Positions 1-64,000 of a stretch of 64,000 bases of DNA are shown piece by piece. The position numbers were made by a program, and so were the translations under genes. Source of the stretch: Odontesthes bonariensis. Taxonomy: Eukaryota > Chordata > Actinopteri > Atheriniformes > Atherinopsidae. Under the pieces are notes generated by a model. The model ran no database searches and was not told the origin of the DNA. It worked only from the letters and a program-made list of their open reading frames with translations. The DNA is taken from assembly GCF_027942865.1 (NCBI RefSeq), contig NC_134508.1, positions 32,299,466-32,363,465 on the forward strand, read 5' to 3'. Every line of letters begins with the position of its first letter. Positions within the stretch are counted from its first letter, which is position 1.

Positions 1-2170
1 CCCTCAAAGTGGCTGTTGTCTGTCTTTAGGCCCCAGCTGTGTTCCTCGGGGCTGTTTATCAGAGTGAGTTAATGAGCGTGTGTTCTCTTCATGAGGCTAA
101 AAGAAAATATAATCCTTTGATTATTCCGATTTTCTGACAGCACAATTGGAAACTGTAGGCATTGGAAATCATTTGCGTCGTTTGGCTGAAGTGCATCTTG
201 TGTTTGTGCTGCGTGGTGTTTACTTTGGATGCAGGTCTGTTGACCGTTTGTCAGCAGCGGCTTCACCCGTTTGTGTCAAACCCACGGAAGACCAGCTAAT
301 GAGCTTTTGCCCATTTGTGCAGACATTGGCTGCTTTTTAGCACCATCCCCAGAAGTACTCGTCCAAATGGTGTACACTTACCCCTCTGTCAAGCCAGATC
401 TGAACAAATACCACTTATGTCTGTACGGTTAGGACACAGAGGGCCTCAGAGAAAAGCCTGCAGCTCTCAGCAGAAGGGCATTAATGGCAATCTGGAATAC
501 AATATGCAGTTTGACACTAACAAGCAGTGGCTGGGCAGAGGATGAATAACATAATGTGCCATGAGCTGTTTGTTACAATGATGAAGCCAAAGAGGAAAGT
601 GCTAAATTTCAACCAGAAGTCTGTCTTTAAACATAGACCAGCTACTTCACTTTGAGTCCCCACAAACACAATTTATCAACATTGTATTCACATCCATCCA
701 CTGCACATGTTTACATTTCCTCCAAGCCATCAGCTTTTAACAGATAAGCTCTCGGGCCTCTTGTTCGGACCACTCAGGGGAGGAGCCGGGGAGTGGCCTA
801 GAACAGTGTAGTCTTTGTGTCAGTTGTCCACAAGTTGTTAAATGTTTTAGTTGTTCTGACTCCAGCAACCAACTGTTAGGAGTGATGTTCCATGTAAATG
901 TCTAAAGAAGAAGAGCCTGAAAGAAAAGTCGGTGAGGGTGTGTGCTTGTGTCTGTGGCCACTCCAGCCTCCATTACAGATAACAGGAGGCTCACTCCCAC
1001 TGTGGGCCTGTCTTGCTTTTGGTACGTATGTGTGTGTGTGGGCTGTGTGTCACACTGAAGCTCCAGTGACCCAAGGGCACCCATGTGAAACTCCTTTAAT
1101 CCCTCTGCTCAGGGTGTTTTGGGTTGGGGGATGATCTCCTTCTGCGGCACAGAGTTACTCACTTCATGTTTAGGATGATCAGGCCCTTGCGCATACATCA
1201 TATGTGCAACAAGTTAAATCTCTGGGTCTGCTTTTCATGCCTGCTTGTAGTTGTTCTCTGTGAAGATCTCTCCTGATCAAAGCCATGGCTGTTTTTAATG
1301 CCTTGTGGCACCATTTATTTGGTTAGATGAATTATTGGCGGGTGAATTCTGCTCCATGTCTTAAGGGTTTCACAGATTATGGCTTCAAACCACTCCCCTC
1401 ACCACAAAATGACCAATTCGGGCTCGAATGGCTTCTCCGCTACGTTCCTTGGAAAATTTCCGATTAGAATGCTGATTCAGGCTTTAAAAAAAACCCCAGT
1501 CTGGCTCACTTGCCTCGCTTTGTGTCAGTCTTTCCCTCTTCATTCAGATTAGAGCTTAATTGTCTGAAAGCGTGACAGCTGAAGGTGGACCACATGGCCA
1601 GGAGCATCCAGTGTTAAAATAGAACAATCAATGAATGATTCAGGCCTTATGTTCTTGCTCTCCCTTGACGTGTGATACTCATTTATCCGCCTACGCCTAC
1701 AGTGAGTCGTCTTCCTCCTACCTCACAGAGAGTTGGCCTGTTTCCACATTGTGGGACTTTTTCAGAAGAAAGAAACAAGTAAGAGTTACTTCTTTTTGGA
1801 TGTAAGCATGGTATTTAGTATGTCACATTCCTCTAACTTAGAGTGTGGACATTCCTGCGTGCAAGATGTTTTTCTGAGGGTTCTGGTTTTCCTTGGGCAT
1901 TCAGCTGGTATCAAACTGCAAATGTTTGACTTGACAAGGGGTGCATGTGGTGTGTGCATGTGTTCATGTGTTTGTCTCAAGTTTTCCTCTGTCTCTCTTT
2001 CTGCCTCTTGCCGTGTGAGCTGTTGGCTGTTCAGCCCTCCTCTCACTCTCAGCTCTGATTGTTTCCTGAGCGCCGTGCCAGATAGGAAGTAGGAGGAAGT
2101 TATTGGAGGAGTCGGAGAGAATTTATTAGGGCCAAACACAGACTCAGGAGGGGAGGGTGGTGACTTTGAT

Positions 2171-2206
2171 ATATATATATATATTTATATATATATTTTT
2201 TTATAT
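2171..2206. repeat. AT-rich microsatellite (TA)n
   Basis: Alternating TA with a few T interruptions. No coding signal. Confidence 0.9.
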
Positions 2207-2491
2207 GGGGCTGATGAACGCAGTGGTGTCAGAGCAGACACTAATGCCAGCTCACCACCTCCGATTTAGCCCCTAAATTACCTTCAGGGCTGCAGTTAAA
2301 CGAGTGCATTTGCTGCAAATGCATAACTGTGCAGTCTGCGTGTCAAGAGGGAACAGGCTCTCGAAAGAGAGCAGCTTTTCTGGCCTGGAACCTAAAATGT
2401 TTTCTTTATCTGTAATCTGACCTTAGAGAGCAGCTGCTCCTTCTGCCGCCAAGACCTGTTGTTTCCCCCGTCAAACATGTGTTTGTGTGGC

Positions 2492-2512
2492 CGTGTGTGT
2501 GTGTGTGTGTGT
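2492..2512. repeat. (GT)n microsatellite
   Basis: About ten GT units in a row, typical vertebrate dinucleotide repeat. Confidence 0.9.
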
Positions 2513-5500
2513 AGGGGTCTCGCTGTGACAGAGAGCGCTGACTCTACATCTGTGAGAGCCCCTCACCCTTCAGAAGAAGTGTGGTTCTCATGTGGAGGAG
2601 TTTTAGGCACAGATTTGTTACTGTGTTTAACTTTAAATTTGGTCGAGGTGTGTTTAACGCCCAGCGAAGCCAGGGGGGGGCTTTTTTTTCTGCCAGCAGA
2701 GGTCTGTTCTTTGCCAAGAAGTGTCCCAAGTCTTACAGCATCTAAACAAAGGCTCCGTTTCTAAAGACAGGAACAAATCTTTGTTGTGTACTAGTTAGCA
2801 AACAAATAGGGGTGTAAAAACTCTGACAGTGGGCAATGATGGAGAAACATGAAAACAGAAGTGGTTTGATGGATCAGCACTGAAGGAGGCAGATTTGCAG
2901 GAAATCTGTTTGCAATCTGCTTTGGGACATGAATCAGTACTATTGAGTCATGGTGGTGGGGATAACCAGAGCTGTGGATTGAAAAAAAAAAGTTTCACAT
3001 AGTTTTTGTGAGATAAAAAAAATCTTGATTATTCTAGAAAGGAACAGATAAAATAAACCCGAAGTGACCAAATGCATCAGTTAATCTAAGATAAACTGAA
3101 CTAAAACTTTTTTCTGGAGCTACATTATTGAATTTAGTACAAACATATAAAAAACAGTTTTATGCTTTCCTCTTGAGGCACTTGAGTAGTTGGAAGCTGC
3201 TTTCTTTGGAAGAGAAATGGCGAAATACAACAAGAGCCTCGAAAGCACCTAGAGAAATTACATCATAAATCCTCTGTGTCTGTGTTCGTTCTTGAATTAT
3301 GGTGTGGTTGATCAAATTGTTGGTTCGAGCACTTTTATTCTGGCCGAAGAGCACTGGACAGGTGCCACTTGGTCACTGCTATTATCAAAAAAGCGCTTCC
3401 GGGGACATGAGACAGTTCCGTTATGCTAAAGTCACGTTGAAGTGATGAACACTAAAACATTATGAATGACAGATAGCTCGACAAAGTGGCCCATCCATAA
3501 TAATGAATGAGGATCAATACAATGCAAACAGGTGAGTTAAAGAAAACATTCCCCGCACTGCACAGTGTGATGAAGGGAAAACTTAGCTATAGAGAATAAA
3601 TACGTTTTAGCTCCTGTTAACTTATTGGTTGTCTGAAAAGTAGCCTCAGCATTGACACCAGTAGCTTAAGAGATGTTTTAAAAAAACTTTGCACGCTCTG
3701 AAAAAGGTAATGACTGTATGTGCGCACATATGCTGTCTCCTCTACGGGAAAATACACCTATTAGTTTGTTGCATCGCCTTCTTGTATTTACCTAATATGT
3801 TATGTGTAATATCAGACAGTGCGAGTATTTATACATCAAGCTTCGGATGTGCTGGCACCCACTGTAGAATACGCCGTCATCATGGTCTACAGTGGGAGTC
3901 TTTTTCCAATATCCGGTCTGGAAACTATTTTCAAAATGGTTTTACAAAGTTACAGCAAGCTACACAAAACACACGGTTGTTCCTGTTAAGGTTTAATCTT
4001 TTCAGCAGAACTTACTACAGGATAGATATGATTCATCATCTTAAAAAGAGTGTAGCTAATTCCTGATGAAATAAGTACCGTGAGGTATCCAGCTCGGAAT
4101 CTATGAATAACTTCTTTAGAGGTTTCTTTCCAATAGATTCAATATTCTTTTTAAACTGGTGGTGAGGGCACCTCTTAAAACTTTATTTTGTCCCAGTCAT
4201 CTGTGCAACATGAGCACTCTTTTATCATATCCACCATTTTTTGTTGTATAGCATCGATTAGTACTGAGTGTTTTTTATGTGTTTCATGATAAATGAAAGA
4301 AAGTTGCCACTAGTGTCTATCAAATGTACAACAGACCAAATACCTCTTTCTACCCAAAGATGTTAAGATTTCCTTTTGGGAAAAAAAATATGCCTGTTAT
4401 TCTAGGCAGTTATGTTGTTATAGAGGTGGATCTTAGCTGGTGGAGAGCTGCTGCAGCGCTTCACATGTGTCGCCTGTAGCCACCCCGATCCCACGAGGCT
4501 TTAAAGGTACTGCTTCAACTGGAGGATTTGTTGGGCAAAAGTGTCAAACTTTGAACTTCAACAGAACTCATTCTACTCATGCTGAGCCTCTTCGGTGCTA
4601 ACACTGCTGTCTTGGCACAACGGGCTCGCATGGCTCTGATGGTGGGATGTTTAGTCTCTGCTAAAATGTATTTCTATGATCCATCCTGTTTCGTCTTAAG
4701 CGTCTGCTGGCTCAACAAATGTATTTTTCCTACAACTGGACTGGAGAGGAGATATGGCCATTATGCCATAAAAATTGGACATGACAGAGTAATTTTGTCT
4801 CAAGGTCTTGCCTCACTGTCATCTTTAAATTCTGCTGCGTAAGTAGAAATCCATCTGGATGGTCCATTTGAGAGCACAAGATGATCTCATGTTCAGTGGA
4901 AGATGAAACCGAGGGATAAGACGTAAAATTAAGAACATTTTTCAGCTCTGCCTCTTTTTGAATGAATAGGTTTTCTTATGCCAACTGCTGACTGTCAGGC
5001 CGTCTTTCATTAATACCTAAACACACAGATTTGGTTAGTTTTCCCTGCTGACAGCTGTAAGTGCTTTCCTTCATTCTGTGTAACACTTAAACATCAATGT
5101 AATGGAATCCCTTCCATGTATCGACAACTTTCTTTCCATGTGACCAAGCAGCCTCAGAGTGACTCAGAAGAAATACTGGAATTCATGTCTAGGAAGAAGA
5201 AGGGTAACTCAGCACTGTGCCAGCAAACCCTGGTCGGTCCGTAGATGGAGCCGGAGCAGAGATAAGCCGATTGCTGAAAACGGACTGCAATGTGATCGCT
5301 CCGTTCAGGGCTGGGAAAATAGGAAGAGGGATTCTGGTGCATGAATGGTGCTGTTTCAATGAATGTGCAAGGCGCATAGTTTTGCAGCATTATTTACATT
5401 CCTGCTGCACATTGGAATTCTGTAGCATGTTGGTCTCAGAGTCTCATGGCTTGACTCCCAGAATGTGGGAGGGGAGGTGTGTTTCATTGATTTATTTCTT

Positions 5501-7821
5501 TTTTTCTTTTTTATGTTAAATGTGTGAGAGGTGTGTCCTTCAGACAGTATAACCCTGCATGGAAGTTAGAAAGTTAAAGCTTATTCATTTCATTAACATT
5601 TGCTCTATCGAGCATATTTTGATTCATTTTTACAACATAGGCGCTTTATTAGTTGCAACTTTGTGCGTCTGTTGTTTGCTTTGTTGTGTTAATCATCACC
5701 CAAAAGGGCATGACAATGTTAGCAACAGCTTTCCTAATGTTATCAACATGTTATTTACAACAGCCATTCTTTTGAATGGTCTGCTGGTACTAAATCATAT
5801 TCTGCAAGCCTTCATCTTGAGAATCTCTACAAGGTCGAAACTAGCTGTTACGTTTGTGTCCATAAAACTGACTAGTTTTTTTTACCATGACTATTGTTAG
5901 ACTTAAAATCCTTTACGATAGACTGAAAAATGGCTCCACTGTCAATTGCCTCCCTCCAGTCTGAGCTCTGAGTGTCATAAAGTGGGAGCGTTTCAGTGCT
6001 GATGTTGCATTCCAGCTGGAACAATCCCACTGTTTTCCAGACTCCAAAGTGGACGCCTAAATTGGACAACAACCCCCCACCCCCCTTTCGCCGCCCACAA
6101 TGCCCCTCGCCCCTCTTCCCCCACACACACCCCTTTCCCCCTTTTGCCCTCCAGCCAACCAACCCACTCCTCCCATACACGCATCCCCTGGTCTCCTGCC
6201 CTTATTTGGGTAGAGACGTTCTGAGCCCTTGGTGGAGGGGGGCAGGCAGAGAAGGGAGGGAGGGCGTTGAGTTGACACAAGGGAGGCAGGAGGAGAAACA
6301 GTGAGCACTCGCAGCCCTTTCTTAATAAGGACATGTCTGGAATTCAGGCCCCTCTCGCGGTGAAGAGCCTCTCTTTTGCAGCACCTCTCGTGAACACACT
6401 CGTCTGAGCACTTGGAGCTCCACTGAGGTCGTCAGATCTGTTGTTGAACTGAGCGCTGTTTGCTGCTCTTCACAGCTCGCAGTGCAGAGGAGGACTGTGG
6501 TGTTTTCTCTGTTATAATTGGAGATAAACAATAGAGCAGCCACTTCTCCCATCAGCCTCTGATCACTAAAGCCCTTACCCCACAACACCTGTGCTTTTCA
6601 TTAATATGTATTTTGGGCTCTCTTAAAGTTTTATACCCAGCATCTGCTGTCCTTAAGACTGAGGCTGAAATTTGTATTTAAGGATTAACCTTGAGTTGAT
6701 ATGAGCAGACCTTTGTGCTGCGCGTGTTTTTATTATGTGCCAACACAGTCGACTGGCAGCAAGAAAAAGAACTAAGTGAAAGTTAATCTCATTGTAGGTG
6801 GACATGTTGAGATAGATAATTAGTGATGCAAGCCTTCAGTTTTATTTCCATTCTCTTAAAAATGCTTATTCCATTTAGGGCTCTAACAAATGATTATTTT
6901 TTTTACAACAGCTGAATTATTTTCATCAATATCTATGACAGAAAAATATCAAATAATAGTTTAAAAAATGTCCACAATGGTTTTCCTGAGCTTTAGGCAA
7001 CAGTTTCCAGCTTCTTAAACATGAAGTTTTAAAGGTTTTATTTGTGAGCCATGACAGTCAACTGTCCTTGGGTTTTTGATTGCTGGTGGACATCTGAAGA
7101 CTTCAGGTTAGGCTGCTGAAATTATGATGGCCTTCGTCACTAGTTTGTTGCAATTTGAAGTTGATTGTAGTAATTGTATGTAATTTGTGATTGACTGCAG
7201 AATCTGCTGAAATGCAAGAAATCCTCACATCCTAGATGCTGACACCTTTTGCTTTTGTTCTGTTTGTTTTCTTGATTCAAACAATGAAAAAAAGTTGCTG
7301 GTTATTTTTTTTTATTTATTGGCAGACAAAAGAATGTTATAGGCCTGGTAATTCTTTTTCATTTGTTTTCATTTTCATTTTTCACTAACATGAGCTGAGC
7401 TCCTCGTTTATCTGTTTTTTTGTGTTTGCCTTTGCTATGCTGATTTTTATATAAATATCTAACAACATTCAAATAAATAGCCACGTGTAGCTTCAGTCAT
7501 CCAGCCGTGTGATCTGTGAAGACTGAGATGGATCATTTGAGCTGCTGATGAGTGCTCAGTTTCAGTGTTGAGTTTAACACTGTGACCCTGTTGCAAAGGG
7601 TCCACCATAACCAGTATCCTCTCAGTTAAAATTAGCAGCTTGACGTGTGGATACTTGTCAAACCTTCGTTTGGGTTCAGTGACAGCCATGAATTTCATGT
7701 TGTGTGTTGTGGAATCTGGCCGAAGGACCAGTGTTTAAGGTCTACTTTTCTTTGATCTTTTGTAATTCCTTTTAAATGATGATGGGAAGAGAATGGAGGC
7801 AGCACTAATCCTCCAGCTCTG

Positions 7822-7843
7822 CCCCCCCCCCCCCCCCCCCCCC
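7822..7843. repeat. Poly-C run, 22 bases
   Basis: Uninterrupted C tract (poly-G on the minus strand). Its true length may vary, since such runs are prone to sequencing error. Confidence 0.9.
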
Positions 7844-9548
7844 AATGTGTGTTACTTTATCTGCTGTAATTGCAAAGAAAAGAGAAAGATGGACTGTGGA
7901 GCGGGGTTCCTACTTGTCATGCACTTAATGTTTTAAACTATATCACTGACTTTGCTTCCACTCACAAATTCATCTAGATCTACTGTAGTAGAATTTCTTA
8001 CCTTTTTTCAGATCTCTGTGGTGTTGAGAATAGAAGTTTTATTGATTTATATAAACATTAAGGTCTTTTTCATCATATACTGTTAAGGACATAAAGTTTC
8101 TGGGTTAGCTTTGACATTACAAGAAGACAGACAGCTCTCTAATTTTGGTAAAGTTCACATCACCCAACAACTCGCCATAAATGTATCAAAGCTTTGCTTG
8201 AAATGGAAAATCAAGCTGAAAACATTCTCATAATTTGTCCAATGTCTTTTTTTTCCATTTTAGTGCTCTCTGTATTGATCCTTTTTCGTTTTTGTCAATG
8301 TAAGCAGAAAAATGCTAAAGCAGAAACACAAGCATCCTGGGAGGATCATTACCTCATAGACTTCCATTTCAGAAACAATACAACGCTGAAAAGGCAGCTT
8401 GAAAAATACTTAAGTTCTTTGCCTGCAGTCAGCCATAAGCCAACCACAATGGGACACAGTTCCCAGACCACAAGAATTCTCTGAGTCCAGTGCTGATTAG
8501 TGAGGCCTTTAAACTTTGTTTTATGGAATGTCTTGAATTCATTTGGACATTTCAGAGAAATAAAATCAAGGCAATTATAATAATAATTACGGTTTGCCTT
8601 GTTTAATCAGACAAATGTAATGACCTAAATAAAGGAAATGTAAAATAAAACGTCCTCATGTTCTACATACACTTACACAACTTTGTCTTATTTGCAGCAT
8701 CATAAATGACTCTATTGAATTAGGTTTCTGAGGCAAAAACAGTACAAAGACCTAACAAAGGTTTAGTGAATGGTGCACCAACACCGTACAAGTTTGTAGA
8801 CATTATTGAGCATTGAACCGCTAGACTTATTGTACTGGTAAATTAGAATTTTTTTGAAAGGATGTGCATCATAAATTAAAAAATTGTACTGTTGTTTGAA
8901 ATTTGATCTGCTGACCTGTTTGCCTGCAGGTTATCATAGATCAGTGGGTTCATAGAGTTATAAACTTGCTCATCCAGCTTAGACACGAGAGGGGTTTTCA
9001 GGCTTCCACATAGTTGCCCAACTGGCTGATTGTTTCCATACATGAACGTCACAGAAAGACAAACAACACTTGTAATTATGTGTTGGATGCGATCACAGAG
9101 TTTGTTTTCATTGTGTGTAATGTTGAATTGATTTATCTGCCTGTGTTTTCATTATTAGTCATTATCTTATGAGTTTTTTATTGATATATACGCTCAGTTA
9201 TACTGTATATAGAGGTCTGTTGTGCCCTCACTTTACAGTAGCTTGACAGTTCCTTTATGGTTCTGTAATAGATTCAGTAACAACAAATGCAAACCTTGGC
9301 AATCAAAGGGTTTGCCAACTCGCTTAGTGACTGGGCTCTGCTCAGCTTGGGATAAAAAATGAAAACTTTTCTGTGCATGTCAGTGACATGCGAACACGTT
9401 TTTTATTTAACAAACTTATCCCTACTGTCTGGGAGAAGAAAGTTGTTTTAACTGTTTCTTAGCAGGCTTTGAGTTTTATGTGTCACATCATGATGTTAAT
9501 CAAGATGAACATTTGCTGAGGTTTAATCAGTCTTTATCTATTTCGCAG

Positions 9549-9803
9549 ATCTCCTACAGATCCTTTGATATTGGGGCTCGGGGTCGGGCCCAGGGGGAGC
9601 CGCCACCATTGCTTCCAACGAGTGGAGCGCCAACGGTAGCCCAGAAGATGGGCTGGACGGGGACAACGAAGACAAGGCCTTGGACGGGGATGCCGAGGGC
9701 GTTTGGAGCCCAGATATTGAGCAGAGCTTCCAGGAGGCCCTCGCCATCTACCCTCCCTGTGGCAGGAGGAAAATCATCCTGTCAGATGAGGGAAAGATGT
9801 ACG
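9549..9803 (+). promoter_or_regulatory. tead3: tead3 first coding exon with ATT start in perfect Kozak context
   Basis: The acceptor TTTCGCAG ends at 9548 and the donor GTGAGT begins at 9804. The start context GCCGCCACCATTG (ATT at 9608-9610) is an ideal Kozak sequence around a non-AUG codon. The encoded residues [15 protein letters not shown] match the TEAD3 N-terminus. Mammalian TEAD3 is annotated with an AUA start and TEAD1 with AUU, so a non-AUG start is a family trait. Confidence 0.9.
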
Positions 9804-12800
9804 GTGAGTAGACTGAGTGATAGCCTGAGCAGCAAAAACATGGAAATGAGCCCCATAATGAATGTGCAAAATGAGAAAACCATCCATTCCACAGTGACTT
9901 GTGGCTGATAGCTAACAAATATCAAATATGCTGCTTTAAAAACAAAAGACAAAAATACATTTTCTTCCTCTTTTGCTCTCATGTCACAACTCCAACCCAG
10001 AGGTGAATGTTTTGTTGCCTCACAGAGCTCTCTTTAACAGGTCTGTACCTGTTGTGCTGTGACCCAAGGGCAGGTTCTTCCAGTCGTACCGGCACTCTCA
10101 GAGCTGGTTATCTCCCCCTTGGTTTACACCTTTTCTTTTTCTTTAGAATGTTTTTCTTTACAGCCTGATTTTTATGCCCACCGTTTTACGGCGTCCTCTC
10201 TTCATCACTAAGCCCTCCGTCGTGTTTTTTATCGCTCGGCGTCATTGTCTTGTTTCTCCCCACACCGGTATCACCGTAGGTGACTGGTTGAATCTGGTTT
10301 CTGTTGAAGAGCTGCGTTTGATGCTGGATCACTCGGTTAAATCAGCAATAATTAACACAGCATGAAACTCAGGAACAAAAACATTGCATTGGCATGCTCC
10401 TCTGTTGAAGATTTCATATCCATGTGGTTTCAGAATAGTTGTGTTGTTTCCTGCAGTGTGAGCATTAAATTGCAGGTGTTTAGCCCTTAATGTCCTGAAA
10501 TACTCCAGATGGATATATTGGCAAGTGCTTCGGTAAAATCACTAATATCCAGGTGCAGGAAATTGAGTGCACTTGTCTTTCATTAGCTTGATCCCACTTT
10601 CCCGTTCCTGTTCTTGAGATAGTGCTTTCTGAATTAGATTTAGCATTTCAAGTTGGAGATTTTGCAGAACGGTAATAAATGTTGATTGACAGAAATTGTT
10701 TTGCTTTCTTTGCTGTTTTTCTTGGCACCACAAACCAGAAACCCTTTTATTGTTTTGTGATATATATTTTCTTTTTTACAATAATAACTCAACTCCTTCA
10801 AGTCCTCATCTTGTTAGACTTTCCTGCTCTTAAACTAATGTCCATCACGCCACAAAAAGTTGACAAAGAATCTTCATTGCGGCCATGAAAAAGATCAATC
10901 TGTGCCACCAAATTCTCAAACACACTGTGTGTGTATTTTAGGCATTAGTGCTTATTTTTGGGAGGCTTTTGGGCACTTGACGTCACATTGGATTCTTTTG
11001 GAATGTTTCACCCAAGATGGAATCTCATCCAGTCACTTGTCAGGCAGATTTGGATATTCAGGGACTCAAATACTGTTGCTACGTTTATGGTTAATCTGCT
11101 TCTGTCTTAAGGAGCAAAGTAGATAGAAACATAGTAAACAATTAGTCTGATTCAACTTCATAATAAACTAATCAAGCTTAGTTTGTATATATTATTAATT
11201 TCTGATCATTAGGTTTTTAATCTGACAGACTTTTCCAATGTGTTTCTTTCCTTTTATTTAGATCATTGTAATTTTGGACCAAAAACAAGGAATTTAAAGA
11301 TGTAAAACTGAGCTTGAGAATCTCAATCACAAACAGTTAATCAATCTATTGTGAAAAAAATGATTATATGTGATTATATGATTCTAGATATTATTATTAA
11401 TATTATTATTATTATTATCATTATTATCATTATTATATATTAATTTTATATGATAAAGTAAAAATGACTGTCAGTTTCCAGAATGACAGAGCTGGTGTGC
11501 AATGTGCTTTTCATTTGCTATTTGTGCTATAATTTGAAGCCATCCTTAATTTTACCTGCATAACTTGTCAGTCCCAGACTCCGTACAGCAACGTCAACAA
11601 AGAGGGAGCCTGTGCACAAACCCGCCCCCTTAGCAACAAACTGTCAGGACCCCTTTTAGAGGCTGTTTTTTTTTTTCGAGGGGCACTAAACACCCTCTCA
11701 ATTTACAATAAGTCATCTGAGGCTCTTCAGGCAGAGCCAAGGCATGCCTCAGAAGAAGCCCTCTCACAAGGTGATTACCTCATACATCTAAAAGCTGCCC
11801 TGATGTGAGGTTGGGGGAATGTTAGTGATTGCACTGCATGTAATACTGTCTACCTTGCAGTCTCAGACTCCCAGTGGCCTCCAAAAGCAGACAAGTCATC
11901 CCTCCCATTGGGAATTCCACTTTTTCTGCCAATTTTTTTTTATTTTTTTCATTTGGTGGGAAACCTTTACAAATTTCCATTAGCTGGTGGACTGCTTTAT
12001 ACATGTGTGAAGTCTGTTCCTCTCTGTCTAGACTTCTCAGTAGCATTTCCAGTCACTTAGATAGCTCTGGGGTGACAAAAAGTTTAAATAGGGATGATGT
12101 TCAATTTAAAGCAGTCGTGTTAGTGTGTTAATAATCATCCTGGTTGTTTCAGACATGAATACAGATGGTAAGTATAGTTATTATGGTTGGGATATTATCT
12201 ATTACTGTATGTCAAAACATTTAAATAAAACAATCCTTTTATTAGAATACTTCCACAATCTAAGTACAAAACCTGGTACATGGTAAGTTACAACAGCAGG
12301 GATTGCAGCAGTGACTAAGAGATGATAGACCAGTCATAAAATTTATTTATTCCACCATGTTTTGAAAATCAGTCAAGTGAGTGGCTCTTATTTGGCACAG
12401 GGATCATTGTTGGACATACGTGTTTCAGCAGCTGCAGACAATGACCAAAAAGAAAACATCAAGTACAAAACTACAAACTTGTACTTTGCCAAATAACCTA
12501 AAAATAAGCCTGGTAGATATCCACAGAGATTTCTTTGGTAAGACAAAACCAATGTAAAACCATCAGCTGGGACTTGGCCATGACTCCCACAGTGCCTGCT
12601 GACCTGAAACATGAAAGTGGGATGCGCTTACATTGAGATGCTCGAACGTGAAAGGTGGTAAGGGATGGCACCGATACAGCCCAAAGGATCCAATGACAAT
12701 CCCCAACAGTTTTATAGTCACATGATTAGTTGTGCAAATGATTATATAAATATGTTGCCTGTCATTGTCAAGGTTGAATTCCCGTCCCGACACATAAATC

Positions 12801-15800
12801 TCTGCATCCAGTTCTCGCTGATTTCATTCTAAAAGAATGCGTGCTGATATGTGTCTCCACTGCTCCGACCCTTTCAAATTTTTGATCCGCTTGCTACTTT
12901 ATTTGTCATCTGTCAAAAACATTTGTTTTAGAGTTTAGACAGCACTGTAATTTATCTATGTAGGTTTATCTTAAAAACACATTTAATGTCAGATGAAGAT
13001 TATTCACAATTAAATATCACCAGATTGTCCACCTCTACATTAATAGATGGCAATGCAGGTTTGTGTACCCAATGGTGGAATGGAATATTGCACCTCATTT
13101 CAAGAAGCTTGGCAGGGCGAAAAGTTTCCAATATGACTGTCCCAAACAACAACACAAGGGTGAAATGAACATGTCCCCCGGCCTGGATCCAATTGACTAG
13201 CTTTGATTTATTTCGAAGTGAAATGCAGAGCAACCAAACCTCTCCAGATGAAAAGAATCATAGCTGAAAATAACAAAGAACATTTCTACAGATTTGTCTG
13301 AAGCTGGTTCTGTTCATGCCCAGATGGATCAAATATAAGGCTGCCCACACCAAGAGCAATAACTATAACAGTAACTACTCCAATACTGAGGTTAAATTCG
13401 ATAATTTTTCTGCAGCCCGCAGTTGCAAACTACACAGCATAGGTACATTAAAGTTAATGTAACTTTGTTTGAACAAATAACAATGTTAAGATTAATATAA
13501 AAAATATATTTTTTTTTACAGAAAGCTGCTAACAATTCTGCAATGTGTAGTATGAGTTTCCAAACAGAATTACATTGTAAAATACATATAAGATTTGGAC
13601 TATGTTAGAGAATCCTGACCACACAGTATTGCTGTGACATGACTCTACCCCAACTCAACACAGTTTGTCTGAGCTACCTAGCTGCTTCATGGGAACATGC
13701 TTTCAGTGACCCCAATACTGATCAATCACAAGATTCCTTGTTTGGACCACTCTGACACTTCAAACTGGATTTGGTCACCCCTTATCAGATCACCTATGCC
13801 CCACTGCCAAGCTGTCTTTGGTGTTCATGGGCTCTGAAGTTTGTTCATTACTCATTTCTTTTGCAACTAGCAGGATATCATCAAACTAATGTTAACACAC
13901 AGAAGTATGTTCTTTACATGGAGCGATAGATTCTCGTAATTCCTCTTACTTTTGTAGAGTTTTGTGAACCCACCACCTTCTGGTTTCCTTTTTCTTTCTC
14001 TGCGGGGTAAAAATCCATTTTGGTTCCTGAGTACAGCTGGAGTGTGCAGCTTACGCTTCTATTCAGAACTTATGGCCCAACAGTGTGGATGCTCAAATCA
14101 TTATAGTCATAGCCACTGTTACGGCTATTGTTCTTTGTGTGGATGGCCCTTAAGACATGAAAAATAAAGGCATAGCTGATAAATAAAGGGTTTAAGGGAT
14201 ACAGAAGTTTCATTATAGTGTTATGACTCAAACATAGTGTTTTCCAAATGAATTTGCCTCCTCTTTGGCCTCAGCTAAAATGCAGAGGACTAATTACATT
14301 TATATTTAAAAGCTAGCCTGACTCTGGTCAGTAGGTAACAACAACAACTTACTAGCACCTTTAAAGATTGAGATTTATCTTAACTTTAAGTCAAATCTCT
14401 AAATCTGCAACAAAATGCCAGATGTAAAAACAATAAGGGTTGTTTGTGCTGGACGTAACATCTAACAGGCTTTACGCTTCAGTAAGTGAACAGATTACAC
14501 AAAAAATATGAGTAATCTGTAAAATAATAAACTGCAGAGACGGATTTTGTTAATGACAGTACCAAGCTATTTATTTCCCTCTGTATCTATGTTAAGATAT
14601 ACTAAAACCGCTGGCTGTAGCCCTATAGTAACAGGCGGATATGAGAAATGCATAATTCCTCTCATCTCGGTCTCAGAAAGCAAAAAAATGTGTTTAATTC
14701 TGGTTATGTCATAACTTTCATGACTTAGATTTCCATGTGTGTGATCTGAATACATTGTTATGTTCAAATTTGAGTGCACAATAAATGATTAGCAGCAGCG
14801 GATTTTGTAGATTAACTGACTGAGAGCAATTTGAAGAATAGCTTCTCAGTAAAATGAAATAGTTGGAACATTTTACACTGAGTTCAGAGAAAGCACCAGG
14901 AAAAAATGTTGTCTGTCTTGTTTGGCTTTGGGGCTGTGCTGACATGTTGTTCACCTTCGTTTTCTGGCCTCAACAGGTGTGTCAGAGCAAAATAATACAC
15001 CTTTTTCTTCCTCAGCCCTGCAGCTGTCATTATTGCAAAGCACTCTGGGTATGAGGAAAGAAAAAGATTTGAGCGCTAGGGGGAGGCTCATGTTCTGACC
15101 TTCGATGACCACATTTGAATTAGCAGCAGGTTCAGTGCATGTGCACAGTTGTGAGAGAACATGTGTGTGTAGGTATCAGAGAAGGGGCTAAGTAAGGCTG
15201 TTTGATGACAGAGCAGGCCTGGTGCTTCCCTGTCAGCCCCCTCACTGAGATGTTAGGAATGTTTTCAGTCATGGCTGAGCAGTATGTTAGCAATTTAGGA
15301 TTACCTCAATGTTATGAGAAGGGAGGAGGGAGGAGAATAAGGGCGTAGAAAAGGTTCAGGGGAGAGACTGAACGGCAGATATGGAGAGGGAGGGGGTGAG
15401 TGTAATGGCGAGTGAATAGAGATTACCTTTTTGCTCACTATCTTAGCATGGAAGTGGAAAATTCCAGTAATCATGTAGTCAAAGAAAAAGATGGGCGTGT
15501 CTTGTCAGGGAAGAGTTTAAGAACGGCAGCCTGCAGCGATCTGTGTGAGGGTTGAGCAATCAACAAGGGAGTCATGAGCGGTTTGAAAGTGTTCGAGAGA
15601 TGGAAAGCACAAATGTGGGAATGGAGAGCACAATGAGGCTGTGCATGCGACTGTACAAATGTGTGTCTGTTTGTATGCACCTGTCATGATTCCCTGCAGT
15701 GTGGACCTCTGACTGTCTGACCCCCCCCCTCAACCGTGGCAAGTCTGAGCAGATGTCGACTGCCACGGCTGCAGATTGACAAAACAGTCAATCTCTAAAT

Positions 15801-18800
15801 CTTCTGTGTAAAAGTTTCAAGAAGCAATGGATCTGTTCAATATGTAATGCATAGTTTTTTGTTTGTTTATGTTTGTTTGTTTGTTTGCTTGTTTCGGCAC
15901 TCACATTCTTAATGCATAGCCTCTTTATTGAGCACATATCAGCAGGGTGGTTTCCTGCACACTGCTCTTTAAAAAAAAGCTATTTTCCTGTAGTTCTGTG
16001 ACTTGCACAGATAATCCTTTCCATCTGTGAAGTGGTGCTACCTGACATATCTAACATTTAGAGATGTAATTATTAACTGGTAAAAAAAAAAATGAGCATA
16101 AAAAATTGAGGTGAGCTTGTTTAAAGTACTTGTTTTTAAGTCTTAGTATTGTTCAGTTTCGTGAAAACCTTTTTGAAACTTTGAAAAGCACTGGAGTCAC
16201 TTACCTGGCCCACTTAACAGTGGTGTCTCAGCACGATGCCGTATATTACATAAAACGAAAACACTGACTTTAAGTATCCTAATACCAACCAGATGTTTTG
16301 GGAAAAAAAGGCTGAAGGGATGAACTGAGATCACAACTACAGAATGTCACTGTCCAATTTGAGTAATAAAACAGATATTTGATTTACGATTCAAATACAC
16401 CATTTATTGTGCTAAACACTGTAGCAAATCACTAAAAGATGTGTACAGTCTGCTTTAATCGTTTCCAGAATCGCTTTAATTGTGAAAACGTAGATTAACT
16501 TTGGTTTCATTCAGCCTCAGATTTTGAAGTCCTGAAAGTTTACTTTGTACATTTCTGTTTTGCCAGTCTCAAACAAGTTTTTATCTTTCTCAGTCTTTTT
16601 CCTAGTATTCAGTATTTACTTATTTGCAAAAAGAATGTTGCAAAAAAAAGTTGTCCACCCTCTGGCCCCCAGCTAAAGAGATTGAGAGTGACAGTTGGAT
16701 GGGGGTCGAACTGGCATTGTTCTCTCGCTGCCATCCTCTGTTGGGATGGTCGGCAGCAGGTGCTGTTTGTCCGTTGACTGCGGGGTCACACTGTGGTGTT
16801 GTTTTGGGAGAAGGGCTGCCAGGTGGCAGTTGTTGGCAGAGACAGTTATGGCTTTGTGTTTCCTCCAAGAGTCTCTGCCCTTTTCAGCTGCCCCTTTTGC
16901 CCCTCCATAACCAACGACCCCCTTCCCAACCTAGTGGCCCTCACCCCTGCCCTAACCCTTGCTTTTCCCAAAGCTGGGAGTCAATATGAGCATGTGTGTG
17001 CTCACCCGAGCTCCGGCTGTGTTCGCAGGCCCAATCAGACTGGCTAGCACAGATGTGACAGGCTTACAGGAATGCTAGGAATGCGGAGGCGCTGGAGCGG
17101 GTGTGTCCATCCTTGGCCCAGGGCAGAAGGGGAGGAGCTGCCTCGGTATCGGCAGACAGCTCAGCTCTGCTGTGCTGGCCGACTGCCGGACTGACTGGTT
17201 GGCTAGTATGGTGAGTGCTGCAAGCCTGCTGGAGATGGCCTGCAGTACTTTTATGGTAATTGCACTAACCAGAGCCTTCTGGAGGCCGAGTGCTAAAGAG
17301 TGCATGAAAACACAGGACTTGTTTCTCCTGTCATTATGTGTCTGGAAGGACCTTAAACCTCTGAAACACTCGCTGTGCTGCGTGTCTGTACTGCATGTGT
17401 TGAAGAATCTTGACCAATTTTGTCAGTGTAATTTCTGTCAGCAAGTTTAGAATCATTATTCATAATGATATAGTGGTTCAACCTCTTCCTTTGGCCCGAC
17501 TTTCAGCCACAGAAACCCAGCAAGCGTGACTTGGCAGAGAAGAAAACTCAAAAAGCCTGATGGTCTCACTTTCCTTCGAGACAACATAATGCAGCTTTTT
17601 GTGCTTCTCGTACACCAAAGATGAGTTTTGTTTGATCACAGCTACGGTTTGTTTGAAAGCCAGTATTTGTGAAATACTATGCACAGCAATGAATGTAAAA
17701 AGAATCATGAAAGCCCCGGAATAGATGCCTGGGTTCTGCGCAACCTGTTTGTGCAGAATTTCGAGTGTAGATGTTATGTCATGAAAAACATGTTTCTGTT
17801 TTCTAAGCACTCTTTGTAATTAGGCAGCATGGCTACGTGAGCAGACATTAAGGCGGTGTGAAACACGCTAATGAGAACTCAAAGGCAATGCAAGGAAACC
17901 TAACCTTAAATAGCTGATCATTGTAAAAATGTGAAAACAGAGGTGTTGTCGCCAAAGATATCAAGAGTGCCACCCTATGTCCAAATTAGGATATTGTCAG
18001 TAATGTGCAGATGTTCAGTAACTGTCTTTTATTGCTTTTTTCTCTGTTTTTTTTATTTTTTATAGGTCGCAATGAATTGATAGCGAGGTACATCAAGTTA
18101 AGGACAGGCAAAACCCGCACAAGAAAGCAGGTAAACAACTTGTTTAGAACATTCACATGTTTTGTTTTAGCTGCTTGCAGGGCAATATCTAACAAATGTG
18201 CCACCAAAAAGGTGAAAATTATGCACTAGATCCAAACCAATCTCTTTTTTTTTGTCCTTTGTAAGTTTTTTAAAGGATAAATCTGGTTTTACTGTACTGT
18301 ACATTTCTTTCAACAAATCCTGTGAAAAAAATCCTGTTTCTTTGACTTCCTTAACCTGCTTGTGGAATTGATCATCCAACAGTTCTGAAATGCCAATTTT
18401 CGAGGAACGTGTCTAAAATTAATAGCTTCATTCCAACACAATTTCCTAAAACAGTGGGAATTGTAGCTTTTTGGCCAAAATTAATCAAACAAAAGTAGTC
18501 AGTGCTTTTTTTGACAACTATTTACAGTAATAATTAATACACATTTACAACCGCAGGAAGGTGTCTGTGGGACTGACTCACAATAAACGACTGCACACAT
18601 GTTTATTGAATGAACATCTAGTGTGGCCATCTGATACAGTATCATTTTTAACAAGATGGGGTTGTCTTAAATGAGTCTTCTCATAAACGACCCCTTAGGT
18701 AAATATAATGACCTTAAATAATATGAGACCTCTAGTGGCTGTGAGAGAAGCTGCATGTGAAGTAGCAAAATGGTGTCCATTAAGGTTACGGTGGTTTAGC

Positions 18801-21800
18801 ACAAAGAATGAGTTTGTTTTTTTAACCCTAACCAAGTAGTGTCTTTTTTAAACCTAACCCAGAAGTCCATTTAGACAATCCATTATTGTCTAAATCCAAA
18901 CAGGAAGTGACTATATTGTTTATGTTGACTGAACATAACTTAATTGCCCCATCCAGCTCTTCTACTTTCTTCTTAAGAGGAAATTGTAAATATTAAATTA
19001 AACTTTTAGAATGATGTTTGCTCAAATGTGCAAACTAGGGATTTCCACGTCTGATCTCAAGTGTCCCATCGGGACGTTGTTTTTTAAAGATCATCTCTGG
19101 GTCCTTGAGTTAACTTCAACTCCGGATTTCTGTTATTTTTACATGCTGCAACTGCGACATTCACTGTATGGTAATTAGCATGTGGCTAATTTTCTCATTA
19201 TGAATTTTTATGACTATATCATTGTTAAAATGCACACAGTAGTTCTATTCCTTGTATGAGTAAAATAGCTGCAACTCACCAACATCACTGAATTAATGAG
19301 AGACAGTGGTATAATGCGAGACCACGACAGAGACCTACTAACTATATTTAATGTCATCACGGTACAAACGTTGTGATGACGCAAATGTTACGGAAAGAAG
19401 GCCATTTGATAAAATGTGCTTATTTCCACATGTCTCAGTTTCTCTTCTGCAATGTTACATGAACTGTCTCGAATAAAAATCTATGCTGATTTTTATTTAC
19501 ATTGTAATTTTGTAAATATTGTTTGTATGTAAATAACTCGGAGTTTCCTTTTTGTGACCTGTAAAGGTGGTAGTTTAGCAGAAATTATGGGTCATTTGGG
19601 GAAGTTTTAGCTCAATGGGTCATCTTTCACTTGTAAGCCCCAATTTTCCCAAGAGATTTTTTTATAAGCTTGTGAACATCTTTATAGTAGATTTCCAGCA
19701 TTGCTTGTGCAGCACAATCATGAGAATTATCAGGGATTTTGAGTCAATTTTTTACAACATTTAATAGTAATAACACATTTGTTTGAACAAAGCTACGAGT
19801 AGTTTTGGTTCCTGTTTACATCTTAATCTATACTCTAGTCCTCAAAACAACATCTCGGTCAGTGTAATATTTATTCAGAATATTATTACATGTTTACACC
19901 CATGTTATTCACTAAAATTAAAATTCATCTATAGAATTGATTCCCATCTCCATTTAATTTAGGACAGTGTTTAACAAATTCAATCATTGTGGCATTTGAA
20001 ATAGCAGGTACTGCATGTCTGAATTGTGTGAGATTTAGTTTTTTCTGTTGTTACCTTTTTATTAGTTGCACACCATGCACAACTTTGTGACATGGTTGTG
20101 TTTAAGAGTTTACACAAGTTGGTGGTGTTTTCCCTCATGTGGCAGTGTTTTGCTTGCAGTTTTTTTTCTTCCCATTAGCACCATGACAGCTTCTGTTTCG
20201 TGGCACTGGGCTTATTTTTGCTGGCCTCATCGTCCTGTGTAAAGTTTAATTGGTTTGACCTATAAATCCATTCAAACTTATAGATTCTAAACACCTCACT
20301 GAACAGTTGTTTCTTTCTTAGTTGAAGTTTGATTAGTAATTCATTAAGGGTGAGGTGACTGCCTGTGTAAAAGAAGTGTTTTATCAAACATACAGACAAA
20401 ACTGTCATTTAAAATGTGGAATATCATCTAACTTGATGTCTTGATATGTTTGTTGCTCTTGCAAAGAATGCGGTTACACTCAATGTCTCTATCACTATGG
20501 TTGTGTGTGCATGCATGTTATTTTTACGCTCAAAAACTGTCTCACACCCCTTTAGGTGTCTAGTCACATACAGGTGTTAGCGCGGAAGAAAGTTCGTGAA
20601 TACCAGGCGGGTATAAAGGTAGGTGCCGCCGGTCTCCCGGCAACACTGACTGGGCTTCTCTTTCCTCTTTGGTTACGGCTTCTCCCTTTCTTTTCTTGTC
20701 TTTTTTTTCTCCCTGTCTCCTTTCCTCTTCCCTCCTCTTGGCTATTCTCCTGTGCAGGTTTCTAGCCACTTGCAGGTTCTCGCCCGGAGAAAATCTCGCG
20801 AGATCCAGTCAAAGCTAAAGGTATGCGCTTCACCGCGGCCTCGGCGGGGCTCGTACAGGCTTGGCTTTGCACTAACCAGCTCATTTGTGAATCTGATTAT
20901 CAGTCCTTGCTTTTGATGTGAAGCTTGTAATAAGTAGATGCATGCTCGCAATGCAGAAAACAGTTCTTAACAGTTCTTAACAGTATGTTACAATCCTGCT
21001 TCTGTGCATGCAGTGCACCAACACACAAGGCTTTTTAACTCGCACTGTAGGTCTGAGCCCCATTAAAAATAAAGCTAATCCCTAAAATGAAAGTATAATA
21101 TCTGTTTCTGTAGTGCTTGTTTTAAATGAATGCAATGCAAACTGCTATGATGGTCCCAAAGAAATATATTTTAGCTGCATGTTACTCCAGCTCAGTATGT
21201 ATCCACTGTGCCAGCCAGCTTCTGCACCACACTACGCTCTTCTGGCACTTAATCTCCTAAAACTGTCTTTTACTTTTATTTCTTGAGTTCCTTTATTGTA
21301 TCTATTTGTAATGTCCTCTGTAACTCAATGTAAAATTAATCTTTCAATGGTTCATTGTGTGACTCTATTTTTACTTGTCTTTCTTTAAATTCCTCTGGAC
21401 TCTTCATGCTTTTTACCATTTTTGCATATTCACAAATACATAATTAATGCAGAGACTGCTAAATACTACAGTTACTGTATTCAGTGATGCTAACCTCAAC
21501 TCAGATTAACCTCTTAATGCAGACTAATCTTGTCGGGGAGAGCAGTATCCATGGTGGTCATGATTTAGCTTAAATTGGTTACATGCTGTATGCAGTGTGG
21601 TGCACTGGTGTTTAACCTTAAAAGTAAATGTTTGCATCACTTTCCTTGGATCAAATCTGTCAAGGTGTCCAAATGCTGAGTATAAACATCCTTTCTCCTT
21701 TAACCTCCTCCTTCAATCATGACAGAGTTAGCAGGGCTCTTAAAAATGCTTTTGAACAGAAGGAATATTCCAATAATCACTCACAAGAGCCAAAAAAAAA

Positions 21801-24800
21801 GGCTTTTTTTCTGTTAGATTAGAAAACATCAGTAACCTGTCTTCCCTGTCTTGTTAAGAACGCATATATTTAATATTTCTCAACTATATTTCATGCTCAT
21901 GTGTGAAAGTCCATTCACAGTTATGTAGGGATAACCTTAATGTTATTTTCACTTAAGATTTAATTTAATAAAGTAATTGGGTTTGTAATGCTTTATTAGT
22001 TCAATTTTGTTGAACAGTTCTGTCACTTTGTTTCTGTGGACAAGACATTTGATTCGGTTTTTGCTTGTTTTTGGACCTTTTTAAATATTGATGAACACCA
22101 AGTGAGGTGAACATGCAGATGTAGCCACTACGACACCCTGTTGAAGAGTTTGTGAATTAAAAATAGATTTCTTGTAACTTAAAATCCTTAAAAAACTGCG
22201 TTTCCATGCCACTTTCCAAGCCAGTGATCAAGTATGACAGCTGAAATGGATTCTGACTCTGTCACAGCTGTACATCTGATAGAATACACCGAAGTCTTGT
22301 GTTGTAATAAACCGCCAAAGATGCGACTTCCTTCAGATTTTCATTCTGTTGATTTTTCTTTTCTAATACTTTTTAGTCTCGTTAACACCTTACTGGTGTC
22401 CAATAAGAAAAAAGGCTGCCTCTTGTTTCCCTAAGTCCCCACTGAGCCTCATAACTGTTAACCAAAGCAAACTGCCATTCATGGTGTGTTTGAAACATTT
22501 GGTTGTGTCACATCATATTCACATATCAAGTTTATTTTGCCAAGAATATTTATCTCTCAACGTGATTTAGAACTGCACAGTACTAATGGTTTCTTTCTTT
22601 TTTGATTCAGGCGATGAATTTGGTAAGTGAATTTGGCTTGTGCAATATGCTTCCCTCCTCCCCTTTGTTTGGCAGCACTAGTGCACTGTCCCTTTGCTAT
22701 GGCCCTCTGCTGGCATGGCGTCGCGTCCCATAGCTATCCCGTAATGAAGCAATGCTTAGGAAACGGTTCAGAACACTGCGCTGCTGCACATCCTGCCTGA
22801 TGTAGCATAATCGCCCCTCAGCCTTTAGACAAATTCTTGCTTGCTTTGCAAAAGGTGGCGTTCTCTGATACGGGGCCTCGCTTCTGACAAATCTTTTCTT
22901 TAATATCAAAATCAGAGCCTTTTGGTTAAAGAACAAATATATGGCGAACAAAGTAAAGAGAGGATGATAATACATTTTTAAACGTCATTTGGTGCGTTTA
23001 CGAATGAGAAACTGTGTGTCACACATTGTTTCAAATTAACTCCTCCGTGCGATTTGGATGTGAATTGGCTGGCCTTGGATATCTTATGTGCTGCACTCTC
23101 AGTGCTTGCGTAGCAAACGTTGAATTTTTCTGTTTACTCTCAGATTATGCAAATTAAATCAATTTGTTACATTTTTTTTCTGAGGTGATCTTTGTAACAT
23201 ACTGACTGACTGTTGGAGTAACGCTGCTTCATTTTCTCTGCTCTGCTCTCTACTTCATACTAAAAGCTGCTTCATCATCAGAACAATACTGTAGAATAAC
23301 ATAGCAATAACGTACTGTTCAAATAAGTTCATGTGAAGCTCATTTTTACAGTTAAATATATTCATTTTAGACGTTTGTCAAACACATTGCATAGTTGATT
23401 ATGATTAGGTTATGCTGCCACCTTGTGGTTGACTCCCCCCATTTCTCTTTGTAAAATTGTAGGATCAGGCATCTAAAGACAAAGCCTTGCAGAACATGGC
23501 GGCACTGTCGTCAGCACAGATCGTCTCCCCAAGCATGATAAAGAATCACCTTCCGCCACTGTCGCCTGCCCCATACCAACCAGCCAGAGTGAGACCACAA
23601 TTCAGCAAATGATCATTTTTATGCAGTTGTAAGACAGCAAATGCATTTTACCTTATTTCTCATCTTCCAGTTCTGGCCTGCTCCAATCCCAGTACAGGCT
23701 GGACCATCTCAGGAGTAAGTAAAGCCCTCTGCTGAACCCCCCAGATCTTTTTGGTATGAAGTCAGTATGTGTGCAGTTTGTGAACAGAGGACTTGGTGCA
23801 GGATATAAGTAAATGCAAGAATTAATGAGTGAATCAGTGACCCGTTTAGGTTTTATTATCAGGTGGGTATTGCAGGGTATATTTAATGAATCACATTTTT
23901 CAACGCCAGGATGGTTCTAGATTTCAACCCGGGAAGGACTCCTGGGCTCGGCCGCACCAGCCATGCGTAAGTTCCCCCTAGCCCAGGCTCAACTGTGAGC
24001 ACAAAGCAGCACTAACTCCCCCTTCACATTGTATTGTACTGTATGTTTCCTGCACTGATGTAAAGCACCACAAATTAACTGCTTCAGATTTGATCTAGAA
24101 AAACAGATCAGATAAATCTTTCTGGTGTTTGATGACCTGAAAAAATATTTGGTGAAATTTAATTGAGTAGCCAGTAAACTAAATAAGTGGTGCTGTTTTG
24201 CATCATTAAGAAGTGTTGAAGCAGGTGGACTTACGCCTAGCTGGTGCAGCAACACATGCTTTCTTTTTAACACTAACAAATCTGCACAATAAAGACCAGA
24301 GATATAAACATAGTAGGACCCGTTAGAAACGAACATTTGATAACCAAGGTCTGTACCTGACTGGATCATTTGTTGTCTTTCAGCATAAAACCTTTTGTAC
24401 AGTCCCCATACCAAAGCCTACCAGGTCCTGTACAACAACCCATACCAGGTAAGTTAAAGTAAAATCAGAGAAATTTCTTCAGGCAATGAAAACAGATTGT
24501 TTTTTTATTAATGAACATGTGTTTGTTGGTGCAGCTTATGAGCCTTTGGCGCCCCCTCCTGCACCAACAGCTACTGCAGTTCCAGTGTGGCAGGATCGAA
24601 CAATCGCTTCCTCAAAGCTGCGAATGCTAGAGTACTCAGCTTTTATGGAGGTCCAGAGAGACCTAGACAACGTAAGTTAAATATATTTCATTAGAGAAGT
24701 TGATGTCTGTTTAAGCCAGAGAGGGTTTGGTACCAGCCCCAAGTGGCCCTCAGAGGGATTACAATTTAACAATTTTACATTTTTTGGCTCCAACAGAAAT

Positions 24801-27221
24801 AATCCTTGTGTTTTAAGTAGGGGTTTAATTGACATTTTTGTCTCTTATGTCTGTCCACTGCAGTACAGCAAACACCTATTTGTCCACATCGGACAGAGCA
24901 ATCCCTCCTACAGCGATCCGCTACTCGAGGCTGTGGACATCCGGCAGATCTACGACAAGTTCCCTGAGAAGAAAGGCGGGCTCAAAGAGCTTTACGAGAA
25001 AGGCCCCCAGAATGCTTTCTTCCTCGTAAAATTCTGGGTGAGTTCTTATTTTCGTCTGCCATCTATTAGTTTTGTCTTTTTGGTGCATTTTCTTCTCTGG
25101 TAATGCATCTCCTGCTTCCTATTATTGTAACAAAATGATGCTTGGAGTAGTGCAGAGCATGATTTTAAGATTATGCATTTCACAAAGCGTTGCTTCATCG
25201 TGCCACTACACTTCTCTTTCTGCCTCACATATTTTGTCCCCAAGTTCTTTTGAGAATTTTGTTATTTCACAGCAACAGAATACCTCTTTTTAGCTCTTAT
25301 TGCTCAAGTGCTGCAAGGGGCCTTTGTTACAGTATGTTTCGAAGCATTTTATGATCAATATTGTGAAATTTGTGCACTATGCAGGCTGACCTGAACAGCA
25401 GCGGCATGCCGGACGGCCCAGGTTCCTTCTACGGTGTCAGCAGCCAGTACAGCAGCGCTGAGAACATGACGATCACTGTTTCAACCAAAGTTTGCTCATT
25501 TGGCAAGCAGGTTGTTGAGAAAGTAGAGGTAAGGACGTGTATTAACTGGTTCTTTTTTCTAAAATTATACATCTCATATACATTGTCAGCTGACTGTTGG
25601 GTGTTTTTGACGTTTCAGACAGAGTATGCCCGCCTGGAGGGAGGGAAGTGTGTTTACAGAATCCACCGCTCTCCTATGTGCGAGTACATGATCAACTTTA
25701 TCCACAAGCTCAAACACTTGCCTGAAAAATACATGATGAACAGTGTTCTTGAAAACTTCACAATCCTACAGGTAATGTATTGTCGGTTATAATTAATTGT
25801 TAAAGGAACTGAATGGGAGAGGTATTTTGTTTATTTACTTTCTTAGAATCGGATGCTTTGATCTCCAATAGGCATAATTATAAAACTTGCAATTTTTCAA
25901 AATTTTAAGCAAGATTCATGTATTATTATTATTTTTTTTTACATGATTTTCACCATACCCTGCTATAAACACCGTTGAAACTAAGTGGCTAAACCTCAAT
26001 GGTAGTAAATGTGAGCAGAACTAAAAACCTTTGCAAATTTGCAAATGGCTAAAATTCCCTGAACAAGATCTGAAAGACTGTTGGCTGAATAAAGAAAAGG
26101 CTTGTACAAATTGTGATACTTGCCAAATTGGTAGTACAAACTGATTTTAAAGTGTACCTAAGCTTTTGCTTTGTGCCCTTTACCTTTTTTTTTTCAAACA
26201 GTAAAAGATGGATAGATAATAAGTGTCATCTTTAAGTTTATATTAACTGGAAATAAGGAAGTCTTTTGCATTAATATTTGTATGTCACTCTAGACTGACA
26301 AACACTTAATCTGCTTCCCATTAATCTGAAAGCAGCTGTGAATGGCCCTATTGGTGCTTTGCCATAACATTTTAAGACAGAAATCTGATCAAGTTTGACC
26401 TAGTAATGTATACCGATCACTTTCAACTCGACACAAATTGTGGGTTAATGTGACATATGTTCAGAGGAACCCAACATGTTGTAATTTTAGGGAGATAAAT
26501 AAATGAATAACAGTGCTGTTTAAACTTTTCTCTGTATTGGTTTTATCTACAATAATAAACGGCAGCACTGAGTTTACTTTTTCTCTGCATCTGAGATAAA
26601 TGAATGAGAGAGAATTGTTTGAACTGAAGCTAAAGGTACTGGTCCCTGCCTGATTATATATCAATATATATTATTCCGATCTTTTGATTTCTGCTGCTCC
26701 CAACTACCATCGTTATATTTAACGCAGTCTTCTGACTTTGTCAGTTTGATATGAAATCTTATGATAGAATAAAAACTGTAAGACTTGCAGAGTTTTGTCT
26801 AATGAGCTTATCTTCTGACAGCTTACTGTGACGGTGCAGAGACGGTGTCCTCCGGTGAAATTAACATCACGTTTTCCTCCAGTTAATAACAACTAAGCTG
26901 TCACCGTTGTCCGCTTAAACAAACTTAAACACATAAGAGAACTGATATTTAAAGGAGAAGAACATTAATGGAAAAAAGAGTGTTTCCCTTGTTTTCATTC
27001 ATTACGCTAAATGAAGCTAACAGTCGTAACTTCACAGTAAGCGAGGACATGAGAAGTGTCTGAGTCTGTTAATCTAACTGCATCAACCCTGTCTTCTTTC
27101 TCCTCAGGTGGTGACAAACCGCGACACCCAGGAGACCCTGCTCTGTATAGCATTTGTTTTTGAGGTTTCCAATAGTGAACACGGAGCTCAGTATCACGTC
27201 TACAGACTTGTTAAAGACTAA
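9608..27221 (+). CDS. tead3: TEA-domain transcription factor TEAD3 (12 coding exons joined; alternative exons listed separately)
   Basis: Sequence-specific nuclear factor that binds M-CAT (AGGAATG) sites and recruits YAP/TAZ. Coding exons: 9608-9803, 18066-18130, 20556-20618, 22611-22622, 23463-23588, 23671-23714, 24384-24448, 24535-24671, 24864-25037, 25385-25528, 25619-25771, 27108-27221. All phases agree and give 430 residues, near the 435 of human TEAD3. The TEA domain covers about residues 28-104 ([15 protein letters not shown], then [20 protein letters not shown]). The YAP-binding domain covers about 213-430, with [26 protein letters not shown], the KVCSFGKQ palmitoylation cysteine near 331, and RLVKD at the end. 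RKKVREYQ and the AMNL insert are TEAD3 hallmarks and exclude TEAD1, 2 and 4. Translation starts at a non-AUG ATT, because TGA at 9566 is in frame upstream and no ATG lies between. Which teleost ohnolog (a or b) it is cannot be told. Confidence 0.95.
11392..11447. repeat. (TTA)n-rich microsatellite
   Basis: Imperfect ATT/TTA repeat with ATC interruptions. Confidence 0.85.
12153..12167 (+). other. tead3: Candidate 15-nt tead3 microexon
   Basis: ACATGAATACAGATG lies between an acceptor (TTGTTTCAG) and a consensus donor (GTAAGT). It is a multiple of three, has no stop, and fits the phase-1 junction between exons 9608-9803 and 18066-18130. Inclusion would insert five residues (DMNTD) before G66 in the loop between the first two TEA-domain helices. 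This is supported by splice signals only; chance pseudo-exons of this size are common. Confidence 0.3.
17068..17083 (+). promoter_or_regulatory. Tandem M-CAT (TEAD) sites, direct repeat with 3-bp spacer
   Basis: AGGAATGCTAGGAATG contains two perfect GGAATG cores (17069-17074 and 17078-17083) in the same orientation, 9 bp apart start to start. M-CAT sites are the binding sites of TEAD proteins, so this could be autoregulatory. Direct repeats at this spacing suit two adjacent TEA domains. Function is inferred. Confidence 0.5.
18131..20555 (+). other. tead3: tead3 intron
   Basis: No exon recognised. A diverged dispersed repeat related to 54353-54640 lies near 18763-18880. Confidence 0.75.
18763..18880 (+). 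repeat. Dispersed repeat, diverged copy of the 54-kb repeat
   Basis: Shares the ordered words ATGGTGTCCAT, AAAGAATG and TTTAACCCTAACCAAGT with the repeat at 54353-54640. Family not identified. Confidence 0.4.
20556..20618 (+). CDS. tead3: tead3 alternative exon 'a' (TEAD3-type end of TEA domain)
   Basis: A 63-nt, phase-0 exon (acceptor TTTAG, donor GTAGGT) encoding 21 residues from VSSHIQVLA to the segment [12 protein letters not shown]. It covers the recognition helix (third helix) of the TEA domain and the basic segment after it. The sequence matches mammalian TEAD3 closely, so this is the expected constitutive form. Confidence 0.95.
20758..20820 (+). CDS. tead3: tead3 alternative exon 'b' (TEAD1/2-like end of TEA domain)
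   Basis: A second 63-nt, phase-0 exon 139 bp after exon 'a', with its own acceptor (CTCCTGTGCAG) and donor (GTATGC). It encodes the homologous 21 residues: [13 protein letters not shown], then REIQSKLK. It shares 14 of 21 residues and about 41 of 63 bases with exon 'a'. The frame is open and the family residues are kept, which argues for selection. It reads almost like TEAD2, and its RRKS matches the protein kinase A site (Ser102) of TEAD1, where exon 'a' has valine. Mutually exclusive use is inferred; including both would also stay in frame. Confidence 0.85.
20821..22610 (+). other. tead3: tead3 intron
   Basis: Nothing further recognised. Confidence 0.7.
22611..22622 (+). CDS. tead3: tead3 12-nt microexon (AMNL)
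   Basis: GCGATGAATTTG between a strong acceptor (TTGATTCAG) and donor (GTAAGT). It encodes AMNL, which sits between the TEA-domain exon and DQASKDK, as in mammalian TEAD3. TEAD1 has a comparable optional 12-nt exon, so alternative use is plausible. Confidence 0.9.
22623..23462 (+). other. tead3: tead3 intron with a CTCF-like motif
   Basis: Non-coding. CTGCCACCTTGTGG at 23415-23428 is a minus-strand match to the CTCF core. Confidence 0.6.
23415..23428 (-). promoter_or_regulatory. CTCF-like core motif
   Basis: The reverse complement reads CCACAAGGTGGCAG, fitting the vertebrate CTCF core pattern. It lies just upstream of the tead3 exon at 23463. Match by eye only. Confidence 0.4.
23910..23966 (+). 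CDS. tead3: Candidate tead3 57-nt cassette exon
   Basis: Acceptor CAACGCCAG and donor GTAAGT flank 57 nt that fit the phase-2 junction between exons 23671-23714 and 24384-24448. The frame stays open and inserts 19 residues (containing [18 protein letters not shown]), turning the aspartate before IKPF into EM..HA. It falls in the proline-rich linker between the DNA-binding and YAP-binding domains. Not a segment I know from mammalian TEAD3, so its use is unproven. Confidence 0.55.
25772..27107 (+). other. tead3: tead3 last intron
   Basis: No exon or other gene recognised. Confidence 0.75.
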
Positions 27222-30176
27222 CAGCTCGTCAGGGAAGTTCTGGAAAAGCCAGACAAAAGCGTGTCACAATCTCTCTTTGACCACCTCCAGGAAAAAAATC
27301 TACAATAACAAACATTCAAACAACACTAGACCGAACTAACATGGACACATTTTATGCTTTAAAGAAAGTACGCACGGAAAAGAAGTGTTGATGTGCCAAT
27401 GTTCAAAGAAATTTGAAGAACTGCGGACAACCAGCTGTTTTCCATGTGTTTAAACATGATTAAGATGAAGTGGGTGACTTTTGCAGATGTAATTGATGGA
27501 GCTTGAAAAGTTTTCTTGAGGGAATGAGAATGTGTTTAGGGCTGAAAAGACTTAGTAACCATGGGAACATGCTCTGAGCTGTAAGAGAAGTGTATGTTGG
27601 ATTGAGTGGAGAGTATAGGACCACAGAAAGGGGGGGAAACAGAGGAAAGTGGTATGTTTGTTAGGAAAGCAAGTGCCTTCTCACCAAAGGTTATATCATT
27701 GCCTGCCACTTTGGATTGCCTTTTTACTACCTCTTGTTTTTAAATGGACAGAAAAATAGTCATACAGGTGTGTTTTGTTTCAAGAAAATTGGAATTAAAA
27801 AAACTCAGATCAACATCTTTGGAGGCAGTTTTTGTCTTCATACACACAGAAGAATGGGATAACAAATTTTCATGTAGTCTGTTTTACAAAAAAAAAAAGA
27901 AAAAAAAACATTGTCCCAAGTTTTACAGTCCAAGTGTACAGGGGGAAGATTAATTGTGTTGCTGTGTTATTAAGGTTCTGCTTTTTTATATTTACTCCAC
28001 AATTAAAAATCAGGTCTTACAAGCATCTATCTGTAACTGACTTTTGACACTTGGGATGTCTTGTACCGTAGCTATCCTGACATGAAGCCAGGGCTTTGCC
28101 TTCTTTAAGAGACCCACTGTTATTTCTTTCTGTTTGAAGACGTGTGCTTGGATGCACTTATAAAGATCAAGATGGGGGTTTGCAACAACAACAGTGCTTA
28201 TTTTCTGCCTTGAGTTATGTAGCTTAATTGAAAAAAAATGAATTGTTTCTGTACTGTGAGTCAGTGGATACTAAAGGAATATGTGTTACATAGGAGTATT
28301 GAGGGGGGGGGGGGGGGGGCTGCTTCTTGCTCATATTTGTGATCAAGTAACTCAGCACAGAGACCATGGTTTAAGGTGAGAGGTTAATCACTGTTTCTTT
28401 TGTTTAAAAAAAGAGATTGTATGCTGTGAAGTTGGTTCATTTGCTTCACTTGTCTTCTCCGTGTAATGTGTGGAGAAGCTACATTCATTGATAAAAGTTT
28501 GGTTTTTATATTTAAGACAATTTTTTACACGCAAAATAATTTCGAAATAGGTCTAAACAATTGTCTTGAATGAAAGCCATTGTCTCTGTGGAGTATGACC
28601 ATTGATTGTTATTTATAGGGTTGGAAAAGAAATGGCGGGAGGGCAGGTTGGGGCTCTGGAGATGAGTTGATAATTTTCCATTGTGATGGAGATGTTAAAA
28701 GTATTGCAGTACCTGTATTAGGGTCCTGCTGGACAAGTGTCTACTCTGTGTGGTTCACTGGACAAATTTGCAATGAAAGTGCAAATTTAAGATATTTCGG
28801 TGGCATAATTGCACCTGGCTTTGAATGTCATATTTCACAAGCTAGACACAATAACACTCCTCCTCTTGCAGGTCTCCAAGTTTATCTTTTATACAAACAT
28901 TTTCTGCCATTATCAAGATTAATGTTTTGTTTTGATTTTGTTGTCTTTTGACTTTCAGTGGTTGCCATATGCTTCACTGAAAATAATGTGTGATTGTACT
29001 GGTATTGATAATTAATATTGAGATATCTAATGTATCATATTCTGAATGGTGTGGGCAGTTCTTCTTTTTTTTTGGTTTAAGGTGGTTTACTATTGTCTTT
29101 GTTACCATTGTGCATTGCAATTTTATACTTAAAAGTAGAGGTTGGACTATGTAATCAAAAAAATGTATCTAACAATACAAGACGCATGGTGCCTTTGGGG
29201 CCATTTCCCCCAAAAAACTCATTAAACATGTTTGTTAATTTGTTTTGTCTGCAAGTGTTCTTTTCATATCATCGTCACAAAAACACATGCTATGAAATAC
29301 TTGTGTTGTTTGTGTTGCAATAGGGTCTTGGTATTTTCCCTCACGTGTACATCTTACATTGTTTTATCAATGCAGTGTTTTGATGAAGAAAAACATTTGA
29401 AAGTAATTCAACCAGAAGACTTTAATTATTAGAAAATGTACAGATGGGTACAGCAAAGTATGATTATGGATATGTGAACCCTTCATCTCCCAAGAGGAGA
29501 TTTTCAGCTAAAATTACACAACAAGGACTCTTTCTGACTTAAACAGCTGTTACCAAAATATAGAAACCATAGCATTTAGATGCGGTCAAAGAAATAAGTT
29601 TGAGAATGAAGTCAGTTTATTTTTACTTAAACACATAGTATTTTCCTCCGTTTGCCTGTTTTGTAATTTAGTTGCATTTAAAATGAACACTTTGCATTTA
29701 AAGTATCTCTGCTAAAAGTTAAAGCAGTACCTTTCACTGTCGCCCGCCCTGGAAAGCAATGTCTGGTTGAGCATCCTTCATCATGAAAGAAACATTTCCT
29801 CTCTAAATCTACAGTTTCATTTGAATAACTAAAAGGCTCAATGGTCAATTTAGTACAGTAGTGCTTGATGGTTTGTGAACTCTTCTGACATTTCTGTAAA
29901 CATGACATAAGAGTTCAACACAAAAATATCACTGGTTAATTAGTGAGGGAAATGATCAACATATTGATCACAGTCAAAAGTGTGCTGACTAATTCATAGA
30001 ATATCTGATGGGGACAGTTTTAAGTCCGGTACTTCCAATCAATGGCGTGAAGTGTGTCAGCTGTGAGTGGGTACCCTGTATTATGGAAAACAGAGTTCTA
30101 GCAGTGTCTGATCTTTGCAGCACATGTGTGGAAGTGTGTTATTGCACAAAGGACATTTTTGAGGACCTCAAATAAA
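27222..30176 (+). other. tead3: tead3 3' UTR and downstream region
   Basis: Non-coding DNA after the stop. Possible poly(A) signals include ATTAAA near 29220 and AATAAA at 30171-30176. Which one ends the transcript cannot be decided. It includes a 17-base poly-G run at 28303-28319. Confidence 0.5.
28303..28319. repeat. Poly-G run, 17 bases
   Basis: Uninterrupted G tract in the tead3 downstream region, possibly transcribed. Confidence 0.85.
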
Positions 30177-30439
30177 GTTGATGTCTATCAAGCTGGAAAA
30201 GGTTAAAACAAAACACATCTCTAAATTTAGAGTTTAGGCTCAATTAGATCATCAATTAGATCTAAAATGGGTGCTAAAGATCATGTGGATGAGCAAAAAC
30301 TGCTGCAAGAGAAAAGTTTTGTAGATGGATAAGACTGATAAAATACTTTTTGGTTTAAATGAGAAGCATTATTTTTTGAAAAAAATAAAATGCTACATTC
30401 CAGTATAAGAGCTGTGAAACGTGGTTTTAGCCTTTCAGT

Positions 30440-30795
30440 GTCTGCACCAGAATGTTGTATATCTTCTACAAGGATGTGGTGGAGAGAGCAGTCTGCTTTG
30501 CAGCCATCTGTTGGGGCAGCAGTATTGGAGCCAGAGACTCAAAGAAACTTAATAAACTGATAAAGAAGGTTGACTCTGTGCCACGGACTGCTTTTGAGGC
30601 CCTGGACATAATTGTAAAAAGAAGAATGTTGCACAAGTTAATGAACATAAAGAACGATACTGCCCACCTTCTCCATGACATTGTGTTGAAACAATAAAGT
30701 ATGATCAGTATGAGGCTTCTTCAACTACGATATAACACAGAGAGCTACAGCAGGTCATTCCTGCCAGAAGAAATAACACTATGTAATAAAAGCTT
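30440..30795 (+). mobile_element. LINE (non-LTR retrotransposon) 3'-end remnant
   Basis: The frame 30452-30697 (FYKDVVERAVCFAAICWG, KLNKLIKKV, MLHKLMNI) and, after an in-frame TAA at 30695-30697, RLLQLRYNTESYSRSFLP match the C-terminal tail typical of fish non-LTR reverse transcriptases. There, FY..VVES, CWG, KLNKLI.KA and RSF.P motifs recur. The copy is 5'-truncated and broken by the stop. The exact clade (L2, Rex or CR1-like) is not certain. Confidence 0.65.
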
Positions 30796-31679
30796 ATAAT
30801 AATTGTTACAAATAAATAATTAATTACTGCAACAGTAGCGATAAATAAAGTGTTTGGTCATTTTGTTTAATTTGCCCCTGTATCTGGGCCACAGCATGCT
30901 GCTATCAGTGATGGAACAATGAACTCTTGTTCAAACCAGGAAATTATAAAGAAAAATGTTAACTCATCTGCCTGTAAACTGAAAAGAAAGAGATTCAGAG
31001 ACAAGTGAGGAATACAAATGATTGAGTGAAAATTAACCGTTTTAGTCTTGCAGCTAAAGGGTACTTTTTTTTAAATTGTATGTACATTGAGTAAATTGGT
31101 TTTAAAACTTCCTATTAAAGAAGTGTAATGCTTTTGCCTTGTTTTACTTTAGCCCTAAGTAATTTGATCACATCTCTGCAGAAGCTGCTTTGTCTGTAAC
31201 CAAGGAAGCCATTTGCTTAAAGAACTTCACCTCCCAGAATTAATTGCGAGCGGGCATGCTCAAGCAGGAAATGACGCCAGAAAAATAAAACTTTGTGTTA
31301 AAAACCGTTTAGTTGACTTAAAACCGATGTTTTGTTAGCAGGAAAATTTCCTGTAACTAACTGTTATGTATATACGTTTTGCAAATGTGCGAAAGCGCTC
31401 CATAAACTGAAATGCAAGCGAGAGTTAATGTTTTATTTCGTGGGGTAAAACAAAACCGGAGGCCATTATAATTATTTTTATACCAGGTGACTTCACGTCG
31501 GCGTGAAAATATAGCAATGGAAACGTTTGAATTCCGTTATATGCGTGTAGGTTACCTGAGATGCTGACTAAACTTATGTGTTATCTTGACGTTTATCAAC
31601 CGGCCTCAGAGGGACGGTGAGCTAGCAAGCTAACAGGAAGCGCCTTGGGTCGAAAGCCACAACTTAAATGACCACATTG
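30796..31679. other. Intergenic between tead3 and smpd2
   Basis: No gene recognised. The last part, before 31742, becomes GC-richer and probably contains the smpd2 promoter. Confidence 0.5.
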
Positions 31680-31742
31680 CTGTGACTACGTCGGCACATC
31701 AACGGTCCACTTCACTTCAGCCGACTTCCTGAGGCTCGTGCG
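31680..31742 (+). other. smpd2: Candidate smpd2 non-coding first exon
   Basis: A GC-richer stretch ending in CTCGTGCG followed by a consensus donor GTGAGT at 31743. The first coding exon of smpd2 starts at an acceptor (33461/33462), so a 5' exon is required. The transcription start is unknown and the left limit is arbitrary. Confidence 0.35.
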
Positions 31743-33461
31743 GTGAGTTAATTCAATTAATTAACTGACTCCAAGTCAAGGAAAACCGGAGCAAGTTTCA
31801 CAACTAAAGGGGGTAGCGAAATGATTTAGCAGTTGTTAGCCCTCATCCAGTGTTGCCTGCCAGTGATTACCATCTAAATGCACAATTAACCACTACTAAT
31901 TACGAAGTGTTGCTACAACCAAATCGAGATTGCTTAGATAATTCAGGAAGCTACTGAATGTAGAACTGAAAGCGGTAGCTAAAATTTCATCCTATTATCT
32001 ACCAGTTAACACTAATGTTATTCCAAATACCTTCTCACCTGTCCGAATTTACAGGTGTAACACCGAATTCTGTACCCCTTCAGATTCTGTGCCCCGACTG
32101 AGACTACCGAGGTGTTTTGGGGGGTTTTTTGGATTATTTTTTAAATATTTGTATGGCTATTTCCAAACATGGTGGAGCAATGTTATTTAAACAACATCTC
32201 AATTATTATAATACCGTTGTAGTACTTATCTAGTAATATAAATCTGTTATTTTTTGGTTCATATAATGTCACTAAAGAAATAGTAGGAAAAGCTGTTGAC
32301 CAGATACTGCCAGGTGTGCTACTAGTGTTATAAATGCCTATACACTAATGTTTCTGCAATAGCTTTCAAAATTTATTATTTCCTTTTTAGATATTGAAGG
32401 GTTGTGCTTCTTAGCGGCATGTTTTTTTTAGTTATAAAAAAAGTGAGGCAAAATTATGAATACTAGTGGCAATATAGCTAAAATTCCTACAGTATTGTCG
32501 TCACAGAATTTGGTGTTACACCAGTGTTAAATGACATGTACAAAATCATGGGACTCTAAAGTTAACCTATGTAAGGAAATTGACTGACTATCTCCTAGAT
32601 GTGATAGTCTAGGTGATATGTAGCTATCTTTTTACAGCTTAGTGACTGAATTACTGTTCCTTTCACCCCATTTTCTATACAATGCACGGACTAATTTTTA
32701 CACCTTTGTGTTATTATAATTCCTGGAACAGCAAAGTCATTGTTTATTTTATTTAGCTGCCATTTAAATTGTGTTTACACATGCTGAGTAGGTTTTGTCT
32801 ATGCAAAAGCCCTGTTGCCTTTGACCCCGTGATTCTTTTCACTACACCACTGCTTCCCCATTTTCTCTTCATACAGAGCAAAGCTATGTCAGCAGTCTAT
32901 TTAGGGACAATGTTTTGTTGCACACCCCAGGAGAAAATGTCTCATTACTTTGAGAAAAAAAAAATAGAGCAACATTTGAATGACACATTGAGGCTTGCGT
33001 GGGTCAGCTGGATCACATGATTAAAAACGGACACATTTGTCTTTAGCTTTAGAGATGGCAGACAGCACAGACTACTTATGTAAATGCATGGGGAGTCAAA
33101 TCCAATGGGAGTTTTTATTTGTGAATGTATAACCGATCTTAAACTGTATAAGCCTTTGCAGATTCACCCAACGTATTGATACCTAATGATGCATTGAAGA
33201 GTATTTCCGATAAACTGTTGAAAGCGTGTTTAGAGTTTTATTAGTTAAAACAAATTTTGCTGAGCTTTGCCCCTTGGTTCTGAATTTTCTCAAATTGTGT
33301 TTATTAGACGTGTTACTCTCGTTTTTGTGCAAAGTCACAGTTTATTCTTTTATGTAGTGGATACTTCTAGTTCTCCCGAATGTGCCACCCAACTATAACA
33401 ACAATGGAGCTCAGACGTCAACCCGTAATAGTCTTTTTTTAATTTTTTTATACCGCATCAG
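31743..33461 (+). other. smpd2: smpd2 first intron (probable)
   Basis: No coding signal; open frames here lack recognisable families. Confidence 0.4.
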
Positions 33462-33534
33462 GAACTGTCGCAGTCGCCTCATCTGATCTGAAACTCCATC
33501 ATCACTTCCACTCATGATCCACTCATCTGCCAGC

Positions 33535-36500
33535 ATGGCTAACACGGAGTGTATCAGTGTGCAAGTCTTCTCCCTGAACTGTTGGTCAGTGCCTGTGGTT
33601 TGTAGAAATTCTCAATGCGTTGCTTTTCATGTCGATACATGTGCAGGTTTGCCAAACAAAAATTCACCGTCTGTACTTTGTTTTGTTTCTCAGGGGGATC
33701 CGCTACCTAAGCAAACACTGTCCTCAGCGCTATCACATGATCGGAGAAATGTTGTGCAAGGAAGAACATGATATTGTTTTACTGCAAGAGGTTGGAGGAA
33801 ACTGTCTTACAAAGTTTTGAAGCTGCAGAGTCACTTATCAGATTGACCGTGTCAGCCTTCTCTTTTGATAAAAGCGATCTTACTTAAAGGGATAGTTCGG
33901 GATATTTGACATGAATCTGTATGGCATCACCATAACCAGTGTCGTGCATTCAAACTGACTTACCCCCGACAGTGTCCTGTGAGCCGAGTTCTTGTCCAGT
34001 GTTGGTCAAGGCGAAAGTAGTCCGGCTTGTTTGCTGGGGTCAAGAAATTAGCGCGTTTTTCTTCCCAAAACAGTACGTGTGCTAAAGAGTGATTTATTTC
34101 ATCACAAAAACCGAAGCCGGCAAAAGTCACTCCTCGTTATCACTTGGGCCCTACTGTCTCTCGTTGTGTATCAGTGCGCCCGTCATTCTGACCGCGAGCT
34201 GTGCGCACGAGTTCACTTTGTTTACTTCTCGGGAAGATGTCTGACAACGAGAGCGACGAGGAACATATTGACTTCCGTTCAGAGCCAAGGGGGTATCTTT
34301 ATGAACCCGTTTATACTGAGGAGGAAGTTCGCCAAATGGACTTAGATCGGGCAGAAAGAGAGAGGGTGGACAGAGAAGTGATGGAAACAGAAGCTGGAGC
34401 CACTGCTGGAGCTGCGATACCCAGGGTGGCCGACAAATCCTGGTGCACTTGTTTGAAGTGCGAAGTAATGCAGACAGAGGTGGAATGTTACTGCTGCCAC
34501 GAGTGGGATTTAGTTATGCCCCAGATACAAAACCTTTCCATAGATTAGGATGTCGGCGGCCGTGGGACAGCTGCTGCCTGCATCACAAATAACGGTGACT
34601 TCCCTGCACTCCTGAATGCAGGCGTCTTGAGAACTTTTTTCCATGTTCCCAAGATCAACTGGAAGAGGCGTCCCAGACCAGCTGGACCCGATGGCCAGTT
34701 GTCTGCAGAGTAAGTGTTGAGCACTGCCAAAGAACAGAAAGACTCGTGCGCACAGCTCGCGGTCAGAATGACGTGCGCACTGATACACAATGAGAGACAG
34801 TATAGGGCCCAAGTGATAACGAGGAGTGACTTTTGCCGGCTTCGGTTTTTGTGATGAAATAAATCACTCTTTAGCACACGTACTGTTTTGGGAAGAAAAA
34901 CGCGCTAATTTCTTGACCCCAGCAAACAAGCCGGACTACTTTCGCCTTGACCAACACTGGACAAGAACTCGGCTCACAGGACACTGTCGGGGGTAAGTCA
35001 GTTTGAATGCACGACACTGGTTATGGTGATGCCATACAGATTCATGTCAAATATCCCGAACTATCCCTTTAATGTCACAGTTTATCATGCGAAGATGTTA
35101 TAGATGAATATTATATTTTTAACTGAAATATGAATTATTTTTCAGGTGTGGAGTGAGAAGGACTATCTCTACTTGAAAAAGAAGCTTGCCACTTGTCATC
35201 CTCACTCTCATTACTTTAAAAGGTAACATCTCTACTCCAGCATGTGGAAATTCTTAACTCTGAACGTCTTTTACTCTTAAGTTCATGAGACGACTGTCAT
35301 ATCTTCAAAGGCCAGTTCTGTCTGGAGGTCAGAAAAGCGTACCTGCAAGGTACTGATTAGTCTGCAAAATGTAACTGAAGCCAAGAAGTTTCATGAAAGG
35401 ATTATTTTTTGCTGCTTAATTCTTTCTTGACCTTCATACCAAGGCTGTGATTAATCAAGAGGTCTTTCCCCTAATCTCCTCACAAATGTCAAATTAAATA
35501 CGTTTGTTTTCTCATCTCCTGCAGTCTTAAGACGAGAACGACACTAATTTGATGTACAGTATGTCGTCATGTAAACCAACTGGTTTTATATTTAATTTTA
35601 GTAACTAATAATAAGAGAAAAAAATACAACATTTGATTACGCCTTACTTTTTCTCTCCTTTTCTCTCTCAGTGGCGTCATAGGCAGCGGACTGGCCATTT
35701 TCTCTAAACACAGAATCCGTGACACGTTTCTTTATCGCTACTCACTGAATGGCTATCCTTACATGGTAAGTCTGCAGGGCTTTAGACATGCAAAACAGTG
35801 TTTTGTGCAAGTGTTGAAGAATTATCCCAAACTTCGGGTTCATACTGGAAGTGAGGCATGTGCAGAATTTCATAATTTGCAGCCACCAGGCCACCAGGCC
35901 ACAGTAAAATGCACATGTTGCCCTCATATCTGCAACTAAGCACCTTTCACTGTAGTTTACAGAAATACAAGATGCAGCTTATCTGTTATGATGATGGCAA
36001 TGAGGGATTTTTAGTTAGTTTCAGCAGTTGCGTCGTTCTGCTCTCAAATTGCAGCTGTGCAACTTTTGAATACTATGGTTTGCATAAAACTCTGTGTGAA
36101 AGGTCATTATTAGAGGCATCGTTATGTTAAAACAAACAATAATGTGGGTAGCTGCTGTGCCGCAGCAGAAAGGCTGTTGGTGTGGTTACAGACGTGTCTG
36201 TGATGCAGCAGTTCAGCAAAACACAGGCCACAAACATGTGACGTGTGATGAGTCTTGTTTAGCAACGTTCATGCTTCCAGTTTAATGAGTTTGAGCAGAA
36301 TTTACATGAACATAAATAAAAGAATATCTATAAATACATGCAGCCTTGCATTTATACTCTCACATACAATGAGACGGTGATACAATTCTATACAGACCAA
36401 ACAACCCTACATTCATTCATCAAGTTAAATGTATTAATACTTTGATGTAAAAGTACAATGTTTTAGGGGAAAAGGCCCACATTGATGCTTTAAGTAAAGC

Positions 36501-39114
36501 CTCATGACCAACAATAGTAAAATTACTGGATTATGCCTGAATCCTCTCAATATGTCAAATATAATATAGGATATATATAGATATAGATATATCTATATCT
36601 ATATATATAATTTTTTATAAAGTATTGTTAATGATATATTGTGTGAGCAATATTTTTCTGCTAAGAATTAGAGAATGAACAGATATTAACTGTTTAACTT
36701 TTCAAATTATCATTTAAAGTACAAATAATTACATTTTATGCTAACATTTCTGTCTGGTAATTTAATATTGTAGCAAGAGAGTTAGAGTTATGCAACCATG
36801 TTACACTGCTATTCTTAAGTAAGGAAAGACGGTTTTAAGAGATTTTCTCTTGGTTGAAAACAAGTTGAAATAAGTCAGTGGCAGATGTTGTTGAAGTTGT
36901 AGTGATAAAAGAACTTGGGCATAAAATGGGAATAAATTAAATCATTTTGCCAAAGCACAGGGAGCTCAACATTGATAAAGACTGGTTAAAATGCTGAATT
37001 AATTTCAAGAGCATGGCTCCTATTACTATTCAAATCTGGAAAAGATCACAGGGATTTTCTCTGTTTTTCCCCTGTTTGCTTTTATTAAAATTTCTCCTTG
37101 CAGCTCGACACTTTTCATTCCATCTTTCATTCACCACTGATGTTTCCTGTCCTATTTAGGCTCACCATGGGGACTGGTTTGGAGGTAAAGCTGTTGGGAT
37201 GGTCGTCTTGAACCTCGGCAGCCTGACTGCAAACGTCTACGTCACACATGTAAGATCTCATCAGTTCTCAGGCCTTTCTGCATAATCACATTCATATTAT
37301 TGAATAATTCCATTCCTTTGTGTCGATAACAGCTGCATGCAGAATACTCCAGAGACAAGGACTCTTATCTACCTCACAGAGTGGTTCAGGCCTGGGAGCT
37401 GCAGCAGTTCATCCGGTAGGGTGTCTTTGCTTGTATATTCAGCGCCTGTGTGTTCATGCTGTTGTGTTTTTGCATGGTGATCCCCACCTGTTTGCATTTA
37501 GAATGATAAAAATGTTTCATGTACCATTACAATGAAAGTGTTTTAAGCAGCAACATAATAGTTACAGTATTGGTAAATAATGAGTTTTCTGTGTTTTCTG
37601 TTAGTCACACCTCTGCTGGAGCAGATGTGGTCATTCTCGGTGGTGATCTCAACATGCACCCCCAGGACCTCGGCAACAGACTGCTTATGTCTTATACTGG
37701 TCTGAGGGACTCCTATGTAGAAACGGCTAAATTTGATGTATGTAGCAACACGAAAGCCACAAAATAGAAGTATTGATAAAAGAAAATAGACTCAATTGAC
37801 TTATTTTAGACTAGATATTTTGTTGATAACATTTTTTTTTAGAGTGGTGCACAAATCTTCAACAGCAAGCATTCAGACAGTCTTTACACCAACTATCATC
37901 TTAACAGAAAAGTGTGGTGTTACCAGTTGTTATGCAACTTCTTCATAAAATATGTTGGTTGAATCAAGCTGTGCCATTGTGACTCAGTATCTCAAAACCA
38001 GGTTGAGAATTAGCAAAAACTTTGATTTTACGTGTTGCTTTTCATGTAACTAAGATTTTAAAAGGTGTGTTGTGTTGCAGGGGTGCGAGGATGGTATGAC
38101 TTTAATAACAGAAAACCCTTTTATCAGTAAAAAGGAGCTTGTTCCCTTTGAAAAAGGAATTCGAATCGACTACATCCTGTTCAAGGTGGGTGAAAGCTTA
38201 GTGTTGTTACACCAGCTCTTAATAATTTTGATTTGACCCGTAAAACTTTTTCATCTTTTGTTTTTCCAGGGTTCATCCAGTACTGAAATTCATTGTGGTT
38301 TCATGTCCACCACCAAAGGCTCCGTTCCCGACCATCCGTTCCCGTACTCTGATCATGAAGCTCTTACTGCTGAATTAACGCTGAAGTCCAACATTCCACC
38401 AGAGGCAGGAAGTAACAGACAGTCAAAGACTCGGGACTCTGCTCCAGGTATTTTTAACCACCATGATAGAGATGGCAGTGTCTGCTGATTGATCGTACCG
38501 GTGATTATCAGAACCATGAGTTAGATTAATGAGAAGCAGTGACGTGATGTGAGCCTGAAGTATCTTCACAGATCTTCTGCTCTTACTGCGGAGTCGTTTT
38601 ATTCCTCTGTAGCACTTCCCTCTCCAGCTTCAGACTTGTAGTAGATGGGTTAAGTCTGACTTTCTCTTTGTGTTCTTTCACGGCTGTAGGGAAGGTGGCT
38701 GAACTGGTTGACATTCTGACGGAGGCCCGTACAGAAGTCAAAGTGGGCTTGCACTGCGCTGAGAGGATGCGCTACACAGCAGCTCGCACTGGGGTGATGG
38801 GGCTGGCTCTGTTGTTCCTGGAGTTGGCCATCGCAGCGGTACCTTGGCTGGCTCTGGGAGCAGAACAACCCTTCCCACGTACCTCCTTCTACCTGCTGGC
38901 CGCTCTGTGCTTCGCCATCCTGCTGACCACCTTTCTGCTTTACATCTTTTATACGATGGAGCTGAAATCTCTCCAGGGGGCTGAAGACCAGATGAGGTTG
39001 GCTGTAGGTAGTCTGCAAGAGAAGCTCAGGGGTTTTCCTGTGGCTCAGCCTCACAATGCCCCTCCGAGGCCCCCAGAGGGGCACAAGCCCAGTGCCTTGG
39101 ATCCAGAGGAATGA
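33535..39114 (+). CDS. smpd2: Neutral sphingomyelinase (sphingomyelin phosphodiesterase 2)
   Basis: Magnesium-dependent enzyme that hydrolyses sphingomyelin to ceramide and phosphocholine at internal membranes. Exons: 33535-33584, 33694-33790, 35146-35222, 35672-35765, 37160-37249, 37333-37415, 37605-37737, 38081-38185, 38270-38447, 38690-39114; 443 residues (human 423). It has the DNase I/endonuclease-exonuclease-phosphatase fold: FSLNCWGIRYLSKH at 12-25, metal-binding Glu49 in LLQEV, GSGLAIFSKH, HHGDWFGGKA, THLHAEY, GGDLNMHP (Asp178, Asn180) and the catalytic His272 in SDHEA. Glu49 and His272 fall at the human positions. Two membrane segments lie near 339-359 and 370-393. I chose ATG 33535 (A at -3, G at +4; it aligns with the human start). 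An in-frame ATG at 33514 has a weak context. The donor after 33790 is GTTGGA, a weak site. Confidence 0.95.
33888..35068. mobile_element. TTAA-flanked DNA transposon with 325-bp inverted ends (Kolobok-like)
   Basis: The element starts AGGGATAGTTCGGG and ends with its reverse complement. It is flanked on both sides by TTAA (33884-33887 and 35069-35072), the target duplication of Kolobok and piggyBac elements. The inverted ends (33888-34212 and 34742-35068) are nearly identical, so the copy is fairly young. Between them lies one reading frame and no transposase, so the copy is non-autonomous. It sits inside an smpd2 intron. The superfamily is inferred from TTAA and the AGGG end. Confidence 0.8.
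34237..34548 (+). CDS. Transposon-borne P2X7-type cysteine-rich (ballast) domain ORF, interrupted
   Basis: The 103-residue frame starts MSDNESDEE and has an acidic segment (YEPVYTEEEVRQMD). It then carries the signature WCTCLKCEVM and ECYCCHEW, spaced like the zinc-binding C-terminal domain of P2X7 receptors (WC.C..C, then CC.E). After TAG at 34546 the same frame continues with CITNNGDFPALLNAGVLRTF and KINWKRRP, again like that domain, up to TAA. So the domain is cut by one in-frame stop. P2X7-C-like frames are known in many copies in fish genomes. No channel portion is present. Role in the transposon unknown. Confidence 0.65.
   Translation: MSDNESDEEHIDFRSEPRGYLYEPVYTEEEVRQMDLDRAERERVDREVMETEAGATAGAAIPRVADKSWCTCLKCEVMQTEVECYCCHEWDLVMPQIQNLSID
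35766..37159 (+). other. smpd2: smpd2 intron with a 36-bp AT palindrome
   Basis: Non-coding. A perfect palindrome lies at 36572-36607. Confidence 0.75.
36572..36607. repeat. Perfect 36-bp AT-rich palindrome
   Basis: The left arm at 36572-36589 (TATATATAGATATAGATA) is followed directly by its exact reverse complement. Confidence 0.9.
37984..38052 (+). repeat. Short dispersed repeat, copy 1
   Basis: About 68 bp nearly identical to 42617-42686 (one clear internal mismatch), ending about 28 bp before the smpd2 exon at 38081. Not a family I recognise. Confidence 0.75.
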
Positions 39115-40171
39115 TTTTTAAGTAGGTTCACTGAAGGAAGGCTTTGAAGTCAGCTTTAAGACTTTAAAACTTTTGAAGGAGTCTGCTCCTCTGAATGTGT
39201 TGTATGTTTAGAGATTTAGATTTATGCAGCAAAATCATCAGCTATAATTGAGAGATATTTCTTAAAGTAGTGCAGGACACATACTTTGACATTTTAATAG
39301 CTTTTTTATAGTCATCTGTAGGGTCTTATCATCCGTATATTTCACTCTATGCACCTGCAGTACACAACAATGCTTCCTAGCACACAGTAATGTTTTTACA
39401 CACTACTGCTGTCCTTAGAGGTCATAAATGTGACCATTTGTGTCATTAAGCCTCAGGCCCAACTTCCATTCCACTCTCCAGTAGTGTCGCTGGGACCAGT
39501 CGTTTTTGTTTTTTTATGTCTTGCCTCCCCTTTGGGACCTGGAGAGGCCACCACCCAGTCACTGTGGGTCCACTCTGTGTTTGTGTGTCTGATTTTCTCG
39601 ATGTGCTGTAATGCAACCGGAGAGTTGTATCATGGTCTCTTCTGCACGGAAGACTCAGACACTCCGACGTTTAAAAGGTTTACACGTATCCGTCTATCTG
39701 TAGCTTAACAGGATCATCATGAACTAGCTAAGACTGTTTGGTGTTATGTTTAAGAGGAAGGGAAAACACCTTCTTGTATGGAAACGCATGTTCTCATGCT
39801 TGTCATTTTCCACCGGCAGTTATCAAAATGTTGGAGACAATCTACACTCCTTTCTTTATCTCTAACTATGAAACATGGTGGAAAATTCTGCTCTTGTATT
39901 TGATTTAATTTGATAACATGAATCATTTTTACTTAATTATTGAAAAACAATGTAGAAAAGATATATCTATGGTATAGATAACAAATGAATCACTTTATGA
40001 TATGTACAGTATGCTAACTGATTGCTTAATGTTTTATGTTGCTGTGAAACCATGTTGTGAAGCAACTGGTGGTTCTCAATTTTCCTCGTTTTCATGCAGA
40101 ATTTCAGGTGACACCTGATGTTCTTTCCAACTGAAAACTGTGATGAGAATGATCATTGAAGCAATAATAAA
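39115..40171 (+). other. smpd2: smpd2 3' UTR
   Basis: About 1 kb after the stop, ending at an AATAAA signal at 40166-40171. No other feature recognised. Confidence 0.6.
40166..40171 (+). terminator. smpd2: smpd2 poly(A) signal
   Basis: AATAAA, the first canonical signal seen after the smpd2 stop codon and before pkp1. Confidence 0.6.
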
Positions 40172-40239
40172 AGCTTTGCGGGATTCAGGGCAGCCGTGGC
40201 TTTGATTAAAGGTGAGAAGTTTGATATCACTGATATTCA

Positions 40240-40253
40240 CCACTAGGGGGCAG
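40240..40253 (+). promoter_or_regulatory. CTCF-like core motif between smpd2 and pkp1
   Basis: CCACTAGGGGGCAG is a full match by eye to the vertebrate CTCF core on the + strand. It lies about 70 bp past the smpd2 poly(A) signal, in the smpd2-pkp1 gap. Confidence 0.5.
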
Positions 40254-41497
40254 TATTAGCGCACCTGATATAGGAACTACCATTGAGCACAAGACTAACC
40301 TCTCACCACAGGAAATGTGAGCGCACAAATTGGCAGAAGGCAAACAGAATTTGCCAGATCAGACTTGCTGGCTTCCACATGTTTACCCAGAGGGAGCCCA
40401 TGGGTGTGATGCATACATTAGTTTCCCTTTCCTTTTTTCCACCTGCTATGACGTGAATAAAGTTTTCATTTCACACTGGGTAAAGGTGTCACAGATGATC
40501 ACCTTCAGCTAAACTTGTGTAAATTAAATACACATCGGGGGAACCGCACGCCACACGTTGATTGTTCCTACATTGATTTTACAGCTGTAGTTATCAATTA
40601 CCGATTCAGCTGCAACAATAAAACGGCATACTAAAAATATAATAATCTGTTCATACCAGGTCATTGTCATAATTTATTAATAAAAAATTAAGTCCATCAT
40701 TTGACAGATTATCAACAAGTAGAAAACAAGCAAGTTCGCCCCAAGGTCAGACTGTGCAGTGCTCAAAGAAAGTATATTCAGAATTTGAAGATGTCAGTTA
40801 GCATGTTAAATGTTGAAGTTATGACAATATAATATGAGGGGGCCAATATTCCAGATGTGAGCGACTGATAACGTCATACGGAAAACTATTGCTACAAGTT
40901 ATGGCTTCTACAACCTACTAAGGGGCTCTTTCACACACTGCTTCTGCCCTCTGGCTTTTCTTTTTTCTGGAGGAGAAGGAGGAGTGTTCACTTTGGTTAT
41001 TTGATAATGTCCACGAAACGAAACAGGGTCATTTTTCTACTGAGTGGAATATTCTTATATGGGAATATTCGTCGTGGTGTATCGTGATTTATCATCATGT
41101 GCAGCAGATGGTAGAAATTAAGCTATAAGTGCAGGTAAACACATACAAACTTAATTTCTCTCAGGGAAGGTTTGGATGACAGTTTTACTTAAAAATGCAC
41201 AAATAATTTCATCTTCATCTCTGCGCAGGCCTGACAATTGAAGTTGCATAAAATGAGAAAAGTCGAGATCAAGCAGCCTAAATATGAGTAAACAGCTTCT
41301 TTACTTAATGCTTCCTAGCACGCAGACTGACAGAAAGTAATGGCGTTAATGGCAGCTTCTTTTCGTGTATCTGTAGTCCATTGTGTCTGGGTGGGCGCGG
41401 TCTAATTCCGCAGGGCAGGGTAAAGTGCGCTTTTATTCTCAGAGCGCCGCCGACCCTCTGCGGCTTGTCTCTCTAGAGGTTGTTGCGCACTCACAAA
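40254..41497. other. Intergenic / pkp1 promoter and 5' UTR
   Basis: No gene recognised. The 41380-41497 part is GC-richer and should hold the pkp1 start of transcription. No clear TATA box. Confidence 0.5.
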
Positions 41498-44400
41498 ATG
41501 ACGAGCCTGGGTCCGTTAAAATCGGCGATTTCCATCGGGAACGTGGACGACACGTCGCTGGCCGTGCCGTCCGTTAACCAGTACCGATCAGGACAGCAGC
41601 GCGTCCTGGAGCAAGTGCAAACAATCAGGAGGAAGTCGAGGCTGTCCAGCAGCAAGAGCGGATCTACTTCTTTATCTCCAACAAGTAAGATAGCCAAAAG
41701 TACCACAGACACTGCTCAGCAGGGACAGAAGTAGTGAGAACTCTTTAAAGTTAAACTCTGGTCGGCGTTCTAGTTGTTTTAGAATTCGGTCTTTGAATCC
41801 CCGTGAGAGCGTCTCTAATGACTAATCAGTACATTGTCATTTACATTTCCTCATTGTGTAAGGGCTGAGAAAGAAACCTGCCTATCTTCAGGTTAATCAT
41901 CGTCATTAGCAAATAAATAAATAAATATATGAAATAATTCGCTCTCTATGGGGATAGCAGCAAATGTTTATCTTTGTTTGGGTGCTATAGCAACCTGCTG
42001 AATAACGAGATACACATTCCTGCTAGTTATTGTTTTAACTTACAAAACCTACATAAAAATACATACAGTGCACACTTTATTGTCTTATTTTCGACTAATT
42101 TGACTTTTTTTGAGTAAATGATTAACCAGCCTGTGTTACATAACCTCCCTGAATGTTTTTCTTACCAACACCTGGAAGGTTTGGATTCATGTTGGGGAAT
42201 ACAAGTAAAAGGGGAGCAGCAAAGCAGTCAGTGTACAATATATAAAAATATATTCAAATTTGATAAATAAATCCAATTGTAAAGTGGTGAATAGTAGGAG
42301 GTCTTTGAGGCACTTAAAATCTTGGAACAAAATACTCCTGAAAAAAAAAATAGTCTGGATTAAAGTATTAAACATTGTAAAATCGGAACGACAGCTGGAC
42401 ACTATTTATTTTTAACTTCCGCTTCTTACAGAACACATCTCATTTAACCAAAGGTTAGATTTCTTTACAATCCTAGTTCATCATAGATATAGGGTACAAG
42501 TTGTAAGCATGTCATTATCAAACTGAGCATTGTGAGATTTACAGGTATATTCAAAGTGTAAGTCAGATGAATTCATGTCGTTACTTTGCACCTCTATTCT
42601 CTGCTTCCAGCCTCTTCAGTATCTCAAAACCAGGTTGAGAATTAGCAAAAACTTTCATTTTACGTGTTGCTTTTCATGTAACTAGATACTGAAGTGTTGA
42701 TAACTTTAGGGTTATACTGTTTTATGAACACCAATATAATGCACCATACATCAGATGCACTGTGAGGATACACTGTCACTGTATGCTTTTTTTTTCACAG
42801 GCAAAAGCAATAAATCAGTGGTTGTAAATGAGGTGTGTTCTGTACATAAGATAACAGCTGATAAAGCCTGATATTTCTCCTCAGGCCCTTTGTATGACTC
42901 CGTGTTCGTAGATTCTGGGAGGACACACTCTAGCACATCTAATGGAAGCGGCTTCTTTGGCAATGGCTCCTCTAAAAATGTGAGTTATTATGGATATCAA
43001 TCTTTTTTTGTTGTTGTTGTATTGTTGCAGTGATGTGAATCTTGGAGCGAAACATTTTTCTGTGAGTGCTGATGGTTCCTGAGATTTTGAGAGTTTATCT
43101 TCCGGAAGTGCGCACATTTCTTTTATCAGCCTGTTCATCTTTGAATAAGGTTTTAGTATAAATTCAAGAATTTATTGGTGTACTTATTATGAACACAGTG
43201 ATGCTTGGAAATCTGTGAACCCCTTAGACTATTCTGTATTTCTGCATCAACACTGTATGCTGTAAAACATAATTAGATCTCCACACAAGTCCCAAAAGGA
43301 GACAATTTGAACCTAAATTGAGCATTGAAATAAATAAAAAAAACAGTAATCTTGGTCTTTTGGTTCCTGTGGGAAAATGATCCGATATTACAGATCTGTG
43401 AGAAGTATGTGCTCTCAGTATCTGGTGTGGCCCTCTTAGCTGTAGTAACTGCACATAATATTTTGCCCATTCCTCCGTACAGTACAGCTTCAGTGCTGGG
43501 ATGTTGGTGTGTTTTTCTTCTCATCGACAGGCTGCTTCAGATCCTTCAACATTTATTTTGGATCAGTTTCAATGCATCAACTTTATTCTTCTTTTAATAT
43601 TCTTTGGAAGAATGACGTGCTTATTTTGAGTTTCAATTTGAGATTCACTTACCAGATATCCTGACATTTTCCCTTATTCAATTCAATTCAATTCAAATTC
43701 AAAAATACTTTATTTATCCCAGAGGGAAATTAAATAAATTAATAAATAAATAAATTATTATTAACTGATATGATTTAGTATTTGTTGTTTAATCTATGAT
43801 GAGAAGCTGTCCTGGTCCAGATACAGCAAAACCACCCCAAACCATGATACCATCGGCACTATTGTTTGACAGATGATTTATGCCCGATTGTGGTGTTTTC
43901 CTAGCCTAGAAATATCCCATCATGTTTAAACATCAAATTTTGATCTGTTATATGTTTTCAAATGCCGTTTTGCGTCTCCATTTTTCCTTTTGTTAAGTAA
44001 TTTCCTGCCAACCCTAAACGTTACCTGAAACCAATGTAAAATAAGCTGAAATAAGAGAGGTTGCTTGTGGTCTTTTGTTTTTTAGGAATTACACAGAGTT
44101 CCTATGTGACCTTACAGACTATGCCACCTTAGTTTTTGGAGCAATCTTTGTTGGTCGTTTACAACCCGAATTCTAAAGAAGTTGGAACGTTGCGTCGTTG
44201 CATTCTAATTCAAGATGAGCTAATATTTTTCCTGAAATGTAAAGTGTCTCACTTTTAACATCTGATACTTTTTCTGTGTTTTATTTTGAGTTAAATATTG
44301 GTTTATGTGACTTGCAAATCTTTGCATTCTATTTTATATTTACAATTTACAAAGTGTCCCAACTTTCTTAGACATGGGGTTGTACTTCTGGGAAGGGTGA

Positions 44401-47400
44401 CGGTGGTCTTAAATCTCGTCTATCTGTATGCAATCTGTTTGACTTTCGACTGACAGTTTCCAAACTCCATTAGGTCATGCTTTACTACCCTAGACGGTAT
44501 GTCGTTGTGGTGCAACGATCCGACTTTAAAAAATGATTGTTCTTGATATAAAACAGGGCGCCCACTCGGTCCTGATGTCATCCACTCAAATCCTTCAACT
44601 CAAATTTCACCTTCACTTAAACTGTTAAATTTCTGGGTTCACTTATTTTTTGCCACTCACAGATATGCTAATCCTGTTCTTAACACATAATAGATCAAGC
44701 GTCTCAAAAAAACTGTTCACAGTTCTTCCCAGAATCTTTGTCTCCTGATGTAAAAATTTTGTTTTCTAGCCTCACCCATAAAAATTCCCAGGCGTTGCAT
44801 CACAGGGCTGTACACCAAAATAATCTTTCACAATTTGAGTCCCGCATTACCTCTCATGACACATGTTTTCTTTGGCTCCGCAGCTCATCCTGGAGAAAAA
44901 CATCCACCGTCAAATGGTCAACAACTCCAAAAGATCCACTGCGTTTAGAAACACGCTTACTTCCACCTCTCGCCATGAGAGGAGCTACGCCCCCGTTAGC
45001 TCTGTGGCAGTAGGTCAAACCAGCACCAGCCGCAGCGAACCCGATCTGATCTGGCAAAGTTCCATGCCAAAACATTCTGTTCCAGCTCAGAAAAACCCCT
45101 CAAACAAGGGCAACTTCATGACACAAAGGAGTGCCAGTCAGTATATAGTGAGCACCACCTCAAAGCCTCAGCCTCTGTATGCTTCAAATGGTCAGATCAA
45201 ATCAAACAAGCAGTTCATATGCAGTCAAACTGACATGAGAAAGGCGCACTCAAAGCAATCCGTCACAGAGGCCAAGTCCATGGGCAAAGCAAACTCTGGG
45301 TGAGTAAGAAAGCTACTGATATGTTTTTGATAAACTTTTTTTTTTTGGTAAACTTTGAATAGTATTTGTTTTCTCACAGGACAAATGGAACCAGCGTGGT
45401 TACTGATATCACACTGAGGGAGGCTGTGGAGTTTCTTTCCAGCAGCGATGAAAATTATCAGCTTTGCGGCGCTTCCTACATTCAGCACAACACTTTCATT
45501 AACGACAAAGCAAAGGAGGAGGTGGCTGATCTTGTTCTTGTTTTGGTTCTGCCTGTTCTTATCATGATGTTGCACTGCTTGTAATCTACTTTGCCTGAGA
45601 CAGTGTGGGAAAAAAGGTGCAGAAAAACATTTTTGTTTTTCTGATTTTTATTTTAATTTTTACCTGCACCATGTCAATCAAAACGTAAATCAAATTAAAT
45701 CTCTCTGATGATGATTCAAATAGCTGGCCAGATGGACCTCAGTCCTCTCAAAATGTATTTCAATTTGTGCTTCAAATAATCTTGAAGCCAACTTGCACTT
45801 TTACGGTATGACGGAGCGCTACCCAGCCTCACAGTGATGTCATACTGTTTTAGGATGTGTTCTCTGGAAAGGAGAGAAATCACGCCGATGGGTTCATGAT
45901 AAAAAAAAAAAGCTTATCTAAAACAATATTAAAAACAGAGTTAATTTTTGAATATTGTTTGAAATTCTAACCTTAACATGGAAACATAGATTTCTGTTTT
46001 TCCACACTGTCTGAGGTTAAATTTTCTTTCTGTTTAAGCTGCCATATCTCAGACTTAAGGCATCATTTAATTCCATAATACGAATTTGATCTGAAATCAA
46101 TATTTTTCAATTGATGTTTAAGGAAAGTTCCTCCCTTTGAATTGTGGTAAATCACTGTGTTCAGTATATTTAATATCTTAGTATCTTAAACAGGTGGCCA
46201 TTTTGGGTGAGTTGGCTTTGAGTGAGGTGTATGGCCTTGTTTTTGCTGGCATTATTTGTGATTATAGGACTGTTTAGATGAGTTTGTCTGCTGAATCTGC
46301 TAGTGTGTCTTGTCTTGGCTCCACCTCTGGCACCCGCTATACTTTCATTACCCCCTACCCGAACCAGGGTTTGAATCCTATTCCTACTTATCTTACCTCT
46401 TTTATTTCTCCCCCTACCCGAACCAGGGTTTGCATTAGGGGTGGGTATTGGCAAAAGAGTCACGATTCGATTCGAATCACGATTCACATGCCACAATGCG
46501 ATACTATCACGATGCATCACGATACTTGAATTATTGCGATGCATCGCGATGCAATATTTATTTTTTCCTTTAGCACAAGTTTCTTGTGTTTACCTTGAAT
46601 GCTAAACCTGAACCCCTTTTGTCCTTCAGGTCTTAAAGCTTAATGGCATCCCTCTCCTGGTGGGCCTGCTGCGTAGCTCGAGCTCGCAAGTCAGCCACAC
46701 AGCCTCGGCCGCCCTCCGTAACTTGTCCTTTAAGAGCGATGGAAACAAAGAGGAGATACACCGCTGTGATGGCGTCACCGAGGCTCTGGATCAGCTCAGA
46801 GATTCAGACTCTGTAGAGCTGCACAAACAGTTAACAGGTGCATATGTGAAACTCCACACGCACATAGCAAACCGATCGAACAAGTCAGACAAAGACCTGC
46901 TTGTGTGAAGCGTTATATAATTCCGTTGGTTCTGGTGTTTTGATGCTGGCCTTTGAGGCCCACTGTTAAAACCCATTTGATGCAGTTTTAGAGATTCCGC
47001 TTCATGTTGACAAGATTTTCTAAATGTTGAAACTGATGCAATAAGAGCAGCGTAACAGCGATTGAACCTGAATATCACACACTTCCTGAAAATCTAGTTA
47101 TAGTTATAGAGGTACTAACCCTGTAAGGGAACATTCTAGTGTTCTTGTGATCAAAATGATTAGAAAAACACAAAAAAAGCTTTACATACTGCTAGATTTT
47201 TAAAAAAGCATTTATACCACAGACAGTGAATGCATGTCAGAACTGACATGCTGATGGAACAGCTCCAATTTCAATTTCTTTCTCCAGGTCTTCTGTGGAA
47301 TTTGTCCTCTGCAGACAAATTGAGGTCGGACCTGCTGAAGAATGCTCTGCCCGTCTTAACAGAGCGTGTGATCCTGCCCTACACAACAGGTTCTAACCCA

Positions 47401-50400
47401 ACCAGTGGCACAAACAAAGACCCTGATGTCTTTTTTCACACCACAGGATGCCTTAGGTAAGCAAAACAAAAACTAACTGTGAACTGGATAATACTTCATT
47501 ACCTTTTTTTCTGTTTTCTGACTCAGGATCTCATAACACACTGTGCGTTGCTCAATGACAAATTTACTTTATTTTGGATTTGCATATCAAATTCAATCAT
47601 TGCCAAGGTGTCTGGTTGAGTTGGTTTGTGGCATCTATCCATTAGTCATCAAGTGAATACGTGTGAGGGAGGATGTAAATATACTTCAATCATAGTAACA
47701 CTGTCTGATAGTAGTAGTTTTAACAGCTCTTGATTGTATTCTTTACTTATTTCTCATTCCATATGTGTGGAGCGTGGATAAGTTGTGAGCTGAATGGGAC
47801 ATTCAACTTTAAAGTGATAGATTTCCTATGAAAAAGGCAAATAACCATCGTTGCAAAGACCAAGACTGGCAACAGAATGAATTAATACTACAGTTTAACA
47901 AACTGACAGTGGATCTATGTGACTCATTTTGAGCAAATCATTTTAACAGTGTTACTATGTTAAGTATTCTCATTTCAGGACTTTCAAACACTGTTTGCAG
48001 TTACTGATAATTGTAAGAAGTGTTGTATGGAGGTTGATTTACTGTAACTTTCTGCTCGTTTTAGGGTATACAGCTCAGTTATAGGTGCTCTTACACTGCC
48101 TTGAATTATGCTAAAATTAACTTTAATGCTCATCTTTAGATGTGTATCACTTGAGACAGGATCCTCTTTCCAAATATCTAAATTTCCTCAAGGCTGTTCA
48201 CCCCCAGGATACAGTACATGTGTTTCTTGACTTCTTGACTGTTTGTTGAACCTGAAGCCCTTTGAGCGTTCAACAAACCGTACAACATCAACACAAACCA
48301 TTGTTACAGATCAGATGTTAGCGGTACGATAGCACAGATCTTATCACAGGTCTTATCTTCTGCATCAGCAAACAGTTAGCTGCAATGTAAAACATATTGC
48401 AGGAGCTCTCTGTTGGAGATTCAGTTGTTCACCTGTTGATTTATGTGTTTTTTCCATGAGTGTACAGGACAAACATTGTTTAGCTTTCAAGAAAATGGGT
48501 CATCTTCATCAAACAACTGGATGATTGACTTAAAATAACTTCTTAAAACCTTGATAGCAAGGCTTTTTCATCACATCTGGGTCCAAATAATAAATACATT
48601 AACCTATTCCATTTTCACTGTTACATTAGTTTGATATTCTATCACATGTTTTTGCAAGCAACATCTCATACATCAATGTGCTTAATCTGTAATATATCAA
48701 GCATTTAGTTTTACTGTATGTTGCATTTTGATTTTAACAGAAACCTCAGTAGTGCGCAACAAATCAGCAGACAGGCGATGAGGAAATGCCGCGGTTTGAT
48801 CGATTCCTTAGTCAGCTACATTAAAGACTGTGTGGATGCAGGAAAACCAGATGATGAAGTAAGAAAAGATAAAAAAAAAGATGATTTTTCATTCAAGAGC
48901 AACATGTAATTTGTGTGTATATGTTGGTTAAATGCAAACATCTTGAAAAATAAATGCATAGGAGCTTATAAACTGACTCTGACACAAGTTCTTCTGTTTT
49001 TGGGTGTGTGTTTTTCTATCTGTCAACTCAGTCTGTAGAAAACTGCGTGTGCATCCTGCACAATCTGACATTCCAGCTTGAGGCCGAGGCTCCAGCTCTG
49101 TTCAGCAGGATCACAGCTTTGGCCAAAACTGTGAACAGGAGCCACAGTCAGAACGACAACAGCCCTGTCGGCTGCTTCAGTTCCCAGAGCAAATCTCCAG
49201 AGCATGAGGTGAGAGAGATTATTTTACCTGACCAAGCCTGGTGGAACCTGTAGACAGTGCCAACAAGTTACCTTTCACTACACATGAACATTTCTTCTCA
49301 TTATTATAACTACAATTCTCAGGAACTTCCAGTGTACAAAAGACTAAGACTCAGAAATGTCAGAATGTAATCTTAATTTCTGTTAAATCTTTGCCACTAA
49401 GTCCCTGAGCATTAAATAGACACACCTAGTTATGAAATGCAGAATGAAGCACACAGGGAGGGCTCCCGTTTGCAGCATATTGTTATATCAGCATGCAGTT
49501 TTGCATTACTTAATAATTAGAAGCTACATTAACATATAAAAAGCTCCTGTTAAAATATTTAAAAAAATATATCCTGTAAGATGCTTTGACATACAATAGT
49601 GTGTAAAAAGATGACAATAAGGATAAGTAAGAAAAAAAAAATTAAAAATTCAACAAGGATAGTGTTTATGGTCAGACAGATGCTGACAATGACTTGCTTC
49701 TTTTTTCCTGCAGCGGTACTTTGACTTCCCTGTGGTTGAGGATCCACAGCCGAATGGGGCCGGCTGGTTGATCCACTCCAAAACACTGCAGAGTTATCTC
49801 GCTTTGCTTGACTCAAGCCAGCGAGAAGAGACACAGGAAGCCTGCTGCGGAACATTGCAGAATATCACTGCATCTGAAGGCATTGTAAGAATTGATGAAT
49901 CATGCTGTCCCACAGGGACCAGTTTGTAAAACATCAAAATCCTAATGACATTTTGAAACGGAAAAAAAAACACAGCATATGAAATGTTGAAAATGAGAAA
50001 TGTTTGTCTTTTTTTACGTCAGAAACAAACAGTTGGGATAGGGATAAAGACTGGCTGGAAAAGTTGTATCACGCAAAGACAAAATACCTGGTGGGAAATC
50101 TCACTACTAAGTCAGGCAGCATGATTGGGTATAAAAAGAGCCTCCCTCAGATGGTGATGCATTGAAAACAGACACAATTCCTTAGGAAATACCTTGCAAA
50201 GGAAAATAACATTTGTAAACAAAATCCAAATTCCAGCCTTTTCATGACCCAAGCTCACAAACGGTCAATTGCGTAGAAAACTGTCCAGTGATCTGAATAC
50301 AGTGAACGGGGGTTACGTTCCAAAAAGAACCCGTGATAGGCGAAATCTGTGAAGTAGTAACCTTTATTTTTTTTACAATTATTATACAATGAAATACTCC

Positions 50401-52708
50401 ATAATACATTGAAACCAAAGAACAAAACCTTTTTACAGGCCCAAGCATTTGTTTAACAAATAAAAGTACTGTATAAACTTTTTTTTACAAATAACTACTG
50501 TACTGTAAAATAATCATTTTAATCATCAATACGAACTGAAGGCTTCAAATTGCGGAGATCAGCACCGCCCCACCGCGACCCGAGACATTGGATTAGAACG
50601 GGAGAAAATGAAAAATGATTATGAAAAAAAATACAAAGTACAGTGGGACAAATAGTGACTCGCATGTATTTCACTGCTCTTCTGACTGAGCTGCTGCATC
50701 CTGACTCCGCTCTGTAGCGTTTTTTTCTTCTAACGCATGCGGTGCAGGTGTGTTTTTTCGAGAGAAGAACATAGTTATCGGTAGTTGTTGTCGCTCTTTT
50801 TTTCTTCTGGGCAAAAAGATTTTTATATACCGACATGCCACCATCGATTATGTTTGAGAACTGTAATGAACGTGTACGTGTACATATTAAACCGCAACGT
50901 TATTGACACACAGGTAGAGAAGAAGTGGAGAGACTGTTTAGCCAATCAGAATCCAGAACACAATGCACCATGCAAATCCGTGAAGCAGCGAGACCGTGAA
51001 AGGTGAACCGCGTTATAGCGAGGGTTCACTGTAATCAAAATTTAGACAAAATCAGTTTAAAGTAGAAGGACCATCCGGCCTGTTATCAGTGCACTGCTAA
51101 TAAGACAGCATTTGTGATGGTATGGGCAACTTGCTCATCTATGAAGGGAATTGAATACAGAACGGTTCCAAACCGCATTCTGCACATATTACAGCAGCGT
51201 GGCGCTGTAGAAAAAGACTCCAGGTGCTTAAACTAGCCTGCCTACACACCTATCACACACTGAAACCATTTGGTGCATTTTTTAACAAAAAAATCTATTT
51301 TGGTTAGGAGTCCTTTGAAAAGCAAGAAAGGAAACACATTTCACTTTAACGTTAAAATTTTGTGTTCACACTATCCATTTATTTTAGCATTTAAATGGAA
51401 ATTATTTATTTTTGTTATTATTTATATTTCACACAATTACCAACAACATTTGTTTGAGAATGGGTCATAAAGTAGACTAACTCTGCTTTGATATTTTCAT
51501 TCATTCAGCATGTCACGAGTTTAGCAGCTGGTCTGGTTTCGTCTCTTCTCAGGTCTCCAGTGTAATGAGTCAGATCATTGTGCAGAAACTGAATGGCCTG
51601 CAGGTTATCAGCCCCCTTTTAAAGTCAAACAAAGCCAACTTGCAGAAGAGCGCAGTGGCTTTGGTTGGAAACTTGACGAAGAACCCAAACCTGCACAGTG
51701 CCATCGGTAAGAAGCACTACAAAGACATAATCATAATATGAGTATCTGTATGAGTTTGTTTCCTATAAACATAAGATAATCCATTTGGTAATTAAAAACG
51801 GTGTATTTTGTCTGTCTTGTTGCTGCAGGTCGTAAAGCCCTCCCAGAGCTGCTGGGCCTCCTCAGCGAAGGCACCAAGGGAGGGAATGACTCAGATGATA
51901 CCCTTGCCATGACCTGCCGGACTGCTAGCTGCCTGCTTATGAAGGAGCCTGAAATAAGCAAACAGTTTTTAAACAACAACCTGATAAAATCACTGAACGA
52001 CCTTAGCCAAAACGTGTAAGTTGACATGTATGCAGAGGGAAACTATGACTACAGTGTGATTCATTATATTTTATATCTTAAATGCATCTTAGATTTCCAC
52101 ACGTCTGCACAGTTTTGACTTTAACAATAATTTTCTTTCCCTTTTTTTTTTTTAGATATTTCCCAAAGTCCAGCCAAGCTGCGTCCCTTCTTCTTTACAA
52201 AATCTGGTCAGAAAAAGATTTGCAAAGCTTCCTGAAAAAGGTGAGTCAAGGCTTAACCCTGAGTGCCAACACCTTTCAGCGTTTGGGTGTGTCCTCTCAG
52301 TATCTTACAATCAGACACAAGACACTCCACCTCTCTCTGGTATTTGTGAGAAACAGGGAGAAACTCTGAAGGATTAGGCTACTCTCAGGAAAGTAAAAGC
52401 GAGGGAGACATTGAGTGATAAGGCTAAGGAATCCAGCAGGTCAGGTCTGATGAGTCACCCACTGGACTTTGTTTCCACACGTACAACACTTTAGAGGACA
52501 TACTCACATTTTAAGTACAAAGTTGCCATTGTCACAGCACAAGTTAGTTTGTGAGTTCAGCAATGTGGCACTTTCAGTTTCAGTAATGACAAAGACAGAA
52601 ACTCTAACTTAAATGTAACTGTTTTTCCTGCAGCAAGGAATGAGCAAGTCCTCATTCGTGAATGAGACCACCATGGCGGTGCACAGATCGCTCCAAGTGG
52701 TTGATTAA
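41498..52708 (+). CDS. pkp1: Plakophilin, PKP1-like (desmosomal armadillo protein)
   Basis: Desmosomal plaque protein that links desmoplakin and keratin filaments to cadherins. Exons: 41498-41684, 42885-42979, 44884-45299, 45380-45521, 46630-46837, 47288-47456, 48741-48858, 49032-49208, 49714-49884, 51553-51706, 51829-52015, 52156-52240, 52634-52708; all phases agree, 727 residues (human PKP1 726-747). The head (1 to about 235) has GPLKSAI, DDTSLAVPS, QQRVLEQVQ and TSRSEPDL (near 143-149), matching PKP1. Armadillo repeats follow: YIQHNTF, ASAALRNLSF, GLLWNLSSADKL, TGCLRNLSSA, SVENCVCILHNLTFQLEAE, GTLQNITASEG, MSQIIVQK. The last residues (SFVNETT..VHRSL) look more like PKP2. Convergent tnnt2 next door supports pkp1, since human PKP1 adjoins TNNT2. 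The ATG at 41498 has A at -3. Confidence 0.9.
41685..42884 (+). other. pkp1: pkp1 intron 1
   Basis: Holds the second copy of the short dispersed repeat (42614-42694). Otherwise nothing recognised. Confidence 0.8.
42614..42694 (+). repeat. Short dispersed repeat, copy 2, bounded by 11-bp inverted ends
   Basis: The body matches 37984-38052. This copy is bounded by CTTCAGTATCT and its perfect reverse complement AGATACTGAAG. The whole unit is 81 bp, too short to code for anything, like a very small MITE. Confidence 0.7.
43678..43733 (-). mobile_element. LINE 3' tail with (ATTGA)n repeat, reverse orientation
   Basis: ATTCAATTCAATTCAATTC, then AATACTTTATTTATCCCAG and GAGGGAAATT, is the reverse complement of the 3' end seen on many fish LINEs (AATTTCCCTCTGGGAT...AATAAAGTATT). 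Only the tail remains. Confidence 0.55.
44160..44384. mobile_element. MITE with TACAACCC...GGGTTGTA ends
   Basis: The left end TACAACCCGAATTC and right end ATGGGGTTGTA are inverted repeats, with AAGTTGG near the left and CCAACTT near the right extending them imperfectly. Elements with these ends are abundant in teleosts. No coding capacity. Confidence 0.65.
45522..46629 (+). other. pkp1: pkp1 intron 4, repeat-rich
   Basis: Contains a direct repeat around 46349 and 46409 and a probable MITE fragment at 46435-46557. The donor here is GTGGCT, a weak site. Confidence 0.7.
46435..46557. mobile_element. Probable MITE fragment (AGGGGTGGGTATTGG... type)
   Basis: Starts TTAGGGGTGGGTATTGG and continues with CGATTCGATTCGAATCACG-type inverted blocks, a pattern common in fish repeats. 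The right end is not clear. Confidence 0.4.
47457..48740 (+). other. pkp1: pkp1 intron 6
   Basis: Nothing recognised. Confidence 0.75.
49209..49713 (+). other. pkp1: pkp1 intron 8
   Basis: Nothing recognised. Confidence 0.75.
49885..51552 (+). other. pkp1: pkp1 intron 9 with a Tigger-like element
   Basis: Holds the element at 50300-51031; the rest is unremarkable. Confidence 0.75.
50300..51031. mobile_element. Tigger-like (Tc1/mariner superfamily) non-autonomous element
   Basis: Ends CAGTGAAC and GTTCACTG, flanked by TA on both sides (50298-50299 and 51032-51033). Inner text such as GGCGAAATCTGTGAAGTAG on the left and GCGTTATAGCGAGGGTTCAC on the right is typical of vertebrate Tigger ends. 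No transposase frame survives. Confidence 0.65.
52241..52633 (+). other. pkp1: pkp1 last intron
   Basis: Nothing recognised. Confidence 0.75.
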
Positions 52709-53218
52709 CAGCAGACGAGCTGGCGTGAGTCTTTTACTGAGGTAATTCCCCAGCACGGCTTCGGCACATTTACAGGATAAGACACATCGAGGCTAAGAAG
52801 CATCCTTTATCATTTCACAAAATGTTGTCAGGTACTTATCCATAAAATCTGCTTTAATTTTCTGTAGCCCTGTGTATACACTGTAAGATTATGTTTTCAT
52901 CATAGGAACAAAGGTGAAAGTTAAGTTCTGACATGGCAGCAAAAGTTAAAAGGGAATTTTTGTTGTTTGTAGTGTGAACATTGATAACATATTAACACAA
53001 CAGGATTTTATTTTGCAATAAACTGTATCTTTTATTTGGCATAATATGAAAGTGTATGATGATCATGCATAACAGAATGTTTTCCTGAGCTGAAATGGTC
53101 TTAGGCAGCGATGTGTTTTACATTATATGTTGAAATTTTGTTGGCGGTGATTCCATATTTTCTGATTATGTGCAATCTCGAAATTATCTGTTTTTGTTAT
53201 CAAAAAAATGTCAATAAA
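52709..53218 (+). other. pkp1: pkp1 3' UTR
   Basis: Two AATAAA signals, at 53017-53022 and 53213-53218. The second, in TCAATAAAGC, is the likelier main end. Confidence 0.65.
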
Positions 53219-53813
53219 GCTGTAAGAGGTCTGCTGTACAAGTTTCAAAGTTGATGGAGAATTCCACAGGGAATTTCAGGTAATTACTAGTTATTTGTCA
53301 AAGTTGCTCGTGCAGCATAACGAATTGTCACACCTTTCTTTTTTTTGTTCCCCACACGCCTCCACATTTTGGCTGCGGAGTTTGAAATGCCTCTGGGAAA
53401 ATTAGCAACTCTCCAGTCATTTATTGTTGATCAGATTTGAAGATTCAAAACAAATAATCCACCTAACAACCACAAAGTCACGGTCATGGCTGATATTTAG
53501 ATTTATAAGGTTCCATTTATAAGGTTAATCGTTTGGATTTAAGCTGATAGATTTATCTGCCTGTGTGTGGTCATTACAGAAGACGAAATACTCCAGGCAC
53601 ACATCAAATTTGCCTGCAGATTTAATAAAAAAAAAAAGAAGAAACCAGAAGAACTAAATCTTGTACACATAGTAACCACAATGTGAACATTGTATGGCAA
53701 AACATGTGACTTTTAGAATTATAATGGATTTGATATTAATCTGCTAAATTCACCAAGTGAAGAAATTAGATGCATGAAAAGAAAAACTTGATTTCCAGTT
53801 TTTGAACATTCTT
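53219..53813. other. Gap between convergent pkp1 and tnnt2
   Basis: About 600 bp between facing poly(A) signals. No gene recognised. Confidence 0.7.
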
Positions 53814-53819
53814 TTTATT
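53814..53819 (-). terminator. tnnt2: tnnt2 poly(A) signal (candidate)
   Basis: TTTATT on the + strand, AATAAA on the minus strand, about 320 bp after the tnnt2 stop. Confidence 0.5.
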
Positions 53820-54136
53820 CATTGTGATCACAATGTCATACACACAGAACCAAATAATTAGCCTCATGTTTGCTTTTATTTCACCATCTTATAAACCATA
53901 AGTTGCACCACATTGCCGGATCAGTCCACTATCACGTACTTTATATTTTACTGCTACACAGCTGCAGATGGACTTGGCGTGCTTGACTTTTTTAAAGGGT
54001 GTGTCATCTTTTCAACATTATAATTTTCTTCTTCTTTGTTTGGATATTTAGAAAACATGATTATGCACATTATCTCATGCCTTACAAGTCATGGATGATT
54101 GATGTTTACAGTTTTCCCTCCAGCTGATGGCAGAAG

Positions 54137-55634
54137 TCACTTTCTCAGTCCCCGCTTGCTTCTGCTACCCTTTGATCTGAAAATAAAAATCAAGTTGGCA
54201 GAAATGTGTCATACCAGCCAGCACACAACCTACAAAGGAGACTGTCTCTATGTCCAAAACGTTCCCATGAAGTCTTTGTTCTTGAAGGCAGATATGGCCA
54301 ATTATAACATTCAAAGAATATGCAACCTCTAAAGGTCATAAGAGCAACTACAGTATGTGGGGGAAGATGGCGTCCATGACTGTAATGTTCAACTATAAAG
54401 AATGTTTTTTAGCCCTTTCAGTTTTTGTTTTCTTGTACTTTTGATTTTTAACCCTAACCAAGTGATGTTACTGTCTAAAGCCAACCAGGGACTGACAACA
54501 TTTCATCATAATATTTTGTGTTTGCATGTAACAAAGTTAACCAGCAAAATGGCGTCCATGACGGTGACAGTTGCACTATAAAAAGAATGTGTTTCAGCCG
54601 TAATCGTGATCTTTTTCTCACCATAACCAACTACGGTAGTGCAAAGTAATTTTGCATAACTTTGGCAAACTAAGTAAGAAGCACTGTTAAGGCTTGAAAG
54701 TAACGTCTTCTATGAAAATGCCCTCATGAATCATGTAGAAGTGTGCGCTTGATCCGAATGATCATTTCTGTTGCTTCAGCTTTTGGTTTGTAATTCCTGT
54801 CAACAAAGCAGCATCCACATGAGAAGCTGCGTGTCTGAAAAGGGGTTTTTCATTTCCTGCCTTATGACAAGAGCCAGCATTATAAAATATACTTACATTT
54901 TCTGATGATCACTGACCCGATTCCTCAGCACGGTTATCTGCGCAAAGAAGCAATGTGAAAAAGCTCATTTACATACATAATGGTGAAACCTAATGTCTCT
55001 TTTTATATCTGTTTTCTAACAGTGATAATGCCCTGCTAAGAAATGATCGATTTCTCCCAACTTTGTGCATGACTTCTACAACCTGTTCCCCTACTGCTAA
55101 AACAGCAAGGCCAGTTATAGCTTGCTTAAGCTAGCCTTAGCTAACACTTATTTTGTCTACATTTATGACAGTCCTAAGAGCTTGAATAAGGACAACTGGA
55201 CGCCATCTTCACCCAGTTCCCCTTATTCAAATTTTTAGGGTTATCAGATGACTGATGACTGAATGACTGAAAATCTACACCGATGTGCATTTATGACAGT
55301 TCTCATGTTACATTAACAATGATCTTGATGATCTTACATGTTACTAATATAGTTTGGTCATCTGCATTCATAAGACAGTAGCTGATTCCTGTGACAATGG
55401 ATTAAACACAGGGTAACATGAGCTTAATGCAATAGATGCACTAAATGGCAACCAGCCTAATATCGTGGAATTCATTCGCAGTAAATTTTTCATCTTTAGA
55501 CCTATAGAAAAAAGCTTGTGTGTGTCCATGAATCAGGCAAGGAAATTGAAAAAAGAAAATGATTTACAACAGACTAATTTCTACGCCTAATAAAATCTTG
55601 GGATCTACAGATATTTGTTGTAACTATTGTCGTC

Positions 55635-55732
<98 letters not shown>

Positions 55733-58700
55733 GTGGCATGCCAGGAAAAAAAAGAAATCACTGGCTAAGTGCCTCTAATGATAATGAGAATTGTCCCGTA
55801 TAGTATTTATTTATTTTGGCCTGCTTCCAAGAATCTGTCTATTCAAAAGATATGTTTCTGATGTGCATACAATAGCAGTGTCACAGTAAGTATTCAGTAG
55901 GTGTTACCTCGTATTTCTGCTTTGCACACGTGTACTGAAGTTCAAACTTCTCTGCCTCTAGCTGGCACATCCAGTCCCTCAGTTCTGTTGCTTTCTCCCT
56001 GTATGAATCCAGAAAATGATTTAAAATCGGTCATATATTAGACTTTGATCTCAAATTTATTATAGAATACATTTGTATTAAATTAGGAGAAAAATATTTA
56101 AAATGTATGTTTTTAGTCACAAGTGTGTTTTTCTACCTAAGTTTTTCTTCTTTCATGTGATCGACGTTTAACTCCTTGCGTCGATCATTTAGGATCTTCT
56201 TCTTCTTTTCTCTTTCTGTTTGTCTTTTTGGTCCAGTCTGTGTCTGCAGGGAAGCAATGGGGTGCATAGGGTGAAGCATATTGTACATGCATGATGTTGT
56301 TTACCCAAATTAAACATATTGTTATTTTAGCTATTAACAGAAACACTACCTTGTATCCAGTGAAAGTCAGGTTAGATAGAATCATTTTCTTCCTTGCATC
56401 GTCACCTGCTTTCTTCTTGGCTTCTTCTTCCTCCTTTCTTGCCTTCTCTACCTAATAGATGAAATAATACATAACTGTTGATCAACAATACAGACTATTA
56501 TATCAGTGACAACGTCTGAATTTGGCTTAAAGTATCATTCATAGACAGGGCAATCAAAATAATAAGTTTTTACTTTCTAAACTGTTTAAATGGCTAATTT
56601 TCCAAACAACTTGTGAGGCCTAGAAAATCTTTCTATTTGCACTTACAGCCAGTCTGTTTTGCCTTTCTCTTTCCTTCTCCGCTCTGATTTTCATCTGCTC
56701 GGCTCTCTCAGACCTGCGTTTTTCCTGAAAATTACAGAATGAAGTGACAGAATTGTTTTAATCTTAAAATATGACTAAAAGTGAGGGACTTTTTAGAAAT
56801 AATGCGTGCTTTACATACTATGCGATCCGTGAGGTGTAGAAGTTCTTCTTCCTCGCTCTTGCGCTTCTCAAAGTGAGCTTCAATCAGTGTCTTGAGCTCA
56901 TTCAGGTCCTTTTCCATACGCTTCCTGTTAAAGTCCTGATAGTGCGATTAAAAAACAAATGTGAGCCGAGAAGTTATCACAACTCAAATAAACTGCTTGC
57001 AGATGTAGTTTTGATCAGCCCTGTGATGAACTCACATCAAAATCCACTTTTTCTCCATCTGGTATTTTGGGTGGTGCCAAGCTGGGCACGAAACCAGTCC
57101 TGAGGGAGATGGGAAAAATCTTTAAACCTGAGCATGTCTCCCACGGTGAACTGTGTTGTTTGTACTATGAAAATATTTTTAAACTCTGTTCTTACTTTAT
57201 CTTCGGCTTTGCCTCCTCTGTATATCAGTAATAAGAAGAAACAAAGTTAAATCCTTATTTAATGAGATGGCTTGTCAGAAAGAAAACATTTTTTATGTAT
57301 AAAAACTCCACAGAGCATCGGTTATTTGTGAATAAGTTGTTCTCACCTCCCTCATTTTCCTCTGCAGCATCTGCTAAAAGATCATAGGTACAGTAAGCTA
57401 AAGCTTCAAATTAATAAACCAAGTTTCACTTATGACGGAAATATGATTCTTTCCTGCAGCTTCCTTCATTTAGTGTAATTTCTGGCTGCCATGACAGAGA
57501 GAAATGGAATGCCCCTTGGCAGATACTGTAGCACAGAGTGGGTTGAATTAATCTCCTGTCAGCGCTGATGACGGGAAAGGCAAACAGGGATATGCAGGCT
57601 ACTTTTTAAGTTTGGGCAATGCAGTTTAAGATCATCATCACAGATAACTTGAGTTTCCACCCGAGTCTGTGAATAGTTACAAAATCACCAAGAATGAGTA
57701 TAACATAGTCCCTTACGAAGACTGTGACTGCCAAAGGTTCTAACATAGTTTTAAGCAACAAAAGTAAAGTAACAAAGAGAAAACTCATTTTGATTTGTAA
57801 TATTTGACCTTTAACTCACAGTCAAACAGAAGTACATTATTTCAAATTCACATCTTGGTGTTAAAGCTGTCTTTAAACATTACACCGTGAAGTGTCCTTC
57901 AAATAAACTATTTACTGTGTGAAAAGCTGGATGGTGTGCAAAATGCATCATCATCATCAAGCTGACACAGACCTGTTTTTCTTAGCTCACGACCTCAGAA
58001 CTTAGCTTGTTTTTCATGAGAGTGCAACAATGTTTATATCTTATGCAGAACATGCACATTATACTTACAATGTTCATACAAGAGGTTTCCAACTTTGAGT
58101 TAAAAACAAAGCTACCACTGTTTATAAGTGTCATGCCAACATATCAGCATAAGCAGTACTACCTCTTCCACCTCCTCCTCCTCCTCCTCCTCTGTACAAA
58201 GCAAGCATGAAAGCGGTCAACGTCACAGTCATGCACACATGAATGGAGCTCAACATTTCTGCATTTTTTGGCAGTGTCGTTTAAAACAAGTCAGTCTTTT
58301 AAGTAAATAAAATGCTTATTTCATGTTGCAGTGTTCTGTATTCTGACCAGTTCTAATGTTCGTGAAACATCGTGTTCACTTATGCAGAGAAGGGGATTTT
58401 TCTATAAGCTCTTCTGCTTTTTTCTTCTCAAAGCAATTTAAGTGCTGCATATTTTTCTTTTCCTCGCTGCAAAAAGGACGACTTCAGTCTTTTAGTCCCT
58501 GCGGTCACAGAGGGGAAACTCAACCTCTTTCTATTGCAAAGAAGGTAAGCCAACCTCTATTTAGTAGGACCTCCAGCAGGCATAAAAATGAAAGTGGGTA
58601 TTGTGCTCTGCCCAAACCTTCCCCAAGGTTCTCTATTGAGAACATTCACTGACCTACATTGCACACTAAAAGGAACTGTATTCCACACAGAGGGAGACAG

Positions 58701-59446
58701 GTGCTGCTTAGTTTCAAGAACAGCCAAGCGGTACAGACAGTATCCCACAGACAGCTTCACAAAGAGGACGGAAATAGAGGTATGACTCTTTATCACTTTG
58801 ATGGTGACCCAATACATCATTTGAAATGAAAGGACAGATCCACTGGGATGGTAACCAGCCACAGACAGAGGGGACTGACAGGGAGACAAAGGTCAATCTG
58901 ACAGAAAAGCTGAAGGACAGCAGCTGCCTCTGCAGTGGCACCAACACGCCAAAAATACAGTAAGCTGTATGATGAAGCCAGCAGCTTAGTAGATGCAGCG
59001 TCTTCACTAAGACTTTTGAAATGCAAGCGTGTAAAGCAGGGAACATAAACCGCAGTCTCTTAAGGTTTTGCATTGTTTTCATTGCTTAGTTAAGTCCCTG
59101 CCGTTCACTCCAAAGCTAAAGGCAATGAGCAGAGGCAAGCAAAGGCAGCAAACTTTACAAATTACAATAAAAAATGGGCACAGCATCTCTAACATACATT
59201 CATGCAGCATAATCTCAATATGCAGGCATTTTTTAGTTTGATTTTTTTCTCACTGGCAAACATGCAGCTGCCTCCGGTTCACTGAACTGGCAAACCGTCT
59301 TACCTTGTCCTCTGAAAGAAGAAAAAACAGAACAAAAGTGTTCAGTGTTGATTAATTCCAACTCTGCTGGCATCCCTTTTTGTTAACTCGGCTCTTCCCA
59401 CCACAGAAAATACTCACTCATACGTAGCATCCTCTGTGTCTGACAT
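54137..59446 (-). CDS. tnnt2: Troponin T, cardiac type
   Basis: Thin-filament subunit that anchors troponin to tropomyosin. Minus-strand exons in order: 59418-59446, 59304-59311, 57347-57373, 57196-57217, 57036-57099, 56819-56935, 56647-56724, 56350-56451, 56137-56243, 55908-55998, 54897-54937, 54137-54176; this path is in frame and gives 241 residues. Optional exon 58163-58191 is listed separately. Visible family blocks: [32 protein letters not shown] (tropomyosin-binding T1), [13 protein letters not shown], the [18 protein letters not shown] core, [21 protein letters not shown]. The start exon reads [10 protein letters not shown]. Neighbour pkp1, convergent, matches human PKP1-TNNT2, which favours cardiac tnnt2 over tnnt1 or tnnt3. 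The end is KRGLRK rather than the usual GRWK. N-terminal splicing is partly unresolved. Confidence 0.9.
54353..54640 (+). repeat. Two diverged repeat units, 182 bp apart, in the last tnnt2 intron
   Basis: ATGGCGTCCATGAC occurs at 54367 and 54549. Each is followed by ACTATAAA(AA)GAATGT and a CCCTAACCAA/CCATAACCAA word. A third relative is at 18763-18880. Family unknown. Confidence 0.5.
54938..55907 (-). other. tnnt2: tnnt2 intron with a long (TA)n tract
   Basis: Non-coding; includes the repeat at 55635-55729. Confidence 0.75.
55635..55729. repeat. Long (TA)n microsatellite, about 95 bp
   Basis: Nearly pure TA with two TTTA interruptions. Confidence 0.95.
57374..59303 (-). other. tnnt2: tnnt2 N-terminal introns
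   Basis: Apart from the exon at 58163-58191, no convincing exon is seen. A missing small exon cannot be ruled out, given the phase problem described for that exon. Confidence 0.55.
58163..58191 (-). CDS. tnnt2: tnnt2 glutamate-rich 29-nt optional exon
   Basis: Acceptor TTTGTACAG, donor GTAGTA. In the frame set by the 8-nt exon before it (59304-59311) it encodes [10 protein letters not shown], as in the acidic N-terminus of troponin T. It ends in phase 0, while the next exon (57347-57373) needs phase 1. So inclusion demands another acceptor inside that exon (a 13-nt form from 57359) or an unseen exon. Skipping it keeps the frame. Confidence 0.75.
59304..59311 (-). CDS. tnnt2: tnnt2 8-nt microexon
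   Basis: AGGACAAG between CTTTCAG and GTAAGA. It joins the start exon (phase 2) in frame as E-G-Q plus one base. Very small N-terminal exons are a known feature of troponin T genes. Confidence 0.7.
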
Positions 59447-59462
59447 GTTTAAGACACAGCAC
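59418..59462 (-). promoter_or_regulatory. tnnt2: tnnt2 start-codon exon
   Basis: Acceptor GTGCCGCAG, then 16 nt of 5' UTR and the ATG at 59446. The donor GTGAGT follows TATGA at 59418. At least one more 5' exon lies upstream and is not identified. Confidence 0.75.
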
Positions 59463-61756
59463 CTGCGGCACAAAGTCAAATCGGTGGTTATACATTTACA
59501 ATGGCCTGAGATGGTTAAATTAGTCCAGTGTGACAAAAAGCACAAATGTGTGCACTGAGCATTGAACAGCATTGATATATTCAGACTCTTTAAGGGGACA
59601 CAGACTTACCCAGATCTTGTGATGTGCGCTACAGACTGAAACCAGTGGGGAATTGTGTACTGTGTCCCTCTCTTTGGGCCATAAGCTTTTAAACCCAACA
59701 GTGGATCACATGGCAGCAAGCTGCCAATGTCTACAATTGGTGGGCACATACCTGCAAACAGATGGTCGATGGCATCAACTAGAATAGGAAAATATGCGTT
59801 CTCCATGGACTTGCATAATCTATTTTTACCTTTGGAAACCTTAACCGAACAACACAGGATTATTGCTTTCAAAAGGTTTCAGTATCGCAGGTCTACCAGA
59901 CATGAGGCAAGTTAGATGTAATCCTTGAGAATCTATTCCTGTGTGCACATGTGTGTACAAAGGTAGGGTTCAAACGCCTCAAGGGAAATAAACACTTGTT
60001 TTTCATATTGGGATTTACATGCAATTATCCCTGGACACTGGATATTTTACATAATGAAATTGTGCACTATTCCCATGATTAGCTGCCAAGGATGAAACTG
60101 AGCCCTTAACTGGCTCCATCTTCGGCACCTCGCTTTTAATCGTACATCTCTGCCATCACATGCACTGACATGTTGAAATCAGTTCCCTTTATTACCATGC
60201 CAAGCCTTTTGATATGAGCCCTGTTAGCTGCAATGATGAATCGGATATCACGGTCAGGATTACGACTCAACAGATGTCTTTTGTGAGTTGAAGCCAAATA
60301 TTAACTCTGTTTGTGGGGCTGTTTAAGTGGGTTCCCCTCCACCCAAACTCCTTGGACAGTCAAAGGGTCAGGTTAGAAAAGGTTCAGTTCAAAACAAGTG
60401 AACAAGTGTCACAGTGAACCCAAAAAAGCGTCAAGTCTTTCAGATCAAAGTTAACTCGCAGAAGTCTTGCTCTCACAGTTAAGACGTGTAACAGCGCTGT
60501 GATGCCTGACTATCAACACAACAAAGTAACGTCTTTATGTTTTTACTGAAGTTAACAGAAATACCTTAAAACAAATTAAAAATGTCTTTTTCAATTTGGG
60601 CTTTGTAAATTTTCTCCACCAAACAGCTAATGAGGTTTGGCTTGCCTTGTTTGTTTGTTAGTAGAACAACTCAAAAAGAAGAATTTACATAAAAACGTTA
60701 CCAGTCGTTGAACATAACCCAACTTAGATGAGATTCATTCTTGGCATCAATTCAGATCTGAAACAGCATCCATTTAAATTCTAGTACAAAGTCTTTCAAA
60801 ACACGTGTTTCTATTCAAGGATTTTATATAATTTTTTTAATAGAACCCAATACCGATATATTAATCATAGTATTGATTATTTTTGCTGTATGAATAATGC
60901 ATCTGTGCTATCTAATTGCAGATGCAGCATTACAGTTCAGCTCAGTTGTGCAATACTTAAACTGTTGGTACAAAAGTAAAAACATTTATCGTTTCTATGA
61001 CGCATGTTTAATTCAGACATGACATTTACAGACTTGTCGTATCTTTTTTTTCACAATGAAATACAAGCTTACATGACTAATTTTATGAGTTCAGGTTTAA
61101 CAGAAGATTTACTCACACTTTTGTGTGACACCATGCGTGACACTGAATAATATAGGTTTAAATATGTGGGTTATTTCTTATTACCCCACAAGAGCGCTTT
61201 GTTTCCAAAACGCTGGCCTTCTTGTGGTAACAAGAATTTCTCGAGCTGGAATGGGTGGCAAAGGTTTGAGTTTTCATGTCCCTCTCTTGGTGAACCAGCT
61301 CCGTCTGGGCATGAAGTGCTGACACACTCTGCTTCTAAGACAAATCCTAAAACATTGACTGATCTGTTTTTGTGCTACATGTTTTAATACATTATTTTTG
61401 TATGTTTTTAACCCTTTTGTCTATGCTCAGTTATTCATTTTATCACTTTTAAAGTATAATAAGTTGTTTTGTGATTGTTTTAATCGTATTTCCTTTATTA
61501 TTGATCATTTTCAAATCCATTATTCAAATTTTTACTGTGTAAAACACTTTGGCGTGCACTTGGGGTTTGAAAAGAGCTGAATGAAATTGAAAATTGTAAA
61601 AGTGGCTTATTGTGTAAAAAAAGCTTTGAGGGGTCAATATGATCAGAAAAGCACAACATAAATGTGGCACATTTAACATTTTTAACTGTCCTTTGTCAAA
61701 CTAATCTAACTAAAAAATATGACAGGTAAACCAATATTTTGCCACATGAAAACATA

Positions 61757-61805
<49 letters not shown>
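61757..61805. repeat. (TA)n microsatellite
   Basis: About 49 bp of AAATATA and then pure TA repeat. Confidence 0.9.
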
Positions 61806-61808
<3 letters not shown>

Positions 61809-62408
61809 CATATTAAGATAAGCTACAAAGTCTTAAACCAGAGAAAACTGATCATTTTTTAGACAATCGTCATTTTGGGAAGTCTTCAATGAGCTGAAAG
61901 CTTTTGACAGATCATTCAAGTAACACAAAAATATTAACTCGTGACATCTCAGTCTTTTGATAAAACTGAACATTTATCAATAAATGTATCTATTCATTCA
62001 TCTTTTGTTTTTTAATCCTTGTAGCTCATGTTAGTCTGCAAACATCCATTGAGTTAGGCACATCACAAGTTGTCAGGCAGTGTTAGGAAGTCAGTTGGTT
62101 GTGACTTCAAGCCACCTTCCTCTGACTAAATAAACGTTTTCCTGCAGATTGCATTGTTGGGAACCACACCCTGTCTTGTCTGGCACCTGGAAACAAACAA
62201 TGGAAATAAGCTTCCTGAGCCAAATTCTTTTCGCTTTGCGGCCCACAATTCTACACGGTGATTCTTAGCTCAATGAAGTTTCCTTCAGAAATTTCCAGCA
62301 AACTAAACATCAACTTTCACCTGAACAATACCTAGATCCACCTTTTAGTCATTTGGAAGTCAGATGGAAAATGTCTGAATCGTCTCAGTAATTAATTTTG
62401 AACCGACA

Positions 62409-62422
62409 CTGCCACCTTATGG
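62409..62422 (-). promoter_or_regulatory. CTCF-like core motif upstream of tnnt2
   Basis: CTGCCACCTTATGG, minus-strand CCATAAGGTGGCAG, close to the CTCF core. Match by eye. Confidence 0.35.
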
Positions 62423-62724
62423 CAGGAATAAGAACATGCTGGGCAGGCCAACATCAGGCTGGGGGTGAGAGAAACGCAGAGCAACGTGGACGTCAGTAGC
62501 CTGCATTTGCATCTGCTAAAGATTTACGGTCATCCATTTGTGTCAAAGCTGCTCTCTTCATAATATACGACCATTAAATTACTCGAAACAAGAAAGTAGT
62601 TAGAAAACAGTACTGCAAGAATTTAGTCTTGCTGTGCTTCTTATGAACTTTGCTCATTTTAGTGATGTTGAGCATGACTGCATAACCATGAATGTTATCG
62701 TTTAAATTAGGAATGAGCCCAAAT

Positions 62725-63448
62725 TGTCCCTATGGTGGGCTTCCCGGGTTCTGTGCTCCTTGGGGGCTGTTGGTGGCCTGGGTCTGGGGGCCCTCTCGGT
62801 CTGCTTCTGATTGCTGGGGGGGGGGGGGGGGGGGGGGATTGTGGCCCTACACACTGACATTTAAGCATGGTTATTATGTGGGACCATCTATGTGTATTGC
62901 ATGTTCATGCACACACACACATTCATTAGCCCAGTAGCATGCTCACTAAGCAGTTGTTGTGCTGTCCTGTGGTTTAAGGTCACCTGTGTATTATATGAGA
63001 TTGCTGCTGCTTGTGCTTTTTTTGTTTGTTTGTTTGTTTGTGTGTTTGTTCTCTGCTTGTCTGCTTACAGGTGCTCCTGGTGCTTCTAAGGCTGGATTCC
63101 CCACAAAAGCGGTGAATTGTCTTCAGTTTTTTTTTTTTTTACAGGTATAGCAGCTGATTGTCTGATTTTTCATTGTTTTTTATGTTTGTCTCTTCATGTT
63201 TCTGTTCCTTTTTTCTCTTCTTCGCTCTCCCTCTCTCTCTGTCCCCCGGTCCGGTTCGGCACTATTATCATATCATGTTAAATATTGTAACAAAAATAAA
63301 TAAATAAAAATGAGGAGTTGATGGGCGTCAAGGGGAGCTTTACATTCATAAAGCTTCCCTTGGCATAGCAAATGTGTTTGGCATAAACGGTATTCAGATT
63401 ACGATTCTGCCGTCATAATGCTGGACAGGACAAGGGATAAAAAAAAAA
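62725..63448 (+). mobile_element. 5'-truncated non-LTR retroelement insertion with 15-bp target duplication
   Basis: The 724-bp insert ends in a run of 11 A (63439-63449). It is flanked by direct repeats GGAATGAGCCCAAAT at 62710-62724 and 63450-63464, the signature of LINE-type target-primed insertion. The 3' part (GTCCCCCGGTCCGGTTCGGC, then ATGAGGAGTTGATGGGCGTC) resembles a LINE 3' UTR common in fish. A 22-base G run lies at 62816-62837. No intact protein frame. Confidence 0.75.
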
Positions 63449-64000
63449 AGGAATGAGCCCAAATACACGAATTGTTTAGCTGCATGCAGATTGAAGGCAC
63501 CACCTTATCGCACCTTGACACCTGCATCCTTTTCCTCATTTCCGGCTGGTACCATCCAGAAAAATTATTAGCCACGTTTACTGTTTCAATGTCTTGGCTG
63601 ACCAAGGGGCCACCGTGCTGGCTCATTTCCAGATACGCGGATAAAACAAACACATGGTAATGTTATTTGTTCAAGGATAGGAGAACTTGTGCAGTCAGAT
63701 GACCTCCTCTAATTGTTTGAACATATGTCAACACACACCCTTTCGTGAAGCGGGCTGTTTAAACTGTTTTCCCGGTGTGTGTGTGGCTTCCACGCCGCCG
63801 TACTGTGTCAACGGAATTGAAGCTAATAAACACCAATAATCACTAACTTGTACAAAGAGGGAGTAATGATGTTCTGCTGTTCTGTTTCTTCTCAAGTGAA
63901 CCAAAGCGTCCTTCCTTCCCTGCATAAGTGAGTTAGGGTTTTATTTGTGCCTCCACGTGCCTTTTAACAAATAAGTTGTGGTTCTTGACTAAATATATGT

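Follow-up and report, generated by a model that had tools for sequence, protein, structure and literature searches.

A tandem exon pair in fish tead3, probably ancient and spliced in a mutually exclusive manner

The tead3 gene within a 64,000-nt stretch of the Odontesthes bonariensis genome (contig NC_134508.1; this whole stretch is called the window here) contains two homologous adjacent exons, a and b, which have equal phase, are interchangeable in frame and possess separate splice sites each. We think it likely that they represent an ancient, tandem-duplicated and mutually exclusive pair that is older than the separation of TEAD1 and TEAD3. In the proposed mechanism both exons would be used in mRNA, each transcript would take either a or b and normally not both, and one gene would give rise to two factors whose sole differences lie in the distal part of the recognition helix and in the basic tail (exon residues 11-20, and in tead3 also residue 5).

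The exon pair and its reading frames

Exon a is located at 20556..20618 and exon b at 20758..20820 of the forward strand, which also carries the other exons and motifs of the gene given below. Both are 63 nt long, in phase 0 and bounded by their own AG and GT sites, and the intron between them (20619..20757) comprises 139 nt. A first-pass annotation of the sequence had already given these coordinates, lengths, phases and splice sites, and they proved exact to the base; the spacing of both exons in the window gene was verified as well, and the identity was reproduced with 41 of 63 bases and 14 of 21 residues (67%). Exon a, which was also found by peptide search, is of the TEAD3 type with a valine at residue 13, and exon b is of the TEAD1/2 type with the sequence RRKS at residues 10-13. 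The preceding exon 3 (18066..18130), recognized by its Pfam TEA match, ends in frame with either of them according to a frame check, and the next coding exon, the DQ exon, follows in phase 0 at 23463..23588, its end being taken from the sequence.

From exon 3 (18130) to the DQ exon (23463) six splice combinations were considered, namely a or b, each with or without a 12-nt microexon at 22611..22622, as well as both exons and neither exon, and every one of them is open and in frame. The choice between a and b would be combinable with the downstream microexon of four residues. The TEA/ATTS profile of Pfam scores the a form with 99.4 bits and the b form with 98.4 bits (cut-off 25.1), and skipping of both exons lowers the match to 74.6 bits.

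Gene identity and the TEAD genes of the genome

Judged by sequence comparison, the gene in the window is TEAD3. The top seven PDB matches of its C-terminal domain are all TEF-5, with 434 to 426 bits, and the best TEF-1 chain reaches 405 bits. We take TEF-5 to be TEAD3, TEF-1 to be TEAD1 and TEF-3 to be TEAD4. The Pfam TEA profile, applied to the genome (945 Mb), yielded ten exon matches in five TEAD genes, which are labeled here as C3 (the window tead3), C15 (a second tead3), C1 and C12B (two tead1 copies) and C12A (tead4); their best PDB matches are TEF-5 for C3 and C15, TEF-1 for C1 and C12B, and TEF-3 for C12A. Two copies each of tead1 and tead3 are in keeping with a ray-finned fish, and zebrafish likewise possesses Tead1a, Tead1b, Tead3a and Tead3b, as stated in the accessible text of a study in that species (PMC6759317).

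Whole-genome searches with the exon-a peptide and with the exon-b peptide led to the identical eight places, three of them a and five b, where scores are given to the best candidates only (8 of 8 in this case). A direct scan of the gene regions found a followed by b in C3, C15 and C1, and b without a in C12A tead4 and C12B tead1. A loss of the exon-b frame, which the first-pass annotation had named as a refuting condition, is not seen inside this genome, where exon b is intact in all five TEAD genes. Exon 3 and exon a are separated by introns of very different size, which have only 174 nt in C15 tead3 but some 3.6 kb in C1 tead1 and about 2.4 kb in the window. Candidate relics of exon a were rejected in both genes that lack it: in C12B the highest-scoring local match falls within an intron (near CCATGG), with a score that 8 of 200 shuffles attain, and in C12A the best score is equalled in 160 of 200 shuffles.

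As to the surroundings of the gene, 10 of 49 listed reading frames were compared with Pfam, and none of these gave a match above the curated cut-off. One reading frame (34192-34548) shows a weak match to P2RX7_C, the P2X7 intracellular domain, with 17.5 bits, below the cut-off of 23.5. A scan of the window for tRNA and RNA families gave no tRNA and no family at gathering score.

What the exon exchange changes in the protein

Exons a and b have the core VSSH[IL]QVLA in common, with an I/L difference between a and b at residue 5 in tead3. Five columns part all three a exons from all five b exons, namely column 11 (K in a, R in b), column 13 (V in a, S or A in b), column 18 (A in a, S or V in b), column 19 (A, G or S in a, K in b) and column 20 (I in a, L in b). 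The Pfam TEA match stops nine residues into the exon, and all five separating columns are found beyond this boundary. The earlier description of the exons as encoding the recognition-helix end of the TEA domain can therefore be kept in part: the distal end of the helix is exchanged, together with a basic tail, but the shared core is unchanged. The assignment of types stands, as exon b resembles TEAD1 and TEAD4 chains in the PDB search, and exon a is like human TEAD3. When the a form was used as PDB query, five distinct DNA-binding-domain sequences were obtained, which are of TEAD1 or TEAD4 and hence of the b type, and no solved structure of an a form was among the matches to this query. In functional terms, the exchange would most likely act by changing how the tail contacts DNA, couples to cofactors or responds to kinases.

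Kinase sensitivity was the effect favored in the first-pass annotation, where the exon choice was thought to provide a switch by protein kinase A (PKA). R-R-x-S is the substrate form of PKA, and in the window pair it is present in exon b (RRKS) and missing from exon a (RKKV). According to this idea, which is compatible with an exclusive use of both exons, the pair would be kept for the reason that b adds an RRKS site able to shut off DNA binding, and the a form with its valine would be kinase-blind. The PKA site of TEAD1 is Ser102, and in human TEAD1 the serine of RRKS occupies position 102; RRKS also fits the R-R-x-S form. Residue 13 is valine in all three a exons and serine in four of the five b exons. 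The accessible text of a review states that TEAD loses its normal DNA binding upon phosphorylation by PKA and PKC (PMC6628201). However, exon b of C15 tead3 reads KRKS and does not conform to the strict R-R-x-S form, tead4 (C12A) has RRKA at this place, and four more columns also separate a from b. The difference within the window pair as such is real, but the motif is not strictly kept, which weakens the switch as the purpose of the arrangement, and we regard a PKA switch as a doubtful, though possible, reason for the retention of the pair, one among several.

Splice signals and probable exclusive use

Because double inclusion stays in frame, message decay (NMD) is not able to enforce the exclusion of one exon, and the splicing machinery itself would have to do so. 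We propose that the branch point of b would be too near to the donor of a, which would render the a-b intron unspliceable, as in OGDH. For exons 4a/4b of OGDH, the accessible text of the respective study gives branch points that enforce exclusion at a distance of 25-41 nt from the donor in man and 46 nt in a sunfish, below a threshold of about 50 nt (PMC7969005). The a-b intron measures 139 nt in C3, 110 nt in C15 and 90 nt in C1. Candidate branch sites, recognized by motif, are found at 31 nt (CTGAC) and 57 nt (GGTTAC) from the donor of a in this gene, at 43 nt (AGTCAC) in C15 and at 49 nt (GGTTAC) in C1. The two GGTTAC candidates are at or over the threshold of about 50 nt, and the sole strict yUnAy match in the C15 intron (TTCAT), 93 nt from the donor and 16 nt from the acceptor, would not block splicing.

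These signals have to be weighed against the view that a and b are two cassette exons without exclusivity, in which case a alone, b alone, both and neither would all occur and double inclusion would be normal. All four outcomes preserve the frame, teleost introns of 90-139 nt are spliceable, and both GGTTAC at 57 nt in C3 and TTCAT at 93 nt in C15 are compatible with splicing. On the other hand, a short intron is present in three genes with a branch candidate below 50 nt in each of them (31, 43 and 49 nt), and a portion of the TEA match is gone when neither exon is included (74.6 bits vs 99.4 and 98.4 bits). We consider independent cassette use to be unlikely and continue with mutually exclusive splicing as the preferred reading.

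The sequence in front of exon b is free of AG over 133 nt up to the acceptor in C3, over 68 nt in C15 and over 36 nt in C1, and over 143 nt in C12B, which has no exon a. None of 29 control acceptors from the five TEAD genes (out of 30 attempts) has an AG-free stretch as long as the 133 nt of C3, the maximum being 89 nt, and several very short values among these controls are perhaps due to misplaced acceptors. As the stretch has only 36 nt in C1 and 143 nt in the unpaired C12B, a long AG-free stretch is no marker of the exon pair. The pyrimidine fraction of the last 70 nt of the a-b intron is 0.87 in C3, 0.90 in C15 and 0.71 in C1. The AG-free, pyrimidine-rich tract of 143 nt in C12B may be a leftover of a paired arrangement, or such tracts may be unremarkable.

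With OGDH 4a/4b the TEAD pair shares the tandem-duplicated exons and the short intron, and the long pyrimidine tract of OGDH and its branch sites close to the donor of the first exon, present in fishes too, may have equivalents in the TEAD introns; in OGDH, unlike here, the branch points were mapped and the exclusion was shown by RNA, the two exon lengths do not add up to a multiple of 3 as they do for TEAD, and the TEAD product is a DNA-binding domain (accessible text of PMC7969005). Mutually exclusive exons in man have been assigned to 629 clusters, of which 57 (9%) may have a near-branch-point arrangement (PMC5740500), and a catalogue of substitutions of human tandem duplicated exons contains 236 events that are mostly ancient (PMC9741552), both according to the main text of these papers. 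The TEAD pair resembles the entries of both catalogues in that homologous exons are exchanged within one protein. Words that begin with TEAD do not occur in the main text of either catalogue (PMC9741552, PMC5740500), and human TEAD1 may be contained in their supplementary lists.

In the window gene exon a is preceded, at about 40 nt, by a pair of overlapping GCATG motifs (20509 and 20513, together 20509..20517), which are of the Rbfox type by consensus only. This is a weak indication of an Rbfox site through which a might be repressed, and GCATG is absent from the comparable place in the other two pairs (C15 and C1).

Age of the duplication

Unrooted trees were calculated for the eight exons of this one genome (63 columns, 200 bootstrap replicates), and all a exons are set apart from all b exons with a bootstrap support of 97% for nucleotides and 96% for amino acids. 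Exon a of C1 tead1 is closer to the exon a of tead3 than to the exon b that adjoins it in its own gene. Among the b exons the nucleotide tree has a branching of low support (16 to 42%). Because the exon tree parts all a from all b, the duplication is, by this sequence evidence, older than the TEAD1/TEAD3 split. The suggestion in the first-pass annotation that exon b predates the paralogues is borne out in this way, and exon a is equally old, since C1 tead1 also carries both exons. We infer that exon a was lost in tead4 and in one of the tead1 genes.

A similar picture could arise if tead1 and tead3 had each duplicated the exon separately, or if gene conversion from one gene to another mimicked an old age, and in favor of this possibility it can be said that the first nine residues are almost the same in a and b and that 63 columns are few. 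Yet the split of all a from all b has the high bootstrap values given above, order, phase and length are alike in three genes that also have the five separating columns in common, and conversion within a gene should make a and b alike per gene, which is the reverse of what is observed. A separate origin is thus very improbable compared with a single old duplication.

Selection on both exons

Between C15 and C3 tead3, exon a has 14 synonymous and 2 nonsynonymous differences (pN/pS 0.041; P=6e-8), and exon b has 12.5 synonymous and 2.5 nonsynonymous differences (pN/pS 0.062; P=7e-6), where a nonsynonymous share of about 76-78% would be expected under no selection. Comparisons of the C1 tead1 exons with those of tead3 point in the same direction and are weaker (P between 8e-5 and 2e-3). 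In the two tead3 copies exon a is 75% and exon b 76% identical, and an ungapped comparison of the 60-nt flanks gives 27-48%; when all three gene pairs are considered, identities range from 71 to 81% for the exons and from 25 to 48% for the 60-nt flanks. The exons are no product of chance; both are under strong purifying selection, and they have been retained as protein-coding in both tead3 genes, because synonymous changes dominate and the flanks have diverged. That one of the tead3 exons is an unused remnant, as might be thought because human TEAD3 is usually presented with the a type only, is very improbable in view of pN/pS values of 0.04 (a) and 0.06 (b) between the tead3 copies, intact AG and GT sites of both exons and flanks near chance identity. 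Synonymous rates are unequal, with the C1 vs C3 comparison below most other pairs, and this was dismissed as a sign of exonic splicing signals, the sites being too few.

Relation to human TEAD1 splicing

Among the top literature matches listed, no description of a homologous exon pair in TEAD3 or TEAD1 was found, and five exon-a peptide strings have no occurrence in the literature searched. The statement of the first-pass annotation that the pair is undescribed holds to this extent, but RNA work on human TEAD1 touches possibly the same place (accessible text of PMC12422734 and PMC10325915). According to the accessible text of PMC12422734, human TEAD1 RNAs vary in whether they use an “intronic region” about 90 bases ahead of exon 5, and the gap between a and b in fish C1 tead1 is exactly 90 nt. 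By analogy, the human “intronic region” may be the human exon a, where “about 90 bases” may be the length of the region, and not a distance. By our reading of the forward exon-6 primer, SRDFHSK, human exon 5 is of the b type. An exon 5B of TEAD1 is named in the accessible part of a splicing-drug study (PMC10325915).

The human reports on TEAD1 splicing, with exon 6 as a microexon, RBFOX2 and the region upstream of exon 5, concern the same site of the family, and the fish exon b and the 12-nt microexon match human exons 5 and 6; in their accessible text, however, the upstream region is not called a homologous copy of exon 5, TEAD3-related or exclusive with exon 5 (PMC12422734, PMC10167241, PMC10325915). 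TEAD4-S, an exon-skipped isoform without DNA-binding domain, is likewise due to splicing in the DNA-binding half, but TEAD4-S drops the whole domain and the a/b pair exchanges its tail (accessible text of PMC10167241). Ancient tandem exons in exclusive use are a known kind of arrangement, of which the TEAD pair would be a further case, and a broader proposal of frozen splice choices is outlined in the following section.

Paralogues as possible frozen splice choices

TEADs are the factors through which the Hippo pathway acts on transcription, and the persistence of four paralogues whose DNA-binding domains are nearly the same lacks a settled explanation. We lean, by a small degree, towards the view that a single TEAD gene already made two DNA-binding variants via a mutually exclusive exon pair when the genome duplications of vertebrates had not yet taken place, and that the paralogues then froze one choice each, namely b in TEAD4 and probably TEAD2, whereas a became the prevailing form of TEAD3 in mammals. 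Both variants would still be made by the two tead3 genes and one tead1 gene of the fish, and perhaps by human TEAD1. If this is true, TEAD paralogues are partly frozen splice isoforms, so that paralogue and isoform identity overlap, and the difference between TEAD1 and TEAD3 behind the recognition helix is a fixed splice choice and not the result of accumulated substitutions. A single gene could then switch its DNA affinity or kinase sensitivity through splicing. Textbook TEAD1 would possess a TEAD3-like isoform that has been overlooked, and antibodies, primers and drug work that rely on a single TEAD1 form would not capture the second one.

The downstream microexon

The microexon of the window gene encodes AMNL and was found by a sequence scan. 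A pattern scan of the same kind revealed six candidates, namely SECL and VTSM in C1, PNSD, AMNL and ALYC in C15, and AMNL in C3. The AMNL peptide was chosen for its identity in C15 and C3, and VTSM was chosen in C1 because this peptide is known for TEAD1, so that counterparts of 12 nt are present in both tead3 genes and in C1 tead1. The candidates SECL, PNSD and ALYC are not shared between genes and were rejected, and a further candidate in C1, AVKW, is doubtful, as it is the output of a too narrow pattern. Under the same filter no microexon candidate was found in C12A or C12B, and across the five TEAD genes the absence of exon a and the absence of the microexon coincide. In C3 and C1, and not in C15, the microexon is followed by the motif GCATG at a distance of up to about 250 nt, which is likewise a weak indication of Rbfox control. 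In size and place the fish AMNL microexon agrees with exon 6 of human TEAD1 as given in the accessible text of the human studies (PMC12422734, PMC10167241).
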